A DNA stretch of 64,000 bases from Nocardiopsis listeri NBRC 13360 (GTDB taxonomy: Bacteria; Actinomycetota; Actinomycetes; Streptosporangiales; Streptosporangiaceae): positions 48,161 through 112,160 of the forward strand of contig NZ_BCSH01000021.1 in the NCBI RefSeq assembly GCF_001570765.1, given 5' to 3'. The notes under the pieces were generated by a model. That model worked only from the letters and a program-made list of their open reading frames with translations, did not search any database and was not told the origin of the DNA. The number at the start of each line of letters is the position of its first letter. Position 1 is the stretch's first letter. Made by a program: the position numbers and the translations under genes. Below are positions 1 through 64,000 of the stretch, one piece after another.

Positions 1-674
1 AGCAGGATCCGCTTCTCCCTGGGCGGAAGCTGCTCCAGGAGCGGCTTCAACGACTCCCGGTACTCCACGCCCTCCAGCGACTCGTCCACGATGCCGAGCG
101 AGTCCGCGACGGCCGGTGCGTCCTCGTCACCGCTGTCGGGGGCGTCGAGCGACACCGTCGAGTAGGCGTTGGCGGACTCCAGGCCCTCCAGCACCTCCTC
201 CTCGGTCATCTGTAGGTGCTGGGCCAACTCCGCGACGGTGGGGGAGCGCCCCTCCCGCTGGGAGAGGTCGCTGACCGCCTTGGTCAGCGAGAGCTTCAGC
301 TCCTGGAGGCGACGGGGAACCCGGACCGCCCAGCCCTTGTCCCGGAAGTGGCGCTTGATCTCACCGACGATCGTCGGGGTCGCGTAGGTGGAGAACTCCA
401 CCCCGCGCTCCAGATCGAATCGGTCGATGGACTTGATGAGTCCGATCGTGGCCACCTGGGTGAGGTCGTCCAACCACTCACCACGGTTACGGAACCGGCG
501 GGCCAGGTACTCCACCAACGGCAGGTGGAGTTCCACCAGTTCGTCACGTATGGAGCGCCGTTCGGGCGAGTCCGCGTCGAGTTCGTCAAGGCGCTCGAAC
601 AACGCTCTCGCGCGCGCCCGGTCGGGCACCGCGTGCTCGGTCTTCGCTGTCAGAGCGGGCCCCCTTTCGCTCAC
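1..674 (-). CDS. SigB/SigF-type RNA polymerase sigma factor, 3' end off window
   Basis: Directs RNA polymerase to stress or development promoters. About 224 codons are visible before the left edge. Region 2 is clear: DDLTQVATIGLIKSIDRFD at residues 69-87, then FSTYATPTIVGEIKRHF at 94-110, which continues into VRVPRRLQEL of region 3. This is the SigB/SigF/SigG subgroup rather than the vegetative sigma. I chose GTG at 674 because it overlaps the stop of the upstream anti-sigma gene by 4 bp (GTGA), implying translational coupling. Region 4 lies outside the window. Activity is probably held in check by the RsbW-like protein encoded just upstream. Confidence 0.9.
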   Translation of the reverse strand, partial: MSERGPALTAKTEHAVPDRARARALFERLDELDADSPERRSIRDELVELHLPLVEYLARRFRNRGEWLDDLTQVATIGLIKSIDRFDLERGVEFSTYATPTIVGEIKRHFRDKGWAVRVPRRLQELKLSLTKAVSDLSQREGRSPTVAELAQHLQMTEEEVLEGLESANAYSTVSLDAPDSGDEDAPAVADSLGIVDESLEGVEYRESLKPLLEQLPPREKRIL

Positions 675-1096
675 GCCGGCTCCAGCGTGCCGCGACGTTT
701 GTACAGGACGATGTAGACGCGATCGTCCGGTCCGACCCCCGCGTCCACGTCCCCCGCCAACGCGGACAGGACGGTCCACGCGAAGGTGTCGCGGGCCGGA
801 AGGCGCCCGTCCGCGGTCAGCACCGAGACGGAGATGCGCATTCCATCGGGGGTGAGTTCGAATTCCGTGGTCAGTTCTGTGCCGGGCAGCGCCTGGGAGA
901 GGAGCATCGCGCAGGCCTCGTCGACACCGATCCTCAGGTCCTCGATCTCGTCGAGGGTGAAGTCGAGTCGCGCGGCCAAGCCGGCCGTGGCCGTCCGCAG
1001 CACCGACAGGTAGGCACTGTCGGCTGGCATGTTGACGGTGACGGCGTCGCGTACACCGGTGGCGTCGGCCGTGGGCACAGCGGTTTCTTCGGTCAC
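671..1096 (-). CDS. RsbW-like anti-sigma factor, GHKL ATPase fold
   Basis: Predicted 141-residue serine kinase/anti-sigma factor of the RsbW/SpoIIAB family that binds the sigma factor encoded next. The segment DEIEDLRIGVDEACAMLL is the N-box region. As in other actinobacterial members, it carries Glu-Ala-Cys where classical RsbW has an Asn. The C-terminal strand reads VYIVLYKRRG. The frame is open upstream to 1282, but GTG at 1096 is preceded by GGAGGGAC at correct spacing and gives the family's usual length. The stop overlaps the sigma gene start. No anti-anti-sigma gene is visible nearby. Confidence 0.85.
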   Translation of the reverse strand: MTEETAVPTADATGVRDAVTVNMPADSAYLSVLRTATAGLAARLDFTLDEIEDLRIGVDEACAMLLSQALPGTELTTEFELTPDGMRISVSVLTADGRLPARDTFAWTVLSALAGDVDAGVGPDDRVYIVLYKRRGTLEPA

Positions 1097-1221
1097 GTCC
1101 CTCCTTCGGGGGGCGAGGTTGCCGCTTGAATGCAATGTATCTCGTTTCACCCTGCCACTGACGCAGGGAAGTGAGATCGTGTCCGGCAGGTGATGGCCGA
1201 ACCCGAGACGAATGGTCGGAC

Positions 1222-1713
1222 TCAGGTCCGCGTGGAACCCACAGCGACCAGCGCGTCGCCGTCCAGACGACGGACCGTCCACTCGTCCATGGGTGTGGAG
1301 CCCAAGGACTCATAGAACCCGATCGCGGGGGTGTTCCAGTTCAACACCGACCACTCCAGGCGTGTGTAACCACGTTCCACGCAGATCCTCGCGAGGTCGC
1401 GCAGCAGGGCACCGCCGTACCCGTGGCCGCGCATCTCGGGCCGTACGTACAGGTCCTCCAGGTAGATCCCGTGTCTGCCGGTCCAGGTGGAGTAGTTGAG
1501 GAACCACAGGGCGAACCCCGCCGGCACGACGGTGCCGTCGGCGTTCTCGTGCTCCACGACGTGCGCGTACACCGCCGCGTCCGGGCCGAACAGCGCTCGG
1601 TGGAGGTCGTCCTCCGTCGCCACCGCCGCCTCGGGTTCCTTCTCGTATTCGGCGAGTTCACCGATCATCCGGTTGATGACGGGAACGTCGTCGGGGCGGG
1701 CGGGACGGATCAT
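1222..1713 (-). CDS. GNAT acetyltransferase, diamine/SSAT-like
   Basis: 163-residue GCN5-related N-acetyltransferase. The block FLNYSTWTGRHGIYLEDLYV, followed by RPEMRGHGYGGALL (acetyl-CoA pyrophosphate loop) and LEWSVLNWNTPAIGFYESLG, matches the diamine (spermidine/spermine) N1-acetyltransferase subgroup. A polyamine or thialysine-type amine is therefore the likely substrate, and this is inference from motif resemblance. ATG at 1713 has GAGGTGG upstream. It is on the same strand as its neighbours but separated by more than 100 bp on each side, so it is probably its own unit. Confidence 0.85.
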   Translation of the reverse strand: MIRPARPDDVPVINRMIGELAEYEKEPEAAVATEDDLHRALFGPDAAVYAHVVEHENADGTVVPAGFALWFLNYSTWTGRHGIYLEDLYVRPEMRGHGYGGALLRDLARICVERGYTRLEWSVLNWNTPAIGFYESLGSTPMDEWTVRRLDGDALVAVGSTRT

Positions 1714-1825
1714 CGGACCACCTCGGGCGGGTCGGGGACAACGGATGCTCCCAGGGTATGCGTCCGACGTAAGGGGAATGTGGGGCCGATGGTCGGCGTG
1801 TGGTGATGGGGTGCCCGCGTGTCGC

Positions 1826-2416
1826 TCAGTGCGGCCGGTGCGCCACCACGCGTTCCACCAGTCCGAAGAACAGCCGGTCGTGGTGGCCCACCTCGAAACC
1901 GACCTCTCGGGCGACCTCCCGGGGGAGTCTGCGCGGGTGTTCGCGTCGGCGCTCCCGCAACAGCAACGGCATCCGCGTGTACTCGATGTGGTCGACCAGG
2001 AGCAGCCGGCCACCGGGCACCAGGACGCGGTGCATCTCCCGTAGGGCACGTTCCTGGTCGGGGATGGCGCACAGGGAGAGCGTGCACACCACGGTCTCGA
2101 AGGAATGGTCGGCGAAGGCCAGGTCCTGCGCGTCGCCTTCCACCAGGGTGATGGACCTTTCCAGGTCATCGGCCTTCTCCCGGGCCTTGGCGAGCATCGC
2201 GGGGCTCAGGTCCAATCCGGTGAGTTCCACCTGGGGCGGGTAGTACCGCAGGTTCCGCCCGGTCCCCACGGCCACCTCCAGGGTGCGTCCGCGCGCGCCG
2301 GTGCACAGGAGCTCCCGGGTGTCGCGGATGGCCACGTGTTCGCAGTGGCCTCCCAGGTCGTATCGGCCCGCGCGGTGCTCCCAGAGCCGACGTGCCTTTT
2401 CCGTACGCGAGTCCAT
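1826..2416 (-). CDS. class I SAM-dependent methyltransferase
   Basis: 196-residue UbiE/Coq5-like methyltransferase. Motif I is LEVAVGTGRNLRYY, motif II is GLDLSPAMLAKA, the acidic loop is EGDAQDLAFADHSFETVVC, and the post-motif segment is HRVLVPGGRLLLVDH. The substrate cannot be read from sequence; small lipophilic acceptors or phospholipids are typical for this group. ATG at 2416 was chosen over the upstream start at 2485 because GGGGAGAGG lies just before it and homologous proteins begin close to this point. Confidence 0.85.
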   Translation of the reverse strand: MDSRTEKARRLWEHRAGRYDLGGHCEHVAIRDTRELLCTGARGRTLEVAVGTGRNLRYYPPQVELTGLDLSPAMLAKAREKADDLERSITLVEGDAQDLAFADHSFETVVCTLSLCAIPDQERALREMHRVLVPGGRLLLVDHIEYTRMPLLLRERRREHPRRLPREVAREVGFEVGHHDRLFFGLVERVVAHRPH

Positions 2417-2593
2417 GCCTCTCCCCGGGACAGGTTCGGGGTGCCCCTGGGAAAAGACTCTGGGACCAGGAGGCCGGCCGGTCAAGGGGTGAGGCGGGGT
2501 GTTTCCCGCTCACCACGGACCCACGTGCGGTTTCGGGTGGATACGGTCCGGTTCCGGCCGTGTGCGTGTGGAACCGATTCGATGAGGTAAGGG

Positions 2594-2632
2594 CCGTGGG
2601 GTCCGCGCACCCGTGGTGCGCGGACCCCACGG
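2594..2632 (-). terminator. intrinsic terminator of amino-acid ABC operon
   Basis: A perfect 17-bp stem (2594-2610 with 2616-2632) and a 5-nt loop lie 6 bp beyond the stop of the ATPase gene. There is no long T-run, which is usual in high-GC actinobacteria. Confidence 0.8.
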
Positions 2633-2637
2633 GCGGA

Positions 2638-3450
2638 TTACTGGATCACCTTGGACAGGAACGCACGGGTGCGTTCGTGCCGTGGGTTCGAGAGCACCTC
2701 GGCGGGCGTTCCCGCCTCCACCACGGCGCCGTCGTCCATGAAGACCAACGAGTCGCCCACCTCACGGGCGAAGCCCATCTCGTGCGTGACGACCACCATG
2801 GTCATGCCGCCCCTGGCCAGGTCGCGCATGACGTCCAGCACCTCGCCGACCAGCTCCGGGTCCAGCGCGCTGGTGGGCTCGTCGAAGAGCATCAGCGACG
2901 GTTCCATGGCCAGCGCGCGGGCGATCGCCACACGCTGCTGCTGACCGCCGGAGAGCTGTTCGGGGTAGGCGTTCGCCTTGTCCGGTAGGCCCACCCGATC
3001 CAACAGTTCCATGGCCCGCTCGGTGGCTCGGGCCTTCGGGGTGCGCTTGACCTGTGTCGGTGCCTCGATGATGTTGCCGAGCACGGTCAGGTGCGGGAAC
3101 AGGTTGAACCGCTGGAAGACCATCCCGATGTCGCTGCGCTGGGCCGCGATCTCGCTGTCCCGCAGCTCGTAGAGGCGTCCACGCCTTTGCCGGTATCCCA
3201 TCAGCTCACCGTTGACCCACAGACGGCCGGCGGTGAGTTTCTCCAGGTGGTTGACGCAACGCAGGAACGTGGACTTGCCCGACCCCGAGGGGCCGACCAC
3301 GCACATGACCTCGCCACGGCGGACCTCCAGGTCGATGCCCTTGAGGACCTCCAAGCGGCCGAAGCTCTTGCGCACGTCCTCGGCGACGACGAGCGCGTCG
3401 GCGGTCTCTACGGCCATGTCGTCAGCGGGCATGTGGTTCTCCTCGGCCAT
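2638..3450 (-). CDS. polar amino-acid ABC transporter ATP-binding protein
   Basis: 270-residue GlnQ/HisP-type ATPase powering the importer encoded with the next two genes. Walker A is [12 protein letters not shown], the signature is LSGGQQQR, Walker B is [14 protein letters not shown], and the H-loop is VVTHEMGF. Its ATG overlaps the permease stop by one base (TGATG), so the two are translationally coupled. An N-terminal extension of about 20 residues precedes the usual start of the family; an internal ATG near residue 7 or 12 is possible. Confidence 0.95.
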
Positions 3451-4409
3451 CAGTGCGTCCCTCCGACGATGCGGTTCTCGACGCCGCGCTCACTGCGGCT
3501 GAACCTGCGCTCGATGAAGTACTGGCCGACCATGAGGACGCTGGTGATCGCCAGGTACCACAGGCAGGCGGCCACCAGCATCGGGAAGATCTGGTAGGTG
3601 CGGGTTCCGATGGCCTGGAGCTGGTAGAAGAGCTCGATGGTCACCGGCACGTACGCCAACAGGGCGGTGTCCTTGAGCATGGCGATGGTCTCGTTGCCCG
3701 TGGGCGGGATGACCACCCGCATCGCCTGCGGCAGCGTGATGCGTCGCATGATCTTGCCCCGGCCCATACCGAGGGCCTGGGCGGCCTCGGTCTGGCCCTT
3801 GTTCACCGATTGCAGGCCGGCGCGGATGATCTCGGCCATGTAGGCGCCCTCGGACAGGGCCAGGGCGAGCAGACCGGCCATGTAACCGCTCAGGAGGGTG
3901 CGGACGTCGATCTCGAAGAACCGGGCGTCGCCCTCCAGGCCCAGCATGGGCATCCAGTAGTTGTCGAAGGGGAGCCCGATGTGGATGGTCGAGTACAGGA
4001 TGGCGATGTTGCCGAAGAGCACGGCCAGGACCAACCGGGGCACACCGCGGAAGAACCAGGTGTACAGCCAGGCGACCGACACCAGGACCGGGTTCCCGGA
4101 CAGACGCATCACCGCCAGGACGATGCCCAGGAGGATACCGATGACCATGGACAGGACGGTGGCGCTGAGGGTCACCCAGACACCGTTCACGACCGGATCC
4201 GAGAACATGTGCTCGAACATGAACGGCCAGTTGAACGCGGGGTTCGTGAGCAGCATGTTCACGAACATCGCGGCGAGGACCAGCACGACCCCGGCGGCGA
4301 CCCAGCGTTCCGGGTAGCGGACGGGGACTGCGGAGATCGGGTCGGCCGGTCGGTCAGGGGTCGCTTCCTTCGACCCCGGACCGTCCGCCGATGCACTCGG
4401 TGACGTCAC
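3450..4409 (-). CDS. polar amino-acid ABC transporter permease, HisM/GlnP family
   Basis: 319-residue inner-membrane permease. It has about six hydrophobic segments, the first after a 35-residue cytoplasmic tail. The EAA loop reads [22 protein letters not shown], the family's contact site for the ATPase. A cytosolic segment [16 protein letters not shown] matches the HisM/GlnP group. The start is GTG at 4409 with only a weak AAGG upstream. There is a single permease gene, so the transporter probably forms a homodimeric channel. Confidence 0.93.
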
Positions 4410-4495
4410 GGATCAGACCTTCGCTAGTGGCGGGCGAACAGGGCGGGCGGTCGTGGCGACCGGAACGGACGCCCGGACACGTTCTGGTGAAACAG

Positions 4496-4528
4496 CCGCA
4501 CGCCGGCCCTGGTGAGCTCGGCGTGCGG
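4496..4528 (-). terminator. intercistronic hairpin between binding-protein and permease genes
   Basis: A 10-bp perfect inverted repeat (4496-4505 with 4519-4528) lies in the 147-bp gap between the binding-protein stop and the permease start. It probably acts as a partial terminator or 3' mRNA stabiliser that raises binding-protein output over membrane components. The same arrangement occurs in the other two ABC operons of the window. Confidence 0.55.
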
Positions 4529-4556
4529 AGGTGCGACGCTGGGGGACCCGGTGGGT

Positions 4557-5465
4557 CTATTCGTCGACGGAGGGATTGACCTCGGAGGCCTCGACGGCAC
4601 CGACCTCGATGCCCCACTCCTCCAGGACGTTCCCGTAGGTGCCGTCCTCGATGATGGCGTTGAACCCGGCGGCCAGGGCCTCGGCCATCTCGGCGTCGTC
4701 CTTGGGTGTGATGACGCCGTAGGGCGCGGCGGAGTACTGGTCGTCGATGAACTCGAGCTGGTCGCCGGTCTCCTGTAGGGCGAACAGGGATGTGGGCAGG
4801 TCGGCCAGGGACGCGTCGTTGAGTCCGGAGACCACGCTGGAGGTCGCCAGCGGCTGGTTCTGGAACTTCTCGATGGTGATGGCCTCTTCACCCGCCTCGA
4901 CGCAGGCGTCGCTGCGGGCCTCGATGTCGGTGTCGTGCGTGGTGCCGGTCTGCACGGCGATGCGCATACCGCAGGCGTTGTCGGGGTCGACCCCCTCCGG
5001 GTTCCCGGCGAGGCCGAACCACTGCGTCCCGGAGGAGAAGTAGCTCACCATGTTGACGGCCTCCATGCGCTCCTCCGTGATGGTGAAGGAGGAGGCACCG
5101 AGGTCGTAGTTGCCGCTGTCGACGCCGATGATGATGGAGTCGAAGTTGGCGGGGACCCACTCGACCTCGAGGCCGAGCTTGTTCAGGGCGGCCGTCACCA
5201 GGTCCACGTTGAAGCCGAGGACGGTCTCGCCGTCGTCGTCCAGGTACTCGCCGGGCGGGTACTCGGCTTCGACACCGATGCTGACGACACCGGCTTCGGC
5301 GATGTCGGCGGGGAGCAGCGCGGCGAGTTCCTCGTCGACGGAGACCTCCGGCGCCTCGGGGGCGGCGTCGTCTTCGGCGCCGTCACCATCGCCACACGCG
5401 GAAAGGGTCAGGACACCCGCTGCGGCGAGGGCCGTGAAGTAGGGGAGGGACTTGCGCAGGGGCAT
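4557..5465 (-). CDS. amino-acid ABC transporter substrate-binding lipoprotein
   Basis: 302-residue family 3 solute-binding protein. The signal peptide ends in the lipobox LSAC with Cys24 as the lipidated residue, followed by an acidic linker. The core has the family pattern IGVEAEYPPGEYLDDDG, GFNVDLVTAALNKLGLEVEW, YDLGASSFTITEERMEAVNMV and IAVQTGTTHD. The ligand is unknown; polar or acidic amino acids are typical. AAGGAG lies 9 nt before ATG 5465. First gene of a three-gene operon with permease and ATPase. Confidence 0.93.
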   Translation of the reverse strand: MPLRKSLPYFTALAAAGVLTLSACGDGDGAEDDAAPEAPEVSVDEELAALLPADIAEAGVVSIGVEAEYPPGEYLDDDGETVLGFNVDLVTAALNKLGLEVEWVPANFDSIIIGVDSGNYDLGASSFTITEERMEAVNMVSYFSSGTQWFGLAGNPEGVDPDNACGMRIAVQTGTTHDTDIEARSDACVEAGEEAITIEKFQNQPLATSSVVSGLNDASLADLPTSLFALQETGDQLEFIDDQYSAAPYGVITPKDDAEMAEALAAGFNAIIEDGTYGNVLEEWGIEVGAVEASEVNPSVDE

Positions 5466-5845
5466 GTGAGGTCTCCTTCAAGGGCACGAATCATGCCTGC
5501 TCGGAGGCCTGTTCGCGGATCCGTTCCGCAGGCCTGGAACGACAACACGGACATTATGCTGCATGGTGCTTTAAGTCGGTAACGCTCCATCCTGACGCCC
5601 CCGCGATTTTCCCGCGGTCACCGTTGTGAGAGGATTGCGTAACGGGTCATCCCCGTGAGATGCGGACGCGCTGTGCTCCTATAAGAGTCCGGCGAAGACT
5701 GTCCCTTCCGGCGAACACCACCGGTCATGGCCGACCGGCGCCGTGGGGGTCCCCCTAGCACCCTTACGTCTTCGCGCGCGATCCGTCGACCATCGTCCTC
5801 GTCATGGCCGACGCGGACGTAGAAGCAGACCGAGGGGTTTGAGCA
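5466..5845. other. divergent intergenic region with a promoter for the ABC operon
   Basis: This 380-bp gap holds the 5' ends of the amino-acid transporter operon (minus) and the malic enzyme gene (plus). On the minus strand TTACCG (5577-5582) and CATAAT (5553-5558), spaced by 18 bp, form a plausible sigma-A-type promoter about 90 bp upstream of the binding-protein start. I see no convincing plus-strand promoter, and no RNA gene. Confidence 0.5.
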
Positions 5846-7039
5846 GTGACCACCTTTACTTCGCGTACCCAGGACACGTCCGAGCTGGACAAGGATCCGG
5901 CCTTCGCCATGCATCGCGGTGGCAAGCTCCATGTCACCTCCTCCGTGGACGTCAGCGACCACGCGGGACTCTCCCTGGCCTACACGCCGGGTGTCGCCCG
6001 CGTCTGCGACGCGATCGCCGAGGACGCCGAGCTGGTCGAGACCTACACCTGGAAGAGCAACCTGGTCGCCGTCGTCACCGACGGCACCGCCGTTCTGGGT
6101 CTGGGCAACATCGGGCCGGAGGCCTCCCTGCCGGTCATGGAGGGCAAGTCGCTGCTGTTCAAGCAGTTCGGCGACGTCGACTCCGTGCCGATCGCCCTCA
6201 ACTGCACCGACGTCGACGAGATCGTCGAGACCGTCGTGCGCATGTCGCCGTCCTTCGGTGGCGTCAACCTGGAGGACATCTCCGCTCCGCGCTGCTTCGA
6301 GATCGAGGACAAGCTGCGTGAGCGCCTGGACGTCCCGGTCTTCCACGACGACCAGCACGGCACCGCCATCGTGACCGTCGCCGCGCTGCACAACGCGGCC
6401 CGCCTCACCGGCCGTACCCTGGCCGACCTGCGGGTCGTCGTCTCCGGTGCGGGCGCCGCCGGCGTCGCCGTCACCAAGATGCTCGTCGACGGAGGCATCG
6501 GCGACATCGCCGTCGCCGATTCCAAGGGCATGATCTACGAAGGTCGGGAGAGCCTGACCCCGGTCAAGCGGGAACTGGCCGCCATCAGCAACAAGGCCGG
6601 CCTGAAGGGCTCCATCGAGAGCGCGTTGGAGGGCGCCGACGTGTTCGTCGGTCTGTCCGCAGGTGAGGTCCCCGAGGCGGTCGTGGCCACCATGGCCGAT
6701 GACGCCATCATCTTCGCCATGGCCAACCCCAACCCGGAGGTCCACCCGGACGTCGCCCGTAAGCACGCGAGCGTCGTCGCCACCGGGCGCAGCGACTTCC
6801 CGAACCAGATCAACAACGTCCTGGCCTTCCCCGGCGTGTTCCGGGGAGCCCTCGACGTCCAGGCCTCCGACATCACCGAGAACATGAAGCTGGCCGCGGC
6901 CAAGGCCATCGCCGACCTCATCGGTGACGACCTGAGCGCCGACTACGTCATCCCGAGCACGTTCGACGAGCGCGTGGTCCCGGCGGTCTCCGCCGCGGTC
7001 GCCGCCCAGGCCCGTGAGGACGGCGTCGCCCGCCGCTGA
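5846..7039 (+). CDS. NAD(P)-dependent malic enzyme
   Basis: 397-residue cytosolic enzyme that decarboxylates malate to pyruvate with NAD(P)H production. The N-terminal catalytic domain has LAYTPGVARVC, GLGNIGPEASLPVMEGK and VFHDDQHGTAIVT (metal and malate binding). The NAD(P) domain has VVSGAGAAGVAVTKML and then MANPNPEVHPDVA and INNVLAFPGVFRGALD. It is the short bacterial form without a phosphotransacetylase extension. GTG at 5846 with GAGGGG upstream is the only well-placed start. Cofactor preference cannot be settled by eye. A terminator follows directly, so it is monocistronic. Confidence 0.95.
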   Translation: MTTFTSRTQDTSELDKDPAFAMHRGGKLHVTSSVDVSDHAGLSLAYTPGVARVCDAIAEDAELVETYTWKSNLVAVVTDGTAVLGLGNIGPEASLPVMEGKSLLFKQFGDVDSVPIALNCTDVDEIVETVVRMSPSFGGVNLEDISAPRCFEIEDKLRERLDVPVFHDDQHGTAIVTVAALHNAARLTGRTLADLRVVVSGAGAAGVAVTKMLVDGGIGDIAVADSKGMIYEGRESLTPVKRELAAISNKAGLKGSIESALEGADVFVGLSAGEVPEAVVATMADDAIIFAMANPNPEVHPDVARKHASVVATGRSDFPNQINNVLAFPGVFRGALDVQASDITENMKLAAAKAIADLIGDDLSADYVIPSTFDERVVPAVSAAVAAQAREDGVARR

Positions 7040-7050
7040 CGCGGCTCCAG

Positions 7051-7085
7051 GGCCCGCGCGATCCACACGGTCGCGCGGGCCTTTT
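7051..7085 (+). terminator. intrinsic terminator of malic enzyme gene
   Basis: An 11-bp stem (7051-7061 with 7071-7081) has a 9-nt loop and is followed by TTTT, 11 bp after the stop codon. Confidence 0.9.
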
Positions 7086-7242
7086 CCACGCCGGGGTAGG
7101 GACGGGGCCACCATCCCCGGGGGAGTAGGGCCACCACGGGTTCGGGGGATGGACGTAGTGCTCCGTGAGGGGCTGCGCTCGTAGGTTTTCCAGGGTTGGA
7201 ATCACGCCGTTCGAACGGCCTCAGACCCCTGGGACGACCCTC

Positions 7243-8778
7243 ATGGAACCGACCTCCCCGCCCGCGCGCGAGCCCCGAAGAACCGGCCGATGGATCGCGA
7301 TGTCCCTGCTCGTAGTGGCCACCGTAGGCGCGGTGACCATGGTTCCGCGCCCCTACGAACTCGACGACCGGGTCGAGGGCGACCGTGGGATAGCGGCGTC
7401 GGTACGAGAGGGGATCGGCGACACCACCGGCTACCACGGACTTTCCGTGGCCCTCGTCGAACCCGATCCCGAGGGCGGACACCGCGTCCGCTCGGCGGGG
7501 CTCGGCTCGGTCGGAGACGAGGGGGAAGGGGTGGGTGAGGACACCCCCTTCGGGTCCGCCTCGGTGGCCAAGGTGCTGCCCGGGATGCTGCTCGCCGACA
7601 TGGTGGATCGGGGCGAACTCGACCTGGACACACGAGTGGGGGAACTGCTGCCGGACCTGGACCCCGTCGATCCCGCCATCGCCGACATCACCGTGGAGGA
7701 ACTGGCCACCCACACCTCGGGGTTGTCCCGGGAGGAGACGACCCTGCCCCAGACCCTCTGGCAGTTCGTCGCCAAACGCCACCCCGACCCCGCCGGATCG
7801 GTCGACGACTTCCTCGACGAGGTGGCCACGCGGGCGCGCGTCGACCCCGAGCTGCGGGGGACCAACGTCTACTCCAACACCGGTTTCGGCCTGCTCGGGC
7901 ACGCGTTGGCGGCCCGGTCCGGGACCGACTACGCCGATCTGGTCCGTGAACGCCTCCTGGAACCGCTGGGTATGGAGCACACCCACGTGTGGTCGGACCA
8001 GGACGGGGCCGACCCCGTCGTGCACGACGCGGACCGGGGCCGGGCCATCGACCTGGATCGCACGGTCGCTTCCGGGCCTTGGGGTGGAGTGACCACGACC
8101 GCCGGCGACCTCGGACTGCTCCTCGCGGCGATGCTGGACGGCTCGGCGCCGGGATCCTGGGCGGCCGAACCCGTGGCCACGGGTGACGTCGCCCGCCGGG
8201 AACAGGGACTGGGCTGGTACGTGGAGACGCTCGGCGGCAAGGAGATCACCGCGCACGGCGGCAACGCCACGACCAACGGCCACACCGCCTGGATCGGCTA
8301 CTCCGGTGACCGGGGAGCCGTGGTCCTGTCGAACACGCACCGGTACAGCGAGGACATCGGCATCCGCCTGCTCGGGGTCGACGAACCCAGCCCGGACAAC
8401 GTGGCCGGAGAGCGGTTGTACGCCACCGTGACGGTGATCCTGGCACTGCTGCCCGGAGCCCTGTTCCTGGGCTTCGCCGCCCGGCGTCGCCCCCGGCCAA
8501 TGATGCGTCGGCCCACGGACCGGGCGGGTCTGGTCGCCTACGGGACGCTCACGGTCGCGCTGCTCGGGTACGTCCACCTCGCCGGTTTCTGGCACCTGGT
8601 CTCCCCGGGGGTGTGGGCGGCCGGGGTGTTCCTGGCCGGGGCCGCGGCCGTGGTCGGGGCCCGACGATGGTCGGGCCTGCCCACCACCAGGGGCGGCACG
8701 CCTTGGCTCAGACGGGCGCTGACCGGCCTCGTCGCCTTCGCCGGTCTCACGCTCCTGGTGGGTCTTGCCATGCTCTGA
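7243..8778 (+). CDS. membrane-anchored serine hydrolase, beta-lactamase/PBP4* family
   Basis: 511-residue class C beta-lactamase-like hydrolase. The catalytic motifs are Ser107-Val-Ala-Lys110 (SxxK), Tyr210-Ser-Asn (YxN) and His338-Gly-Gly, replacing KTG as is common in this family. A single N-terminal membrane segment (about residues 15-35) places the catalytic domain outside. After residue 395 three or four hydrophobic segments form a C-terminal membrane domain. Likely roles are peptidoglycan or small-peptide/ester hydrolysis; resistance is not implied. ATG 7243 lacks a clear Shine-Dalgarno; a GTG at 7165 in the same frame would add 26 residues. Confidence 0.85.
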   Translation: MEPTSPPAREPRRTGRWIAMSLLVVATVGAVTMVPRPYELDDRVEGDRGIAASVREGIGDTTGYHGLSVALVEPDPEGGHRVRSAGLGSVGDEGEGVGEDTPFGSASVAKVLPGMLLADMVDRGELDLDTRVGELLPDLDPVDPAIADITVEELATHTSGLSREETTLPQTLWQFVAKRHPDPAGSVDDFLDEVATRARVDPELRGTNVYSNTGFGLLGHALAARSGTDYADLVRERLLEPLGMEHTHVWSDQDGADPVVHDADRGRAIDLDRTVASGPWGGVTTTAGDLGLLLAAMLDGSAPGSWAAEPVATGDVARREQGLGWYVETLGGKEITAHGGNATTNGHTAWIGYSGDRGAVVLSNTHRYSEDIGIRLLGVDEPSPDNVAGERLYATVTVILALLPGALFLGFAARRRPRPMMRRPTDRAGLVAYGTLTVALLGYVHLAGFWHLVSPGVWAAGVFLAGAAAVVGARRWSGLPTTRGGTPWLRRALTGLVAFAGLTLLVGLAML

Positions 8779-8799
8779 CACCGTGCGTCGTCGGAACGA

Positions 8800-8979
8800 T
8801 CACATCAGCTCCGCTGGTGAGTCGAACTCCTCCTTCAGGAGATCGAACGCCCTGCGCAGCTCGGCCAAGGCGGCGTCCGGGGTGTCACCCTCGCCACGGG
8901 TGGCAGCCCCCGAAGACAGACGGGCGTGGGCACTCCACACGCCGTCCGCGTCCTGCTCGATCGTGTACGGAACCAGCAC
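8800..8979 (-). CDS. HicB-like small protein
   Basis: 59-residue protein from GTG 8979 with AAGGAAGA just upstream. The pattern LVPYTIEQDADGVWSAHARL, then GEGDTPDAALAELRRAFDLL, matches the partial RNase-H fold of HicB/UPF0150 antitoxin-like proteins, with an N-terminal beta-hairpin and an alanine-rich helix. No HicA-like toxin gene is adjacent, and the protein lacks a C-terminal DNA-binding extension. It lies just beyond the padR terminator on the same strand, so it may be read only by readthrough. The family assignment is by pattern only. Confidence 0.6.
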   Translation of the reverse strand: MLVPYTIEQDADGVWSAHARLSSGAATRGEGDTPDAALAELRRAFDLLKEEFDSPAELM

Positions 8980-9010
8980 CGCTTCTTCCTTCTGGATCGG
9001 ATGATTCGAC

Positions 9011-9056
9011 GAGGGGCCCGGGAGACCACGCCCCCGTGTGGTCTCCCGGGCCCCTC
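9011..9056 (-). terminator. strong intrinsic terminator after padR
   Basis: A perfect 19-bp GC-rich stem (9011-9029 with 9038-9056) with an 8-nt loop begins 10 bp after the padR stop. The outer arm GAGGGGCCCGGG is shared with the terminator at 11089-11124. Confidence 0.85.
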
Positions 9057-9066
9057 CGGCGTCGAC

Positions 9067-10077
9067 TCAGTCGCGCCGTTCCTGGCCCTCACCGGTGGCG
9101 GTGGACCAGGGATCACCGCCCGAGGGCGGCATCGGCCGAGCCTTCGGCTCCTGTGAGGGGTCCGCGTCCCCCGGCTCGGACCCTTGCCCGGCGGGTCTCT
9201 CGGTGGTCTGTTCACTCTTGCCCGACGTCGGTTCGGACCCGGCGCGTTCCCCCTCGGCCGGCCCCCACCGGCCCACGTCGCGGCGGATCACCTCGACCGT
9301 GTCGTCGAGGATGCGGCGCAGGTCGTTCGCGGCGGACCCGCCGACCTGACCGGCGCCCCGGAGCATGTCCCGAACCCGAACGGAGAAGTCCTTCAGGGCG
9401 TGTTCGAACTCCGGCCCCTCGTGCCCGCTCCCCTTGCGCCCCGCGTCATCACGCTCGGCCTCGTCGCGCTCGGATCCTTCCGCCGAGCCCTCACCGCGAC
9501 GCTCGGACTCGGTGCGCCCCCAGGCGGCACCGAACGCCCCGAAGCCCTGGGCGAACCGATCCCACTCACGAGCCCACACGCCACCGTCCCCGCAGTCCCG
9601 GGGGCGGCCCCGCCCACGACGGTCCTGGTCCTCCGCCTCCCCCGCGTCCTCGGAGGTCTTGGTCCCCTCGGCGCGTTCGGTCCCCTCACGGCGGGCGCCG
9701 CCCGCGGTGAACTTCAGTTCCTCGCGCAGGGAGCCGATGGTGGCGCGCACGTCCTGCTTGACCGCGCGGGCGATGTCGCGCACCGAGTCGGTGATCTCCC
9801 GCTCCAGGTCGTCCAGGTCGCTCTCGCGGGCGCGCAGCTCCTCACGTCCCTTGTCGGTGAGGCTGTACACCTTGCGGCCACCCTCCTCGGTGTGGGTGAC
9901 CAGGCCCTCCTCCTCCAACCGGGCGAGCCGAGGGTAGATGGTGCCGGGAGAGGGCGAGTACACGCCAAGGAAGCGGTCGCGCAGCAGACTGATGATCTCG
10001 TAGCCGTGGCGTGGGCTCTCGTCGAGCAGCTTGAGCAGGTACAGGCGCAGTCTGCCGTGGCCGAAGATGGTGCTCAT
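9067..10077 (-). CDS. PadR-family regulator with a long charged C-terminal tail
   Basis: 336-residue protein. Residues 1-85 form the PadR winged helix: LYLLKLLDESPRHGYEIISL, then SPSPGTIYPRLARLEEEGLV and EGGRKVYSLTDKGREEL. A helical segment to about residue 130 probably dimerises. The remaining 200 residues are unusual for PadR, rich in Glu, Asp, Arg and Gly with mostly disordered composition. An amphipathic stretch lies in the middle (WDRFAQGFGAFGAAWG), and a second (FSVRVRDMLRGAG) leads into a predicted helix. ATG 10077 overlaps the stop of the upstream DUF4097 gene (ATGA). It probably autoregulates this two-gene operon. Confidence 0.88.
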   Translation of the reverse strand: MSTIFGHGRLRLYLLKLLDESPRHGYEIISLLRDRFLGVYSPSPGTIYPRLARLEEEGLVTHTEEGGRKVYSLTDKGREELRARESDLDDLEREITDSVRDIARAVKQDVRATIGSLREELKFTAGGARREGTERAEGTKTSEDAGEAEDQDRRGRGRPRDCGDGGVWAREWDRFAQGFGAFGAAWGRTESERRGEGSAEGSERDEAERDDAGRKGSGHEGPEFEHALKDFSVRVRDMLRGAGQVGGSAANDLRRILDDTVEVIRRDVGRWGPAEGERAGSEPTSGKSEQTTERPAGQGSEPGDADPSQEPKARPMPPSGGDPWSTATGEGQERRD

Positions 10078-10928
10078 GAGGCCCCCTCTGGGATCGCGGC
10101 CGGAGCCTCGGGCGCACGACGCAGCAGCGCCGTCCGACCGGACACGGTGTTGACACTGATGGTGGCGGGGTCCACGCCCACGCCGATCTTCCCGCTCAGG
10201 GTGTTGCGGGCCGGCGCGGTGTTGCGGTCCAACCCGAAGTCGGAGTCGACCCCACCGGTCATGGTGCGCAACTCGACGTTGGCGGAGCTCTCCGCGGGGA
10301 CCCGCAGGGCCACCTCGCCGGACACGGTCGTCACCCGAACCCGCGCCGAGGTCGAGAGGTCGGTGTCGACCAGGACCGATCCGGAGACGGTCTTGGCCCG
10401 CAGCTCGGAGAGCCGGCCGCCGGCCACGGCCAGTTGCCCGGTGGCGCTGTTGAAGCCCAGGGTGCCACCCGGTCCGCGTACCGAGGCGCTGCCGTCGGCG
10501 GTGTTCAGGTCGGTCTCGCCCGAGACCTCGTCCAGGGTGATCTCGCCGGTGGCGGTCCTGATCCTGGTGCGGGCGCTGAGCCCGGCCGCCACCACGGGCG
10601 CGGTGGCCGTGGACACCTCCACCGGGCAGTCCCGGGGGACCCTGAGGTTCACGGTGACCCGACGCGAGTGCACGTTCTTGTAGCCGGTCAGCTGGAGGGG
10701 CTTGAGCCGGTCGAGGAACCCCTGGCCGGTCAGGTCCCGGTAGTGGATGGTGAGGATCCCGGCCTCCTGGGTGACCTCCAGGGGCTCGCCCTCGATGTCG
10801 GTGATCTCGAAGGTCACCGGGTCGTCGGTGGGAATGATGTTGACCTGTCCGCCGACGATTCGTACCTTCAGGGCGACGATGCCGTCCAAGGTGTGCGTCA
10901 TCGGACTGTCGATGGTCCAACTTGCCAT
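10074..10928 (-). CDS. DUF4097-family beta-strand repeat protein
   Basis: 284-residue protein with repeating short strands of the type VSGETDLNTADGSASV, VSGSVLVDTDLSTSARV and VSGEVALRVPAESSA, which match the DUF4097 right-handed beta-helix/adhesin-like family. There is no signal peptide or membrane segment, so it appears cytosolic. In Firmicutes and actinobacteria such genes are often next to PadR or envelope-stress regulators, as here. Biochemical function is unknown. It is first gene of the operon with padR and overlaps it by 4 bp. Confidence 0.8.
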   Translation of the reverse strand: MASWTIDSPMTHTLDGIVALKVRIVGGQVNIIPTDDPVTFEITDIEGEPLEVTQEAGILTIHYRDLTGQGFLDRLKPLQLTGYKNVHSRRVTVNLRVPRDCPVEVSTATAPVVAAGLSARTRIRTATGEITLDEVSGETDLNTADGSASVRGPGGTLGFNSATGQLAVAGGRLSELRAKTVSGSVLVDTDLSTSARVRVTTVSGEVALRVPAESSANVELRTMTGGVDSDFGLDRNTAPARNTLSGKIGVGVDPATISVNTVSGRTALLRRAPEAPAAIPEGAS

Positions 10929-10962
10929 CGTGAACCCTTCCGTTCGCTCTCGATGTCTTCAC

Positions 10963-10998
10963 GATATGTCGCGTCTTCGGCGAACTCAAGATATGTCG
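10963..10998. promoter_or_regulatory. direct repeats upstream of DUF4097-padR operon
   Basis: GATATGTCG occurs at 10963-10971 and again at 10990-10998, with a partial copy (CGATGTC) at 10951. The 27-bp spacing and position 35-70 bp upstream of the operon start suggest binding sites for the encoded PadR protein. This is inferred from position only. Confidence 0.45.
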
Positions 10999-11088
10999 TG
11001 GATTTCGGGGGTCGAATCGGGGGATCCTCGGGGACGACCCTGAGCCAGGTGTGCGCGGCCGACCCACCGGAGCGGCCCCGAACACAAG

Positions 11089-11124
11089 CGAGGGGCCCGG
11101 GTCCACGTGGACCCGGGCCCCTCG
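11089..11124 (-). terminator. 36-bp perfect palindrome, terminator of kgd-DUF6104 transcript
   Basis: An uninterrupted 36-bp palindrome (axis between 11106 and 11107) lies 33 bp beyond the DUF6104 stop. It forms an 18-bp GC-rich stem, minus a few bases for the loop. Confidence 0.8.
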
Positions 11125-11156
11125 GCCGGTACATCGCTCAGCGCGATGCCTCGTCG

Positions 11157-11333
11157 CTACTCCTCCTCGTCGTCAAGCCGGGCCAACCAGGTGGCCAGCC
11201 GTTCGACGGGCGTCTCGAACTCGGGGTTGACGTCGGTGAACACCCGCAGCTGCTCGGCGAGCCAGGCGAAGCTGACCTCCTCGTCGCCGCGGCGGTTCTC
11301 CAACTCCTCGATTCCTCGATCGGTGAAGTACAT
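11157..11333 (-). CDS. DUF6104 family small protein
   Basis: 58-residue acidic protein beginning MYFTDRGIEELENRRGDEEV and ending in an Asp/Glu-rich tail. Its size and sequence match DUF6104, a family commonly found directly downstream of kgd in streptomycetes. Only 14 bp separate it from the kgd stop, so both are on one transcript. Function is unknown; co-transcription suggests a link to 2-oxoglutarate metabolism. Confidence 0.8.
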   Translation of the reverse strand: MYFTDRGIEELENRRGDEEVSFAWLAEQLRVFTDVNPEFETPVERLATWLARLDDEEE

Positions 11334-11347
11334 GGTTTCTTCCGTCG

Positions 11348-14300
11348 CTATTCCGCGGGCGGGAACACCGTGTCCACCAGGGCACGCTGTTCGGCCTCGT
11401 GGCGCTTGGCCGAACCGGCCGCGGGCGCGGAGGAGGCCGGACGCGAGATCCGGGTGAACGGGCGGTCGAGCTGCTCGGAGAAGACCAGCGCGACGAAGGG
11501 CCACGGACCCATGTTCGCCGGCTCCTCCTGGACCCACAGGACCTCGCCCGAGTTCGGGTAGGCCTTGAGCTGCTCGCGGATCTCCTCGATCGGCAGCGGG
11601 TACAGCCGCTCCGCGCGGATGATCGCGGTGTGCTTGTCCCCGCTCTTGCGGCGAGCCGCGTCCAGGTCGTAGTAGATCTTGCCGGAGCAGATGACCACAC
11701 GACGGACCTTCTCCGGCGCGATCGAGTCGTCCCCGATCAGCGGCTGGAAGGAACCCGAGGTGAAGTCCTGGGCCGCCGAGGTCGCGCTCTTCAGACGCAG
11801 CAGCGACTTGGGCGTGAACACCACGAGCGGGCGCTCCAGCGGCGACTTGGCCTGCCAACGCAGCAGGTGGAAGTAGCTCGCCGGGGTGCTCGGCATCGCG
11901 ACGGTCATGTTCTCCTGCGCGCACGACTGGAGGAACCGCTCGATGCGGGCCGAGGAGTGGTCCGGGCCCTGGCCCTCGTAGCCGTGCGGCAGCAGCATGG
12001 TGACGCTGGAGCGCTGGCCCCACTTCTGCTCGCCCGCGCTGATGTACTCGTCGATGATGGTCTGGGCGCCGTTGACGAAGTCGCCGAACTGCGCCTCCCA
12101 CATCACCAGGGCGTTCGGACGGGTCAGCGAGTAGCCGTACTCGAAGCCCAGCGCCGCGTACTCGCTCAGCAGCGAGTCGTAGGCGAGGAACTTCGTGGTC
12201 CCGTTGTCGAAGGCCTTCAGCGGGGTGTGGGTCTCGCCGGTCTCGCGGTCCATCAGTGTGGCGTGACGCTGGCCGAAGGTACCGCGTCGGCTGTCCTGAC
12301 CGACCAGACGGACCGGGTGGTCGTCCAGCAGCAGGGAACCGAAGGCCAACAGCTCACCGGTGGCCCAGTCGATCGCGTCGCTCTCGACCATGGTCGCTCG
12401 ACGGCTCAGCTGCGGGGCCAGGCGCGGGTGCGGCTTGAAGCCCTCGGGCAGGTTCACCTGGGTGTCGATGACCCGCTTGACCGTCTCCGAGGAGATCGCC
12501 GTCTCGATCTTGGAGTGATCCAGGCGGGACTCGGTGAACACCTCGGGCTTGACCACGGAACCGGGCTCGATCGGCCTCTTCTCGACCTCACGGGTCTCGG
12601 TGAAGGCGCGTTCGAGCTCGCTCTGGTAGTCGCGCAGCGCCGACTCCGCCTCTTCCACCGTGATGTCACCGCGGCCGATGAGGGACTCGGTGAACAGCTT
12701 GCGGGTGGAGCGCTTGGCGTCGATGACGTCGTACATCAGCGGCTGGGTGAACGCGGGGTTGTCGCCCTCGTTGTGTCCACGACGCCGGTAGCAGACCAGG
12801 TCGATCACGACGTCCTTGTTGAACGCCTGACGGTAGGCGAAGGCCAGGTTCGCGACCCGGACCACGGCCTCGGGGTCGTCCCCGTTGACGTGGAAGATCG
12901 GAGCCTGCACCATGCGCGCGACGTCGGTGGCGTACACGCTGGAGCGGCTGTCGGACGGCGAGGTGGTGAAGCCCACCTGGTTGTTCACGATGACGTGCAC
13001 CGTGCCGCCGGTCCGGTAACCGCGCAGCTGGGACAGGTTGAGGGTCTCGGCGACCACGCCCTGTCCGGCGAACGCCGCGTCACCGTGGATGAGGATGGGC
13101 AGCACGGTGAAGCCGTGCGGGCCCTTGTCCAGCACGTCCTGCTTGGCGCGGACGATGCCCTCGGCGACCGGGTTGACCGTCTCCAGGTGGGACGGGTTGG
13201 CGGCCAGCGAGATCTGGATCTTGTCGCCCTCGCGGGTCTCGAAGGTCCCCTCGGTGCCCAGGTGGTACTTGACGTCACCGGATCCGTGCGCGCTGCGCGG
13301 GTCGAGGTTGCCCTCGAACTCACCGAAGATCTGTCCGTAGGACTTGCCACAGATGTTGGCCAGCACGTTCAGGCGACCACGGTGGGCCATGCCGATGACG
13401 GCCTGGTCCAGCTCGGCCTTGGCGGCCTTGGAGATCACACCGTCCAGCAGCGGGATCAGCGACTCTCCACCCTCGAGGGAGAAGCGCTTCTGACCCACGT
13501 ACTTGGTCTGCAGGAAGGTCTCGAAGGCCTCCGCGCTGTTGAGCCGGTGCAGGATGTGCAGCTGCTCGTCACGGTCGAGCTTCTCGTGCTCGCGTTCGAC
13601 GTGCGACTGGATCCACTCCCGCTCCTCCGGGCTCTGGATGTGCATGTACTCGATACCCACCGTGCGGCAGTAGGTGTCGCGCAGCACGCCCAGGACGTCG
13701 CGAAGCTTCATGACCTGCTTGCCGCCGAAGCCCCCGGTGGGGAACTCGCGGTCCAGGTCCCAGAGGGTCAGGCCGTGCTCGAGCACGTCCAGGTCCGGGT
13801 GCTTGCGCTGCTCGTGGGTGAGCGGGTTGGTGTCGGCCATCAGGTGGCCGCGCACGCGGTAGGCGTGGATCAGCTCCTGGACCCGGGTGGTCTTGTCGAG
13901 CTGGGTGGCCGGGTTGACGTGGATGTCCTGGACCCAGCGGACCGGCTCGTAGGGGATCCGCAGGGCGTTGAAGATCTCGTCGTAGAAACCGTCCTCGCCC
14001 AGCAGCAGCTGGTGGATCCGACGCAGGAACTCGCCCGACTGGGCGCCCTGGATGATCCGGTGGTCGTAGGTCGACGTGATCGTCATGACCTTGCTGATGC
14101 CCAGCTCGCTCAGGGTGTCCTGGGAGGCGCCCTGGAACTCGGCCGGGTACTCCATGGCGCCCACCGCGAGGATGGTGCCCTGACCGGGCATCAGACGCGG
14201 CACGGAGTGCACGGTGCCGATGCCGCCGGGGTTGGTCAGGCTGATCGTGGTGCCCTGGAAGTCCGGCACGGCCAGCTTGTTGTTGCGGGCCTTGCGGACC

Positions 14301-14980
14301 AGGTCCTCGTAGCCGCTCCAGAACTCGGCGAAGTCCATCTCCTCGGACTTCTTGACGGAGGGCACGACCAGCTGACGTGAGCCGTCGGGCTTGGGGAGGT
14401 CGATCGCCAGGCCGAAGTTCACGTGCTCGGGCTTGGCGACGCCGGGCTTACCGTTGACCTCCGTGTAGGAGTGGTTCATCTCCGGCATCGACTCGAGCGC
14501 CCTGACCATGGCGTAGCCGATGAGGTGGGTGAAGGAGACCTTCCCCCCGCGGCTGCGTCGGAGATGGTTGTTGATGACGATGCGGTTGTCGAACAGCAGC
14601 TTGACCGGCACCGCGCGCACACTCGTCGCGGTGGGCATGGTCAGGCTGGAGTCCATGTTGGTCGCGGTACGGGCGGCCGCGCCACGCAGCCGCTCCTCCT
14701 TGACCTGGAGCCCATCGTCGCTGTCGGTGTTCTTGGGTGCGGCCGGAGTGGGCTTCTTCTTCGGAGCGGGGGCTGCGGGGGCCTTCTCGGTCTGCGCCTT
14801 AGCGGTCGCAGTGGCCCCACCCTTCCCGCCGCCCGAGTCCGCGGGCTTGTAGTCCGCGAAGAAGTTCCACCAAGCCTTGTCAACCGAATTCGGGTCGGTG
14901 AGGTACTTCTGGTAAAGCTCCTCGACCAGCCACTCGTTCGGGCCGAAATCTGTCAGGGGTTGAGACGCCTCAGACGACAC
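11348..14980 (-). CDS. kgd: multifunctional 2-oxoglutarate metabolism enzyme (E2o-E1o fusion)
   Basis: 1210 residues. It performs thiamine-diphosphate-dependent decarboxylation of 2-oxoglutarate and acts as the E1/E2 component of the actinobacterial oxoglutarate dehydrogenase complex. The order is: N-terminal E1 docking helix ([17 protein letters not shown], residues 11-27); Ala/Lys/Pro linker (about 45-95); E2 acyltransferase domain (about 105-340) with catalytic His307 in DHRIIQG; then the E1 domain with [11 protein letters not shown] and [11 protein letters not shown]. There is no lipoyl domain, as expected. GTG start at 14980. Flux control normally comes from an FHA protein (OdhI/GarA) not seen here. 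Confidence 0.97.
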
Positions 14981-15514
14981 GGCGGAGATCGCCCACTTCC
15001 GCTGCTCGCTTGTGAATGTTCAGGAAAGACGGGTGGCTGCCGGCAAGGCGGGCTCAAAGAAGCATGGAGTCGCTCCCCGTACGGGGAGTGTCTGACCAGG
15101 CCGGCACTCGTCGCGTACAAGGCTACTTGTACAGACCTCCCGGACGGGAACGCTGCGGTTGTTGAAACTGGGAGATAGCTAACAATCTTTCACACAAACC
15201 TTGGCTTTCCGTGGTCTCGTCCTTGCCCTGCGTGATGCTGATGTCCTGTTTGTCCATGTCCGTAAGGGTTTTCGGTTCGTGTCGCCGTGACCACCCGTGG
15301 TCGATGGGAATGTGACACGACACACGTTTCCGTGGGCTCGGCCGAGGGGAACCGCGAGCCGATGGTGGAAACGCTGCTCCGGACCGCGAAACGCATGTGC
15401 CGGCGGCCCTGGGTACACGGATCTACGTGCTCTCTCCGATTCCTCCTCCGCGTCGCCACCATCCTGCCTACGATGCGCCTACGTACAGCGGGAACACCGG
15501 GCGAGGGAGAACCC
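14981..15514. promoter_or_regulatory. kgd leader with two palindromes; no gene seen
   Basis: 534 bp separate kgd and the BlaI-like gene. CTCCCCGTACGGGGAG (15073-15088) is a perfect 16-bp palindrome. GTACAAG (15115-15121) and CTTGTAC (15126-15132) form a 7-bp inverted repeat with a 4-bp spacer. Both lie 90-155 bp upstream of kgd and could be operators or leader structure. A 44-codon minus-strand frame (15126-15260) exists, but it has no convincing ribosome-binding site and is not called. Confidence 0.45.
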
Positions 15515-15916
15515 ATGAGGGGTCTGGGGGAACTGGAGGCGGCGATCATGTCCGCCCTGTGGCGCGCGGAGGGGCCGCTGCCGGTCCGCGACATCCGGTC
15601 GAGCATGGTCTACGACCGCGACCTCGCCTACACGACGGTCATGACCGTCGCCAACATCCTGCATCAGAAGGGCTTGCTGGAACGCGAGAAGACCGGTCGG
15701 GCCTGGACCTACCGGCCCAGGGAGACCCACGCCGAGTACACGGCGCGCGTCATGGGCGAGGTGCTCAGCACCGGCCCCGACTCCGGCCTCACCCTGCTCC
15801 GCTTCGTCGAACGCTTCAGCGACGAGGACATGGTCCGGCTGCACCACGCGTTCCGGCAGGTCCGCGACCGTCGCACCGGGTCCGTCTCGCCCTACCGGTC
15901 ACCGGCGGCGCAATGA
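15515..15916 (+). CDS. BlaI/MecI/CopY-family transcriptional repressor
   Basis: 133-residue winged-helix protein. LGELEAAIMSALWRAEGPLP opens it, then VRDIRSSM leads to the recognition region DLAYTTVMTVANILHQKGLL and the wing EKTGRAWTYRP. A C-terminal dimerisation helix ends with LHHAFRQVRDRR. ATG 15515 is preceded by GAGGGAGA. BlaI-type repressors are usually inactivated by a membrane M56 metalloprotease (BlaR1) encoded next to them; none is present. Its last 18 bp overlap the convergent MFS gene. Confidence 0.9.
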   Translation: MRGLGELEAAIMSALWRAEGPLPVRDIRSSMVYDRDLAYTTVMTVANILHQKGLLEREKTGRAWTYRPRETHAEYTARVMGEVLSTGPDSGLTLLRFVERFSDEDMVRLHHAFRQVRDRRTGSVSPYRSPAAQ

Positions 15917-17137
15917 ACGCACACTCGGCGCCGCGACCGCCGCCGACGTCGCCATGACCGTCAGCCCGGCGACGATCAGCAGGGACCGATCCGCGCCGAT
16001 CGATTCGGCGAGCGGCCCGATGGCGATCTGTCCCACCGGCATGGCCACGAAGGACCCCAACGCGTCGTAGGAGTACACCCGCGAGAGCCGGTCCGGCGGG
16101 ATGTTCTCCTGTACCGACACCTCCCAGGCCACGGTGAACTGCTCGACCGCGACCCCGCCCACGAACATCGCCGCGAACAGCAACGGCACGATCGGTGACG
16201 GATCCGCCAGCACGAAGAACGGCAGGGTCTGCACGGTGACCAGGGCGGTTCCGTAGAACAGCGCCCTTCGCGGCTGCCAACGCGCGGCCAGGACGCCGCC
16301 CACCAACAGCCCCACGCTGTTGGCCGCCATCACCAGCCCCCACGTGGTTCGCCCGAACGTCTCGTCGGCGATCCCCGGGCCCAGCACCGAGGTGGTCGCC
16401 GACCAACCGGCGTTGACCACCATGAACTGCAACACGATGATCCACACCCAGGGCCTGGCCACGAACTCGCTCCAGCCCTCCACCAGGTCGCGGAGCACGT
16501 TGCCGCGCTCCGCCGGCGTCGTCGACGGCACCCGCAGGAACAGGAAGGCCACCCCGGCCGCGGCGAACATCACGGCGTCCACGCCGACCGCCCACCCCGG
16601 ACCCAGCAGACCCACGGCGACGCCGCCCATCGACATCCCCGCGAACAGGCCCAGCTGTTTGGCGATCCCGACCAGCGCGTTGGCCTGACGCAGCAGCGTG
16701 TGCGGCACGGTCTGCGGGGTGAGTGCCGCGGCCGCGGGCAGGTTGGCGGCGGCCGCGGCCCCGTTCACCAGGCTCAACACGATCATCAGCGGCAACGTCG
16801 CGGACCCCGTGAGCAGGGCCGACGCGAGGAGCCCCTGGGAGAGCGACGCGAGCACACAGGCCCCCCGCAGCACCAGGGCACGCGGCAGCCGATCGGCGAC
16901 GACCCCGCCCAACAGCAACAGGGACACGTTCGCCACCGACCGGGCGCCCACCACCAGACCCACCTGGGCGAGCGATCCGGTCACGTCCAGCACGGCGAAG
17001 GCCAACGCCACGTTCGCCATGCCGTTGCCGAACATCATCAGGACCCGGCCCAACGCCAACGCGCGGAAGTTCGGGTGTCGCAGCGGTGCCGTGATCCCCG
17101 CCCGCGGCTCCGCGCCGGTGTTCCACGCCTGGTCCAT
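15899..17137 (-). CDS. MFS transporter
   Basis: 412-residue major facilitator with about 12 hydrophobic segments. The N-terminal soluble stretch LRHPNFRALALGRVLMMFGN is typical of the MFS_3/enterobactin-exporter-like (TMEM) group of drug or siderophore exporters. The loop GGVVADRLPRALVL corresponds to the conserved motif between segments 2 and 3. The substrate cannot be inferred. ATG 17137 has a GGGGAGGGG upstream. It is convergent with the BlaI-like gene, with 18 bp of overlap, so regulation by that protein is uncertain. Confidence 0.9.
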   Translation of the reverse strand: MDQAWNTGAEPRAGITAPLRHPNFRALALGRVLMMFGNGMANVALAFAVLDVTGSLAQVGLVVGARSVANVSLLLLGGVVADRLPRALVLRGACVLASLSQGLLASALLTGSATLPLMIVLSLVNGAAAAANLPAAAALTPQTVPHTLLRQANALVGIAKQLGLFAGMSMGGVAVGLLGPGWAVGVDAVMFAAAGVAFLFLRVPSTTPAERGNVLRDLVEGWSEFVARPWVWIIVLQFMVVNAGWSATTSVLGPGIADETFGRTTWGLVMAANSVGLLVGGVLAARWQPRRALFYGTALVTVQTLPFFVLADPSPIVPLLFAAMFVGGVAVEQFTVAWEVSVQENIPPDRLSRVYSYDALGSFVAMPVGQIAIGPLAESIGADRSLLIVAGLTVMATSAAVAAPSVRSLRRR

Positions 17138-17236
17138 GCCTCGTACCCCTCCCCGCCTCGAACCGTCCCGACCGGGGAATGCTCGTGGAGCGGACAGAGC
17201 CGGTCAACCGGTTTTCGTGCGCGTGGGCGGGGTCCC

Positions 17237-18322
17237 TCAGCCCAGGACCCAGCTGCGACCCTCGGCCGCGAGCTTCTCCACCAGGGTGGCGCTGTCGTGT
17301 TCCTTGGCGAACAGGTGCTCGGGGCGGGTGATCGGTACGATCCACAACCACTTCACCGGGTCACCCTGGAAGTTCAGCCCCGAGGTGTCCGGTGGCCGGT
17401 GGTCGGGATCGGTGACCAAGGGGGTCGGATCCTCCAACAGCAGCACGGCGCCCGCGCCCCGACGCATCGCCTGGTCCTCGGGGTTGTCCAGCCACTTGAC
17501 CGTGTGGCCGGTGCCGAACCAGGTGACCGCTCGCCAGGGGAACGCCCCGATCCACCGGAAGACGCGTGCCGCGTGGTGCGCCGGCAACGTCGTGGCCAGC
17601 GCCAACTCCACCCGGGCGTGATGGGAGGTGTCGGCCATGTACCGGTCCAGGGTCGGCATCCGCTGACCGCACATGCCGACGGTCGACAGGATCGTGAACG
17701 GCCGTTCCCCCGTCGGCGGGCGCTCCGACAGTCGCAGCAACGGCGGGTGCCCGTCGGACACGTCCCAGTAGTGGCCGGCCTCGCCCACCCGTCGATTCAG
17801 GTGGCCGAGCACCGTGCGCTGCACGCTACGCCAGGCGCCGGAGGCACGACGCCAGTCCCAGTAGGCCTCGGCGTGCACGACCCGCGGCCACAGCCGGCGC
17901 TTGACCGAGTCGAGCTCCCACGCGTACGCGCTGCGACCGATGGCCTCACGCGCGTATCCGGGCAGTCCGCTGTCGGCGTCAGCCCAACCGGGGATGACCG
18001 CCAGCAACCCCTCCTCGTCGATCAGGGCCACGCCGTCGCCCTCCTCGAACCAGACCGCTCGCAAGGAGTCCGGGTCGAAACGGGGACGGCCCTGAGGATG
18101 CTTGGTGTAGGCCTCCGGCATCAGCGGGGCCCGCCCTTGGTACAGGTCGCCGGGCTGCACCTCGGTCGGCGCGCTCTCGTGGTTGGCCAGCCACACCGGA
18201 ACACGGATGCGCTCGCGGGCGTCCAACAGGTACGCGGCGGTGGTGTGGGAATCACATTCGACGACGACGCGGCGGCTCTGGTACGGGCTGATCTCGTCGA
18301 GCAGGACGTCGATCTCGGTCAC
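17237..18322 (-). CDS. suppressor-of-fused (SUFU) domain protein
   Basis: 361 residues. The C-terminal half carries the SUFU pattern: RPFTILSTVGMCGQRMPTL, RVELALATTLP, WFGTGHTVKW, then NFQGDPVKWLWIVPITRPE near the end. The N-terminal 150 residues are not recognised. Bacterial SUFU proteins are known mostly as immunity-like or housekeeping proteins of unclear role, and some act as immunity proteins in polymorphic toxin loci. No toxin gene is next to it. GTG 18322 with GGGAGAG was chosen; the frame is open to 18529, but that extension is low in similarity to anything known. Confidence 0.75.
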   Translation of the reverse strand: MTEIDVLLDEISPYQSRRVVVECDSHTTAAYLLDARERIRVPVWLANHESAPTEVQPGDLYQGRAPLMPEAYTKHPQGRPRFDPDSLRAVWFEEGDGVALIDEEGLLAVIPGWADADSGLPGYAREAIGRSAYAWELDSVKRRLWPRVVHAEAYWDWRRASGAWRSVQRTVLGHLNRRVGEAGHYWDVSDGHPPLLRLSERPPTGERPFTILSTVGMCGQRMPTLDRYMADTSHHARVELALATTLPAHHAARVFRWIGAFPWRAVTWFGTGHTVKWLDNPEDQAMRRGAGAVLLLEDPTPLVTDPDHRPPDTSGLNFQGDPVKWLWIVPITRPEHLFAKEHDSATLVEKLAAEGRSWVLG

Positions 18323-18544
18323 CGGCTCTCCCACGTGTGTGTCGACCCAGGGGGTGGTCGTGTTGTCGTGGTCACCGAAGGGGCCTGCACCCGTCCGGGC
18401 TGTCCACACTGCGCGTAGACTCGACGGTAGTGCCCTGACAGGCGGAGCAATGCCGCAGCCGCGTATAAGTCGTATAACGACCCGCGGCGCCACACCCCTT
18501 CCGCGCCGGGCGCAGTCCATCGACTCCACTCGTTACGGATACTT

Positions 18545-19642
18545 ATGCCCGCCGAGCTCACTTTCGTCGCACCCCGCCGCGCCAAGCCGCCCCGGCACCT
18601 GGCCGACCTGTCCCTGGAGGAGCGCCAGGACGTGGTCAAGGAGCTGGGCGAGAAGCCCTTCCGGGCCAAGCAGATCGCCAAGCACTACTACGGCGCCCTG
18701 GAATCGGACACGGCCAAGATGACCGACCTGCCGGAGGCTTCCCGGGCCAGGCTCGGCGAGGCGCTGCTGCCCACGCTGCTCACCCCGGTCCGACACATGG
18801 CCGCCGACAAGGGGATGACCCGCAAGACCCTGTGGAAGGCCTTCGACGGGGTGATGTTCGAGTCGGTCATGATGCGCTACCCGGACCGCGTCACCCTGTG
18901 CATCTCCTCCCAGGCCGGATGCGGCATGAACTGCCCGTTCTGCGCCACCGGACAGGCGGGCCTGACCCGCAACCTGTCCACCGGCGAGATCGTCGAGCAG
19001 GTGATCGCCAGCGCCCGTGACCTGGCCCGCGGTGAGGTCGCCGGCGGTCCGGGTCGGATCAGCAACATCGTGTTCATGGGCATGGGCGAGCCCATGGCCA
19101 ACTACAAGCGGGTGCTCCAGTCCGTCCGCCAGATCACCGACCCGGTCCCGAACGGCATGGGCATCTCCCAGCGCGGCGTGACCGTCTCCACGGTGGGCCT
19201 GGTCCCGGCGATCAACAAGCTCATCGACGAGAAGATGCAGGTGCGCCTCGCGATCTCCCTGCACGCCCCCGACGACGAGCTGCGCGACGAACTCGTGCCG
19301 ATCAACACCCGCTGGAAGGTCGACGAGGTCCTCGACGCCGCCTGGCGCTACGCCGGCACCACCGGCCGTCGCGTGTCCATCGAGTACGCCCTGATCAAGG
19401 ACATCAACGACCAGGCCTGGCGGGCCGACCTGCTCGGCAAGCTCCTCAAGGGGCACCTGGTGCACGTCAACCTCATCCCGCTCAACCCCACCCCGGGATC
19501 GAAGTGGACCGCCTCGCGTCCCGAGGACGAGCGTGAGTTCGTGCGGCGCCTGGAATCGCATGGGGTGTCCGTCACCGTCCGTGACACCCGTGGCCAGGAG
19601 ATCGACGGCGCCTGCGGACAGCTCGCCGCCGCCGAGAAGTAG
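18545..19642 (+). CDS. rlmN: 23S rRNA A2503 / tRNA A37 C2-methyltransferase
   Basis: 365-residue radical-SAM enzyme that methylates C2 of A2503 in 23S rRNA. The [4Fe-4S] cluster motif is Cys126-x3-Cys130-x2-Cys133 (CGMNCPFC). The second catalytic cysteine, which is transiently methylated, is Cys357 in [18 protein letters not shown] and [11 protein letters not shown] are family signatures. ATG 18545. The downstream VTT gene starts 8 bp after the stop and is probably co-transcribed. Confidence 0.97.
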
Positions 19643-19649
19643 CGCCGAC

Positions 19650-20123
19650 GTGATCGAGACCCTCCTGGCCTTCGTGGTCGCCACGGCGGGCGGGTTGGTC
19701 CCGATCCTCAACATCGAGGTCTACCTGTTGGGCGCCGTCGCCACCTTGGACGACGGCGCCCTCGTCGCGATGGCGGTGGCCGCCGCGGTGGGGCAGACCC
19801 TCGGCAAGATCCCCTACTACTACGTGGGCAAGGGGACGATCACCACGCCCTGGCTCAAGCGGAAGGCGGCCACCCCGGGCAAATGGGCCGCGCGGATGGC
19901 CGACTGGCGGACCAAGGCCGAGGCCCGCCCGACCTGGGGCGCCGGGTTGCTGGCCCTGAGCTCCTTCGCGAGCATCCCGCCGTTCATGGTGGTCTCGGTC
20001 CTGGCCGGGGTGGTCCGGATGAACCTGGTCCTGTTCTGCGTGGTCACCTTGGTCACCCGCCTGGCGCGCTTCCTCATCCTGGTCCTGGCCCCCACCTGGG
20101 CCCTGAGCCACCTGCCGGGCTGA
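19650..20123 (+). CDS. VTT/DedA-like membrane protein (YqaA type)
   Basis: 157-residue membrane protein with four or five hydrophobic segments. VIETLLAFVVATAGGLVPIL and FASIPPFMVVSVLAGVVRMN correspond to the re-entrant/VTT core of DedA-related proteins, some of which flip phospholipids or undecaprenyl phosphate. The specific function is unknown. GTG 19650 lies 8 bp after the rlmN stop; a strong ribosome-binding site is absent, suggesting coupled translation. Confidence 0.75.
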   Translation: MIETLLAFVVATAGGLVPILNIEVYLLGAVATLDDGALVAMAVAAAVGQTLGKIPYYYVGKGTITTPWLKRKAATPGKWAARMADWRTKAEARPTWGAGLLALSSFASIPPFMVVSVLAGVVRMNLVLFCVVTLVTRLARFLILVLAPTWALSHLPG

Positions 20124-20142
20124 TCGGACGAATCGGGACCGG

Positions 20143-20997
20143 TCAGAGCGCGTGGTCGGCGAGGCGGACGAACGTCTCGATGACCTCGGGGCCATGGACC
20201 AGTTCGGCGTCGTTGTGGCCGACCCCGGACAGGACCTCCTCCTCGAACAGGTTCGCGCTCGCCTCCGCCACCGTGTGGCTCTGTTCCGCCGGAACGATCG
20301 CGTCGACGTCACCGATCACCACGCTCGTGGGGACCTCCACCCGCGCCACCTGCTCCGCCACCGGGTAGCGGTCCCACAACATCAGCCGCACCGGCAGGAA
20401 CGGGTAGTGGTGGCCGCCCATGTCGGCCAGGGAACTGAACGGGGAGCGTAGGAACAGCGCCGCGGGCGGGCGTTCGACGGCCAGGCCGGTGGCCACGGCC
20501 GCGCCCAGGCTCTCGCCGAAGTAGAGCGTGCGGTCGGCGGTGAACCCCCGCCCGGACAGGTGGTCGGCGGCGGCCCGGGCATCGGCGATCAGCCCCTTCT
20601 CGGAGGGGGAACCCTCGTTGCCGCCGTAGCCGCGGTAGTCGAACAGCAGTACCGAGAACCCTTCCGCCGACAGTGCTCGGGCCAGGGGTGCCCGGCTCTC
20701 GCGGTTGCCCGCGTTGCCGTTGGTCACCAACACGGCGGCCTCACGATCCTCGCCTTGGGGCGGGACGAACCAGCCGTCGAGTTCGAGGCCGTCCTCGGTG
20801 GCGAGCCGCACGTCCTCGGCGCCCTCGACCACCTCCGATGCGGTGGGGGGTTCGCCGATCAGGGGCACGTAGATAACCGAACGCTGCATCACCCACAGGA
20901 GCCCCACCAGGACCGCGAGCGCCAGGGCCGCCACCGCGACCACGATCAAGAGGCGTCTCCTTCGGCTCGTGGGGGAGCGGGCGTCGGTGCCGGTCAC
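20143..20997 (-). CDS. membrane-anchored alpha/beta hydrolase (BEM46/ABHD13-like)
   Basis: 284 residues. One N-terminal membrane helix (about residues 15-38) is followed by an extracytoplasmic or membrane-tethered alpha/beta hydrolase. Oxyanion region is VTNGNAGNRES, nucleophile elbow GESLGA, acid VIGDVDAIVP and the final His is in SGVGHNDAEL. The substrate is unknown; esterase or thioesterase activity is typical. GTG 20997 with GGAAGGAAG is preferred over upstream ATG 21060, which would add 21 residues. Confidence 0.85.
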   Translation of the reverse strand: MTGTDARSPTSRRRRLLIVVAVAALALAVLVGLLWVMQRSVIYVPLIGEPPTASEVVEGAEDVRLATEDGLELDGWFVPPQGEDREAAVLVTNGNAGNRESRAPLARALSAEGFSVLLFDYRGYGGNEGSPSEKGLIADARAAADHLSGRGFTADRTLYFGESLGAAVATGLAVERPPAALFLRSPFSSLADMGGHHYPFLPVRLMLWDRYPVAEQVARVEVPTSVVIGDVDAIVPAEQSHTVAEASANLFEEEVLSGVGHNDAELVHGPEVIETFVRLADHAL

Positions 20998-21608
20998 GGT
21001 GCTTCCTTCCGGAGACGTACGGGTTCCTCGCCGTGCGGGATACCCGCTGCCCGGTGGCACTACCTGATCGGCGCCGCGATCGTGCTCGCCTTCACCCTGC
21101 TCTCGCTGGGGGTTCTCACGCCTTCGGGGCCACCCGATCGAGCGGGAGCATCCGGTGACGGCTCCGTTGGTGGCGGGGCTCGTCCTCGTCGTGAACGGGC
21201 CGCTGGATCACCGTCCGCCGGCGCGGGCCCTCGCTCCGATGAGCGAGAACGGGACGGAGCGATCAGGGGAACGCCCTTCGAGGTCGCCACCGCCGGGGTT
21301 TCGGCCGGGCGTGTGGAAGCGGTCCGTGTCAGCAATCCTGCCCTCGCGATGCGCCGATTCTCGGTGTCCCTCGGCGCGCAGGCCTGAGCACACCCACGAG
21401 CGCGCACATACATTTCGGGCAGAACGTATGAATGTCCAGCTCTCGCCTTGGGGCTTCACAAGGTTGATCACTTAGGGTTATGATTCACCTGCACGGAGTG
21501 ATTTAGATCGGTCCGGGCCCTTCCGGACACCGCGAGCTTCTGATTCAATTAAGAGCCGGTAACTATCGGCCCGCCAGACTGTCCTAAACCACGGGGGGAG
21601 CAAGGACA
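20998..21608. other. intergenic region; promoter for the small CxxC gene
   Basis: No gene is called in these 611 bp. A plus-strand frame ending at 21387 encodes one hydrophobic segment (LIGAAIVLAFTLLSLGVL) but has no start with a ribosome-binding site. TTCACA (21455-21460) and TATGAT (21479-21484), spaced by 18 bp, form a good sigma-A-type promoter about 120 bp upstream of the 21609 gene. The segment around 21420-21560 is noticeably richer in A/T than the surroundings. Confidence 0.5.
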
Positions 21609-21863
21609 TTGCGCGGAACGAGCACGATGTGCGAGCCAGTCATGCAGACCGCTGCCGCACCCGACAGCTACGTCTACGATCCGGCCTGGCTGAGCCTGGC
21701 GCAGTGCATGGGGGATGCCTGCGTCGTCTGCCACGTCAAGTGGCCTCGGCCTCGTCGGGAGCTCGGTGAGCTGCCGGATGGGGCCCGGGTGTTCGGGTGC
21801 GACGAATGCGCGGGGATCATCGGGCACCAGCCCGTCTCCGAGCCGTTGTTCGCCGCACACTGA
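21609..21863 (+). CDS. small protein with two CxxC pairs
   Basis: 84 residues. CVVC near residue 38 and CDEC near residue 66, with an extra Cys upstream, look like a zinc-ribbon pair. No known family is recognised. TTG 21609 with GGGGGAG upstream gives this length; ATG 21627 would remove six residues. It has its own promoter-like sequence and is followed by a strong terminator, which supports it being a real monocistronic gene. Binding of metal or nucleic acid is inference. Confidence 0.65.
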   Translation: MRGTSTMCEPVMQTAAAPDSYVYDPAWLSLAQCMGDACVVCHVKWPRPRRELGELPDGARVFGCDECAGIIGHQPVSEPLFAAH

Positions 21864-21898
21864 TCGGTGTCTCGCCTGCGGGCGGTCGGCTGACGGTC

Positions 21899-21937
21899 GC
21901 GCCCCGGGTCCAGGGGGAGAAGTAGGACCCGGGGCGC
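21899..21937 (+). terminator. intrinsic terminator of the CxxC gene
   Basis: A perfect 13-bp stem (21899-21911 with 21925-21937) with a 13-nt loop, 35 bp after the stop. Confidence 0.8.
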
Positions 21938-22122
21938 GTCCGTCGACGCGCCCGCTTCCATGGGGAGGAGGGGAATTGAGCGCGCCTTCTCCATGATGGT
22001 TCTCGTGACACACGTGGCCCGATGGCCACGTTCCCCGCAGGGCGTCGGGCCCAACGATACTCCGTGTCGCCCATCGCCGACGGTCAGTGAGAAACTTCCA
22101 TGCGGTATTTCGGTGAACTTCC

Positions 22123-23631
<1,509 letters not shown>

Positions 23632-23657
23632 GCTTCCTCTTCCTCTCGGAGGTCGTG

Positions 23658-24944
23658 TCAGGCCTGGCCGGCGACCGCGCGGACGGCGTCCAGCAGGATG
23701 TCGCGTCCCTCGGCGGCCTCCTCGGTGGACAGGTTCATCGGCGGGGCCATTCGCAGCACGTTGCCGCGCACGCCGCCCTTGCCCACCAAGAGTCCGCGTT
23801 CGCGGGCGGCCTCCAGTACCCTCCCGGCCAGGACGGAGGAGGGCGCATCGGTGGCCGGGTCGACCATCTCGATGGCGAACATCAAACCCTTGCCGCGCAC
23901 GTCCTTCACGCAGGGGAGTTCGCGCAGGGCCCGCAGCCCCTCGATGATGGTGCCGCCCTGCCGCAGCGCGTTGCCCTGTAGGTCGTGTTCGAGCACGTGG
24001 TCGAGGGTGGCGCCGGCCGCGGCCATGGACACCGGGTTGCCGCCGAAGGTCGCCACGCCCAGCGCCGGGAGCCCGTCCATGAGATCACCGCGCGCCACCA
24101 CGCCGCCCACCGCGAACCCGTTGCCCAGGCCCTTGGCGAACGTCATGGCGTCCGGGGTCACCCCGTGGTTCCCGATCCCGAAGAAGCTCGTGCCGGTGCG
24201 CCCCCACCCGGTCTGTACCTCGTCGGAGACGAACAGGACGCCGTGCTCGTCCAGGACCTCCTTGTACGCCGCGTACAGGCCGTCCGGCGGCATCGCGAAA
24301 CCGCCCACTCCCTGTATCGGTTCGGCGATGAGGCAGGCCACGTTGGGCGCCGTGGTGTCGAGGACGTCGCGCAGGTCCGCCACGCACACGTCGATGTACT
24401 CCCGCTCCGTCAGGTGCCGGAAGGCGGGGGAGGCGTGGTCGGTGCCGTGGAGGTAGTGCACGTTCAGCGGGGACAGTGAGGAGTTCTTCCACGCCTTGTT
24501 GCCGGTGACCGCCACGGTGCCGAAGGACCGGCCGTGGTAGCTGCCGCGCAGGGCCAGCACCTCGTCGCTGCCACGAGCGTGGGTGGCCAGCAACAGGGCG
24601 GTCTCGTTGGCCTCGGTGCCGGAGTTGGTGAAGAACACCTTGGCGTCGGGGATGCCGGACAGACGGGCGATCTTCTCGGCCAGCTCCACCTGGGAGCGGA
24701 TGAGGTACAGCGTGGACGTGTGCACGACGCCCTTGGCGAGTTGCCGTTCGACCGCCTCGCGGACCTCGGGGACGTCGTAGCCGAGCATGTTGGTCACGAT
24801 GCCGGTGAAGAAGTCCAGGTAGGTACGGCCTTCGGCGTCCGTGACACGGGCGCCCTTACCTCCGACGATCTCCATCGGGTTCTCGTAGTACAGGGGCATC
24901 CAGGAGGGCATGACCGCGCGGTGGCGCGCAAGGAGTTCCGACAT
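23658..24944 (-). CDS. class III PLP-dependent aminotransferase
   Basis: 428 residues from ATG 24944; the frame extends to ATG 24989 (443 residues). PLP site is FAKGLGNGFAVGG with the Schiff-base Lys, and the ring Asp lies in VLFVSDEVQTGWGRTG. EAPIQGVGGF-type region reads IAEPIQGVGGFAMPP. It belongs to the omega-amino acid transaminase group (beta-alanine/pyruvate, GABA or alanine-glyoxylate type). Co-transcription with mmsA favours beta-alanine or beta-aminoisobutyrate. The start is uncertain because the upstream ATG overlaps the first operator palindrome. Confidence 0.88.
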   Translation of the reverse strand: MSELLARHRAVMPSWMPLYYENPMEIVGGKGARVTDAEGRTYLDFFTGIVTNMLGYDVPEVREAVERQLAKGVVHTSTLYLIRSQVELAEKIARLSGIPDAKVFFTNSGTEANETALLLATHARGSDEVLALRGSYHGRSFGTVAVTGNKAWKNSSLSPLNVHYLHGTDHASPAFRHLTEREYIDVCVADLRDVLDTTAPNVACLIAEPIQGVGGFAMPPDGLYAAYKEVLDEHGVLFVSDEVQTGWGRTGTSFFGIGNHGVTPDAMTFAKGLGNGFAVGGVVARGDLMDGLPALGVATFGGNPVSMAAAGATLDHVLEHDLQGNALRQGGTIIEGLRALRELPCVKDVRGKGLMFAIEMVDPATDAPSSVLAGRVLEAARERGLLVGKGGVRGNVLRMAPPMNLSTEEAAEGRDILLDAVRAVAGQA

Positions 24945-24986
24945 GCCCTCAGTCTTCCCAGCACCCACGGGATTGACCAGGATCAG

Positions 24987-25001
24987 CATGTTGACAACAT
25001 G
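24987..25001. promoter_or_regulatory. palindromic operator CATGTTGACAACATG
   Basis: Perfect 7-bp inverted repeat with a 1-bp centre in the divergent region between the aminotransferase and the PucR gene. It contains TTGACA, which could be the -35 box of the PucR promoter. Confidence 0.6.
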
Positions 25002-25010
25002 ATGGTCGGC

Positions 25011-25025
25011 TTTACATAGTGTAAA
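25011..25025. promoter_or_regulatory. palindromic operator TTTACATAGTGTAAA
   Basis: Perfect 6-bp inverted repeat with a 3-bp centre, 24 bp (centre to centre) from the previous palindrome. It overlaps a candidate -10 box. A second -10-like box, TACACT (25050-25055), lies 6 nt before the GTG at 25062 and could give a leaderless PucR mRNA. Confidence 0.6.
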
Positions 25026-25061
25026 CCGCCCTGGGTGTGGCCCACGTTCTACACTGACGAC

Positions 25062-26666
25062 GTGCTCCCCACCCTCGCCGAAGTACTGAGGCTCCCGGCC
25101 CTACAGCGCGCACGCCCCCGAGTGGTCACCGGCTCCGAGTACCTGGACGTTCCGGTGCGCTGGGTCCACGTCGCCGAGGTCACCGACCTGGCCCACCTGT
25201 TGCGCGGCGGTGAACTCGTCCTCAGCACGGGGATCGCCATGCCCGACGACCCCGCCGCCCTGCGCCGCTACATCGAGGACCTCGCCGACGCCGGGGTGAG
25301 CGGTCTCGCCGTCGAACTCGGCCGCAAGTACCACGCCGAACTCCCCAAGGCCTTCCTCGACGCGGCGGAGGACGCCCGCGTCCCCGTCGTCCTGCTCGAC
25401 CGCGAGGCGCGGTTCGTCGAGATCACCGAGGCCGTGCACATCAGGGTGGTCAACGAACAGGTGGAGGAACTGCGCGAGTCCGAGAGGCTCCACTCGGTCT
25501 TCACCCGGCTGTCCGTCGAGGGCGCCGACGCCGTCCAGATCCTGCGGGAGGTCGGCCGGCTCTCCGGTTGCCCGGTCGTCCTGGAGAACCTCACCCACCA
25601 GGTCCTGGCCTGCGACCTCAACGGCGAGGAACCCGGCACCCTGCTCACGTCCTGGGAGAGCCGCTCACGGTCGGTCCGTTCGGGCGACCGCACCGTGCAC
25701 GCGCCCACCACCGGCTGGCTGGTCACCACCGTGGGCGCGCGCGGACAGGACTGGGGGCGACTGATCCTCATCGTCGGCGCCGCCCCCACGGCCCACCAGA
25801 CCATGCTCATCGAACGCGCCGCCACCACCCTGGCCCTGGGCCGCCTACTGGAACGCCACCAGGAGAGCCTGGAACGCCAGACCCACCGCACGATCATCGC
25901 CGGCATCATCGATCGTTCCTACTCCGACCCGGAGGAGGCCCTGGTACGCGCCCGTGCAGTGGGGGTGCCGCTCAACGGACGCGAACTCGTGGGGTTGGTG
26001 CTGCGCCTGAGGGACGGTGGGACCGGGCTGGCCGCACAGGCCCGCTTGTCCGAGACCGCCGAGGGCGCCGCCCGGGCCTGTCGGGAGCTGCGGTTGCCCG
26101 TGCTGGTCGGCTCCCTGGACGACGTACGGGTGGGCATCCTGCTCGCACTGCCCTCCGGACAACGGCTGGACACCACCCTGAGCCGACTGGCCGACCGGGT
26201 GCACGCCAGGCTGGGCGACGCCGCGGTACTGGCCGTGGGGTCGGAGACCGACGACATCCGCTCGGTGCGTCGATCCTTCCTGGAGGCCCGACAGGTCGGG
26301 GACGTGGCCCTCAAACAGAGCGAGCGGCGTCCCTTCCACCGGCTTCCCGACCTGCACCTGCGCGGGCTGCTGCACCTGTTCCGCGACGACGAGCGTCTGC
26401 AGACCTACGTGGAACGCGAGCTGGGGCCGCTGTTGGACCACGACGCCCGTCGCGGGGACGACCTGACCGACATGCTCCGCCACTACCTCGGCGCGGGTCG
26501 CAACAAGGCGCTGGCGGCGAGCCGGGCGCATTTGTCCCGGCCCGCCTTCTACGAGCGGTTACGGCGGATCTCCTCGGTGCTGGACGCCGATCTGGAATCG
26601 GTGGAGACGTGCCTGTCGTTGCACGTTGCCCTGCTGTCACTGGACTCGGTCCGCGACCAGGGGTGA
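25062..26666 (+). CDS. PucR-family transcriptional regulator
   Basis: 534 residues. The N-terminal PucR domain is LPTLAEVLRLPALQ to about residue 130, with RWVHVAEVTDLAHLLRGGELVL. A GGDEF-like middle region (about 290-400) follows. The C-terminal helix-turn-helix lies at YLGAGRNKALAASRAHLSRPAFYERLRRI. Such proteins activate amine, purine or GABA catabolic genes. GTG 25062 was chosen because family members begin at this point; GTG 25035 would add nine residues. Divergent from the aminotransferase-mmsA pair, which it probably controls. Confidence 0.9.
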   Translation: MLPTLAEVLRLPALQRARPRVVTGSEYLDVPVRWVHVAEVTDLAHLLRGGELVLSTGIAMPDDPAALRRYIEDLADAGVSGLAVELGRKYHAELPKAFLDAAEDARVPVVLLDREARFVEITEAVHIRVVNEQVEELRESERLHSVFTRLSVEGADAVQILREVGRLSGCPVVLENLTHQVLACDLNGEEPGTLLTSWESRSRSVRSGDRTVHAPTTGWLVTTVGARGQDWGRLILIVGAAPTAHQTMLIERAATTLALGRLLERHQESLERQTHRTIIAGIIDRSYSDPEEALVRARAVGVPLNGRELVGLVLRLRDGGTGLAAQARLSETAEGAARACRELRLPVLVGSLDDVRVGILLALPSGQRLDTTLSRLADRVHARLGDAAVLAVGSETDDIRSVRRSFLEARQVGDVALKQSERRPFHRLPDLHLRGLLHLFRDDERLQTYVERELGPLLDHDARRGDDLTDMLRHYLGAGRNKALAASRAHLSRPAFYERLRRISSVLDADLESVETCLSLHVALLSLDSVRDQG

Positions 26667-26679
26667 CCTCGCCGAGCCC

Positions 26680-28014
26680 CTACAGGCCGGCCAGGGCCTC
26701 CTCCAGCAGGTCCAGGCCCTCGTGGAGCAGGTCGTCACCGATCACCAGGGGCGGCAGCATCCGGATCACGTTGCCGTAGGTGCCGGCGCTCAGCAGCACC
26801 AGGCCGCGGGCGTGGCAGTGCTTCAGCACCTTCGCGACCGCCTCCGGGTTCGGCTCCTTGCCGTCCTCGACCAGCTCGATCGCGATCATGGCACCGCGAC
26901 CGCGCACGTCGCCCACCACGTCGAACTCGCGCGCGAGGGTGTTCAACCGATCCAGCATCAGCTCGCCGATCTCGCGGGCTCGCCCCACCAGGTCACCGGA
27001 CTCGATCGCCTCCAGCGAGGCCAGGGCGGCCGCGCACGCCGCCGGGTTGCCGCCGTAGGTGCCGCCCAGGCCACCGCCGTGCACGGCGTCCATCAGCTCG
27101 GCGCGACCGGTCACCGCGGCCAGCGGCAGCCCGCCCGCGATGCCCTTGGCCGTCGTGATCAGGTCCGGGACGATCCCCTCGTGGTCACAGGCGAACATGT
27201 CCCCGGTGCGCGCGAAACCGGTCTGCACCTCGTCGGCCACGAACACGATCCCGTTGGCGCGGCAGTACTCCACCAGCGCGGGCAGGAAACCGGGCGCCGG
27301 CTCGATGAACCCGCCCTCGCCCTGGATGGGCTCGATGACCATCGCGGCCACGTTCTCGGCGCCGACCTGCTTGGTGATCTGGTCGATCGCGGCGGCGGCC
27401 GCCTCCTGTCCGCAGTTCTCCGGGCCGGTGGGCCAACGGTAGGCGTAGGCCATGGGCATCCGGTGGATCTCGCCGGCGAACGGACCGAACCCGTGCTTGT
27501 ACGGCATGTTCTTGGCGGTCAGACCCATGGTGAGGTTGGTGCGACCGTGGTAGGCGTGGTCGAACACCACGACGGCCTGACGTCCGGTGGCGCTGCGCGC
27601 GATCTTCACGGCGTTCTCCACCGCCTCGGCGCCCGAGTTCAACAGGATGGACCGCTTCTCGTGGTCACCCGGGGTGACCCGGTTGAGGGCCTCGCACACG
27701 TCGACGTAGGCCTCGTACGGGTTGACCATGAAGCAGGTGTGGGTGAACCGACTCATCTGTTCGGTGGCCCGCTCGACCACGCGCGGGTCCGCGTTGCCGA
27801 CGTTGGTGACGGCGATGCCCGAGCCGAAGTCGATGAGCGCGTTGCCGTCGACGTCCTCGATGATCCCACCACCCGCGCGCTCGACGTAGACGGGCAGGGT
27901 GCTGCCCACACCCTGGGCGACGGCGGCGCTACGACGCTCCTGGACGGCCCTGGACCCGGGGCCGGGGATCTCGGTGACGATCCGACGGGACTGGACGACC
28001 TCGGTCGTGGCCAT
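26680..28014 (-). CDS. gabT: 4-aminobutyrate-2-oxoglutarate transaminase
   Basis: 444-residue class III aminotransferase that moves the amino group of GABA to 2-oxoglutarate. FGSGIAVTNVGNADPRVV and the PLP Lys in TTAKGIAGGLPLAAV match GabT. The ring Asp is in IVFVADEVQTGFARTG. AAGGAGG precedes ATG 28014. No succinate-semialdehyde dehydrogenase gene is adjacent. It is convergent with the first PucR gene (13-bp gap) and divergent from the second, which is its likely regulator. Confidence 0.93.
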   Translation of the reverse strand: MATTEVVQSRRIVTEIPGPGSRAVQERRSAAVAQGVGSTLPVYVERAGGGIIEDVDGNALIDFGSGIAVTNVGNADPRVVERATEQMSRFTHTCFMVNPYEAYVDVCEALNRVTPGDHEKRSILLNSGAEAVENAVKIARSATGRQAVVVFDHAYHGRTNLTMGLTAKNMPYKHGFGPFAGEIHRMPMAYAYRWPTGPENCGQEAAAAAIDQITKQVGAENVAAMVIEPIQGEGGFIEPAPGFLPALVEYCRANGIVFVADEVQTGFARTGDMFACDHEGIVPDLITTAKGIAGGLPLAAVTGRAELMDAVHGGGLGGTYGGNPAACAAALASLEAIESGDLVGRAREIGELMLDRLNTLAREFDVVGDVRGRGAMIAIELVEDGKEPNPEAVAKVLKHCHARGLVLLSAGTYGNVIRMLPPLVIGDDLLHEGLDLLEEALAGL

Positions 28015-28185
28015 ACGGCTGCCTCCTTGCGGGGGTCGGTTCTACGGGGTGGACCCCGGTGACTCGCCTGACACTAGGCCGCGTGGAACCCGACACACAT
28101 GGACACAGTGGATAATCGAAACGCCGCCCTGTGCCATTACGGAGAGGCGTGGATCGATGGGGTGGTCGAACGAGGGGGAGGCGCG

Positions 28186-29673
28186 ATGCCACCGACACTG
28201 GGAGCCCTGCTGCGCACGCCCAAACTGCGGTTGCGCCTGCTCACCGGGCAGGAGGGGCTGCACCGCAGGGTGGAGTGGGTCGCGGTCAGCGAACTCACCG
28301 ACCCCACCCCGTACCTGGCCGGGGGAGAGTTGGTGCTCACCACCGGCGTGGGCTGGGTCGAGGACCCACGGGACCTGCGCGACTACGTGCGCCGCCTGGC
28401 CGAGCGTGACATCGCCGGGCTCGGGTTCGGTGCCGACGTCGTCTTCGATCACACCCCCGACGAGCTGCGCGCGGCCGCCGAGGAGTTCGGGGTGACCCTG
28501 GTGGAGGTGGCCAAGGAGACACCCTTCATCGCGGTCGGAAAGGAGGTCTCTCGGCTGCTGGCCCAAGAGGAGTACGAGGGTCTGACCAGGGCCTTCGCCG
28601 CTCAACGGGAACTCGCCCGGGCCGCGTTGCGCGGTGCGGGCGCCGTCGTCGAACGGTTGGCCCGCGAACTCGACGGGTGGGTGCTGTTGCTGGAGCCCGA
28701 CGGTTCGGTTCGACACGCCGCCCCCGCCCGGGCCGCCGAGCACGCCCGCCGGTCGGCCGCCGAACTGCCCCGGCTGCGCGGGGCCGGGCCCCGCGCCGGA
28801 GTCTCGGTGATCTCCGGCGACGAGCACGTGGCTCTGCAGTCCCTGGCCATCGGTCGTCGGGTGCGGGGCTTCCTCGCCGTGGGCTCCCGCAGGGGATTCG
28901 GGTCGCACGACCGCACCCTGGTCAACGCCGCGGTGTCGTTGCTGTCCCTGGAACTGGAACGCCCGACCACGGAGGGCGGGTCCGGGATCACGCCGGGGGT
29001 GGTGGCCGCGTTGTTCGACGGGGCCCTGGATCCCGCGCACGCGGGTGCGGCGGCCCTGCGCCGAGCCCTTCCCGACGAACCGGTGGTGGTGGCCGCCGTG
29101 CAGGGCCCGCCGCCGGAGGGTCCGTTCCCGGACGGGGTCCTGATCACCGACGCCGGGGACGTCCCTTCCGCCGACCCGGCCACAGGCACGCTGCTGCTGG
29201 CCTCGGCCGAGAACCTCGACCGGCTTCCCGAGGTGTTCGACGAACTCTTCGACGGGGGCGCGGGGTTGAGCGGGCCGGTGTCCTACGCCGAGCTGGCCGT
29301 GGCCCGCGCCCAGGCCGAACGGGCCTTGGCCGTGTCGGTGGACGAGGGACGTGGTCCGGTGCGCTCCGGGGACCTGCCCGGTGGTCTGCTCGGGCTGCTG
29401 GAGACCCCCGCCGGGGCCCGGTTGGCCGATGACCTCCTCGCTCCCCTCGACCGTCAGCGCAACGCCGCCGAACTGCTCGCCTCACTCCGTGCCTACCTCG
29501 CCGCTTCGGGCCGCTGGGACGCCGCGGCCGAACGACTGGGTGTGCATCGGCACACCCTGCGTTATCGGATGAAACGCATTCGGGAGCTGCTCCCGGGAGA
29601 CCTCGACGACCCCGATCACCGCACGGAACTGTGGATCTCCCTTCGTGTCCGCCAAGGGCGAGCTCGGCCCTGA
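28186..29673 (+). CDS. PucR-family transcriptional regulator (second)
   Basis: 495 residues from ATG 28186 with GGGGGAGG upstream; the open frame extends to 28099. The PucR domain carries LGALLRTPKLRLRLLTG and VEWVAVSELTDPTPYLAGGE. The C-terminal helix-turn-helix reads YLAASGRWDAAAERLGVHRH then TLRYRMKRIRELL. Divergent from gabT by 171 bp, so it probably responds to GABA or a related amine. Its middle section is shorter and more divergent than that of the first PucR protein. Confidence 0.88.
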   Translation: MPPTLGALLRTPKLRLRLLTGQEGLHRRVEWVAVSELTDPTPYLAGGELVLTTGVGWVEDPRDLRDYVRRLAERDIAGLGFGADVVFDHTPDELRAAAEEFGVTLVEVAKETPFIAVGKEVSRLLAQEEYEGLTRAFAAQRELARAALRGAGAVVERLARELDGWVLLLEPDGSVRHAAPARAAEHARRSAAELPRLRGAGPRAGVSVISGDEHVALQSLAIGRRVRGFLAVGSRRGFGSHDRTLVNAAVSLLSLELERPTTEGGSGITPGVVAALFDGALDPAHAGAAALRRALPDEPVVVAAVQGPPPEGPFPDGVLITDAGDVPSADPATGTLLLASAENLDRLPEVFDELFDGGAGLSGPVSYAELAVARAQAERALAVSVDEGRGPVRSGDLPGGLLGLLETPAGARLADDLLAPLDRQRNAAELLASLRAYLAASGRWDAAAERLGVHRHTLRYRMKRIRELLPGDLDDPDHRTELWISLRVRQGRARP

Positions 29674-29817
29674 ACGACCGGGTGCGTCACCCTGGGTGAT
29701 AGTCGTCGCGGGTTCGATCGTTCCGGGGGTGGACGCGCGCGGAATGCACCACAATGGGGCCCGATAGCGGGGAGTAGTCATCTGATCACATGGTGGTCGG
29801 GTGTTCGGGGGGACGCT

Positions 29818-32800
29818 GTGAGATCACTGCGAGACGAGGCACGGAGCGGACCGACCGGTACCCACACCACCGTGGGCGGAACGGTCGGCGACACGGGTGT
29901 GCAGGGTGTCGGGGTGGGAACGGCCTCGCTGCGCTGGAAGCCCCCCGTCGACCGGGGCGAGGTCCGTTCGTTCCTGGCCTACCTGCGCTCCTGTCTGCAC
30001 CGGGAGGCGGTCCACGGCCACGTGGTGCGCGCCGAACACCTGGAGTCCGACACCTGCTCCTGCCTTCCGGCCGGTCCGGAACTGCTCTTGAGCGGGGCCA
30101 GGGACACCCTGCCCCTGCACCACGAGAGCGCACGCGTCACGCGACTCGCCGGTCGCTACGGTCAGGCCCTGCGCTACGGCTACCCACTGGTCGTCCTGCC
30201 CGCTGAACCGGCGGACGAGATCGACGCGCGGGTGACGTTGCCGCTGCTCACCTTGGACGTCCGGCTCGTCGACGAGTACGACGCCCGAGGGACCGGCGAG
30301 CGGCTCGGGGTCGGTGACGTGCCCCTGGTCCGGGCCCTCGGTCCGCCCGACGTCAACATCGCCCTGCTGGCCCGCCTGGGCATCACCGACCCCGAGGACC
30401 TCTTCGAGCTGCGCACCAGGTTGCGCGCCGGGGCGCCCGACACGGTCCACCGACCGGCCGCCGTCGCCGACCTCGCCGCGAAGGTGCGCGTCCTGCTCAC
30501 CCGCCTGGAGATCGAGCGCGTCGACGACATCGCCCCGCTCGGCACCCGTGGCCTGCCCCGGACGTTGGACGTCGGCGCGCACAACACCGCGGTGCTCTTC
30601 CGTGCCGGTCCGGGTGGCCGACCCGAGACCGAGGAACCCGAACCCGGCAGCGTCGAGGGCTTGTTGGCCGACCTGGACCCCACCGACCGGGACGGTCTGG
30701 ACCCCGACGCCATCGGTGGCACCGCACTGGAATCCCTCCTCGGCGCACGCCCCTTCGGTGGCAGGTCCGACCGTGACCAGGGAACGGGCGGGGGGCGACC
30801 GGCCCGGGGGCGACGGCGTCGCGCCACCGGTCGGCGAGCCCAAGGCGCCGCGGAGGCCACCGCTTCCACCGTGCCCGTACCGATCTCGGTCACAGCCCTG
30901 TCCCAGCCCCGATACCGGGCGCTGAGTTCGGCCATGCGCGAGCAGCTCACCGTGGTCGCCGCCCCGCCCGGCACCGGCGCCTACGACCTCGTGGACGCCA
31001 TGGTCCGCACCGCCGTCACCGCCGGGCAGCGCGTCCTGGTGTGCGCGAGTACCGAAGCCGGTGTCGAGGCGGTCCTGCGCCGGGCTGACACCGACCCCGG
31101 CCACCCCGTGGTCCGGGCCGGTGGTCCCGAACGACGCGCCACCGAGGCACGCCTGCTCACCAGGGTCCTGGGCCGGCACACAGGGGCCATCCCCGTCACG
31201 ATGACCCCCGACGACGAGGATCCGGACCGCCCCGACGCCCTCACCGACGCCTGGAACCGGGTCCGCCGGGTGTGGGAGGCCATGGACACCATGGCCTCCG
31301 GCGGCCACGCCCTCGCCCACCTGGCCGAGGAACGAGGCCGCAGCATCGCCCGCGGCTGGGACCCCGACACCTTCTTCACTCCCGAACGAGGCGGCCCCGA
31401 GTACTGGCTGCACCGGGCCGAGCGCGCGGCCACCGGCGGGCCGGGCGGTCTGTTCCACCGTGCCGCGGTCCGCCGCGAGCTCGGTGTGAACACCGACCCC
31501 GACAGTCTGGCCAGGCTGTGCGCCGTGGCCCGTCTGGAGAGCGACTGGCGCGAGGCCGTGGACCGCCGTACCCGCAGCGCGCCCCTGGCCGAACTCACCG
31601 ACGACCTCGCCCGTGCCCTCGACGACCACCGGCGAGCCGGGGCGCAGCGTCTCACCGCGATCACCGAACCCCGGCTCTGGCGCGGTCGCGCCGCCATCGA
31701 GAACCGTCTGGAGACCCTCAACTGGCACCACGGCGGCGGCCGAACCGGGCTCACCGGACTCCTCGGCGCCCTGCCCGCCTGGGTCTGCCGCACCGATCAG
31801 GTCCGCGCCCTGCCCCCGCACGCCGGCCTGTTCGACCTGGTGATCGTGGCGGGAGCCGAACGAACCCGGGTCGGTGAACTCCTGCCCGTCCTCTACCGGG
31901 CCGACCGCGCCGTCGTCGTCGGCGACCCCGCGCACCCCGGTCCGCTCACCGTCCTGGAACCCGAGGAGGAACGCCGGGCCCTGGCCACCGCAGGGCTCGT
32001 TCCCGACCTGCTCGACGACCGTGCCCTGCGCTACGGTGCCGGATCGGCCCTGCGCGCCGCCTACAAGGCCGCTCCGCCCATGCTGTGGCTGGACGAGCAC
32101 CGGGGTGCCCCCGACCCCCTGGCCACCGCCGCCGCACGCCACTGCTACGGGGGACGGATCTCGGTGATCACCGAACCCGAACCCGCCCGAGGTCCCGTCT
32201 TCGACTGGCGTGACGTCACCGGCGAATGCGAGGCCGCGCCGGGATCCTCCTACATCAATCGTGACGAGGCCTATCGGGTCGCCGTGGTGGTCGACGAGCT
32301 CGACCAGGAACTCCCCGAAGGCCACACCCTGGCCGTGGTCGCACCCCTGCAACCCCAGGTGGCGTTGGTCCGCCGGCTGCTGCGCCAACGCGTCCTGCGC
32401 CGGTCCGTCCGGGTCGGCGGTCCGGATCTGTTGGCGGAGGGCGCCGGTACGAACGACGTCACCTTGCTGTCCCCGATGCTCACCGCCGGCGGGCCCGCCA
32501 TCGCCGAACGTCGGGTGCGCCGGATGAGCCACCTGTGGGCGTCGATCCTCACCCGGACCCGACGTCGGCTCGTGGTGGTGGGGGACCGCTCCCACTGGGC
32601 CCAGGGCGACGGGCCCCTCGCCGACCTGATCGCCGGGGCATCGGCCACCGGTACCGTGGGCACACCCGTCGATCCGGCCGGCGCCGCCCTGGTCGACGCC
32701 CTACGCGCCGCCGGCACCGACGTCACCGTCGCACCACGACTGCACGGTCACGCCGCCGACCTGCTCGTTCGCTACGGGGCCCGCCGGGTGGTGCTCCTGC

Positions 32801-32955
32801 TCGACCGCGAACCCGATGGTCCCGCCCTACGCCGGCTCCTGGCCCGCGGCGAGGCCCTCAACGGGGCCACCGACGACCTCGTCGTGGTCGTACCCGCCTG
32901 GCGTTGCCTGGCCGACCCGCGCGCTCTGGTCGAGGAGATCCTCTCCGCCTGCTGA
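29818..32955 (+). CDS. SF1-helicase-like pseudoenzyme, 1045 residues
   Basis: Large cytosolic protein with the layout of UPF1/Dna2-like superfamily 1 helicases (AAA_11/AAA_12). The catalytic residues are lost. Walker A reads APPGTGAY at 382-389, with Ala388 in place of Lys and Tyr389 in place of Thr/Ser. Walker B reads FDLVIVAGAE at 672-681, with Ala678-Gly679 in place of Asp-Glu. GDPAHPGPL resembles motif III, and LDEHRG keeps an Arg of motif IV-like type. The last 110 residues look like a degenerate restriction-endonuclease fold (HAADLLV, VVLLLDREPDG). The N-terminal 330 residues are unrecognised, followed by an Arg/Gly linker. Start: GTG 29818; no strong ribosome-binding site. No ATP hydrolysis is expected. 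Confidence 0.75.
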   Translation: MRSLRDEARSGPTGTHTTVGGTVGDTGVQGVGVGTASLRWKPPVDRGEVRSFLAYLRSCLHREAVHGHVVRAEHLESDTCSCLPAGPELLLSGARDTLPLHHESARVTRLAGRYGQALRYGYPLVVLPAEPADEIDARVTLPLLTLDVRLVDEYDARGTGERLGVGDVPLVRALGPPDVNIALLARLGITDPEDLFELRTRLRAGAPDTVHRPAAVADLAAKVRVLLTRLEIERVDDIAPLGTRGLPRTLDVGAHNTAVLFRAGPGGRPETEEPEPGSVEGLLADLDPTDRDGLDPDAIGGTALESLLGARPFGGRSDRDQGTGGGRPARGRRRRATGRRAQGAAEATASTVPVPISVTALSQPRYRALSSAMREQLTVVAAPPGTGAYDLVDAMVRTAVTAGQRVLVCASTEAGVEAVLRRADTDPGHPVVRAGGPERRATEARLLTRVLGRHTGAIPVTMTPDDEDPDRPDALTDAWNRVRRVWEAMDTMASGGHALAHLAEERGRSIARGWDPDTFFTPERGGPEYWLHRAERAATGGPGGLFHRAAVRRELGVNTDPDSLARLCAVARLESDWREAVDRRTRSAPLAELTDDLARALDDHRRAGAQRLTAITEPRLWRGRAAIENRLETLNWHHGGGRTGLTGLLGALPAWVCRTDQVRALPPHAGLFDLVIVAGAERTRVGELLPVLYRADRAVVVGDPAHPGPLTVLEPEEERRALATAGLVPDLLDDRALRYGAGSALRAAYKAAPPMLWLDEHRGAPDPLATAAARHCYGGRISVITEPEPARGPVFDWRDVTGECEAAPGSSYINRDEAYRVAVVVDELDQELPEGHTLAVVAPLQPQVALVRRLLRQRVLRRSVRVGGPDLLAEGAGTNDVTLLSPMLTAGGPAIAERRVRRMSHLWASILTRTRRRLVVVGDRSHWAQGDGPLADLIAGASATGTVGTPVDPAGAALVDALRAAGTDVTVAPRLHGHAADLLVRYGARRVVLLLDREPDGPALRRLLARGEALNGATDDLVVVVPAWRCLADPRALVEEILSAC

Positions 32956-33093
32956 CCCCGGTCCCCTCGTCCCGACCCCGGTCCGCCCCGGCCCGCGCCC
33001 CACCTATCCTGGGAGGCCACGCGCACGTGCCCGAATCACCCTGGTTCGCCCGACAGGCCAGGCGATGCCGCGGGCGAAGGAGGGGAGACTCGG

Positions 33094-33972
33094 GTGCCCG
33101 AGGGACACACACTGCATCGGCTGGCCACGCACTTCGACAAGACCTTCGGCGGCGGCGCCGTGCGCGCCACCAGCCCCCAAGGCAGGTTCTCCGACGGGGC
33201 CGCACGCGTCGACGGGCGGGTCCTGGTCGAGGGTGAGGCCCACGGCAAGCACCTCTTCCTGGGCTTCGACTCGGGCGAGTGGCTCCGCGTCCACCTCGGT
33301 CTCTACGGTGCCTGGACCTTCGGCGACGTCGACGGTGAACGTCACCTGGGCGCACCGCGGACCCCCGGCGCGGATCGGCTCGAACTGGAACGCGACCCCG
33401 ACGGTTTCGTCGTGGCGCCCACACCGGTGGGGGCCGTCCGAGCCCGACTGGTCAACACCGGTGGCTGGGCCGACCTGCGCGGTCCCTCGGCCTGCGAGGT
33501 CATCACCACCGACGACAAGCACGCGGTCCAGAACCGGCTGGGCCCCGACCCCCTGCGTTCCGACGCCGACCCCGACCAGGCCTGGCGGATGATCTCGCGC
33601 TCGCGTACGACCATCGCCGCGTTGCTGATGCGCCAGGACGTCATCGCGGGCGTCGGCAACATCTACCGCGCCGAATCCCTGTTCCGCGCCGGGATCGATC
33701 CCCTGACCCCCGGCCGAGAACTGGGTCGGGAACGGTGGGAGACCCTGTGGGAGGACCTGTCCGGCCTGCTGCGCGACGGGGTACGGGACGGCTACATCAT
33801 CACCACCCGGCCCGAGGACCGTCCCGATCCCGACGCCCACCCCGTGCCCCGACCCGACACCCTCTACGTGTGCTACCGGACCGGTGAACCCTGCCGGGTG
33901 TGCTCCTCGCCGATCGCCTCCTCGGAACTGGCCGGACGCACCCTGTACTGGTGTCCCGGATGTCAGCCCTGA
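33094..33972 (+). CDS. Nei/Fpg-family DNA glycosylase (Nei2-like)
   Basis: 292-residue base-excision repair glycosylase/AP lyase for oxidised bases. After Met removal Pro2-Glu3 (PEGHTLHRLA) are the catalytic N-terminus. The catalytic Lys is in EAHGKHLFLGF. The helix-two-turn-helix is RQDVIAGVGNIYRAESLF. The zinc finger is CRVC-x16-CPGC at the C-terminus, ending with an intact GCQP. This is the actinobacterial Nei2 subgroup rather than MutM. GTG 33094 is fixed by the requirement for the PEG start. It follows the helicase-like gene by 138 bp on the same strand and may share a transcript. Confidence 0.93.
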   Translation: MPEGHTLHRLATHFDKTFGGGAVRATSPQGRFSDGAARVDGRVLVEGEAHGKHLFLGFDSGEWLRVHLGLYGAWTFGDVDGERHLGAPRTPGADRLELERDPDGFVVAPTPVGAVRARLVNTGGWADLRGPSACEVITTDDKHAVQNRLGPDPLRSDADPDQAWRMISRSRTTIAALLMRQDVIAGVGNIYRAESLFRAGIDPLTPGRELGRERWETLWEDLSGLLRDGVRDGYIITTRPEDRPDPDAHPVPRPDTLYVCYRTGEPCRVCSSPIASSELAGRTLYWCPGCQP

Positions 33973-33988
33973 GCCTCTCCTGAATCCT

Positions 33989-34015
33989 CCGTCACACCCG
34001 TCACACCCGTCACAC
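33989..34015. repeat. three tandem copies of CCGTCACAC
   Basis: Three perfect 9-bp units directly after the glycosylase gene. It is too short to be a CRISPR or a clear satellite; it may be a simple replication-slippage repeat. Confidence 0.7.
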
Positions 34016-34071
34016 TCGGGAAACTCCCTGGACCACGCCGTATGCGCGTAGGTTACAATCCCCTCTCGGTG

Positions 34072-34087
34072 ACTGAACCGGTTCAGT
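34072..34087. promoter_or_regulatory. LacI-type operator of the regulator's own promoter
   Basis: ACTGAACCGGTTCAGT is a perfect 16-bp palindrome, with the central CG typical of LacI-family operators. It begins 12 bp after a -10-like TACAAT (34054-34059), just past the expected transcription start, so the LacI protein should repress itself. Two imperfect copies lie before the transporter operon. Confidence 0.85.
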
Positions 34088-34110
34088 GCGTGAAGTAATG
34101 GGGAGGCGGC

Positions 34111-35142
34111 TTGGGGTCTGTGATGAGGCGCCCGACGATCATGGACATCGCCAAGGCGGCAGGCGTGTCCAAAGGGGCGGTTTCCTACGCCCTCAACGGC
34201 CGCCCAGGAGTGTCCGAGACCACGCGGGAGCGGATCCTCTCGATCGCCGGCGACCTCGGTTGGGCTCCCAGCAACCCCGCCCGCGCGCTCGCCCCGGGAG
34301 GGCGGGTGGGCGCGATCGGCATGGTGGTGGACCGGCCCGCCCGATCCCTCGGGATCGAACCGTTCTTCATGCAACTGGTCTCGGGGGTGGAGACCGAGCT
34401 CGCGGCCGCCGGAATAGACCTGATGCTCCAGGTGGCCGAGGACATCGGCGCCGAGCTCGCGGTCTACCGCCGCTGGGCCGCCGAGCGCCGAGTCGACGGC
34501 GTCGTCATAGTGGACCTGCGGGTGGATGATCCCCGTCCCGAGGCGATGGGCGTCCTACCGCTGCCCGCGGTCGTCCTGGGCGGGCCGGGCGACACCGGCG
34601 GGCTTCCGTGTCTGTACACCGACGACGGAGCCTCGGTGCGCGAGGTCGTGCACTACCTGGCCGCGCTGGGCCATCGCCGGATCGTTCGGGTGGCCGGCCC
34701 CGAGGACTTCGTGCACACGGGCGACCGCACCCTCGCCTTCCAGCAGGCCGCTCGCCGAGCGGGCCTGGAGGAGGCGCGCACGGTGCACGCCGACTACACC
34801 GGGGAGGCCGGCGGGCGCACCACGCGTCGACTGCTCGCCGCGGCCGAGCCGCCCACCGCGCTGGTCTACGACAACGACCTGATGGCGTTGGCGGGCCTGG
34901 GCGTGGCCTCGGAGATGGGTGTGAAGGTGCCCTCGCAGCTGTCCATCGTGGCCTGGGACGACTCCGCGCTGTGTCGCCTGGTGCGCCCCTCGCTCACCGC
35001 GATAAGCCGTGACGTGTTCGGCCACGGCCGCATAGTGGCCGGGATGCTCAACCGCCTCCTGGCGGGGGAGCACGTCGAGGACCGGGAGACCCCGGTGGGC
35101 GAGCTCCAGCCCCGGGGGAGCACGGGCCCCTTGACGCCCTGA
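34111..35142 (+). CDS. LacI-family transcriptional repressor
   Basis: 343 residues. The N-terminal helix-turn-helix and hinge are TIMDIAKAAGVSKGAVSYAL then NGRPGVSETTRERI. A periplasmic-binding-protein-like effector domain follows (RVGAIGMVVDRPARSLGIEP opening; DDGASVREVVHYLAALGHRR; IVAWDDSALCRL). TTG 34111 has GGGGAGG upstream; GTG 34120 and ATG 34123 are alternatives. It is likely to bind the 16-bp operators at 34072, 35169 and 35291 and to be released by an oligosaccharide imported by the next operon. Confidence 0.92.
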   Translation: MGSVMRRPTIMDIAKAAGVSKGAVSYALNGRPGVSETTRERILSIAGDLGWAPSNPARALAPGGRVGAIGMVVDRPARSLGIEPFFMQLVSGVETELAAAGIDLMLQVAEDIGAELAVYRRWAAERRVDGVVIVDLRVDDPRPEAMGVLPLPAVVLGGPGDTGGLPCLYTDDGASVREVVHYLAALGHRRIVRVAGPEDFVHTGDRTLAFQQAARRAGLEEARTVHADYTGEAGGRTTRRLLAAAEPPTALVYDNDLMALAGLGVASEMGVKVPSQLSIVAWDDSALCRLVRPSLTAISRDVFGHGRIVAGMLNRLLAGEHVEDRETPVGELQPRGSTGPLTP

Positions 35143-35168
35143 ACGAGGAAGGCGACCCGTCGGCGTGC

Positions 35169-35184
35169 GCGGAACCGGTTCAGT
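35169..35184. promoter_or_regulatory. LacI-type operator, upstream copy
   Basis: Matches the autoregulatory operator at 14 of 16 positions (GCGGAACCGGTTCAGT). It lies 27 bp after the regulator stop and 122 bp upstream of the next copy. Confidence 0.75.
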
Positions 35185-35290
35185 ACCGGTCTTCTCGGTG
35201 TGTCTTCGGGTCGACATGCCTGTTACAAGCGGATAACGCCGAAGTGTCGGGGATTGACGGGGTCTATCCGGGCATGCTGTTGTGGACCTC

Positions 35291-35306
35291 ACTTACCCGG
35301 TTCAGT
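35291..35306. promoter_or_regulatory. LacI-type operator, promoter-proximal copy
   Basis: ACTTACCCGGTTCAGT matches the autoregulatory operator at 14 of 16 positions and lies 100 bp before the binding-protein start. The spacing of 122 bp to the upstream copy would allow DNA looping. Confidence 0.75.
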
Positions 35307-35328
35307 AACGGCCCTTCGCGCTCACTAT

Positions 35329-35342
35329 TGGGAGCGCTCCCA
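35329..35342. promoter_or_regulatory. CebR/CelR-type operator TGGGAGCGCTCCCA
   Basis: This perfect 14-bp palindrome is identical to the published binding site of the cellulose-utilisation repressors CebR (Streptomyces) and CelR (Thermobifida fusca). It is 64 bp before the binding-protein start, within the likely transcribed leader. Control of this operon by the cell's cellobiose-sensing repressor, encoded elsewhere, is inferred. Confidence 0.85.
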
Positions 35343-35406
35343 GCCTTCCTCTGAGGGATCGGCTTCCCCCCTGAAAAGGGCCGACCGGGTCGAAGGAGGA
35401 GTCGAG

Positions 35407-37098
35407 ATGAAAACTCTGAGGCTTCCCGCCGTGCTGGCGGCGGTGGTGCTCATCGCCACCGCGTGTTCCAGCGAAGGCGGAGACACCGGAAGCGGGAGCT
35501 ATCCCCGCAACGAGACCCTGTACACCACCGGTACGGCCTGGAACCCGCCGACCAACTGGAACCCGATCATGCGGGGCCAGTACGCGGTGGGCACCTTCGG
35601 GCTGGCCTACGAGCCGCTCTTCCACTACGACGCGGAGGCCAACGAGTACGTCCACTGGCTCGCGGAGAGCGACGAGTGGCCCGACGAGAACACCCACGTC
35701 ATCACCCTGAGGGAAGGGATGACGTGGACCGACGGCGAGGCCATCGACGCCGAGGACGTCGTCGCCACCATCGAACTCGGACAGATGGACGTCTCCTACA
35801 GCAACATCTGGGACTACATCGAGGGCGTCGAGGCCACCGGAGAGCGGGAGGTGACGGTCACCTTCTCCGATTCCCGGCCCCAGGAATGGATGAACTGGGC
35901 CTTCAATAACCCCATCGTTCCCGAGCACATCTGGGCCGACAAGGGCCAGGCCGAGCTCACCGACGACCCCAACAACGATCCGGTCGGCAGCGGCCCCTAC
36001 GCCTACGAGACCCACGCCGACGACCGCATGGTCTGGAAGCGCAACGATGAGTGGTGGGGCACCGAGGCCCTCGACCTGGAAATGAAGCCGACCTACATCG
36101 TGGACGTCGTCAACGCCTCCAACGAGGTGACGATGAACATGCTCAGCAACGGCGAGGTCGACGTCTCGAACAACTTCCTCCCCGGCATCGAAAAGTCGCT
36201 CGACGGCGAGCGTCTCACCAGCTTCTACGATGGCCCTCCCTACATGCAGTCCGCGAACACCGCCTGGTTGGTGGTCAACCACGACCACCCGGTGCTGGGC
36301 GACGCGGAGTTCCGACAGGCGCTGGCCCACTCCATCGACCTGAACCAGATCATCAGCGGCCCCTACTCGGACCTGGTCGATGGTGCCAACCCCACCGGTC
36401 TGCTGCCCCAGTGGGACGCCTACATCGACCAGGAGCTGGTAGAGGAGGAGGGCTTCTCCTACAACGCGGACGAAGCGGTGGCCATCCTGGAGGAGGCCGG
36501 TTATCTCGACGAGGACGGTGACGGCTACGTCGAGAGCCCGGACGGTGAGCCGATCAACCTCACCCTGGAGGTCCCCGGTGGCTGGAGCGACTGGGAGGAG
36601 GCCGCCCGGGTCATCTCCGAGAACGCCCAGGAGGTCGGGATCAACATCGGGACGGACTTCCCCGACGAAGGCCTGCTCACCGACAATCGCAACTCCGGTG
36701 AGTTCGACCTGGTCATCAACAACGAGCGTCAGCTGAGCAACACGCCGTGGAGCTACTACGACTACCTGTTCCAGATGCCGGTTCGTGACACGCAGACGAC
36801 CGCGAACTTCGGTCGCTACGAGAACGAAGAGGTCTGGGACCTGGTCCAGCAGCTCGCCGCCGTCCCGGCCGACGACGTGGAGGGCGCCGCGGAGATCACC
36901 TCGCAGATCCAGGAGATCCAGCTGGCCGAACTGCCGGCGATCCCGCTCTGGTACAACGGCCTCTGGTCGCAGCAGAGCAACAGCGTTTGGACCAATTGGC
37001 CGAGTGAACAGGGCACTCCCGGCTACGCCACGATGTGGGACGGATGGTTCGAACTCGGTGCCATCCGCACCCTCGCCGAGATCGAACTGGCCGAATAG
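35407..37098 (+). CDS. ABC transporter substrate-binding lipoprotein, family 5 (manno-oligosaccharide candidate)
   Basis: 563 residues from ATG 35407, with AAGGAGGA 6 nt upstream. Lipobox IATAC with Cys20 lipidated. SBP_bac_5 features include WLAESDEWPDENTHVITLRE and MTWTDGEAIDAEDVVATIEL. FRQALAHSIDLNQIISG and TGLLPQWDAYI follow. Family 5 covers dipeptide/oligopeptide and also cello- and manno-oligosaccharide binding proteins. The flanking beta-mannosidase, LacI gene and CebR/CelR palindrome favour a beta-linked oligosaccharide ligand. First gene of a six-gene operon. Confidence 0.9.
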   Translation: MKTLRLPAVLAAVVLIATACSSEGGDTGSGSYPRNETLYTTGTAWNPPTNWNPIMRGQYAVGTFGLAYEPLFHYDAEANEYVHWLAESDEWPDENTHVITLREGMTWTDGEAIDAEDVVATIELGQMDVSYSNIWDYIEGVEATGEREVTVTFSDSRPQEWMNWAFNNPIVPEHIWADKGQAELTDDPNNDPVGSGPYAYETHADDRMVWKRNDEWWGTEALDLEMKPTYIVDVVNASNEVTMNMLSNGEVDVSNNFLPGIEKSLDGERLTSFYDGPPYMQSANTAWLVVNHDHPVLGDAEFRQALAHSIDLNQIISGPYSDLVDGANPTGLLPQWDAYIDQELVEEEGFSYNADEAVAILEEAGYLDEDGDGYVESPDGEPINLTLEVPGGWSDWEEAARVISENAQEVGINIGTDFPDEGLLTDNRNSGEFDLVINNERQLSNTPWSYYDYLFQMPVRDTQTTANFGRYENEEVWDLVQQLAAVPADDVEGAAEITSQIQEIQLAELPAIPLWYNGLWSQQSNSVWTNWPSEQGTPGYATMWDGWFELGAIRTLAEIELAE

Positions 37099-37109
37099 TC
37101 ACCACGGGT

Positions 37110-37137
37110 GGGGCGCTCCCCTGAACGGGGGCGCTCC
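37110..37137 (+). terminator. intercistronic hairpin after binding-protein gene
   Basis: An 11-bp stem with one bulged T and one G-U pair (37110-37121 with 37127-37137) sits in the 68-bp gap between binding protein and permease. It probably lowers downstream expression relative to the binding protein. Confidence 0.5.
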
Positions 37138-37166
37138 GCCTTCGGCTGCACATCTGGAGGACACCC

Positions 37167-38162
37167 GTGTGGCGTTACATGGGCCGCAAACTCGGCATCT
37201 ACGCGATCACATTCGTGATCGCGGTCACCATCAACTGGATGATTCCGCGCTTCATGCCCGGCGATCCGGTCCGGAGCATGCTCAACAAGGCATCGGTCTC
37301 CGACCCGGAGGCCATGGAGCGGATGACCAACTACTACAACGAGGTCTTCGGGCTCGAAACACCGATCCACCAGCAGTACTTCGCGTTCTGGGCCGGGCTC
37401 TTCCGAGGTGATCTGGGGATCAGCTCGATGCAGTACCCGGAACCGGTCACCGACATCATCCTGCGCGCGGTCCCCTTCACCCTGGGACTGCTGCTCCCCG
37501 CCATCATCCTGAGCTGGATCGTGGGGAACCATTTCGGCGCCTTCGCGGCCCGTAACAAGATCCTGGACAACACCGTCCTGCCGGTCGGTTACATCCTGAC
37601 CGCGACCCCGTACATGTGGCTGGCACTCCTCCTGGCCTGGTCGGTCGGCGTGGTCGGTGGTTTCCTCCCGACCTCCAGCGGTTACAGCCTGGCGCTGATC
37701 CCCGCGTTCTCGTGGGAGTTCATAGCCAGTCTCATCACGCACTGGTTCCTGCCGTTCCTGTCCATGTTCATCGTGGCTCTGGGCGGCTGGGCGATCGGTA
37801 TGCGCAACATGATCATCTACGAACTGGAGGCGGACTACTCGAACTACCTCCAGGCCCTCGGCGCGCCGCGTCGTCTGATCCGCCGCTACGCCTTCCGTAA
37901 CGCGATGTTGCCGCAGATCACCGGTCTGGCCGTCCAACTCGGTACCGTCATCGCCGGCGCGCTGCTCACCGAGATCGTCTTCAACTACCCCGGCCTGGGA
38001 AGCCTGATCCTCCGGGCCCTGAACAACAACGACTACTTCGTGCTCCAAGGCACCTTCCTGTTCGTGATCATCGGTGTGCTGATCGCCAACTTCATCATCG
38101 ACATCATCTACGTCCTGGTCGACCCGCGGACGCGGGTCCAGATGACTGGAGGCTCGTCTTGA
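37167..38162 (+). CDS. Opp/Dpp-type ABC transporter permease (OppB-like)
   Basis: 331-residue permease with about six membrane segments. The N-terminal MGRKLGIYAITFVIAVTINW and PRFMPGDPV match DppB/OppB. The EAA loop reads YLQALGAPRRLIRRYAFRNA. GTG 37167 follows GGAGG at 6 nt. It pairs with the next permease to form a heterodimeric channel. The stop overlaps the following start. Confidence 0.92.
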   Translation: MWRYMGRKLGIYAITFVIAVTINWMIPRFMPGDPVRSMLNKASVSDPEAMERMTNYYNEVFGLETPIHQQYFAFWAGLFRGDLGISSMQYPEPVTDIILRAVPFTLGLLLPAIILSWIVGNHFGAFAARNKILDNTVLPVGYILTATPYMWLALLLAWSVGVVGGFLPTSSGYSLALIPAFSWEFIASLITHWFLPFLSMFIVALGGWAIGMRNMIIYELEADYSNYLQALGAPRRLIRRYAFRNAMLPQITGLAVQLGTVIAGALLTEIVFNYPGLGSLILRALNNNDYFVLQGTFLFVIIGVLIANFIIDIIYVLVDPRTRVQMTGGSS

Positions 38163-39067
38163 GCAACGTTGCGGGCGCGCCGGGCTCGGACGGAACCACC
38201 GAGCCCCAACCTGCGGTGGAGCGTCGGACCTCCGAGACGCTGCACTTCGCCAAGCGCAACCCCAAGCTGTTGATCGGTTCGGGGATCGTCCTGATCCTTC
38301 TGCTACTCGGGCTCATCGGCCCACTCTTCGTCGACCACGGGCCGAACGTCTACATCGGTCCGCAGAGTCAGCCGCCCAGCGCCGAGTACTGGCTGGGCAC
38401 CACCACGTTCGGCCAGGACATCTGGGCCCAGTTCGTCTACGGGCTGCGTTCCACCTTCATGGTCGGTTTCCTTGGCGGTGGCATCGCTTTCGTGATCGGC
38501 ACCGCCATCGGTTTCATCGCCGGGTACAAGGGCGGGATCGTCGACGAGATCCTCAACATGCTCACGAACGTGGTGCTGGTCCTTCCGGCCCTGGTCGTGC
38601 TGATCGTGGCCGTCGCCTACCTGGACATCAAGGGTGTGTTCGTCCAGTCTCTGTTCATCGGGATGACCTCCTGGCCGTGGGCCGCCCGCGCGGTCCGTTC
38701 CCAGGCGCTGTCCCTGGCCACGCGCGACTACGTGGACCTGGCGCGGCTCAGCGGACGACGTACCGGAAAGATCATCACCACGGAGATCGCTCCCAACATG
38801 AGCTCCTACCTGGTGATGTCCTTCATCCTGCTGTTCGGCGGGGCGGTGCTCATCGCCGCGGGCCTGGACTTCATCGGTCTCGGTCCCACTGACGGTGTCT
38901 CCCTGGGCCTGATGTTGCAGAACTCCTTCACCTGGAGCGCGTTGCACCTGGGCATGTGGTGGTGGTTCATTCCGCCGGGCGCCGGGATCACCGCGATCGT
39001 CGGTTCGATGTACATCCTCAACGTCGGGTTGGACGAGATCTTCAACCCCAAGCTGCGGGAGCTGTGA
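38159..39067 (+). CDS. Opp/Dpp-type ABC transporter permease (OppC-like)
   Basis: 302 residues. A cytosolic N-terminus of about 35 residues precedes six hydrophobic segments. SAEYWLGTTTFGQDIWAQFV is the OppC hallmark (LGTDxxGRD-like), and YVDLARLSGRRTGKIITTEI is the EAA loop. TTG 38159 overlaps the previous stop by 4 bp (TTGA); the stop overlaps the next ATG (TGATG). Both overlaps imply translational coupling. Confidence 0.92.
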   Translation: MSNVAGAPGSDGTTEPQPAVERRTSETLHFAKRNPKLLIGSGIVLILLLLGLIGPLFVDHGPNVYIGPQSQPPSAEYWLGTTTFGQDIWAQFVYGLRSTFMVGFLGGGIAFVIGTAIGFIAGYKGGIVDEILNMLTNVVLVLPALVVLIVAVAYLDIKGVFVQSLFIGMTSWPWAARAVRSQALSLATRDYVDLARLSGRRTGKIITTEIAPNMSSYLVMSFILLFGGAVLIAAGLDFIGLGPTDGVSLGLMLQNSFTWSALHLGMWWWFIPPGAGITAIVGSMYILNVGLDEIFNPKLREL

Positions 39068-40020
39068 TGACACTCCGCGTCAAAGACCTGAAGGTCTATT
39101 ACCAGACCCTGCGCGGGGACGTCCACGCCTTGGACGGGGTGGACTTCGAGCTCGCCGACGGCGAGATCATGGGATTGGCCGGGGAATCCGGCTGTGGCAA
39201 GAGCACCCTTGGCAAGAGCCTGATCCGCCTGGACTCGCGGATGCGCCACGTGGACGGCACGATCGAACTGGACGGCGAGGACGTCCCGATCGCCAAGGAC
39301 CGGGAGATGAACCGGTTCCGGTACCACGAGATCTCGCTCATCCCGCAGTACGCGATGAGCGCCCTCAACCCGACCCGCAAGATCGGGCGGATGATCAACG
39401 AGTTGCTCCAGTCGCGCGGAGTGCGACCGAGCGAGGTCACCGAGGAACTGAATCGTCGCCTGGAGCTGGTCGGACTCGACCCCGACGTGCTCAAGCGGTT
39501 CCCCATCGAGCTGTCCGGCGGCATGAAGCAGCGCGTGGTCATGGTGATGGCCACCTTGCTCAACCCGTCCCTGCTCATCGCGGACGAGGCGACCTCGGCC
39601 CTGGACGTGTCCACCCAGCGGTCGGTGGTCGAGTCCATGGTGGAATTCCGCGACCGCGGCTACGTCAAGAGCATGATCTTCGTGACCCACGACATCTCGC
39701 TCGTCTACCAGATGGCCGACACGGTCATGGTGATGTACGCGGGACGCGTCGCGGAGAAGGCTCCGGCCTCCACCATCATCAACGATCCGCAGCACCCCTA
39801 CACCAAGATGCTCATCGGTGCCCTTCCCGAGGTGGGCGCGACCACCGACGAGGCTCGGCTGGAGGGCATCCCGGGAACTCCGCCCGGTCTACTCCATCCG
39901 CCCACCGGCTGTCGGTTCAAGGCCCGATGCCCCATCGCCTCGGAGGAGTGCTCCGAGACCCCGCCGCTGGTGGAGATCGAACCCGGCCACTGGGCCGCCT
40001 GCTGGAAGACGGGGAGGTAG
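39067..40020 (+). CDS. Opp/Dpp-type ABC transporter ATP-binding protein (OppD-like)
   Basis: 317 residues. Walker [14 protein letters not shown], signature ELSGGMKQRVV, Walker B LLIADEATSALDV and H-loop FVTHDIS. The C-terminal oligopeptide/oligosaccharide-ABC extension has the cysteine pattern GCRFKARCPIASEEC, which in this family binds an iron-sulphur cluster or metal in some members. Start ATG 39067 overlaps the permease stop. Confidence 0.93.
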   Translation: MTLRVKDLKVYYQTLRGDVHALDGVDFELADGEIMGLAGESGCGKSTLGKSLIRLDSRMRHVDGTIELDGEDVPIAKDREMNRFRYHEISLIPQYAMSALNPTRKIGRMINELLQSRGVRPSEVTEELNRRLELVGLDPDVLKRFPIELSGGMKQRVVMVMATLLNPSLLIADEATSALDVSTQRSVVESMVEFRDRGYVKSMIFVTHDISLVYQMADTVMVMYAGRVAEKAPASTIINDPQHPYTKMLIGALPEVGATTDEARLEGIPGTPPGLLHPPTGCRFKARCPIASEECSETPPLVEIEPGHWAACWKTGR

Positions 40021-40024
40021 CGCC

Positions 40025-40936
40025 GTGCTGGAACTGAGCCATGTGCACAAGGTGTATCGGGTGGGCGCGTTCGGCGGCTCGACGCTGCGTGCGGTGCGCG
40101 ACGTGAACCTCGTGGTGAAGCCCGGTGAGGTGGTGTCGCTGATCGGTGAGTCCGGCAGCGGTAAGAGCACCATCGGCAAGATGGTGCTCGGCCTGACCAA
40201 GCCCAGCCAGGGCACCATCACCTTCGAGGGCAAGGACGTCACCCGACTGCGTGGGTTCGGTGAGAAGAAGGAGTACTACCGCCACGTGCAGGGCGTCTTC
40301 CAGGACCCCTTCAGCTCCTTCAACCCCATCTTCAAGGCGGACCGCGTCTTCGAGATGATCCGTTCCTCCTACTTCCCGGACGTCTCCGACGCCGACTGGA
40401 GGGAGAAGGTCCTGGACGTGATCGGTACCGTCCGTCTGGACCCCGCCAACGTCCTGAACAAGTACCCGCACCAGCTCAGCGGTGGACAGTTGCAGCGACT
40501 GCTCATCGCGCGGGCGTTGCTGTTGGACATCCGCCTACTGGTGGCCGACGAGATCATCAGCATGTTGGACGCCTCGACCCGTATCGACGTGCTCAACCTG
40601 CTCGCCGACCTCAAGGAACGCGGCCTGGGGATCCTGTTCGTCACCCACGACCTGTCCCTGGGCAACTACGTCAGCGACCGGTCGGTGATCCTGCGCAAGG
40701 GCGCCATCGCCGAGTTGGGACCTACCCGCAGGGTCTTCGAGAACCCGCTGCACCCCTACAGCCGGCACCTGCTCTCGTGCGTTCCCCAGCTGCATCGCAC
40801 CTGGGCCGAGGTGGACGCCGAACTGGCGGCCAACCCGCCCGAGGACGTCGTCCTGCCCACGGTCTCCGAAGGTGACGACTCCGCACCGCTGGTGGAGGCC
40901 GAAGAGGGCCACTTCGTCGGGATCGACCAGCGCTGA
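40025..40936 (+). CDS. Opp/Dpp-type ABC transporter ATP-binding protein (OppF-like)
   Basis: 303 residues. Walker A GESGSGKSTIGKM, Q-loop GVFQDPFSSFNP, signature QLSGGQLQRLL, Walker B LLVADEIISMLDASTR and H-loop FVTHDLS. The D-loop region ISMLDAST departs slightly from the usual SALDVS. Starts with GTG 4 bp after the OppD-like stop. The two ATPases work as a heterodimer. The short C-terminus lacks the usual Cys cluster. Confidence 0.92.
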   Translation: MLELSHVHKVYRVGAFGGSTLRAVRDVNLVVKPGEVVSLIGESGSGKSTIGKMVLGLTKPSQGTITFEGKDVTRLRGFGEKKEYYRHVQGVFQDPFSSFNPIFKADRVFEMIRSSYFPDVSDADWREKVLDVIGTVRLDPANVLNKYPHQLSGGQLQRLLIARALLLDIRLLVADEIISMLDASTRIDVLNLLADLKERGLGILFVTHDLSLGNYVSDRSVILRKGAIAELGPTRRVFENPLHPYSRHLLSCVPQLHRTWAEVDAELAANPPEDVVLPTVSEGDDSAPLVEAEEGHFVGIDQR

Positions 40937-40989
40937 ACCCCCGTAGCACTGACGGGGGAAGCACCACACCAAGGGAATGAGGAGCACGC

Positions 40990-43500
40990 ATGACCGCGTG
41001 GTTCGACCTGCACGACGGCTGGACACTGGCCGCGACGCCCCATGAGGGCGCGCTCACCGAGCCGGCCGCCGCGCTTCATGGGGCCGGGGGGCTCACCGCG
41101 ACCGTGCCGGGCTGCGTCCACACCGACCTGCTCGACCACGGTCTGATCGAGGATCCCTACCTCGACGACAACGAGACCCGTCTGGGTTGGATCGGGCGTA
41201 CCGACTGGAGCTACACCCGCTCCCTGTCCGCGGAGGTCGAGGCCCTGGCCGATGGTGCTCCGGCCGAACGCGTCGACCTGGTGTGCGAGGGACTGGACAC
41301 CTTCGCCACCGTCCGGGTCGGCGACCGCGAGGTGGGGCGTACCGCGAACATGCACCGGTCGTACCGGTTCGACGTCACCGAGGCGTTGGGCGAGGCCGGG
41401 GCGAGCCCCGGGCTGGAGGTGCGTTTCGACGCCCCCTACCGGCACGCCGAGGCCGAGCGCGACCGGTTGGGCCCGTTGCCCGCCGCCTACGACGAGCCCT
41501 ACCAGTACGTCCGCAAGATGGCCTGTAACTTCGGCTGGGACTGGGGGCCGACCGTGGTCACCTCCGGGATCTGGCGGCCGATCCGCCTGCACGCCTGGTC
41601 GACGGCGCGCCTGGCGTCGGTGCGGCCGTTGGTTTCGGTGTCCGAGGACGGCTCCCGGGGGCGGGTCTCCCTGCGGCTGAACGTGGAGCGTACCGACACG
41701 GGGCACGACACCGTGTTGACGGTGAACGCGTCGGTCGCCGGGGTCACCGGGACCGTCACGATCCCGGCGGGCGAGGACGAGGTCGCCCTCGACCTGGAGG
41801 TGGACGGCCCCGACCTGTGGTGGCCACGCGGCCACGGCGCCCAACCCCTGTACGACCTGTCGGTGGAATTGGCCGCGCCCGATGTCGTCCTGGACGAATG
41901 GGAACGCCGGATCGGGTTTCGCAACGTGGCGGTGCGCAGCGTCCCCGACGAGCACGGGGCGGCCTTCGCGGTCCGCGTCAACGGTCGTGACGTCCTGGTC
42001 AGGGGCGCCAACTGGATCCCCGACGACACCTTCCCCTCCCGGCTGGACCGGGACCGCTACGCGGAGGCGATCGACCAGGCCTGCGCGGCCGGGATGAACC
42101 TGCTGCGCGTGTGGGGCGGCGGGATCTACGAGGCGGACGACTTCTACGACGTGTGCTCCGAGCGCGGCGTCCTGGTCTGGCAGGACTTCCTGTTCGCCTG
42201 TGCCGCCTACCCGGAGGACGAGCCCCTGTGGTCGGAGGTGGAGGCGGAGGCCCGCGACGCGGTCGTCCGTCTGTCCCCGCACGCCTCGCTCGCGGTGTGG
42301 TGCGGAAACAACGAGAACATCTGGGGCCACGAGGACTGGGGTTGGAAGGAGAAGTTGGCGGGGCGGTCCTGGGGGGCCGGGTACTACCTGGATCTGTTGC
42401 CTCGGGTGGTGGCCGAACTCGATCCCACCCGCCCCTACTGGCCGGGCAGCCCGTACTCGGAGGGCGAGGGCGTGCACCCCAACGACCCCGCCCACGGCAC
42501 CATGCACCTGTGGGACGTGTGGAACGACCTGGACTACACGGTGTACCGGGACCGCAGGCCGCGGTTCGCGGCCGAGTTCGGATACCAGGCACCGGCGAAC
42601 CACTCGACCCTGCGCGCGGCCGTGTCGGACGATCCGCTCACCCCCACCTCACCGGGTGTGCTGCACCACCAGAAGGCGATCGACGGCAACGGCAAGCTCG
42701 CTCGCGGGCTCGCTCTGCACTTCGGTGACCGTGAGTGGTCCTACGACGACTGGCACTACCTCACCCAGGTGAACCAGGCCAGGGCGCTGACCGTGGGCAT
42801 CGAGCACTTCCGTTCCACCTGGCCCTACTGCACCGGCACGGTGGTCTGGCAGATCAACGACTGCTGGCCGGTCACCTCCTGGGCGGCGGTGGACGGCGCG
42901 GGCAGGCGCAAACCCCTGTGGTACGCGCTGCGCCGCGTGTACGCCGATCGGGTCGTCACGGTCCAACCCGTCGACGACGGGCTGACCGTGGTGCTGGGCA
43001 ACGACACCGACACCGAGTGGGTGACGGAGGTGACGGTTACGCGTCGTGACATCGCCACGGGTTCGGAACTGGCGGCCTCCTCGCATCCGGTCCGGGTGGC
43101 GCCGCGTGGTGCGCTGCGGGTCCCGGTGCCCGAGGAGGTGTCCCGGGCCGGCGAGCCGAGTGGTGAGGTGGTCACCGTCGACGGGGCGGAGGAGCGCGCG
43201 TGGTGGTTCTTCGCTCGAGATCACGAGATCGCGTACGAAAAACCGGAATTCGAAGTGAAAACCCAGGCCATTGGTTCCGATTTGCGGGTGAAGGTGCGAG
43301 CCGGAGTGCTCTTGCGGGACTTGGTCCTGAACGTCGACAGGATCGCCCCGGACGCCGTCGTGGACAGCGCCCTGGTGACCTTGTTGCCGGGGGAGGAGCA
43401 CACGTTCACCGTTCACGGCGGTGCCGACCTCGACCCGGGGAAGGTGGCGGCGCCACCTGTCCTGAGGTGCGTCAACGACACCCTTGTGGCCTCTTCGTGA
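40990..43500 (+). CDS. GH2 beta-mannosidase
   Basis: 836-residue intracellular glycoside hydrolase family 2 enzyme that removes non-reducing-end beta-D-mannose. The N-terminal jelly-roll has TVPGCVHTDLLDHGLI and DNETRLGWIGRTDWSY. Domain WWPRGHGAQPLYDLSV and the TIM barrel RGANWIPDDTFPSRL follow. Acid/base is Glu442 in WCGNNENIWG; the nucleophile is Glu529 in AEFGYQAP. There is no signal peptide, so it acts on imported manno-oligosaccharides. It lies 53 bp after the transporter ATPase and ends the operon. Confidence 0.93.
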   Translation: MTAWFDLHDGWTLAATPHEGALTEPAAALHGAGGLTATVPGCVHTDLLDHGLIEDPYLDDNETRLGWIGRTDWSYTRSLSAEVEALADGAPAERVDLVCEGLDTFATVRVGDREVGRTANMHRSYRFDVTEALGEAGASPGLEVRFDAPYRHAEAERDRLGPLPAAYDEPYQYVRKMACNFGWDWGPTVVTSGIWRPIRLHAWSTARLASVRPLVSVSEDGSRGRVSLRLNVERTDTGHDTVLTVNASVAGVTGTVTIPAGEDEVALDLEVDGPDLWWPRGHGAQPLYDLSVELAAPDVVLDEWERRIGFRNVAVRSVPDEHGAAFAVRVNGRDVLVRGANWIPDDTFPSRLDRDRYAEAIDQACAAGMNLLRVWGGGIYEADDFYDVCSERGVLVWQDFLFACAAYPEDEPLWSEVEAEARDAVVRLSPHASLAVWCGNNENIWGHEDWGWKEKLAGRSWGAGYYLDLLPRVVAELDPTRPYWPGSPYSEGEGVHPNDPAHGTMHLWDVWNDLDYTVYRDRRPRFAAEFGYQAPANHSTLRAAVSDDPLTPTSPGVLHHQKAIDGNGKLARGLALHFGDREWSYDDWHYLTQVNQARALTVGIEHFRSTWPYCTGTVVWQINDCWPVTSWAAVDGAGRRKPLWYALRRVYADRVVTVQPVDDGLTVVLGNDTDTEWVTEVTVTRRDIATGSELAASSHPVRVAPRGALRVPVPEEVSRAGEPSGEVVTVDGAEERAWWFFARDHEIAYEKPEFEVKTQAIGSDLRVKVRAGVLLRDLVLNVDRIAPDAVVDSALVTLLPGEEHTFTVHGGADLDPGKVAAPPVLRCVNDTLVASS

Positions 43501-43548
43501 GCAACACGTGACGTTGCGGTGATCGTCACCCGAATAACACGGGTTCCC

Positions 43549-43584
43549 CGCACGGCCCGCCGATATTCCTCGGCGGGCCGTGCG
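43549..43584 (+). terminator. intrinsic terminator of the mannoside operon
   Basis: A perfect 14-bp stem (43549-43562 with 43571-43584) with an 8-nt A/T-rich loop, about 50 bp after the beta-mannosidase stop. Confidence 0.85.
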
Positions 43585-43777
43585 TGTTGCCACACTCGAA
43601 ACCCTCACCTCGGGCGCCGTCTGTGGTACCTTCAAGGTGATTGTTAGTCGTTGAATTTCGCAGTTGGTGTCTTGCCCGCGGAGTTTGTGACCGGCGGGCG
43701 GTTTCTCATGGAGTCGGCTCGCGGCAATTATCGGGCGTGAGTATGCGTCCGTGTTACACCGAGCTGAAGGAGAGAAC

Positions 43778-43981
43778 ATGGCTCAGGGAACTGTGAAGTG
43801 GTTCAACGGCGAGAAGGGCTTCGGCTTCATCTCCCCCGACGGCGGCGGCCCCGACGCCTTCGTTCACTACAGCGCCATCCAGGGTTCGGGCTTCCGTAAC
43901 CTGGAGGAGAACCAGCGCGTGGAGTTCGAGATCGTCGAGGGCACCCGTGGCCCGCAGGCCGAGAACGTCGTCGCCATCTAA
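43778..43981 (+). CDS. cold-shock protein, CspA family
   Basis: 67-residue single cold-shock domain. RNP1 is KGFGFI and RNP2 is DAFVHYSAI. It binds single-stranded nucleic acid and acts as RNA chaperone or antiterminator. ATG 43778 has GAAGGAGA upstream. About 190 bp precede it without a gene (43585-43777); part is likely a 5' UTR, and this stretch is richer in T than the surroundings. A terminator follows. Confidence 0.96.
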
Positions 43982-44036
43982 CGATCGCACAGACGTAGCG
44001 TCGTCGCCCCGCTCAGCAGGGGCGTGAACGTCGCCG

Positions 44037-44072
44037 AACACCCCCGGACGGGTATCACCCGCCGGGGGTGTT
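44037..44072 (+). terminator. intrinsic terminator of csp gene
   Basis: An 11-bp outer stem (44037-44047 with 44062-44072) and a 4-bp inner stem are followed by a T-rich stretch. Confidence 0.8.
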
Positions 44073-44119
44073 CTTCTTGTGTCCGTCGGTTCCGCGTGTC
44101 GCGCACGGCGTCGGACACA

Positions 44120-44158
44120 CGAACGCCCCGGCCGTGGGGAAGACGGCCGGGGCGTTCG
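44120..44158 (-). terminator. intrinsic terminator of glpD
   Basis: A perfect 16-bp stem (44120-44135 with 44143-44158) with a 7-nt loop lies 9 bp after the glpD stop. Confidence 0.85.
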
Positions 44159-44167
44159 ACGTTCGGA

Positions 44168-45733
44168 TCAACCGGCCAGGAGGCGCTCCGTGTGCTCGCG
44201 CACCTCGGGGGTGTCCAGGCCGCGCACGGTCACCGTGGTGCGGCGGCGCAGCGCGTCGTCGACGGTCACCGCCCACTCGTGGTCACGGGCGAAGACGACC
44301 TGCGCCCACACGTCCGGGCCGTCCGGGTGGATGCGCTCGCCCAGCTCCGGCCGGTCGCGGACCAGGGCCGCGATGTCCATGGCCAGGCTCCCGTAGTGGG
44401 TGGCCAGGTGTCGGGCGACGAGCGGGTCCACGCGCGCCCCCGGCTCACGGTCGATGATGAGTCGCTGGGTGACCGCGTCCGGGCTGGCCAGGCCGGGCAA
44501 CGGAACGGTCCGCAGCGGATCGGCCATGCCCTCGCCCAGCGGCACCGACGACACCTTGCGCAGTTCCTCCACCACGGTCCGACCGATGTGCCGGTAGGTG
44601 GTCCACTTGCCGCCGGCCACCGAGAGCATCCCGCCATGACCCTGGGAGACGACGGTCTCCCGCTTGGCGGAACTGGTGTCTCCGGGGCCGCCCGGCAGCA
44701 CGCGCAGACCGGCGAACGAGTAAGTCATCCGGTCCCGGTCCAGGTAGGAGGGGTCGATGCCCATCGACGCCTCGCTCAGGATCTGGTCCACGTCGGAGGG
44801 CACCACGCCCACGTCGGCCGGATCGCCCTCGTAGGCCTCGTCCGTGGTCCCGAGCAGCAGGTGACCCTCCCACGGGATCGCGAAGGACACCCGGTACTTG
44901 TCCACGGGAATGGTCAGCGCCGCACGCCACGGGTCCGGAGTGTTCAGCACCAGGTGGGCGCCCTTGGAAAGGCGCACGCTGGGAGCCGCGTTCGGGTCCT
45001 CCATACGACGCAGGTGGTCCACCCACGGGCCGGTGGCGTTGAGCACCAGACGCGCGTCCACGCCGAACTCCTCGCCGCAGACCCGGTCGCGCAGCTCGGC
45101 GCCGGTGACACGTCCGCTGGTGGTGCGCAGTCCCTGCACCTCGGCGTGGTTGAGCACCACGGCACCGGCGTCCACGGCCGCGCGCACCGACATGACGGCC
45201 ATGCGGCTGTCGTTCATCTGGTGGTCGCTGTAGGCGGCCACCGACTTGAGCCCGTCGGTGCGCAGGCCCGGTGCCAGGCGCTTGGCCTGCTTGGGGGAGA
45301 GCAGCCGGCCCATGCCGTCGCCGAAGGCCGACAGCGCTGAGTACAGGAAGACGCCCGCACCCATCTTCGCGGCGCCGTGCGGGCCGTCGTTGTAGATGGG
45401 CACGAGGAAGGGGCGGTGGTTGACCAGGTGCGGGGCGATGTCGGAGGCCAGCGAGCGACGTTCGCGGTGGTTCTCGGCGACCAGGCGCACGTTGCCGGTC
45501 TGAAGGTAGCGCAGTCCGCCGTGCACGAGCTTGGAGGAGGCGCTGGAAGTGGCACCGGCGAAGTCGCCGGCGTCGACCATGGCCACACGCAGTCCGGCCT
45601 GGGTGGCGGTCCACGCCACGGAGGTCCCGAGAATGCCGCCGCCGATGACCAGGAGGTCGAAGGTGCCGCGGGAGAGTTCCTCGCGGGTATGGGCCCGGTA
45701 TGCGGGTGTGGCGCGGTGGGTGTCGGCCTTCAT
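44168..45733 (-). CDS. glpD: aerobic glycerol-3-phosphate dehydrogenase
   Basis: 521-residue FAD enzyme that oxidises glycerol-3-phosphate to dihydroxyacetone phosphate and feeds electrons to quinone at the membrane. The FAD dinucleotide motif is LLVIGGGILGTSVAWTATQAG; SSKLVHGGLRYLQ and GKWTTYRHIGRTVVE are family signatures. ATG 45733 has GGAG 8 nt upstream. The frame is open further upstream, but homology starts here. Transcription is likely controlled by the IclR/GylR operator overlapping its -10 box (45819-45833). Confidence 0.95.
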   Translation of the reverse strand: MKADTHRATPAYRAHTREELSRGTFDLLVIGGGILGTSVAWTATQAGLRVAMVDAGDFAGATSSASSKLVHGGLRYLQTGNVRLVAENHRERRSLASDIAPHLVNHRPFLVPIYNDGPHGAAKMGAGVFLYSALSAFGDGMGRLLSPKQAKRLAPGLRTDGLKSVAAYSDHQMNDSRMAVMSVRAAVDAGAVVLNHAEVQGLRTTSGRVTGAELRDRVCGEEFGVDARLVLNATGPWVDHLRRMEDPNAAPSVRLSKGAHLVLNTPDPWRAALTIPVDKYRVSFAIPWEGHLLLGTTDEAYEGDPADVGVVPSDVDQILSEASMGIDPSYLDRDRMTYSFAGLRVLPGGPGDTSSAKRETVVSQGHGGMLSVAGGKWTTYRHIGRTVVEELRKVSSVPLGEGMADPLRTVPLPGLASPDAVTQRLIIDREPGARVDPLVARHLATHYGSLAMDIAALVRDRPELGERIHPDGPDVWAQVVFARDHEWAVTVDDALRRRTTVTVRGLDTPEVREHTERLLAG

Positions 45734-45814
45734 GGCTGGTGCTCCGTCCGTTGGGGAGGGGTGGCTGGTGCACGTACCTGAACGGACTCCGCGTTTCAGG
45801 CTGGTGTCGACTGC

Positions 45815-45843
45815 ATAATACGACAATGCCGAACGACGCCCAA
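45815..45843 (-). promoter_or_regulatory. glpD promoter with embedded GylR-type operator
   Basis: On the minus strand TTGGGC (45838-45843) and TATTAT (45815-45820) are 17 bp apart. The operator TACGACAATGCCGAA (45819-45833) fills the spacer and overlaps the -10 box, an arrangement expected for repression. Confidence 0.75.
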
Positions 45844-45953
45844 GGTTGACCGCCCCTTGTTCTGAATTCCGCCTTCCCGGCGGTGTTGGGGGGTGCTGCA
45901 CCAGAGGCTGAGGTGACACGGTGGAGTGGGGGTGTCGCCAGTGGTGCACGGTA

Positions 45954-45968
45954 TGCGACATTGTCGCA
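45954..45968. promoter_or_regulatory. GylR-type operator, perfect palindrome
   Basis: TGCGACATTGTCGCA is a perfect 7-1-7 palindrome related to the sites at 45819, 49597 and 50609. It lies between the divergent glpD and XRE genes, so it may serve either or both. The rest of the 380-bp gap (45734-46113) shows no gene. Confidence 0.75.
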
Positions 45969-46113
45969 CACTGGAGGCCTGTAGGGCCTCCGCGGGTTCG
46001 AGTTCTGGAATCCAACCTCTCGAAGGACGACATCCCGGTTTCGGGAGCGGAATGACAGCGTGGATTCCGGGTTCCGCGGATTGCCCTACAGGGCGGGCGT
46101 TCCCGGTTCTACG

Positions 46114-46968
46114 ATGAGCCCCATCATGGCCACTAGGTACTCTCCCACCATCCGGCGACGCCGCCTGTCCGCCGAACTCCGCCGGATCCGGCTCGCCGCG
46201 CGCAAGACCGGCGAAGAGGTAGCCGCCGACGCCGGTCTGTCCAAGTCCACCTACTCCAACATCGAGTCGGGGGTGAAGAAGAGGCCCACGGTCACCGAGG
46301 TCAAGGCGGTCCTGGAGGCCTGCCGGGTCCGCCCGGGGCGCGAGTACGACGAGATTCTCGACCTGTGCCGCCAGTCCCTGGAACGCGGCTGGTGGACCCG
46401 TTACCGCGACGTCCTGGCCGCACGCTTCGTCGGATTCGAGACCGAGGCGAGCGCGATCACCACCTGGCAGCCCATCATGATCCCCGGGCTCCTCCAGGTG
46501 CCCGAGTACATGAAGGTCAACGCCCAGGCCTGCCTGGCGGGACCCCAGGAGATCCGGCGGGCCATCGACGCCCGCATGACCCGTCAGCGAATCCTGGAGG
46601 ACCAGGATCCTCCCCGGCTGTGGGCGATCTTCGACGAGGGTTCCCTGCTGCGGCTGAAGGACCACCCGCGGACCAAGCACGTTCAGGTCGAGCACCTCCT
46701 GGAGATGGCGCGGCGCCCCAACGTCACCGTGCAGATGACCCGCGCGGACCGGCTCAACCCCGGAAGCGGCGGATCGTGCGTGGTGTTGGAGTTCCCCGAC
46801 CCCATCGACCCCACGGTCGTCTTTCTGGAGACCGTCACCGACGGCATCTACCTGGAGGAACCGGATGAGGTGGTCCGCTACCAGAACCTGGTGGACCACC
46901 TACGGTTGGTGGCCCTACGCCCGACGGAGACCCTGGAGTACCTGCGCGACGTGCACCTGGACCCATGA
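46114..46968 (+). CDS. XRE-family regulator with DUF5753 domain
   Basis: 284 residues. Helix-turn-helix: LSAELRRIRLAARKTGEEVA, then DAGLSKSTYSNIESGVKKRP (about residues 15-55). The DUF5753 domain starts at ARFVGFETEASAITTWQPIM and includes PGLLQVPEYMKV. This class (BldB/WhiJ-associated regulators) is usually followed by a small DUF397 gene; here the convergent glpF follows instead. ATG 46114 or 46126, neither with a strong ribosome-binding site. It is located inside the glycerol locus, but a link to glycerol is not established. Confidence 0.9.
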   Translation: MSPIMATRYSPTIRRRRLSAELRRIRLAARKTGEEVAADAGLSKSTYSNIESGVKKRPTVTEVKAVLEACRVRPGREYDEILDLCRQSLERGWWTRYRDVLAARFVGFETEASAITTWQPIMIPGLLQVPEYMKVNAQACLAGPQEIRRAIDARMTRQRILEDQDPPRLWAIFDEGSLLRLKDHPRTKHVQVEHLLEMARRPNVTVQMTRADRLNPGSGGSCVVLEFPDPIDPTVVFLETVTDGIYLEEPDEVVRYQNLVDHLRLVALRPTETLEYLRDVHLDP

Positions 46969-46972
46969 GGGA

Positions 46973-47000
46973 GGGGCGCCCGATCGCGGTCGGACGCCCC
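46973..47000. terminator. bidirectional terminator between XRE gene and glpF
   Basis: A hairpin with GGGGCG/CGCCCC and CCGA/TCGG stems split by one mismatch lies between two convergent genes, 5 bp after the XRE stop. Confidence 0.7.
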
Positions 47001-47031
47001 TTGGCGTTTCGGTCGAGGTCCCCCTTGGGGA

Positions 47032-47784
47032 TCAGCCGCCGAAGCCGGTCAGCTTCCAGATCCAGGAACCGATCACGGCACCGATGATGGGGCCGACGAT
47101 CGGGACCCAGGAGTATCCCCAGTCCGAGGGGCCCTTGCCTGCGATGGGCAGCAGGGCGTGCGCGATACGCGGGCCCAGGTCACGGGCCGGGTTGATGGCG
47201 TACCCGGTGGGGCCGCCCAGGGACAGACCGATCGCGAACACGAGCAGACCCACCATCAGCGGGGCCAGACCGTTGGCGAACAGGTCGGACAGCATGACGC
47301 CGCCCTCCGAGGACACGGCGTCGGCGTTGGCGCCGATGCCGAGGATGCCCAGGAGCAGCAGAGCGGTGCCGATGATCTCCGTGGTCAGGTTGAGGAGCGG
47401 CCTGCGCACCGCCGGGGCCGTGGCGAACACGCCCAGTTTGGAGTCCTGGTCATCGGTGTGCTCCCAGTGCGGGAGGTAGGCCAGGTACACCAGGACGGCA
47501 CCGACGAAGGCACCGGCGATCTGTGCGGCGATGTAACCGGGCACCAGCGCCCACTCGAAGTCGCCGATGCTGGCCATGCCCAGCGTGACCGCCGGGTTGA
47601 TGTGGGCGCCGCTGGTGGTGCCGACGACGTAGATGGCCATCGTGACCGCCATGCCCCAGCCGAAGGTCACGACGATCCAGCCCGCGCCCAGGGCCTTGGA
47701 CCGGGCGAGGGATACGCCCGCGACGACACCACATCCGAGAAGGGTGAGGATCGCTGTTCCGATGAATTCTGCGAGATAGACCAT
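47032..47784 (-). CDS. glpF: glycerol uptake facilitator (aquaglyceroporin)
   Basis: 250-residue MIP channel for passive glycerol entry. Both selectivity loops are intact: GAHINPAVT and GYAINPARDLGPR. The Asp after the second NPAR is the signature of glycerol facilitators rather than aquaporins. Six membrane segments and two half-helices. ATG 47784 with GGAG 8 nt upstream. It lies 240 bp downstream of glpK on the same strand, beyond a hairpin, so it is read by partial readthrough or its own promoter. Confidence 0.95.
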   Translation of the reverse strand: MVYLAEFIGTAILTLLGCGVVAGVSLARSKALGAGWIVVTFGWGMAVTMAIYVVGTTSGAHINPAVTLGMASIGDFEWALVPGYIAAQIAGAFVGAVLVYLAYLPHWEHTDDQDSKLGVFATAPAVRRPLLNLTTEIIGTALLLLGILGIGANADAVSSEGGVMLSDLFANGLAPLMVGLLVFAIGLSLGGPTGYAINPARDLGPRIAHALLPIAGKGPSDWGYSWVPIVGPIIGAVIGSWIWKLTGFGG

Positions 47785-47939
47785 GGGGATCTCCGCCCCC
47801 TTGACGGGGGCAGCCGGGTCACGGGTGTCACCTGGCCGGTGTGGCGGGAACCGCAGCGGATTCGCGCCGACACGGGCATAATCGGACACACCCGTCACAT
47901 TTGAATGGGGAGTGGGCACCTGGTCGGTGTCCCGGATCC

Positions 47940-47980
47940 GCGCCCCAAGGGTTCCAGTTCGCTCTGTCCCCTTGGGGCGC
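47940..47980 (-). terminator. hairpin downstream of glpK
   Basis: A 12-bp inverted repeat (47940-47951 with 47969-47980), 44 bp after the glpK stop. It separates glpK from glpF. Confidence 0.7.
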
Positions 47981-48023
47981 GGTCATACGTGAGGTGCGGG
48001 ACGACGGGCGTCCGCCCGTACGC

Positions 48024-49520
48024 TTAGGCGTTCTCGTGCTCGACCCAACCCAGGGTGCGCTCAACGGCCTTGTTCCAGTTGTGGTACTCGCGTTCACGAA
48101 CCGACGAATCCATCTTCGGGTTCCATTCGGCGGCCTTGTGCCAGTTGGCGCGCAGCGTCTCGATGTCGGGCCAGTAGCCCACGGCCAGACCGGCCGCGTA
48201 GGCCGCGCCCAGACACGTGGTCTCGGCGACCATCGGACGCACCACCTCGGCGTCGAGCACGTCGGACAGGATCTGCATGAGCAGGTTGTCCGCGGTCATG
48301 CCACCGTCGACCTTCAGGGTGGTCAGATCGATCTGCGAGTCGGCGTTCATGGCGTCGACGACCTCACGGGTCTGCCAGGCCGAGGCCTCCAGGACGGCGC
48401 GCGCGATGTGACCCTTGTTCACGTAACCGGTCAGACCGGCGATGACGCCGCGGGCGTCGCTGCGCCAGTGCGGGGCGAACAGACCGGAGAAGGCCGGAAC
48501 GATGTAGCAACCGCCGTTGTCGTCCACGGTGCGGGCCAGGGTCTCGATCTCCGGGGCGGAGGAGATCAGGCCGAGACTGTCGCGCAGCCACTGAACCAGG
48601 GAGCCGGTGACCGCGATGGAGCCCTCCAGCGCGTACACCGCCGGGGTGTCCCCGATCTTGTAGCCGAGGGTGGTGAGCAGCCCGTTCTCGGACTTGATGG
48701 GCTTGGTACCGGTGTTCATGACCAGGAACGTGCCGGTGCCGTAGGTGCCCTTGACGTCGCCCGGGTCGAAGCAGGTCTGACCGAACAGCGCTGCGTGCTG
48801 GTCGCCCAGCGAGGCGGCGACCGGGGTGCCGGCCAGGTAGCCGGTGGACTCGCCGTAGACCTCGGAGGAGGACCGGATCTCCGGCAGGAGGCTCGCCGGG
48901 ATGTCCATGGCCGCCAGGATCTCGTCGTCCCAGGCCAGGGTCTCCAGGTTCATCAGCATGGTGCGGCTGGCATTGGTGACGTCGGTGACGTGCTTACCGG
49001 TCAGCTTCCAGATCAGCCAGGTGTCCATGGTGCCGAACAGCAGCTCACCGCGGTCGGCGCGCTCGCGGACCCCCTCGACGTTGTCGAGGAGCCAGCGGAT
49101 CTTGGGGCCGGCGAAGTAGGTGGCCAGAGGCAGACCGCACTTGGGACGGAAGCGGTCCTGGCCCTCCTCGCCGCCGAGTTCACGGGCGAGCTCGTCGGTG
49201 CGGGTGTCCTGCCAGACGATCGCGTTGTAGACCGGCTCACCGGTCTCCTTGTCCCAGATCAGCGTGGTCTCACGCTGGTTGGTGATGCCGATGGCGGCGA
49301 TCTGGTCGGGGGTGATGTCGCTCTTTTCCAGCGACTTTTGGACGACGGCCTCGACGTTGTCCCAGATCTCCAGGGCGTCGTGCTCCACCCAACCCGGCTT
49401 GGGGAAGATCTGGCGGTGCTCACGTTGATCGACCGAGACGATGCGCCCGTCCTGGTCGAAGAGGATGCAGCGGCTCGACGTGGTGCCCTGGTCGATCGCG
49501 GCGATGTACTGCTGGCTCAT
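48024..49520 (-). CDS. glpK: glycerol kinase
   Basis: 498-residue FGGY-family kinase that phosphorylates glycerol to glycerol-3-phosphate. [19 protein letters not shown] is the N-terminal phosphate loop; [20 protein letters not shown] and [15 protein letters not shown] are FGGY signatures. ATG 49520 ([12 protein letters not shown]) is preferred to the open frame up to 49568. A GylR-type operator sits 77 bp upstream. It works with glpF and glpD. Confidence 0.96.
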
Positions 49521-49596
49521 CGGTCTCGCCTTCAGATGGACGTGGATGGGGACGGGGGGTCGGAACATGCGTTACAGCGGCCATTCCCGCATGACG

Positions 49597-49611
49597 TACG
49601 ACAATGACGTA
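49597..49611. promoter_or_regulatory. GylR-type operator upstream of glpK
   Basis: TACGACAATGACGTA differs by one base from a perfect TACGACA-A-TGTCGTA palindrome. It lies 77 bp upstream of glpK, in the 278-bp gap to the IclR gene. Confidence 0.75.
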
Positions 49612-49798
49612 TGATTAGGCGTTAGTTTCGACTGTGTTTCCTTCCCATGTCAAGAGCACGTGACGCAATCGTGTCGCGTGAGTCACAAGCTCTAGACCCA
49701 CCATCTCAGGCGAAGGCGGACACCAGAAGAACACCACTCCGGAAACCACGGTGAGCGCGGCTCGTGCGACGGGGCCGCGAGCGCGCTCGTGCCGGACC

Positions 49799-50587
49799 TC
49801 AGTACGGGGTCACACCCAGGTCGCGGGAGACCGCTCGGGCAGCGTCGCGGATGTAGGAGACCTGCTCCATGTCGGGGCGACCGGTCTCGTCACGCAGACG
49901 CTCGACCGCGCCGCGCACTCCGATCGCGCCGACGGTCACTCCGCGCCGGTCGCGGATGGGCGCGGCTATGGACACCTCGCCGTCGACGAGTTCCTCCACC
50001 TCCCATCCCCAGCCCTGTTCTCGGATCTCGTCCAGACCCGCCTCCAGGTCGGCCATGGTGGTGATCGTGTGACGGGTGAAGGCGGTGAGTTCCACGGGGG
50101 AGTCGGTCTCCACCGCGGCCACCTCCTCCGGAGCCGCCAAGGGATCGAAGGCCATCAGGACCTTGCCGATGGCCGTCGCGTGCAACGGCAGCAACGTGCC
50201 CACGTCCAGGATCTGGCGGGAGGAGTCGGGGCGGAAGACGTGGTGCACCACCAGCACCTGGTGCTTGTGCAGGGTGCCGATGCGCACGCTCTCCCCGCTG
50301 CGGGAGGCCAGGGTGTCGGCCCAGTTCAGGGCCCGGGTACGTAGTTCGTTGCCGTCCAGGTAGCGGGTGCCCAGACTGAGCATGCCCCCGCCCAGGCGAT
50401 AGCGGCTCGACTCCGGATCCTGTTCCACGAACCCCACGTGTTGCAGGGTGCGAAGGATGCCCAGGGCCGTGCCCTTGGGAAGTTGGAGGGATCGGGAGAT
50501 CTCGGCCAGGCTCAGTCCCCGGGCTCCACTGGCCAGCAACCGCAGGATCGCGGCGGCGCGTTCGATGGACTGGATTCTTCCCGGCAT
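49799..50587 (-). CDS. IclR-family regulator, GylR-like glycerol repressor
   Basis: 262 residues. The winged helix is IERAAAILRLLASGARGLSL, then AEISRSLQLPKGTALGILRT and LQHVGFVEQD. The effector domain has VRIGTLHKHQVLVVHHVFRP, LLPLHATAIGKVLMAFDP and GVTVGAIGVRGAVERL. In Streptomyces the IclR protein GylR controls the glycerol operon and its own gene; this protein occupies the same context. A TACGACAATGTCATA site covers its own promoter region. Effector is probably glycerol-3-phosphate (known for the pathway, inferred here). Confidence 0.9.
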   Translation of the reverse strand: MPGRIQSIERAAAILRLLASGARGLSLAEISRSLQLPKGTALGILRTLQHVGFVEQDPESSRYRLGGGMLSLGTRYLDGNELRTRALNWADTLASRSGESVRIGTLHKHQVLVVHHVFRPDSSRQILDVGTLLPLHATAIGKVLMAFDPLAAPEEVAAVETDSPVELTAFTRHTITTMADLEAGLDEIREQGWGWEVEELVDGEVSIAAPIRDRRGVTVGAIGVRGAVERLRDETGRPDMEQVSYIRDAARAVSRDLGVTPY

Positions 50588-50608
50588 TGCGGTGCTACCA
50601 CTCTCTAG

Positions 50609-50623
50609 TACGACAATGTCATA
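50609..50623. promoter_or_regulatory. GylR-type operator of the regulator's own promoter
   Basis: TACGACAATGTCATA lies 22 bp upstream of the IclR start. A minus-strand -10-like TACTAG (50605-50610) overlaps its edge with exactly the offset seen at glpD. Confidence 0.75.
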
Positions 50624-50734
50624 CGCCAGATGCTACTACGCGATGTGACGCTCGACACCTGCCGGCCCCGGGTGCACGGCGGATTCGGGCAAGTGTACCG
50701 AGGGGCCGGGCCGCTGACCTGCGGTCGGTTCCGA

Positions 50735-51739
50735 TCAGAGCTCGGCGACGGCCTTCGCTGCCGCCTTCGCCGCGTCCTCGATGTCGCTGTCGGTGATCTC
50801 CAGGCTCACGACCATCCGGACCCGGTCACCACCGCCCAACGCGCGCACCCCCTGTGCGGCGAACGCCTCCACGTACCGGCCGGCCTCGCCCCCGGGGGTG
50901 GTCACCAACACCATGTTGGTCCGCGCCACCGCCTCCAGGCCGGACAGCTCGCTCAGGAGTTCGGCCAGGCGAGTGGCCCGCTCGTGGTCCTCCACCATGC
51001 GTTCACGGTGGTGGCGCAGCGCGTACAGGGCGCCCGCCGCGATGACGCCCGCCTGACGCATACCGCCGCCGAGCAGCTTTCGACCGCGTCGGGCCCGCCG
51101 AATCGTGTCCGCGTCGCCTGCCACCGCCGAACCCACCGGTGCGCCCAGTCCCTTGGAGAAGCACACCGAAACCGTGTCGAAGCCCTCTGCCACCACGGCC
51201 GGCTCCACCTCCAGGTGTGCGGCGGCGTTCCACAGTCGCGCTCCGTCCAGGTGCGCCTTCAACCCGTGGGCGTGCGCGAACCCGGTGATCCGCCGCTGTT
51301 CCGCCAACGGCACCACCCGGCCGGAGAAGGTGTTCTCCAGCCACAGCAGTGCGGGATCCGCGCGGTGCACGTCGCCCAGCCCGGTGATCCAACCGTCGAG
51401 GAGTTCCCGTGCGGGGAACGGATCACCCGAGTACAGCCTCGGCAGGACCCGGGAGAGTACGACCGCCGCGCCCTGTTCGTCGCCGATGAGGTGGTGGTTC
51501 TCGTGCGCCCACACCTCCTCGCCGCTACGGGTCGACACCCAAAGTCCCAGCTGGTTGGCCATGTGACCGGAGGTGACGTAGAGGGCGGCCTCCTTGCCGA
51601 GCAGGGCGGCCGTCTCTTCCTCCAACTCACGCACGGTGGGGTCCTCGCCCCACACGTCGTCGCCGACCTCCGCCTCGGCCATGGCCAGGCGCATCCGCTT
51701 CGTGGGGCGGGTGAAGGTGTCCGAGCGCAGGTCGATCAT
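50735..51739 (-). CDS. low-specificity L-threonine aldolase family
   Basis: 334-residue fold-type I PLP enzyme that cleaves L-threonine or allo-threonine to glycine and acetaldehyde. [20 protein letters not shown] and [16 protein letters not shown] are hallmark starts. The PLP Lys is in [13 protein letters not shown], and [11 protein letters not shown] holds the Asp/Arg site. ATG 51739 has GGGGGA upstream; the frame is open to 51799. Monocistronic by position. Beta-eliminating relatives are an alternative. Confidence 0.9.
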
Positions 51740-51846
51740 GAGGGTCCCCCGGGGTGGCTGAGGTGGGCGCGGCGACGCGGAAGAGGTGGGTACGGCCATG
51801 ACGATACTGGGGACCCCGTCGCGGTGGCCTGCCCACCCGGTGTGGA

Positions 51847-52482
51847 TCAGCCCTCATCCGCCAGGCTCAGGGAGGCGTCGCCGTCGTGCAGGGCGTAGCG
51901 GCGGTACCAGGAGTTCAAGGTCCGGGTGCCGTGGCCGTCCAGCCGGGCCAGGATCTCGCGGGTGAACTCGACCGGTGCCGTCGCGGCGGCGGTGACCAGG
52001 TCACCGTCGGTGACGGCCAGTCGGGCCAGGTAACGGTGACCGCCCGCGTAGCCGGTGGTCGTGACCAGATCCTGTCGGCACACCCCGGTGTGGTCCCGGT
52101 AGTCGAGGAGGCCTTCGCGTGCGAGGCCGACCGTGGCCGATCCGATCGCCCCGACCGGAACCCCGGCGTCGAGGAAGATGCCGGCGGCGGAGGCCAACGG
52201 GGCCATGGTCTCGGGGGAGTGGTCCCACGCTTCCGATCCCGGGAGCACCAGCATCGCGCTCGCGGAGGGGATGAGCTGCGGCAACGTGAGGTCGGGCAGG
52301 AGGGTGAGGCCACCGGCGGTGGTCACGGGCGCTCCGGTCAGGCCCACGGTGACGATTTCGCGGCTCCCGAGCCCGAGTGGACCCAACCCCGAACGCACGT
52401 GCGCGACCGCGTGGCCGTACTGCCAGTCGGCCATCTGGTCGTAAACAGCGAGGTGGAGGGAGGTGCGGAGCTCTGCGTTCAT
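51847..52482 (-). CDS. DJ-1/PfpI-family protein lacking the nucleophile cysteine
   Basis: 211 residues. LHLAVYDQMADWQYGHAVAH opens a DJ-1/ThiJ fold. The nucleophile elbow, normally AICGAT with Cys, reads GAIGSATVGLAREGLLDYR, with Gly in the Cys position. The downstream DHTG remains, as in amidase-like members. It is therefore unlikely to work as protease, glyoxalase or deglycase by the usual mechanism. ATG 52482. Role is unknown; a binding or sensing function is possible. Confidence 0.8.
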   Translation of the reverse strand: MNAELRTSLHLAVYDQMADWQYGHAVAHVRSGLGPLGLGSREIVTVGLTGAPVTTAGGLTLLPDLTLPQLIPSASAMLVLPGSEAWDHSPETMAPLASAAGIFLDAGVPVGAIGSATVGLAREGLLDYRDHTGVCRQDLVTTTGYAGGHRYLARLAVTDGDLVTAAATAPVEFTREILARLDGHGTRTLNSWYRRYALHDGDASLSLADEG

Positions 52483-52943
52483 GGCAAGAGGTTGAAGTCT
52501 GGAAGGGCGGGGTGTCAATTTACGGATACCAGGGTTCTGGTGGCGGCTGCGCTCGCTTTCGGTTTTATTCGTGGGTGCCGTGAAAATACCGGTCTGGTGG
52601 TTCGGGTGGGAACTTGTCCAGATGACGGAGGGTGAGGAAGTAGGGATGAGGTGGAGGCCGGTAGGGGAAACGCCCGGCCGTGAGCGCGTGGTGCATGCGT
52701 GCTTCGGCGGATGTCGGGGCTCTTCTGGTTCTTCCTGGCCGCCGATTTGAACGACAACCCATGGGCGAGTCTCTGACCTTTCCGGTCGCGCACACGAAAA
52801 AGGGCTCAGCAGACGCTGCAATGTCTCCTGAGCCCCACACGCCCTGAATTCCAAGCTGCGATTACTAAGAAAGCAGGATCAATGACGAATCCTGGAGGGC
52901 GAGGGTGTCCCGCTGTCGCGGGAGCGCGTGGCCGGCTGAGGGG
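52483..52943. other. 461-bp gap containing a candidate small RNA region
   Basis: No protein gene is supported here. 52483-52800 has an uneven composition and a minus-strand TTGACA about 40 bp upstream of the DJ-1 gene. The segment 52802-52900 is treated separately as a candidate structured RNA or 3' UTR ending in a classical terminator. Confidence 0.5.
52802..52900 (-). ncRNA. candidate small RNA or structured 3' UTR with terminator
   Basis: Reading the minus strand, a small hairpin CAGGAT/ATCCTG (52874-52894) is followed about 40 nt later by a long hairpin. That hairpin pairs GGGCTCAG, AGAC with GTCT, CTGAGCCC (52802-52835), and TTTTT follows directly. This is one of very few terminators in the window with a T-run. 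The segment between the hairpins is A/T-richer than its surroundings. It starts about 45 bp after the 52944 gene stop, so it may be that gene's 3' UTR rather than an independent RNA. Confidence 0.4.
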
Positions 52944-53495
52944 TCAGTTGCGGATGGCGATGAGGATCGCGCTCGTCCACAGGGCGACGGCGGCGCTCAC
53001 GCAGACGCCCGCGATGACCATTTCCAGGGCCGCGCCGGTGAGGACGGCGACGAAACCGGCGATCGCCAGCAGGCACAGGGCCGCCGCCGTCCAGAGGTAC
53101 TGCCTCTGATCGAAGAGTGGGGCGAGGGGGAAGAAGTGCAGTCCCACGATCAGCGCGATCGTGGGCGGCAGGAAGATCAGCTGGTCGGTGCGCACCAGGG
53201 CGAACACCGCCGCCGCGATCAGAACGATCTGGGTGATGTTGACCACGCCCACCCAGCGGTTCCACGAACGTGGAAGGACGCGCTCGCGTCGTCGATGACC
53301 CTGGCTCGCGTAGCGAATCCCCTGGAGGATCACCAGGAGGGACACCAACGCGGACACGATCATGGCCAGGAGCGGGGCCTGACTCAGGTTCCCCCATCCC
53401 GCCACAGCCCAGATGAAGGCGAAGACGCTGAGGATGATGATCCCCTGGCGTCGGATCCGGTCGTCCAGGAGCTGAGGTTCTGTGGTCGCAGGCAC
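52944..53495 (-). CDS. membrane protein of unknown function
   Basis: 183 residues with six hydrophobic segments (about residues 18-35, 42-58, 85-100, 106-122, 133-150, 156-178). A basic loop YASQGHRRRERVLPRSWNRW sits after segment 2, and ITQIVLIAAAVFALVRTDQL shows the helix style. No family is recognised. GTG 53495. It probably forms one transcription unit ending at the terminator at 52802-52835. Confidence 0.7.
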   Translation of the reverse strand: MPATTEPQLLDDRIRRQGIIILSVFAFIWAVAGWGNLSQAPLLAMIVSALVSLLVILQGIRYASQGHRRRERVLPRSWNRWVGVVNITQIVLIAAAVFALVRTDQLIFLPPTIALIVGLHFFPLAPLFDQRQYLWTAAALCLLAIAGFVAVLTGAALEMVIAGVCVSAAVALWTSAILIAIRN

Positions 53496-53639
53496 GCGAT
53501 CACCCTACGGGCGGAGCGTGTCGTTTCATTGCCGTGAGCAGGGCCGGTTCCGGCCGGCGCGTCCCGCGAGCACCGATTTCAGGCCTGTGACCTGCGTCTC
53601 CGTCACAGAACCTCACCTGTGTGTTCACAGGACCTCACA

Positions 53640-53654
53640 AATGGTATTACCATT
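53640..53654. promoter_or_regulatory. FadR/GntR-type operator AATGGTATTACCATT
   Basis: Perfect 7-1-7 palindrome with the TGGT-N3-ACCA core typical of FadR-subfamily GntR regulators (compare PdhR and LldR sites). It lies 81 bp upstream of the gluconate permease start and is the probable target of the regulator encoded at 55151-55861. Confidence 0.75.
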
Positions 53655-53734
53655 CTCGGAGCCTGGTCCAAGAGCAGGTCAAGGCGGTACTCGGTGTCCG
53701 CCACGTCCCACCCCGCCCAGTGGAAGGCTCCGTC

Positions 53735-55111
<1,377 letters not shown>

Positions 55112-55150
55112 GTGGAACGGGCCATGGTCGCCGGGCGACCCGAACGCGGC

Positions 55151-55861
55151 TCACCCCTGCGGGGGGCGGGTGTCCTTCAACGCGTCGGAGACCTCGGTGA
55201 CGATGGCCCGCATCGCCGCCTCCGCCACGTCCGGCAGCCCGTCCCGGATGGCCTGCGCCACCGCCGTGTGCAGGCGCAACGCCTCCGGGCGCGGCTGGTG
55301 CGGCATCAGGTCGTAGGAGGTGCGGCCGACCAGGACCTCGGTCACCACGTCCGAGAGCCCGGCCAGCATCTCGTTGCCGGACAGTTCCAGGATGCGCCGG
55401 TGGAACGTGACGTCCAGGTCCATGAACGTGTCGAGCTTGCCGGCCCGACCGGTCAGTGTCATCTGTTCGGCCAGCACCACCAGCCGGGCCCGCTCGTCGG
55501 CGGGGCCGCGTTCGGCGGCCAGGGCCGCGGCGCCCGGTTCCACGGCCGCGCGCAGTTCGTTCAGGGATCGCAGCTGGTCCATGCGGGCGTCTCCGGCCAG
55601 GCGCCAGCGGATCAGCTGCGGGTCGAACACGCTCCAGTCGCGCCGGGGCCGGACCCGGATGCCGGTGCGGGGGCGGCTGACCACCAGGCCCATGGACTCC
55701 AGGACCCGCACCGCCTCGCGGGCGACCGTCCGAGAGACCCCGAATCCATCTTCCAACCCGCTCAGCGTGAAGGTGTGACCGCAGGCGTACTCGCCCGCGG
55801 CGATCGCCGGGCCGAGCACCGCCAGCACCCGGTTGTGCAACGTGCGGTGCGTCGTGCCCAT
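55151..55861 (-). CDS. GntR/FadR-family regulator of gluconate genes
   Basis: 236 residues. The winged helix is THRTLHNRVLAVLGPAIAAG, then LSGLEDGFGVSRTVAREAVR and VLESMGLVVSRPRTG. The FCD effector domain follows with ELRAAVEPGAAALAAER, FMDLDVTFHRRILELSGNEM and HTAVAQAIRDG; the acidic and His residues are the usual metal/ligand site. Location between gntP and gntK, and a FadR-type palindrome before gntP, support gluconate-responsive repression. It is divergent from gntK by 133 bp. Confidence 0.9.
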   Translation of the reverse strand: MGTTHRTLHNRVLAVLGPAIAAGEYACGHTFTLSGLEDGFGVSRTVAREAVRVLESMGLVVSRPRTGIRVRPRRDWSVFDPQLIRWRLAGDARMDQLRSLNELRAAVEPGAAALAAERGPADERARLVVLAEQMTLTGRAGKLDTFMDLDVTFHRRILELSGNEMLAGLSDVVTEVLVGRTSYDLMPHQPRPEALRLHTAVAQAIRDGLPDVAEAAMRAIVTEVSDALKDTRPPQG

Positions 55862-55994
55862 CGGCGGTCCCTCGTACTTCCCGGTTCTGCTGCTTCGGCC
55901 GCTATGGGCCGGGGGTCAGCCTGAAGCCTAACGGGAACGATTGATAACACTATTGGTGGTGCCGCCGAGTGGCGGGCCACGAGACGGAGAGACC

Positions 55995-56510
55995 ATGCAC
56001 TTTGTCTTCATGGGTGTGTCCGGTAGCGGCAAGACGAGTGTGGCCCAGCGGGTCGCGGTCCGTCTCGGGCTGCCCTTCGCCGAGGCCGACGACTTCCACC
56101 CCGAGGCCAACATCCGCAAGATGGAGTCGGGGGTGCCCCTGACCGACGAGGACCGTGGGCCATGGCTGCGTGAACTGGCCCGCTGGATCGGTGCGAACGA
56201 CGCCCTGGGCGAGTCCACCGTGATGGCCTGTTCGGCGCTCAAACGCGACTACAGGGACCTGCTGAGGGCCGGGGCCTCGGATGTGCACTTCCTCCACCTG
56301 CACGGAACACAGGAGGTGATCTGGGAGAGGCTCGACGCCCGAGAGGACCACTTCATGCCGTCGGGGCTGCTGCTCTCCCAGATGCAGACCCTGGAACGGC
56401 TCGGCCCGGACGAGGCCGGCCGGGAACTCGACGTGCGCGAGGACCTGGACACGCTGACATCGCAGGCCCTGGAGTACGTGGGGGAGCGGATGGGGGCCAC
56501 GGGGGTCTGA
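55995..56510 (+). CDS. gntK: gluconokinase
   Basis: 171-residue P-loop kinase that makes 6-phosphogluconate for the pentose phosphate pathway. Walker A GVSGSGKTSVAQRV, then FAEADDFHPEANIRKMESGV with the substrate-binding Asp/His, MACSALKRDYRDLLR, and REDHFMPSGLLLSQMQTLE (lid). ATG 55995 with GGAGAG upstream; the open frame to 55941 is ignored. The divergent gap contains ATTGATAACACTATTGG, an imperfect dyad that might bind the regulator. Confidence 0.95.
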   Translation: MHFVFMGVSGSGKTSVAQRVAVRLGLPFAEADDFHPEANIRKMESGVPLTDEDRGPWLRELARWIGANDALGESTVMACSALKRDYRDLLRAGASDVHFLHLHGTQEVIWERLDAREDHFMPSGLLLSQMQTLERLGPDEAGRELDVREDLDTLTSQALEYVGERMGATGV

Positions 56511-56605
56511 TCCGTCCCGCTCCGTTACGTCATGCCACGGCCACGGTCCGTTGTGTGGCATTACTCCACTTGTGCAGTGGGGCGCGGCACGCGACCCTGT
56601 TCGTC

Positions 56606-57100
56606 ATGCAAGACTCCCAACCGTCCCCCACCGCCACCGCGTCCCGCCCCTTCAGCGTGGTGCCCCCGCCCCGGAAGAGCCTTCTGGCCCCGGCCCACCC
56701 GGGAGTGCGTCCCCCGCTGGACGTGCGTCAGACCTGTGTCCTGATGTTCGTCGCCGCGGCCCTGTACGGCCTGCTCGCCTACCTGGTCGGGAGCATGCTT
56801 TCCGAAGGCGTCCACGCGAGCGTGACGACCGAATTGTGGCTGCTGCTCGTGATGGCGGCCCTGGTCGGCCTCGGCCTGGTCGCGCTGGCACTGCCGGTCC
56901 GTCGAGCCGGTCACGTGCTCTGGCGGGCCTCCCAGATCGGTTCACTGTTCGCCTTCGGTACCGCGCTGTTCACGCTGTTCCTGGCGGCTTGGCTCGCCGA
57001 CACCCCGCTGATGCTGGCGGGGACCGTGGCGGCGCTCTCCGCGATCGTCCTCAACATCGCGCTGTGGAGCACCAACGTGCGTCGCTGGTGCCACGAGTAG
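56606..57100 (+). CDS. four-helix membrane protein of unknown function
   Basis: 164 residues. A proline-rich cytosolic N-terminus of about 45 residues leads to four hydrophobic segments (about 46-66, 76-96, 105-127, 133-153). CVLMFVAAALYGLLAYLVGS begins the membrane part. No family is recognised. ATG 56606 has no ribosome-binding site; an upstream GTG/ATG at 56555 in the same frame adds 17 residues. Ends at a shared terminator. Confidence 0.65.
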   Translation: MQDSQPSPTATASRPFSVVPPPRKSLLAPAHPGVRPPLDVRQTCVLMFVAAALYGLLAYLVGSMLSEGVHASVTTELWLLLVMAALVGLGLVALALPVRRAGHVLWRASQIGSLFAFGTALFTLFLAAWLADTPLMLAGTVAALSAIVLNIALWSTNVRRWCHE

Positions 57101-57126
57101 CACCAGGCCACTCCACTTCGACAAAG

Positions 57127-57165
57127 GGCCCGGCGGGTTTTGAACGAACCGTTCCCCGCCGGGCC
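57127..57165. terminator. bidirectional terminator
   Basis: A perfect 11-bp stem (57127-57137 with 57155-57165) lies between the convergent genes ending at 57100 and 57180, with AAAG and TT flanks. Confidence 0.75.
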
Positions 57166-57179
57166 TTCCCCATGTCCGG

Positions 57180-57584
57180 TCAGTCGTCCTCTTCGCCATC
57201 GGCCAGGACGTGCAGTCGGGCCAAGTGCTCGCCGTCGTCCTCGCCGTGACGGGCGACGTACACCTCCCGGGCCTCGTCCGCGACGTCGCCGATCTCGTCC
57301 TCGAAGCCGTAGTCGATGAGGTCGTCCAGGAGATCGAGTGCGCGATGGAGGGGATCATCCTCCTCGTCGTCATCCTCGCTCTTGGCGGGCAGGTGCGCGT
57401 TGACCAGGGACAGCACGACGGCGCGTGCCTCCTCGACCGCGCTCTCCGCGCCGGCGGCACCGCTCAGGCGGATGCGGGTGATGGGGTCCTCGTCGGCGAT
57501 CAGCATGAGCTGTTCGGTGAGCCAGGCGCTGTCCTGACCTTCGAGGAACGCGGTGAGGGACGCGTCGTCCAGGGGTGTGTCCAT
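57180..57584 (-). CDS. acidic protein of unknown function
   Basis: 134 residues, very rich in Asp/Glu. It has an N-terminal helical part SLTAFLEGQDSAWLTEQLML, then a helical repeat-like part ending in DDEEDDPLHRALDLLDDLID. The tail is GFEDEIGDVADEAREVYVAR. The first part resembles the helical segments found next to SWIM zinc-finger proteins (DUF6880-like), but no SWIM gene is adjacent. ATG 57584. Function is unknown. Confidence 0.6.
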   Translation of the reverse strand: MDTPLDDASLTAFLEGQDSAWLTEQLMLIADEDPITRIRLSGAAGAESAVEEARAVVLSLVNAHLPAKSEDDDEEDDPLHRALDLLDDLIDYGFEDEIGDVADEAREVYVARHGEDDGEHLARLHVLADGEEDD

Positions 57585-57909
57585 TCGCAGATCATAGGAC
57601 GCTCGAAGGGTCCTTGGTCCGAAACGGACACCATGTCGGAAAAGTTAAATCATCCTATGACCGGATAACTTTGAGGGAATGTACTGAAGCGAGTACTCAG
57701 GGTCATGGGATTCGGGTTTCCGTTGCACCCTTTAAGATCCCGAACAGTTGAACACCTGGACGCGAAAAACCGAGCTATGGATCACGGCACAGATCTGAAA
57801 CGGTTGTATTAATACCCAGCCGTCTATCTTCCCAGGGGCTCGTGAACCGGTTTAGGGTCCACAGCAATCGTTCTGGGCCTCAACCCCACGTCCCCCTGAG
57901 GTGGACCAC
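57585..57909. promoter_or_regulatory. regulatory region of the second Opp-type operon
   Basis: This 325-bp, A/T-rich gap holds no gene. Two LacI-operator-like sites are present: TCTGAAACGGTTGTAT (57794-57809; 11 of 16 matches to the 34072 site) and CGTGAACCGGTTTAGG (57841-57856; 12 of 16). Between and over them lie TTGTAT (57804-57809) and TATCTT (57825-57830), a weak promoter with 15-bp spacing. The arrangement suggests repression by a LacI-type protein; which one is unknown. Confidence 0.55.
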
Positions 57910-59577
57910 ATGTTCACGAAGTCTTCCCGAAAGCCGCTCGGTCTCGTGGCCGTCGCGGCGTCGCTCACCCTGGTGGCGACAGCCTGTGCGGAGAGTGACC
58001 GCGGCTCCGGCGACGGCGAGCAGCCGTTCGTCTTCGGGGCCGCCGGTGACATCACGTCACTGGATCCCTTCCTCACCAACGACGGCGAGACCTACCGTTA
58101 CAGCCGGCAGGTCTTCGAAACCCTTCTCGACCACGAATCCGGTGGTTCGGAAATCGTCGGCGGTCTCGCCGAGACCTGGGATCAGTCCGAGGACGGCACC
58201 GTCTGGACCTTCAACCTCCGCGACAACGTCACCTTCCACGACGGCGACGAATTCAACGCCGAGGTCGTCTGCGCCAATTTCGATCGCTGGAACAATCTGA
58301 CCGGTGCCTACCAGAGCTCCAACCTGTCCTACTACTGGCAGTCGATCTTCGGTGGATTCGCCGAGCCCGACGAGGACTACAGCACCGGAGAATCCCGTTA
58401 CGTCTCCTGTGACGCCGAGGACGAGCTCACCGCCGTCATCGAGATCTCCGAGTACTCCTCGATCTTCCCCGGTGGATTCAGCCTCGCCGCCTTCGGCATC
58501 ATGAGCCCCACCACCCTGGAGACCATGGAGGGCCAGGAGGTCACCGGTGAAGAGGGCAACCTGAGCCTCCCCGACTTCGCCCAGAGCGCCGGCTCACTCG
58601 CCGGCACCGGTCCGTTCACCGTCGAGGAATGGAACCAGGACCAGGCCGAGGTCACCCTCAACCGGTACGACGACTACTGGGGCGACCCGGCGGGCTTCGA
58701 GACCATGATCCTGCGGAGCATCCCCGACGAGACCGCCCGCCGCCAGGCGCTGGAGGCCGGTGACATCCAGGGCTACGACCTGGTCGCCCCGGCCGACGTC
58801 GCGCCGCTGGAGGACGCCGGTTTCCAGGTGCCCACCCGTGACGTGTTCAACGTCCTGTACATGGCCTACCAGCAGGAGAGCCACGAGGCGCTCGCCGAGA
58901 TGGAGGTCCGTGAGGCCCTCTCCCACGCGGTGGACCGCCAGCGCATCGTCGACACCATCCTCCCCGAGGGTGGCGAGGTCGCCACGCAGTTCCACCCGGA
59001 CACCCTCGACGGTTGGTCCGAGGACGTGCGGACCTTCGACTACGACCCGGACAAGGCCCGCGAGATGCTCGCCGACGCCGGGTACGAAGACGGCTTCGAC
59101 GTCGAGTTCTGCTACCCGACCGAGGTCACCCGCCCGTACATGCCCGCCCCCAAGGACATCTTCGACGTCATCACCGAAGACCTCCAGGAGGTCGGCGTCA
59201 CCGTGGAGGCCACCCCCTACGAGTGGTCCGTCTACTCCGGCCAGGTCGACAGCGGCAACTGCCCGATGTACCTGCTCGGCTGGACCGGTGACTACAACGA
59301 CGCCTACAACTTCATCGGCACCTGGTTCTCCACCCACAACGACGCGTGGGGCATGGACGAGGAAGAGCTCTTCGACAAGATGACCGAGGTGAGCACCAAC
59401 CCCGACGAGGAAGAGCGCGTCGCCGGTTACCAGGAGCTCAACGAGATGGTCATGGACGCCCTGCCGGGGCTGCCCATCTCCAGCTCCCCGCCCTCGATCG
59501 CCTTCTCGCCCGACGTCGAGCCGCCCAACGTCAGCCCGCTGACGCAGGAGAACTTCGGCGAAGCCTCCTGGAAGTAG
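57910..59577 (+). CDS. ABC transporter substrate-binding lipoprotein, family 5 (second system)
   Basis: 555 residues from ATG 57910, with GAGGTGG upstream. Lipobox VATAC with Cys26. SBP_bac_5 signatures: SLDPFLTNDGETYRYSRQVF, GGLAETWDQSEDGTVWTFNL, NVTFHDGDEFNAEVVCANFD and VREALSHAVDRQRIVDTI. Extra Cys pairs (VVC-NFD and VSCDAED regions) may form disulphides. The ligand may be peptide or oligosaccharide; no hydrolase gene is next to it. The LacI-like operators upstream point to sugar control. Confidence 0.9.
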   Translation: MFTKSSRKPLGLVAVAASLTLVATACAESDRGSGDGEQPFVFGAAGDITSLDPFLTNDGETYRYSRQVFETLLDHESGGSEIVGGLAETWDQSEDGTVWTFNLRDNVTFHDGDEFNAEVVCANFDRWNNLTGAYQSSNLSYYWQSIFGGFAEPDEDYSTGESRYVSCDAEDELTAVIEISEYSSIFPGGFSLAAFGIMSPTTLETMEGQEVTGEEGNLSLPDFAQSAGSLAGTGPFTVEEWNQDQAEVTLNRYDDYWGDPAGFETMILRSIPDETARRQALEAGDIQGYDLVAPADVAPLEDAGFQVPTRDVFNVLYMAYQQESHEALAEMEVREALSHAVDRQRIVDTILPEGGEVATQFHPDTLDGWSEDVRTFDYDPDKAREMLADAGYEDGFDVEFCYPTEVTRPYMPAPKDIFDVITEDLQEVGVTVEATPYEWSVYSGQVDSGNCPMYLLGWTGDYNDAYNFIGTWFSTHNDAWGMDEEELFDKMTEVSTNPDEEERVAGYQELNEMVMDALPGLPISSSPPSIAFSPDVEPPNVSPLTQENFGEASWK

Positions 59578-59584
59578 TACCTCC

Positions 59585-59618
59585 GCCGGGCCCGACCGCC
59601 ACGCCGGTCGGGCCCGGC
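59585..59618 (+). terminator. strong intercistronic hairpin after binding-protein gene
   Basis: A perfect 13-bp stem (59585-59597 with 59606-59618) begins 8 bp after the stop of the binding-protein gene and 100 bp before the permease start. It is expected to be a partial terminator or RNA stabiliser. Confidence 0.65.
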
Positions 59619-59718
59619 ACCACGGGTGCCCCATGGCGGTGTCCCCCCGTCGCCGCACCTCCCCTGGGGCGATCCCCCGATCATCCGAACCTTCCACCAC
59701 TGGCGAAAGGCGGCGAAG

Positions 59719-60723
59719 GTGCTGCGATTCATCGTCAGGCGACTCCTACAGCTCATCCCGACACTGGGTGGCCTGTCGATCCTGCTGTTCGTCTGGCTCC
59801 AACGGCTGCCGGGCGGGCCGGAGTACGCCCTCCTCCCCGACGACGCGACCCCTGAACAGCGTGCGATGCTGCGGCGGTCGCTCGGCCTGGACGAACCACT
59901 CATGGTTCAGTACCTGGCCTTCCTGCGCAGAATCGCCCAAGGCGACCTCGGGACATCGCTCCAGACCTCACGTCCGGTCCTGGACGAGTTCTTCCTCAGG
60001 TTCCCGGCGACGTTCGAGCTGGGCGTGACCGCGATCCTCATCGCCGTCATCATCGGACTTCCGCTCGGTTACCTCGCCGCGCGCCGCCGCGGCACCATCC
60101 TGGACTTCGCCGCCGTCGGCGGTTCCCTCCTGGGCATCTGCACCCCGGTCTTCTTCCTCGCGTTCATCCTCAAGGTGGTCTTCGCCGAGGGCATGGGGTG
60201 GTTCCCCTCGGCCTTCCGGCTCTCCCCGGGGCTCACCCGCACCGACATCACCGGATTCGTCGTCCTGGACGGTGTCATGACCCGTGAATGGGACGTGGTC
60301 TGGGACGCGCTCGCCCACCTGGCCCTGCCGGGGCTGGCGCTGGCGTCCATCCCGTTGGCCGTCATCACCCGTATGACCAGGGCGAGCGTCCTGGAGGTGA
60401 TGGAAGAGGACTACGTGCGCACGGCCAACGCCAAGGGTCTGCACCGGACCACGGTCCGCACCCGCCACGTGCTGCGCAACGCCCTGTTGCCGGTGGTCAC
60501 CGCCGTCGGTCTGCTCACCGGCAGCCTCTTCGCGGGGGCCGTCCTCACCGAGAGCGTGTTCGCCTTCCCGGGCATCGGTTCGTTCGTGTACATCGCCACC
60601 CAGGAACGCGACTATCCGGTCCTGACCGGGTTCATCCTGCTCATCGCCACCATGTACGTGTTCATCAACCTCCTGGTCGACATCTCGTACAGCCTCCTCG
60701 ACCCGAGAGTGCGGGCCCAGTGA
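59719..60723 (+). CDS. Opp/Dpp-type ABC transporter permease (OppB-like, second system)
   Basis: 334 residues. LRFIVRRLLQLIPTLGGLSI is the classical OppB start, followed by LPGGPEYALLPDDATPEQRA and QGDLGTSLQTSRPVLDEF. The EAA loop is YVRTANAKGLHRTTVRTRHV. Six membrane segments. GTG 59719 has AAAGG 8 nt upstream; the open frame to 59626 is not supported. The stop overlaps the next ATG (TGATG). Confidence 0.92.
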   Translation: MLRFIVRRLLQLIPTLGGLSILLFVWLQRLPGGPEYALLPDDATPEQRAMLRRSLGLDEPLMVQYLAFLRRIAQGDLGTSLQTSRPVLDEFFLRFPATFELGVTAILIAVIIGLPLGYLAARRRGTILDFAAVGGSLLGICTPVFFLAFILKVVFAEGMGWFPSAFRLSPGLTRTDITGFVVLDGVMTREWDVVWDALAHLALPGLALASIPLAVITRMTRASVLEVMEEDYVRTANAKGLHRTTVRTRHVLRNALLPVVTAVGLLTGSLFAGAVLTESVFAFPGIGSFVYIATQERDYPVLTGFILLIATMYVFINLLVDISYSLLDPRVRAQ

Positions 60724-61736
60724 TGCCTACGACACCGAGCTCCCAAAGCCCTTCCGAGACCGAAGAGAAGACGCCCCTCCACAAGCGCAAGGCCGCCAAG
60801 GTCGACCGGCTCGCCGAACTCATGGGCGACCGGGGCGACGACGGCCACGGTGCCGGGGTCTGGCGCGAGGCCTTCGGACGCATGCGGCGCAGCCCCATGG
60901 CGATCAGTGGCGCGATCATCGTCGTCATGTTCTTGCTGGTGGCGCTGTTCTCACCGCTCATCGCCCCCTACAGCCCGACCTCACAGGCCTGGGGCAGCGA
61001 GGTCTTCCCCAACCGCAACGAGTTCGTCGGACCACGCGCCGAGAACTGGTTGGGCCTGGACCACCTCGGCCGCGACATGTTCTCCCGCATGGTGATCGGA
61101 GCCCGCCAGACCCTCATGGTCGGTGTGGTCGCCACCTTCGTCGGCTTCCTGTTCGGTGCCCTGCTCGGCGGCGTCGCCGGCGGCTGCACGGTCCTCGGTG
61201 GCCGGTGGGGGCGCCAGGTCGACAACGTCATCATGCGCGTCATCGACATGATGCTCGCGCTGCCGTCCCTGCTGCTGGCCGTCACCGTCGCCGCGCTCGT
61301 CGGACCCAGCCTGACCACCGTCATGCTCGCGGTCGGTATCGCCCAAATCCCGATCTTCGCCCGGCTGCTGCGCGGCGCGATGATCTCCCAGGGCAACCGC
61401 GAGTACGTACTGGCCGCGCAGGCCATGGGCGTGCGCAGCCACAAGATCGCCCTGACGCACATCCTGCCCAACTCCATGGGGCCGGTGCTCGTCCAGTCCA
61501 CGCTCACCCTGGCGACCGCCATCATCGACGCGGCCGCCCTGTCCTACCTGGGTCTGGGCAACCCCGACGCGAACTTCCCGGAGTGGGGCACGATGCTCTC
61601 CGAGGCCCAACGGTTCCTGTCCAGCGCTCCGGCCCTGGCCGTCTACCCGGCCCTGGGCATCATCATCACCGCGCTCGGCTTCACCCTCCTGGGAGAGTCC
61701 CTGCGTGAGGCGCTCGACCCGAAGTTGAGGAAGTGA
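60723..61736 (+). CDS. Opp/Dpp-type ABC transporter permease (OppC-like, second system)
   Basis: 337 residues. A charged cytosolic N-terminus of about 60 residues (lysine-rich HKRKAAKVDRL) precedes six membrane segments. AENWLGLDHLGRDMFSRMVI is the OppC hallmark; EYVLAAQAMGVRSHKIALTH is the EAA loop; AALSYLGLGNPDANFPEWGT is the C-terminal signature. Coupled to the preceding permease by a 1-bp overlap. Confidence 0.93.
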   Translation: MPTTPSSQSPSETEEKTPLHKRKAAKVDRLAELMGDRGDDGHGAGVWREAFGRMRRSPMAISGAIIVVMFLLVALFSPLIAPYSPTSQAWGSEVFPNRNEFVGPRAENWLGLDHLGRDMFSRMVIGARQTLMVGVVATFVGFLFGALLGGVAGGCTVLGGRWGRQVDNVIMRVIDMMLALPSLLLAVTVAALVGPSLTTVMLAVGIAQIPIFARLLRGAMISQGNREYVLAAQAMGVRSHKIALTHILPNSMGPVLVQSTLTLATAIIDAAALSYLGLGNPDANFPEWGTMLSEAQRFLSSAPALAVYPALGIIITALGFTLLGESLREALDPKLRK

Positions 61737-61738
61737 CC

Positions 61739-62824
61739 ATGAGTTCCAGCACGCCGCTGTTGGCGGTGGACGAGCTGTCCGTGGTGTTCCACCGGCGCGG
61801 GTCCGGTGAAACGCGCGCCGTCGACGGAGTCTCCTTCAGCCTGGAGGAAGGCCGCGTCACGGGTCTGGTCGGCGAGTCCGGCTGTGGCAAGAGCGTCACC
61901 TCCCTGGCCCTGATGGGGCTCCTTCCGGACCGCGGGGTCAAGGTCGGTGGCAGCGCCGTCATGCAGCTACCCGACGGTGAGGCGGACCTGCTTCGCCTCT
62001 CCCAGCGCCGCCTGCGGGACCTGCGCGGATCCCAGATGGCGATGATCTTCCAGGACCCGCTCAGCTCGCTCAACCCGGTGGTCCCCATCGGCATGCAGGT
62101 CACCGAGATCCTCAAGCGGCACCGGGGGATGCGCGGGGTCGCCGTCCGCAAGGAGGCCGCCGACCTGCTGTACCGGGTGGGCATCCCCGACCCCACCCGA
62201 CGGCTCGACGAGTATCCGCACCAGCTGTCCGGTGGAATGCGTCAGCGCGCGCTCATCGCCATGGCGGTGGCCTGCAAGCCCCGCCTGATGATCGCGGACG
62301 AGCCCACCACCGCCCTGGACGTCACCATCCAGGCGCAGATCCTGGAACTGCTCAAAGACCTGGTCACCGAGGAGGGCACCGCCCTGCTCATGATCACCCA
62401 CGACCTGGGCGTGGTGGCCGGGCTGTGCGACGACATCAACGTCCTGTACGCCGGGCGGGCGGTGGAGACCGCGCCGCGCGAACCGTTGTTCGCCGACCCC
62501 ACGCACCCCTACACCGTGGGGCTGCTCGGGTCCATTCCGAGACTCGACGCCCCACGCGGGGAATCGCTCACCCCGGTGCGCGGTTCGGCCAACGACAACA
62601 TCGCCTGGGTGGACGGTTGCGCGTTCGCGCCCCGCTGCGACCACTACACGATGGAGTGCCTCCAGGGACCGCCCCCGCTGGTGAGCGTGGAGAAGGGTGA
62701 CGGCGGCGACGACGGCGGACACGTTCACCGTTGCGTCAACCCCATCGACCACGCGGCGGTGGCGGACCGGGCGGTCCTGGACAGCCCGACCGTGGCCGAC
62801 GAAGACGAGGAGGAGCGGGGATGA
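61739..62824 (+). CDS. Opp/Dpp-type ABC transporter ATP-binding protein (OppD-like, second system)
   Basis: 361 residues from ATG 61739 with GAGGAAG upstream. Walker [15 protein letters not shown]-loop [12 protein letters not shown], signature [11 protein letters not shown], Walker [15 protein letters not shown]-loop MITHDLG. C-terminal extension with [14 protein letters not shown], then a long acidic tail of about 40 residues. Its stop overlaps the next start (ATGA). Confidence 0.94.
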
Positions 62825-63915
62825 GCCTGCTGGAGATCAAGGACCTCAAGGTCCACTTCCCGATCAAGCGCGGCGTGCTCATCGACCGCACCATCGGGCA
62901 CGTCCAAGCCGTCGACGGGGTGTCGCTGAACGTCGAGAAGGGCCAGACCTACGGCCTCGTCGGCGAATCCGGTTGCGGCAAGACCACCCTGGGCCGGGCC
63001 GTCCTACGCCTCAACGAGATCACCGAGGGCGAAGTGTGGTTCGGTGGGCGTGACCTCGCCGGACTGGACCCCGAGTCCATGCGCCGCGAACGCGCCAACC
63101 TCCAGATGGTCTTCCAGGACCCGCTGGGCAGCCTCAACCCGAGGCAGACCGTCGGCGCCATCCTCATGGAAGGTCTGGAGACCCACGGCATCGGCGGGCC
63201 CGAGGAGATCTCCGAAGGCATCGGCGCCAAGGAACGCCGGCGACTGATCCGGGAGGACCGGCGAGCCCGCATCGTCGACGCACTGGAACGGGTGGGCCTG
63301 TCCGCCAAGGCGCTCAAGCGCTACCCGCACGAGTTCTCCGGGGGCCAGCGCCAGCGCATCGGTATCGCCCGCGCGCTGGTCCTCCAACCGGACCTGATCA
63401 TCTGCGACGAACCCGTGTCCGCGCTGGACGTGTCCATCCAGGCGCAGGTGCTCAACCTCCTGGAGGAACTCCAGGACGAGATGGGACTGACGTACCTGGT
63501 GATCGCCCACGACCTCGCGGTCGTGCGGCACGTCAGCGACGTCGTCGGAGTGATGTACCTGGGTGCGCTGGTGGAAGAGGCCACCAGCGACGAGATGTAC
63601 GAGACCCCGATGCACCCCTACACCCGTTCGCTGATGTCGGCGGTGCCGGTCCCCGATCCGACGGTCGAGGACTCCCGCGAGCGGATCCTGCTCGCCGGCG
63701 ACCTGCCCTCGCCCGCGAACCCGCCGACCGGCTGTCGGTTCCACACCCGGTGCCCCTGGCGCCAGGAGGAGTTGTGCGACACCGAGCGGCCCGAGCTGCG
63801 CCTGCTGAAGAGCGGCACCCACCGGGTGGCCTGCCATTACGCCGAGCAGATCCTGTCCGGTGAGATCCAGCCCAGCGAGGAACGGGCGGATCGGATCGTG
63901 CACGGCGCGAGTTGA
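62821..63915 (+). CDS. Opp/Dpp-type ABC transporter ATP-binding protein (OppF-like, second system)
   Basis: 364 residues. Walker A GESGCGKTTLGRA, Q-loop MVFQDPLGSLNP, signature EFSGGQRQRIG, Walker B LIICDEPVSALDV, H-loop VIAHDLA. The C-terminal cysteine cluster GCRFHTRCPWRQEELC is complete. An insertion of about 25 residues after the Q-loop (HGIGGPEEISEGIGAKERR) is longer than in the first system. Last gene of the operon. Confidence 0.94.
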   Translation: MSLLEIKDLKVHFPIKRGVLIDRTIGHVQAVDGVSLNVEKGQTYGLVGESGCGKTTLGRAVLRLNEITEGEVWFGGRDLAGLDPESMRRERANLQMVFQDPLGSLNPRQTVGAILMEGLETHGIGGPEEISEGIGAKERRRLIREDRRARIVDALERVGLSAKALKRYPHEFSGGQRQRIGIARALVLQPDLIICDEPVSALDVSIQAQVLNLLEELQDEMGLTYLVIAHDLAVVRHVSDVVGVMYLGALVEEATSDEMYETPMHPYTRSLMSAVPVPDPTVEDSRERILLAGDLPSPANPPTGCRFHTRCPWRQEELCDTERPELRLLKSGTHRVACHYAEQILSGEIQPSEERADRIVHGAS

Positions 63916-63919
63916 GTGA

Positions 63920-63970
63920 ACGCGAACGCGCGGATGTCCTGGCGTGGTGGGGGCGCCCGCGCGTTCGCGT
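63920..63970 (+). terminator. intrinsic terminator of the second Opp-type operon
   Basis: A perfect 13-bp inverted repeat (63920-63932 with 63958-63970) starts 5 bp after the OppF-like stop. The intervening 25 nt is G/T-rich. The remaining 30 bp of the window show no feature. Confidence 0.7.
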
Positions 63971-64000
63971 GTGCGGCGGGTTCCGGCAGGTGGGTGGTGT

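Follow-up and report, generated by a model that had tools for sequence, protein, structure and literature searches.

The window, by which we mean the whole 64,000-nucleotide stretch of Nocardiopsis listeri NBRC 13360 DNA that was analysed, encodes a helicase-like protein whose ATPase motifs are lost, referred to here as the pseudo-helicase. The gene lies between a PucR-type regulator and an Fpg/Nei-type DNA glycosylase, and it and its neighbours map as follows:

28099..29673, + strand: PucR-type regulator (PucR-2), the upstream neighbour, 144 bp ahead of the pseudo-helicase start, used to mark positional orthology
29818..32955, + strand: pseudo-helicase gene, 1045 codons plus stop, with a GTG start
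29944..30747, + strand: N-terminal segment (residues 43-310), a stalk and barrel-like part whose extent is inferred from the predicted model; it aligns to where the UPF1/IGHMBP2 helicase core begins
30748..30873, + strand: linker (residues 311-352), Arg-rich, variable and of low confidence
30961..30990, + strand: dead Walker A (motif I; residues 382-391, APPGTGAYDL), with neither Lys at 388 nor Thr/Ser at 389
31198..31737, + strand: long helical insertion in RecA domain 1 (residues 461-640), from the secondary structure of the model, extent inferred
31831..31860, + strand: dead Walker B (motif II; residues 672-681, FDLVIVAGAE), with Ala-Gly for Asp-Glu
31993..32652, + strand: RecA domain 2 (predicted at approximately residues 726-945), with motifs IV, V and VI eroded
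32671..32952, + strand: restriction-endonuclease-like C-terminal fold (residues 952-1045), without the Glu of the canonical domain compared
33094..33972, + strand: Fpg/Nei-type DNA glycosylase (Nei), the downstream neighbour, 138 bp past the pseudo-helicase stop

The pseudo-helicase yields a predicted fold of high confidence, and both the predicted model and fold searches show two RecA-like domains with UPF1-type accessory parts, the UPF1/IGHMBP2 fold alignment spanning model residues 43..944 and a Pfam search matching AAA_12 at residues 797-924. The linker has pLDDT values below 50 at residues 313-349, and its mean entropy of 2.65 bits among 64 core proteins (defined below) is the highest of the 13 regions compared. 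We do not claim the loss of a catalytic Lys in the C-terminal nuclease-like domain, as the canonical domain compared shows no matching Lys. An antisense frame of 923 codons was taken to be a GC-rich shadow, with homology and Pfam both backing the + frame.

A protein search retrieved 72 homologues, and the 64 closest proteins, N. listeri copy included (lengths 982-1070 residues), were used as the core set. None of the 64 has the Walker A Lys at 388, which is Ala388 in the N. listeri copy, and all 64 have Gly679 (the N. listeri Walker B reads Ala678-Gly679); position 678 is small or hydrophobic throughout, and position 763, that of the motif IV arginine, is Gly in 61/64. Sequencing error at both motifs is ruled out by the concordance of these 64 proteins. 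The P383, G385 and G387 of PPGxG are nearly invariant, as expected of a kept fold, and the GDP of motif III is also kept; those glycines may still allow residual nucleotide contact. The earlier note, made from the DNA sequence, had described an intact 1045-codon frame of UPF1-type architecture with both ATPase motifs destroyed, and each part of that description holds. In fold and motifs, the pseudo-helicase is a putative pseudohelicase, a protein which keeps the helicase fold and has lost the catalytic motifs lineage-wide.

To describe the loss position by position, 17 working relatives were compared with 21 proteins of the dead clade introduced below. There are 177 positions invariant in the working relatives (at most one exception), with 49 in helicase motifs and 128 outside them; the former are on average kept in 44% of the dead-clade proteins and the latter in 73%. 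Lys388 is kept in 0/21, and Asp678 and Glu679 in 3/21 each. T411, N412 and N413 of motif Ia and T868 and Q873 of motif V, all invariant in the 17 working relatives, are likewise kept in none of the 21.

Motifs Ia and V contact nucleic acid in working SF1 helicases, and their loss bears on an alternative in which the pseudo-helicase binds nucleic acid with grip but no motor and serves housekeeping in DNA or RNA metabolism. The UPF1-like core ending in a nuclease-like fold would suit such a protein, as would the precedent of Deinococcus radiodurans PriA, which is reported to keep DNA binding and to interact with DnaB (PMC4504706). Because the motif Ia and V contact residues are gone, however, the RNA/DNA-binding role offered by the earlier note is weakened and we consider this alternative unlikely, while the scaffold role offered beside it would still be plausible.

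Nei was called adjacent to the pseudo-helicase, on the same strand, in 17 of the 20 orthologue loci fetched (in the other three, the gene caller missed either Nei or the pseudo-helicase), with gaps of 15-352 bp in 14 of the 17, and PucR-2 was called directly upstream in 12/20. Nei also directly adjoins the pseudo-helicase in L065 and L066, which represent two further genera. A DNA-repair scaffold tied to Nei would account for this pairing, but the adjacency is weak evidence because the surrounding stretch is broadly syntenic, well past both genes. Moreover, Nei is separated from the pseudo-helicase by two called genes in L063 (Actinorugispora) and by five in L064 (Marinitenerispora), and it was not called in the fetched stretch of L068 (T. 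fusca) or L069; we regard a repair scaffold as improbable. Since PucR, Nei or other window neighbours lie near them, L063, L065, L066, L068 and L069 are probable positional orthologues of the pseudo-helicase. The helicase part of L066 is identical to that of P0064 (N. gilva).

All 40 sampled Nocardiopsis genomes contain a match to the pseudo-helicase, as one uninterrupted frame in 33, split over contigs in 5 and with frame breaks in 2 (G009 and G028); the N. listeri genome has one match. Across the core proteins, 158/1006 scored positions are invariant. Over 7 pairs, the dN/dS (NG86) of the pseudo-helicase goes up to 0.449, with 0.226 and 0.260 for the two closest orthologues fetched, compared to 0.204-0.333 for PucR-2 (5 pairs), 0.095-0.212 for Nei (6 pairs) and a lower 0.147-0.286 for the caspase-helicase paralogue described below (4 pairs). 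The pseudo-helicase thus exceeds most neighbours compared, and only SBP5 is clearly faster. This solute-binding protein (window 35200-37098) has a dN/dS of 0.316-0.655 and is the fastest gene in five of the six pairs that include it.

We read the selection as purifying, and the constraint as real but moderate. An ordinary pseudogene is ruled out by the genus-wide presence, the purifying selection and the 64-protein conservation, and no intact-motif orthologue with relaxed selection in this copy was found among the 64 core relatives, in agreement with the prior view that a dead fold is maintained here and that this is not simple decay. The view that the gene is now functionless, a relic under weak selection, could point to the highest pairwise dN/dS and to the former catalytic positions, which are among the more variable in the core set (388, 389 and motif IV position 762 at the 86th, 79th and 95th percentiles), but the universal and mostly unbroken match, the invariant positions and the high-confidence fold speak against it, and we judge it very improbable. 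The continued use of NTP through a non-canonical site, which could draw on the kept P-loop glycines and motif III GDP, is hardly credible with Lys, Asp-Glu, the motif IV Arg and most of motifs Ia and V lost.

Although the protein had at first seemed to match no described family, by descent it sits beside the EACC1-associated caspase-helicases. A second, longer relative, the caspase-helicase paralogue, is carried by 12/40 Nocardiopsis genomes, and none was found in the other 28, N. listeri included. All 12 loci were fetched. L041 is truncated at the end of its contig and L042 is fragmented; the other 10 give full-length proteins, of 1234-1409 residues as called. Each of these 10 starts with a caspase domain bearing the motifs SGHG and LDCC (by analogy with other caspase-like proteases, the catalytic Cys would be the second of LDCC), and its helicase part has GTGK[ST] at Walker A, DEA[ST] at Walker B and motifs IV-VI intact. 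The helicase and C-terminal parts of the pseudo-helicase are 31-33% identical to these proteins. The NCBIfam model NF047832 ("caspase, EACC1-associated type") scored above its cut-off in both caspase-helicases scanned and gave no hit in the pseudo-helicase at E up to 1, the frame of which starts past the caspase region.

Ahead of the caspase-helicases is a small protein that contains a hydrophobic helix and agrees with how Kaur et al. (PMC7159879) describe EACC1. EACC1 was identified by its position, this helix and that description, Pfam and NCBIfam searches giving no significant match for the protein. An EACC1 probe (one protein) hit 11/40 genomes, all among the 12 with the paralogue, and in the twelfth (G017) the caspase-helicase locus lies at a contig end. 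EACC1 probes hit 16/17 caspase-helicase loci by tblastn and found EACC1 neither at any dead locus probed nor in the N. listeri genome. We would like to note that EACC1 at L094, L095 and L099 was judged by eye only, and at L096 and L100 also by tblastn. One helicase without a caspase domain, L075, has intact motifs and gave no EACC1 hit. Directly downstream of the working caspase-helicase of L034 lies a DUF4011-helicase-MTES protein (L034:11705-15862; MTES 107 bits), which suggests a defence island.

Trees of the helicase part were midpoint rooted. In the 44-row tree (P0001 residues 355-945), the 21 Nocardiopsidaceae dead proteins form one clade on a long stem (support 100/100, stem 0.77), and the branch joining this clade to the family's caspase-helicases is 0.175 in total length, with 97/95 support. 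The same picture comes from a 35-row tree that includes named genomes, in which the dead clade has 13 rows (100/100) and the joining branch 97/91 and total length 0.13. The long branches L075, P0072, P0073 and L105 were flagged, as were rows of unlike composition, including P0067 and L083 of the dead clade. Under these trees the C-terminal helicase module shares common descent with the EACC1-caspase effectors, and the union of the dead clade with the family's working copies depends on the midpoint rooting and one branch.

Sister lineages keep stages of the disarming. N. ansamitocini has a caspase-like domain scoring 53 bits to NF047832 (cut-off 140), with SGRI for SGHG and LDCQ for LDCC, and its helicase is without the Walker A Lys and keeps Asp-Glu. 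In Actinorugispora endophytica, Marinitenerispora sediminis, Thermobifida cellulosilytica and T. fusca, the caspase-like domain is without its His or second Cys, the Walker A Lys is gone and Walker B is no longer intact, in ways that vary among them. No caspase block was found in N. halophila, N. endophytica, N. chromatogenes, N. suaedae, N. potens or Streptomonospora alba, nor in the 12 core Nocardiopsis proteins aligned. Asp-Glu persists in N. ansamitocini and Lys in none of the members examined, so Walker A was probably lost before Walker B. T. cellulosilytica (L084) and T. fusca (L086) keep the pseudo-caspase and are missing most of the segment equivalent to residues 45-300, a reduction that, as aligned, is opposite to that of Nocardiopsis.

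In sister lineages, the place just ahead of the disarmed gene, where EACC1 is expected, is taken by a tandem pair of small homologous proteins (L063:5870-6966, L064:4969-6110, L077:4635-5683 and L066:6763-7290, with only one seen in L066). The pair may be roadblock-like; Pfam and PDB profile searches returned nothing for it. A relative of one of the two is present in 37/40 Nocardiopsis genomes (G000:C16:9286-9654), and is not beside the disarmed gene in the Nocardiopsis loci probed.

Disarming of caspase-helicases was also observed, independently, in Jiangellaceae-like genomes (L073, L098, L101, L104, P0069 and P0071). In Jiangella (P0071, L098, L101 and L104) the caspase His is changed to Tyr and the helicase Lys is kept, and in P0069 and L073 (G133) the Lys is lost besides the caspase change. 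The trees need three changes of Lys state, one in Nocardiopsidaceae and two in the Jiangella series, or for the latter one loss and one regain. No EACC1-like frame was found upstream of L098, L101 and L104 (by eye and tblastn) or near L073, and therefore EACC1 loss and caspase death appear to coincide in both lineages; in the Jiangella series, both appear to precede helicase death.

Among known systems, the caspase effectors associated with EACC1 (NF047832; System 4 in Kaur et al. 2020, PMC7159879) have homologous helicase and C-terminal parts. The pseudo-helicase differs from them in having no caspase domain, no adjacent EACC1 gene and a dead ATPase, and in being fixed in a syntenic place and not patchy. 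Unlike UPF1/IGHMBP2 (SF1B), to which it is 17-19% identical in alignments, it is without the catalytic residues. Its best matches in the PADLOC defence library are Mokosh MkoA/MkoC and Hhe, with MkoC scoring 46.5 bits, a weak match, and 202 bits for the working relative L034. Mokosh helicases carry a kinase or PLD nuclease domain, neither of which was found in the pseudo-helicase by Pfam. Among bacterial pseudohelicases that span a lineage, the nearest precedent we found is D. radiodurans PriA, described in PMC4504706 as having motifs poorly kept lineage-wide and as retained without ATPase or unwinding activity; it differs in belonging to another helicase family and in being a replication restart factor that is not conflict-derived. 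We found no report of the pseudo-helicase gene in the open-licence literature, and its homologues are named "DNA helicase", "DEAD/DEAH box helicase", "ATP-binding protein" or hypothetical.

The explanation we favour, and think probable, is that the pseudo-helicase is a UPF1-like, ATPase-dead protein of predicted-intact fold, likely a non-enzymatic scaffold, derived from an EACC1-caspase-helicase immune protein. Its ancestor would have been an EACC1-coupled conflict protein, of which the membrane partner and the caspase would have been lost or disarmed first and ATP use next (Walker A before Walker B), the caspase-like domain then being shed in Nocardiopsis. With no ATP switch, protease or nuclease residues, the protein would act only by binding, and we favour protein binding because the loss in motifs Ia and V argues against a simple nucleic-acid grip. 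The most likely partner would be a protein also met by working helicases, and the pseudo-helicase may, as a decoy or a competitor, engage for example an inhibitor, a trigger or a subunit. For inactive enzyme modules of bacterial conflict systems, a decoy or dominant-negative role has been put forward in general terms (PMC7159879). More tentatively, and with somewhat less than even confidence, we suggest an immune weapon disarmed domain by domain (membrane sensor and protease, then ATP use, then shedding of the protease domain) and domesticated as a Nocardiopsidaceae core decoy, with an independent repeat in Jiangellaceae-like genomes.

The pseudo-helicase is not simply a regulator of a resident working copy, and that general role is ruled out, because no paralogue was found in 28/40 genomes. 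Relative to three neighbours, the mean dead-gene distance is 1.87 (SD 0.22) in 25 pairs with the working copy, 2.22 (SD 0.29) in 36 pairs without it and 2.03 (SD 0.31) in 69 mixed pairs. These are the 130 of 153 pairs from 18 loci that had at least two neighbour distances; the loci do not include L062, which is broken, or L054, which was not called. The seemingly slower divergence where a working copy is present is only a lead, the pairs being non-independent.

To our knowledge, a working-to-dead series laid out in living genera is unusual. With stages kept in sister lineages, a working paralogue still present in some genomes that also hold the dead form, and that form fixed across the genus, the pseudo-enzyme idea is directly testable, by deletions and pull-downs in culturable actinomycetes (Thermobifida fusca, Nocardiopsis). 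The case is also a caution for annotation: databases often label the gene "DNA helicase", and its product is predicted to be no helicase.
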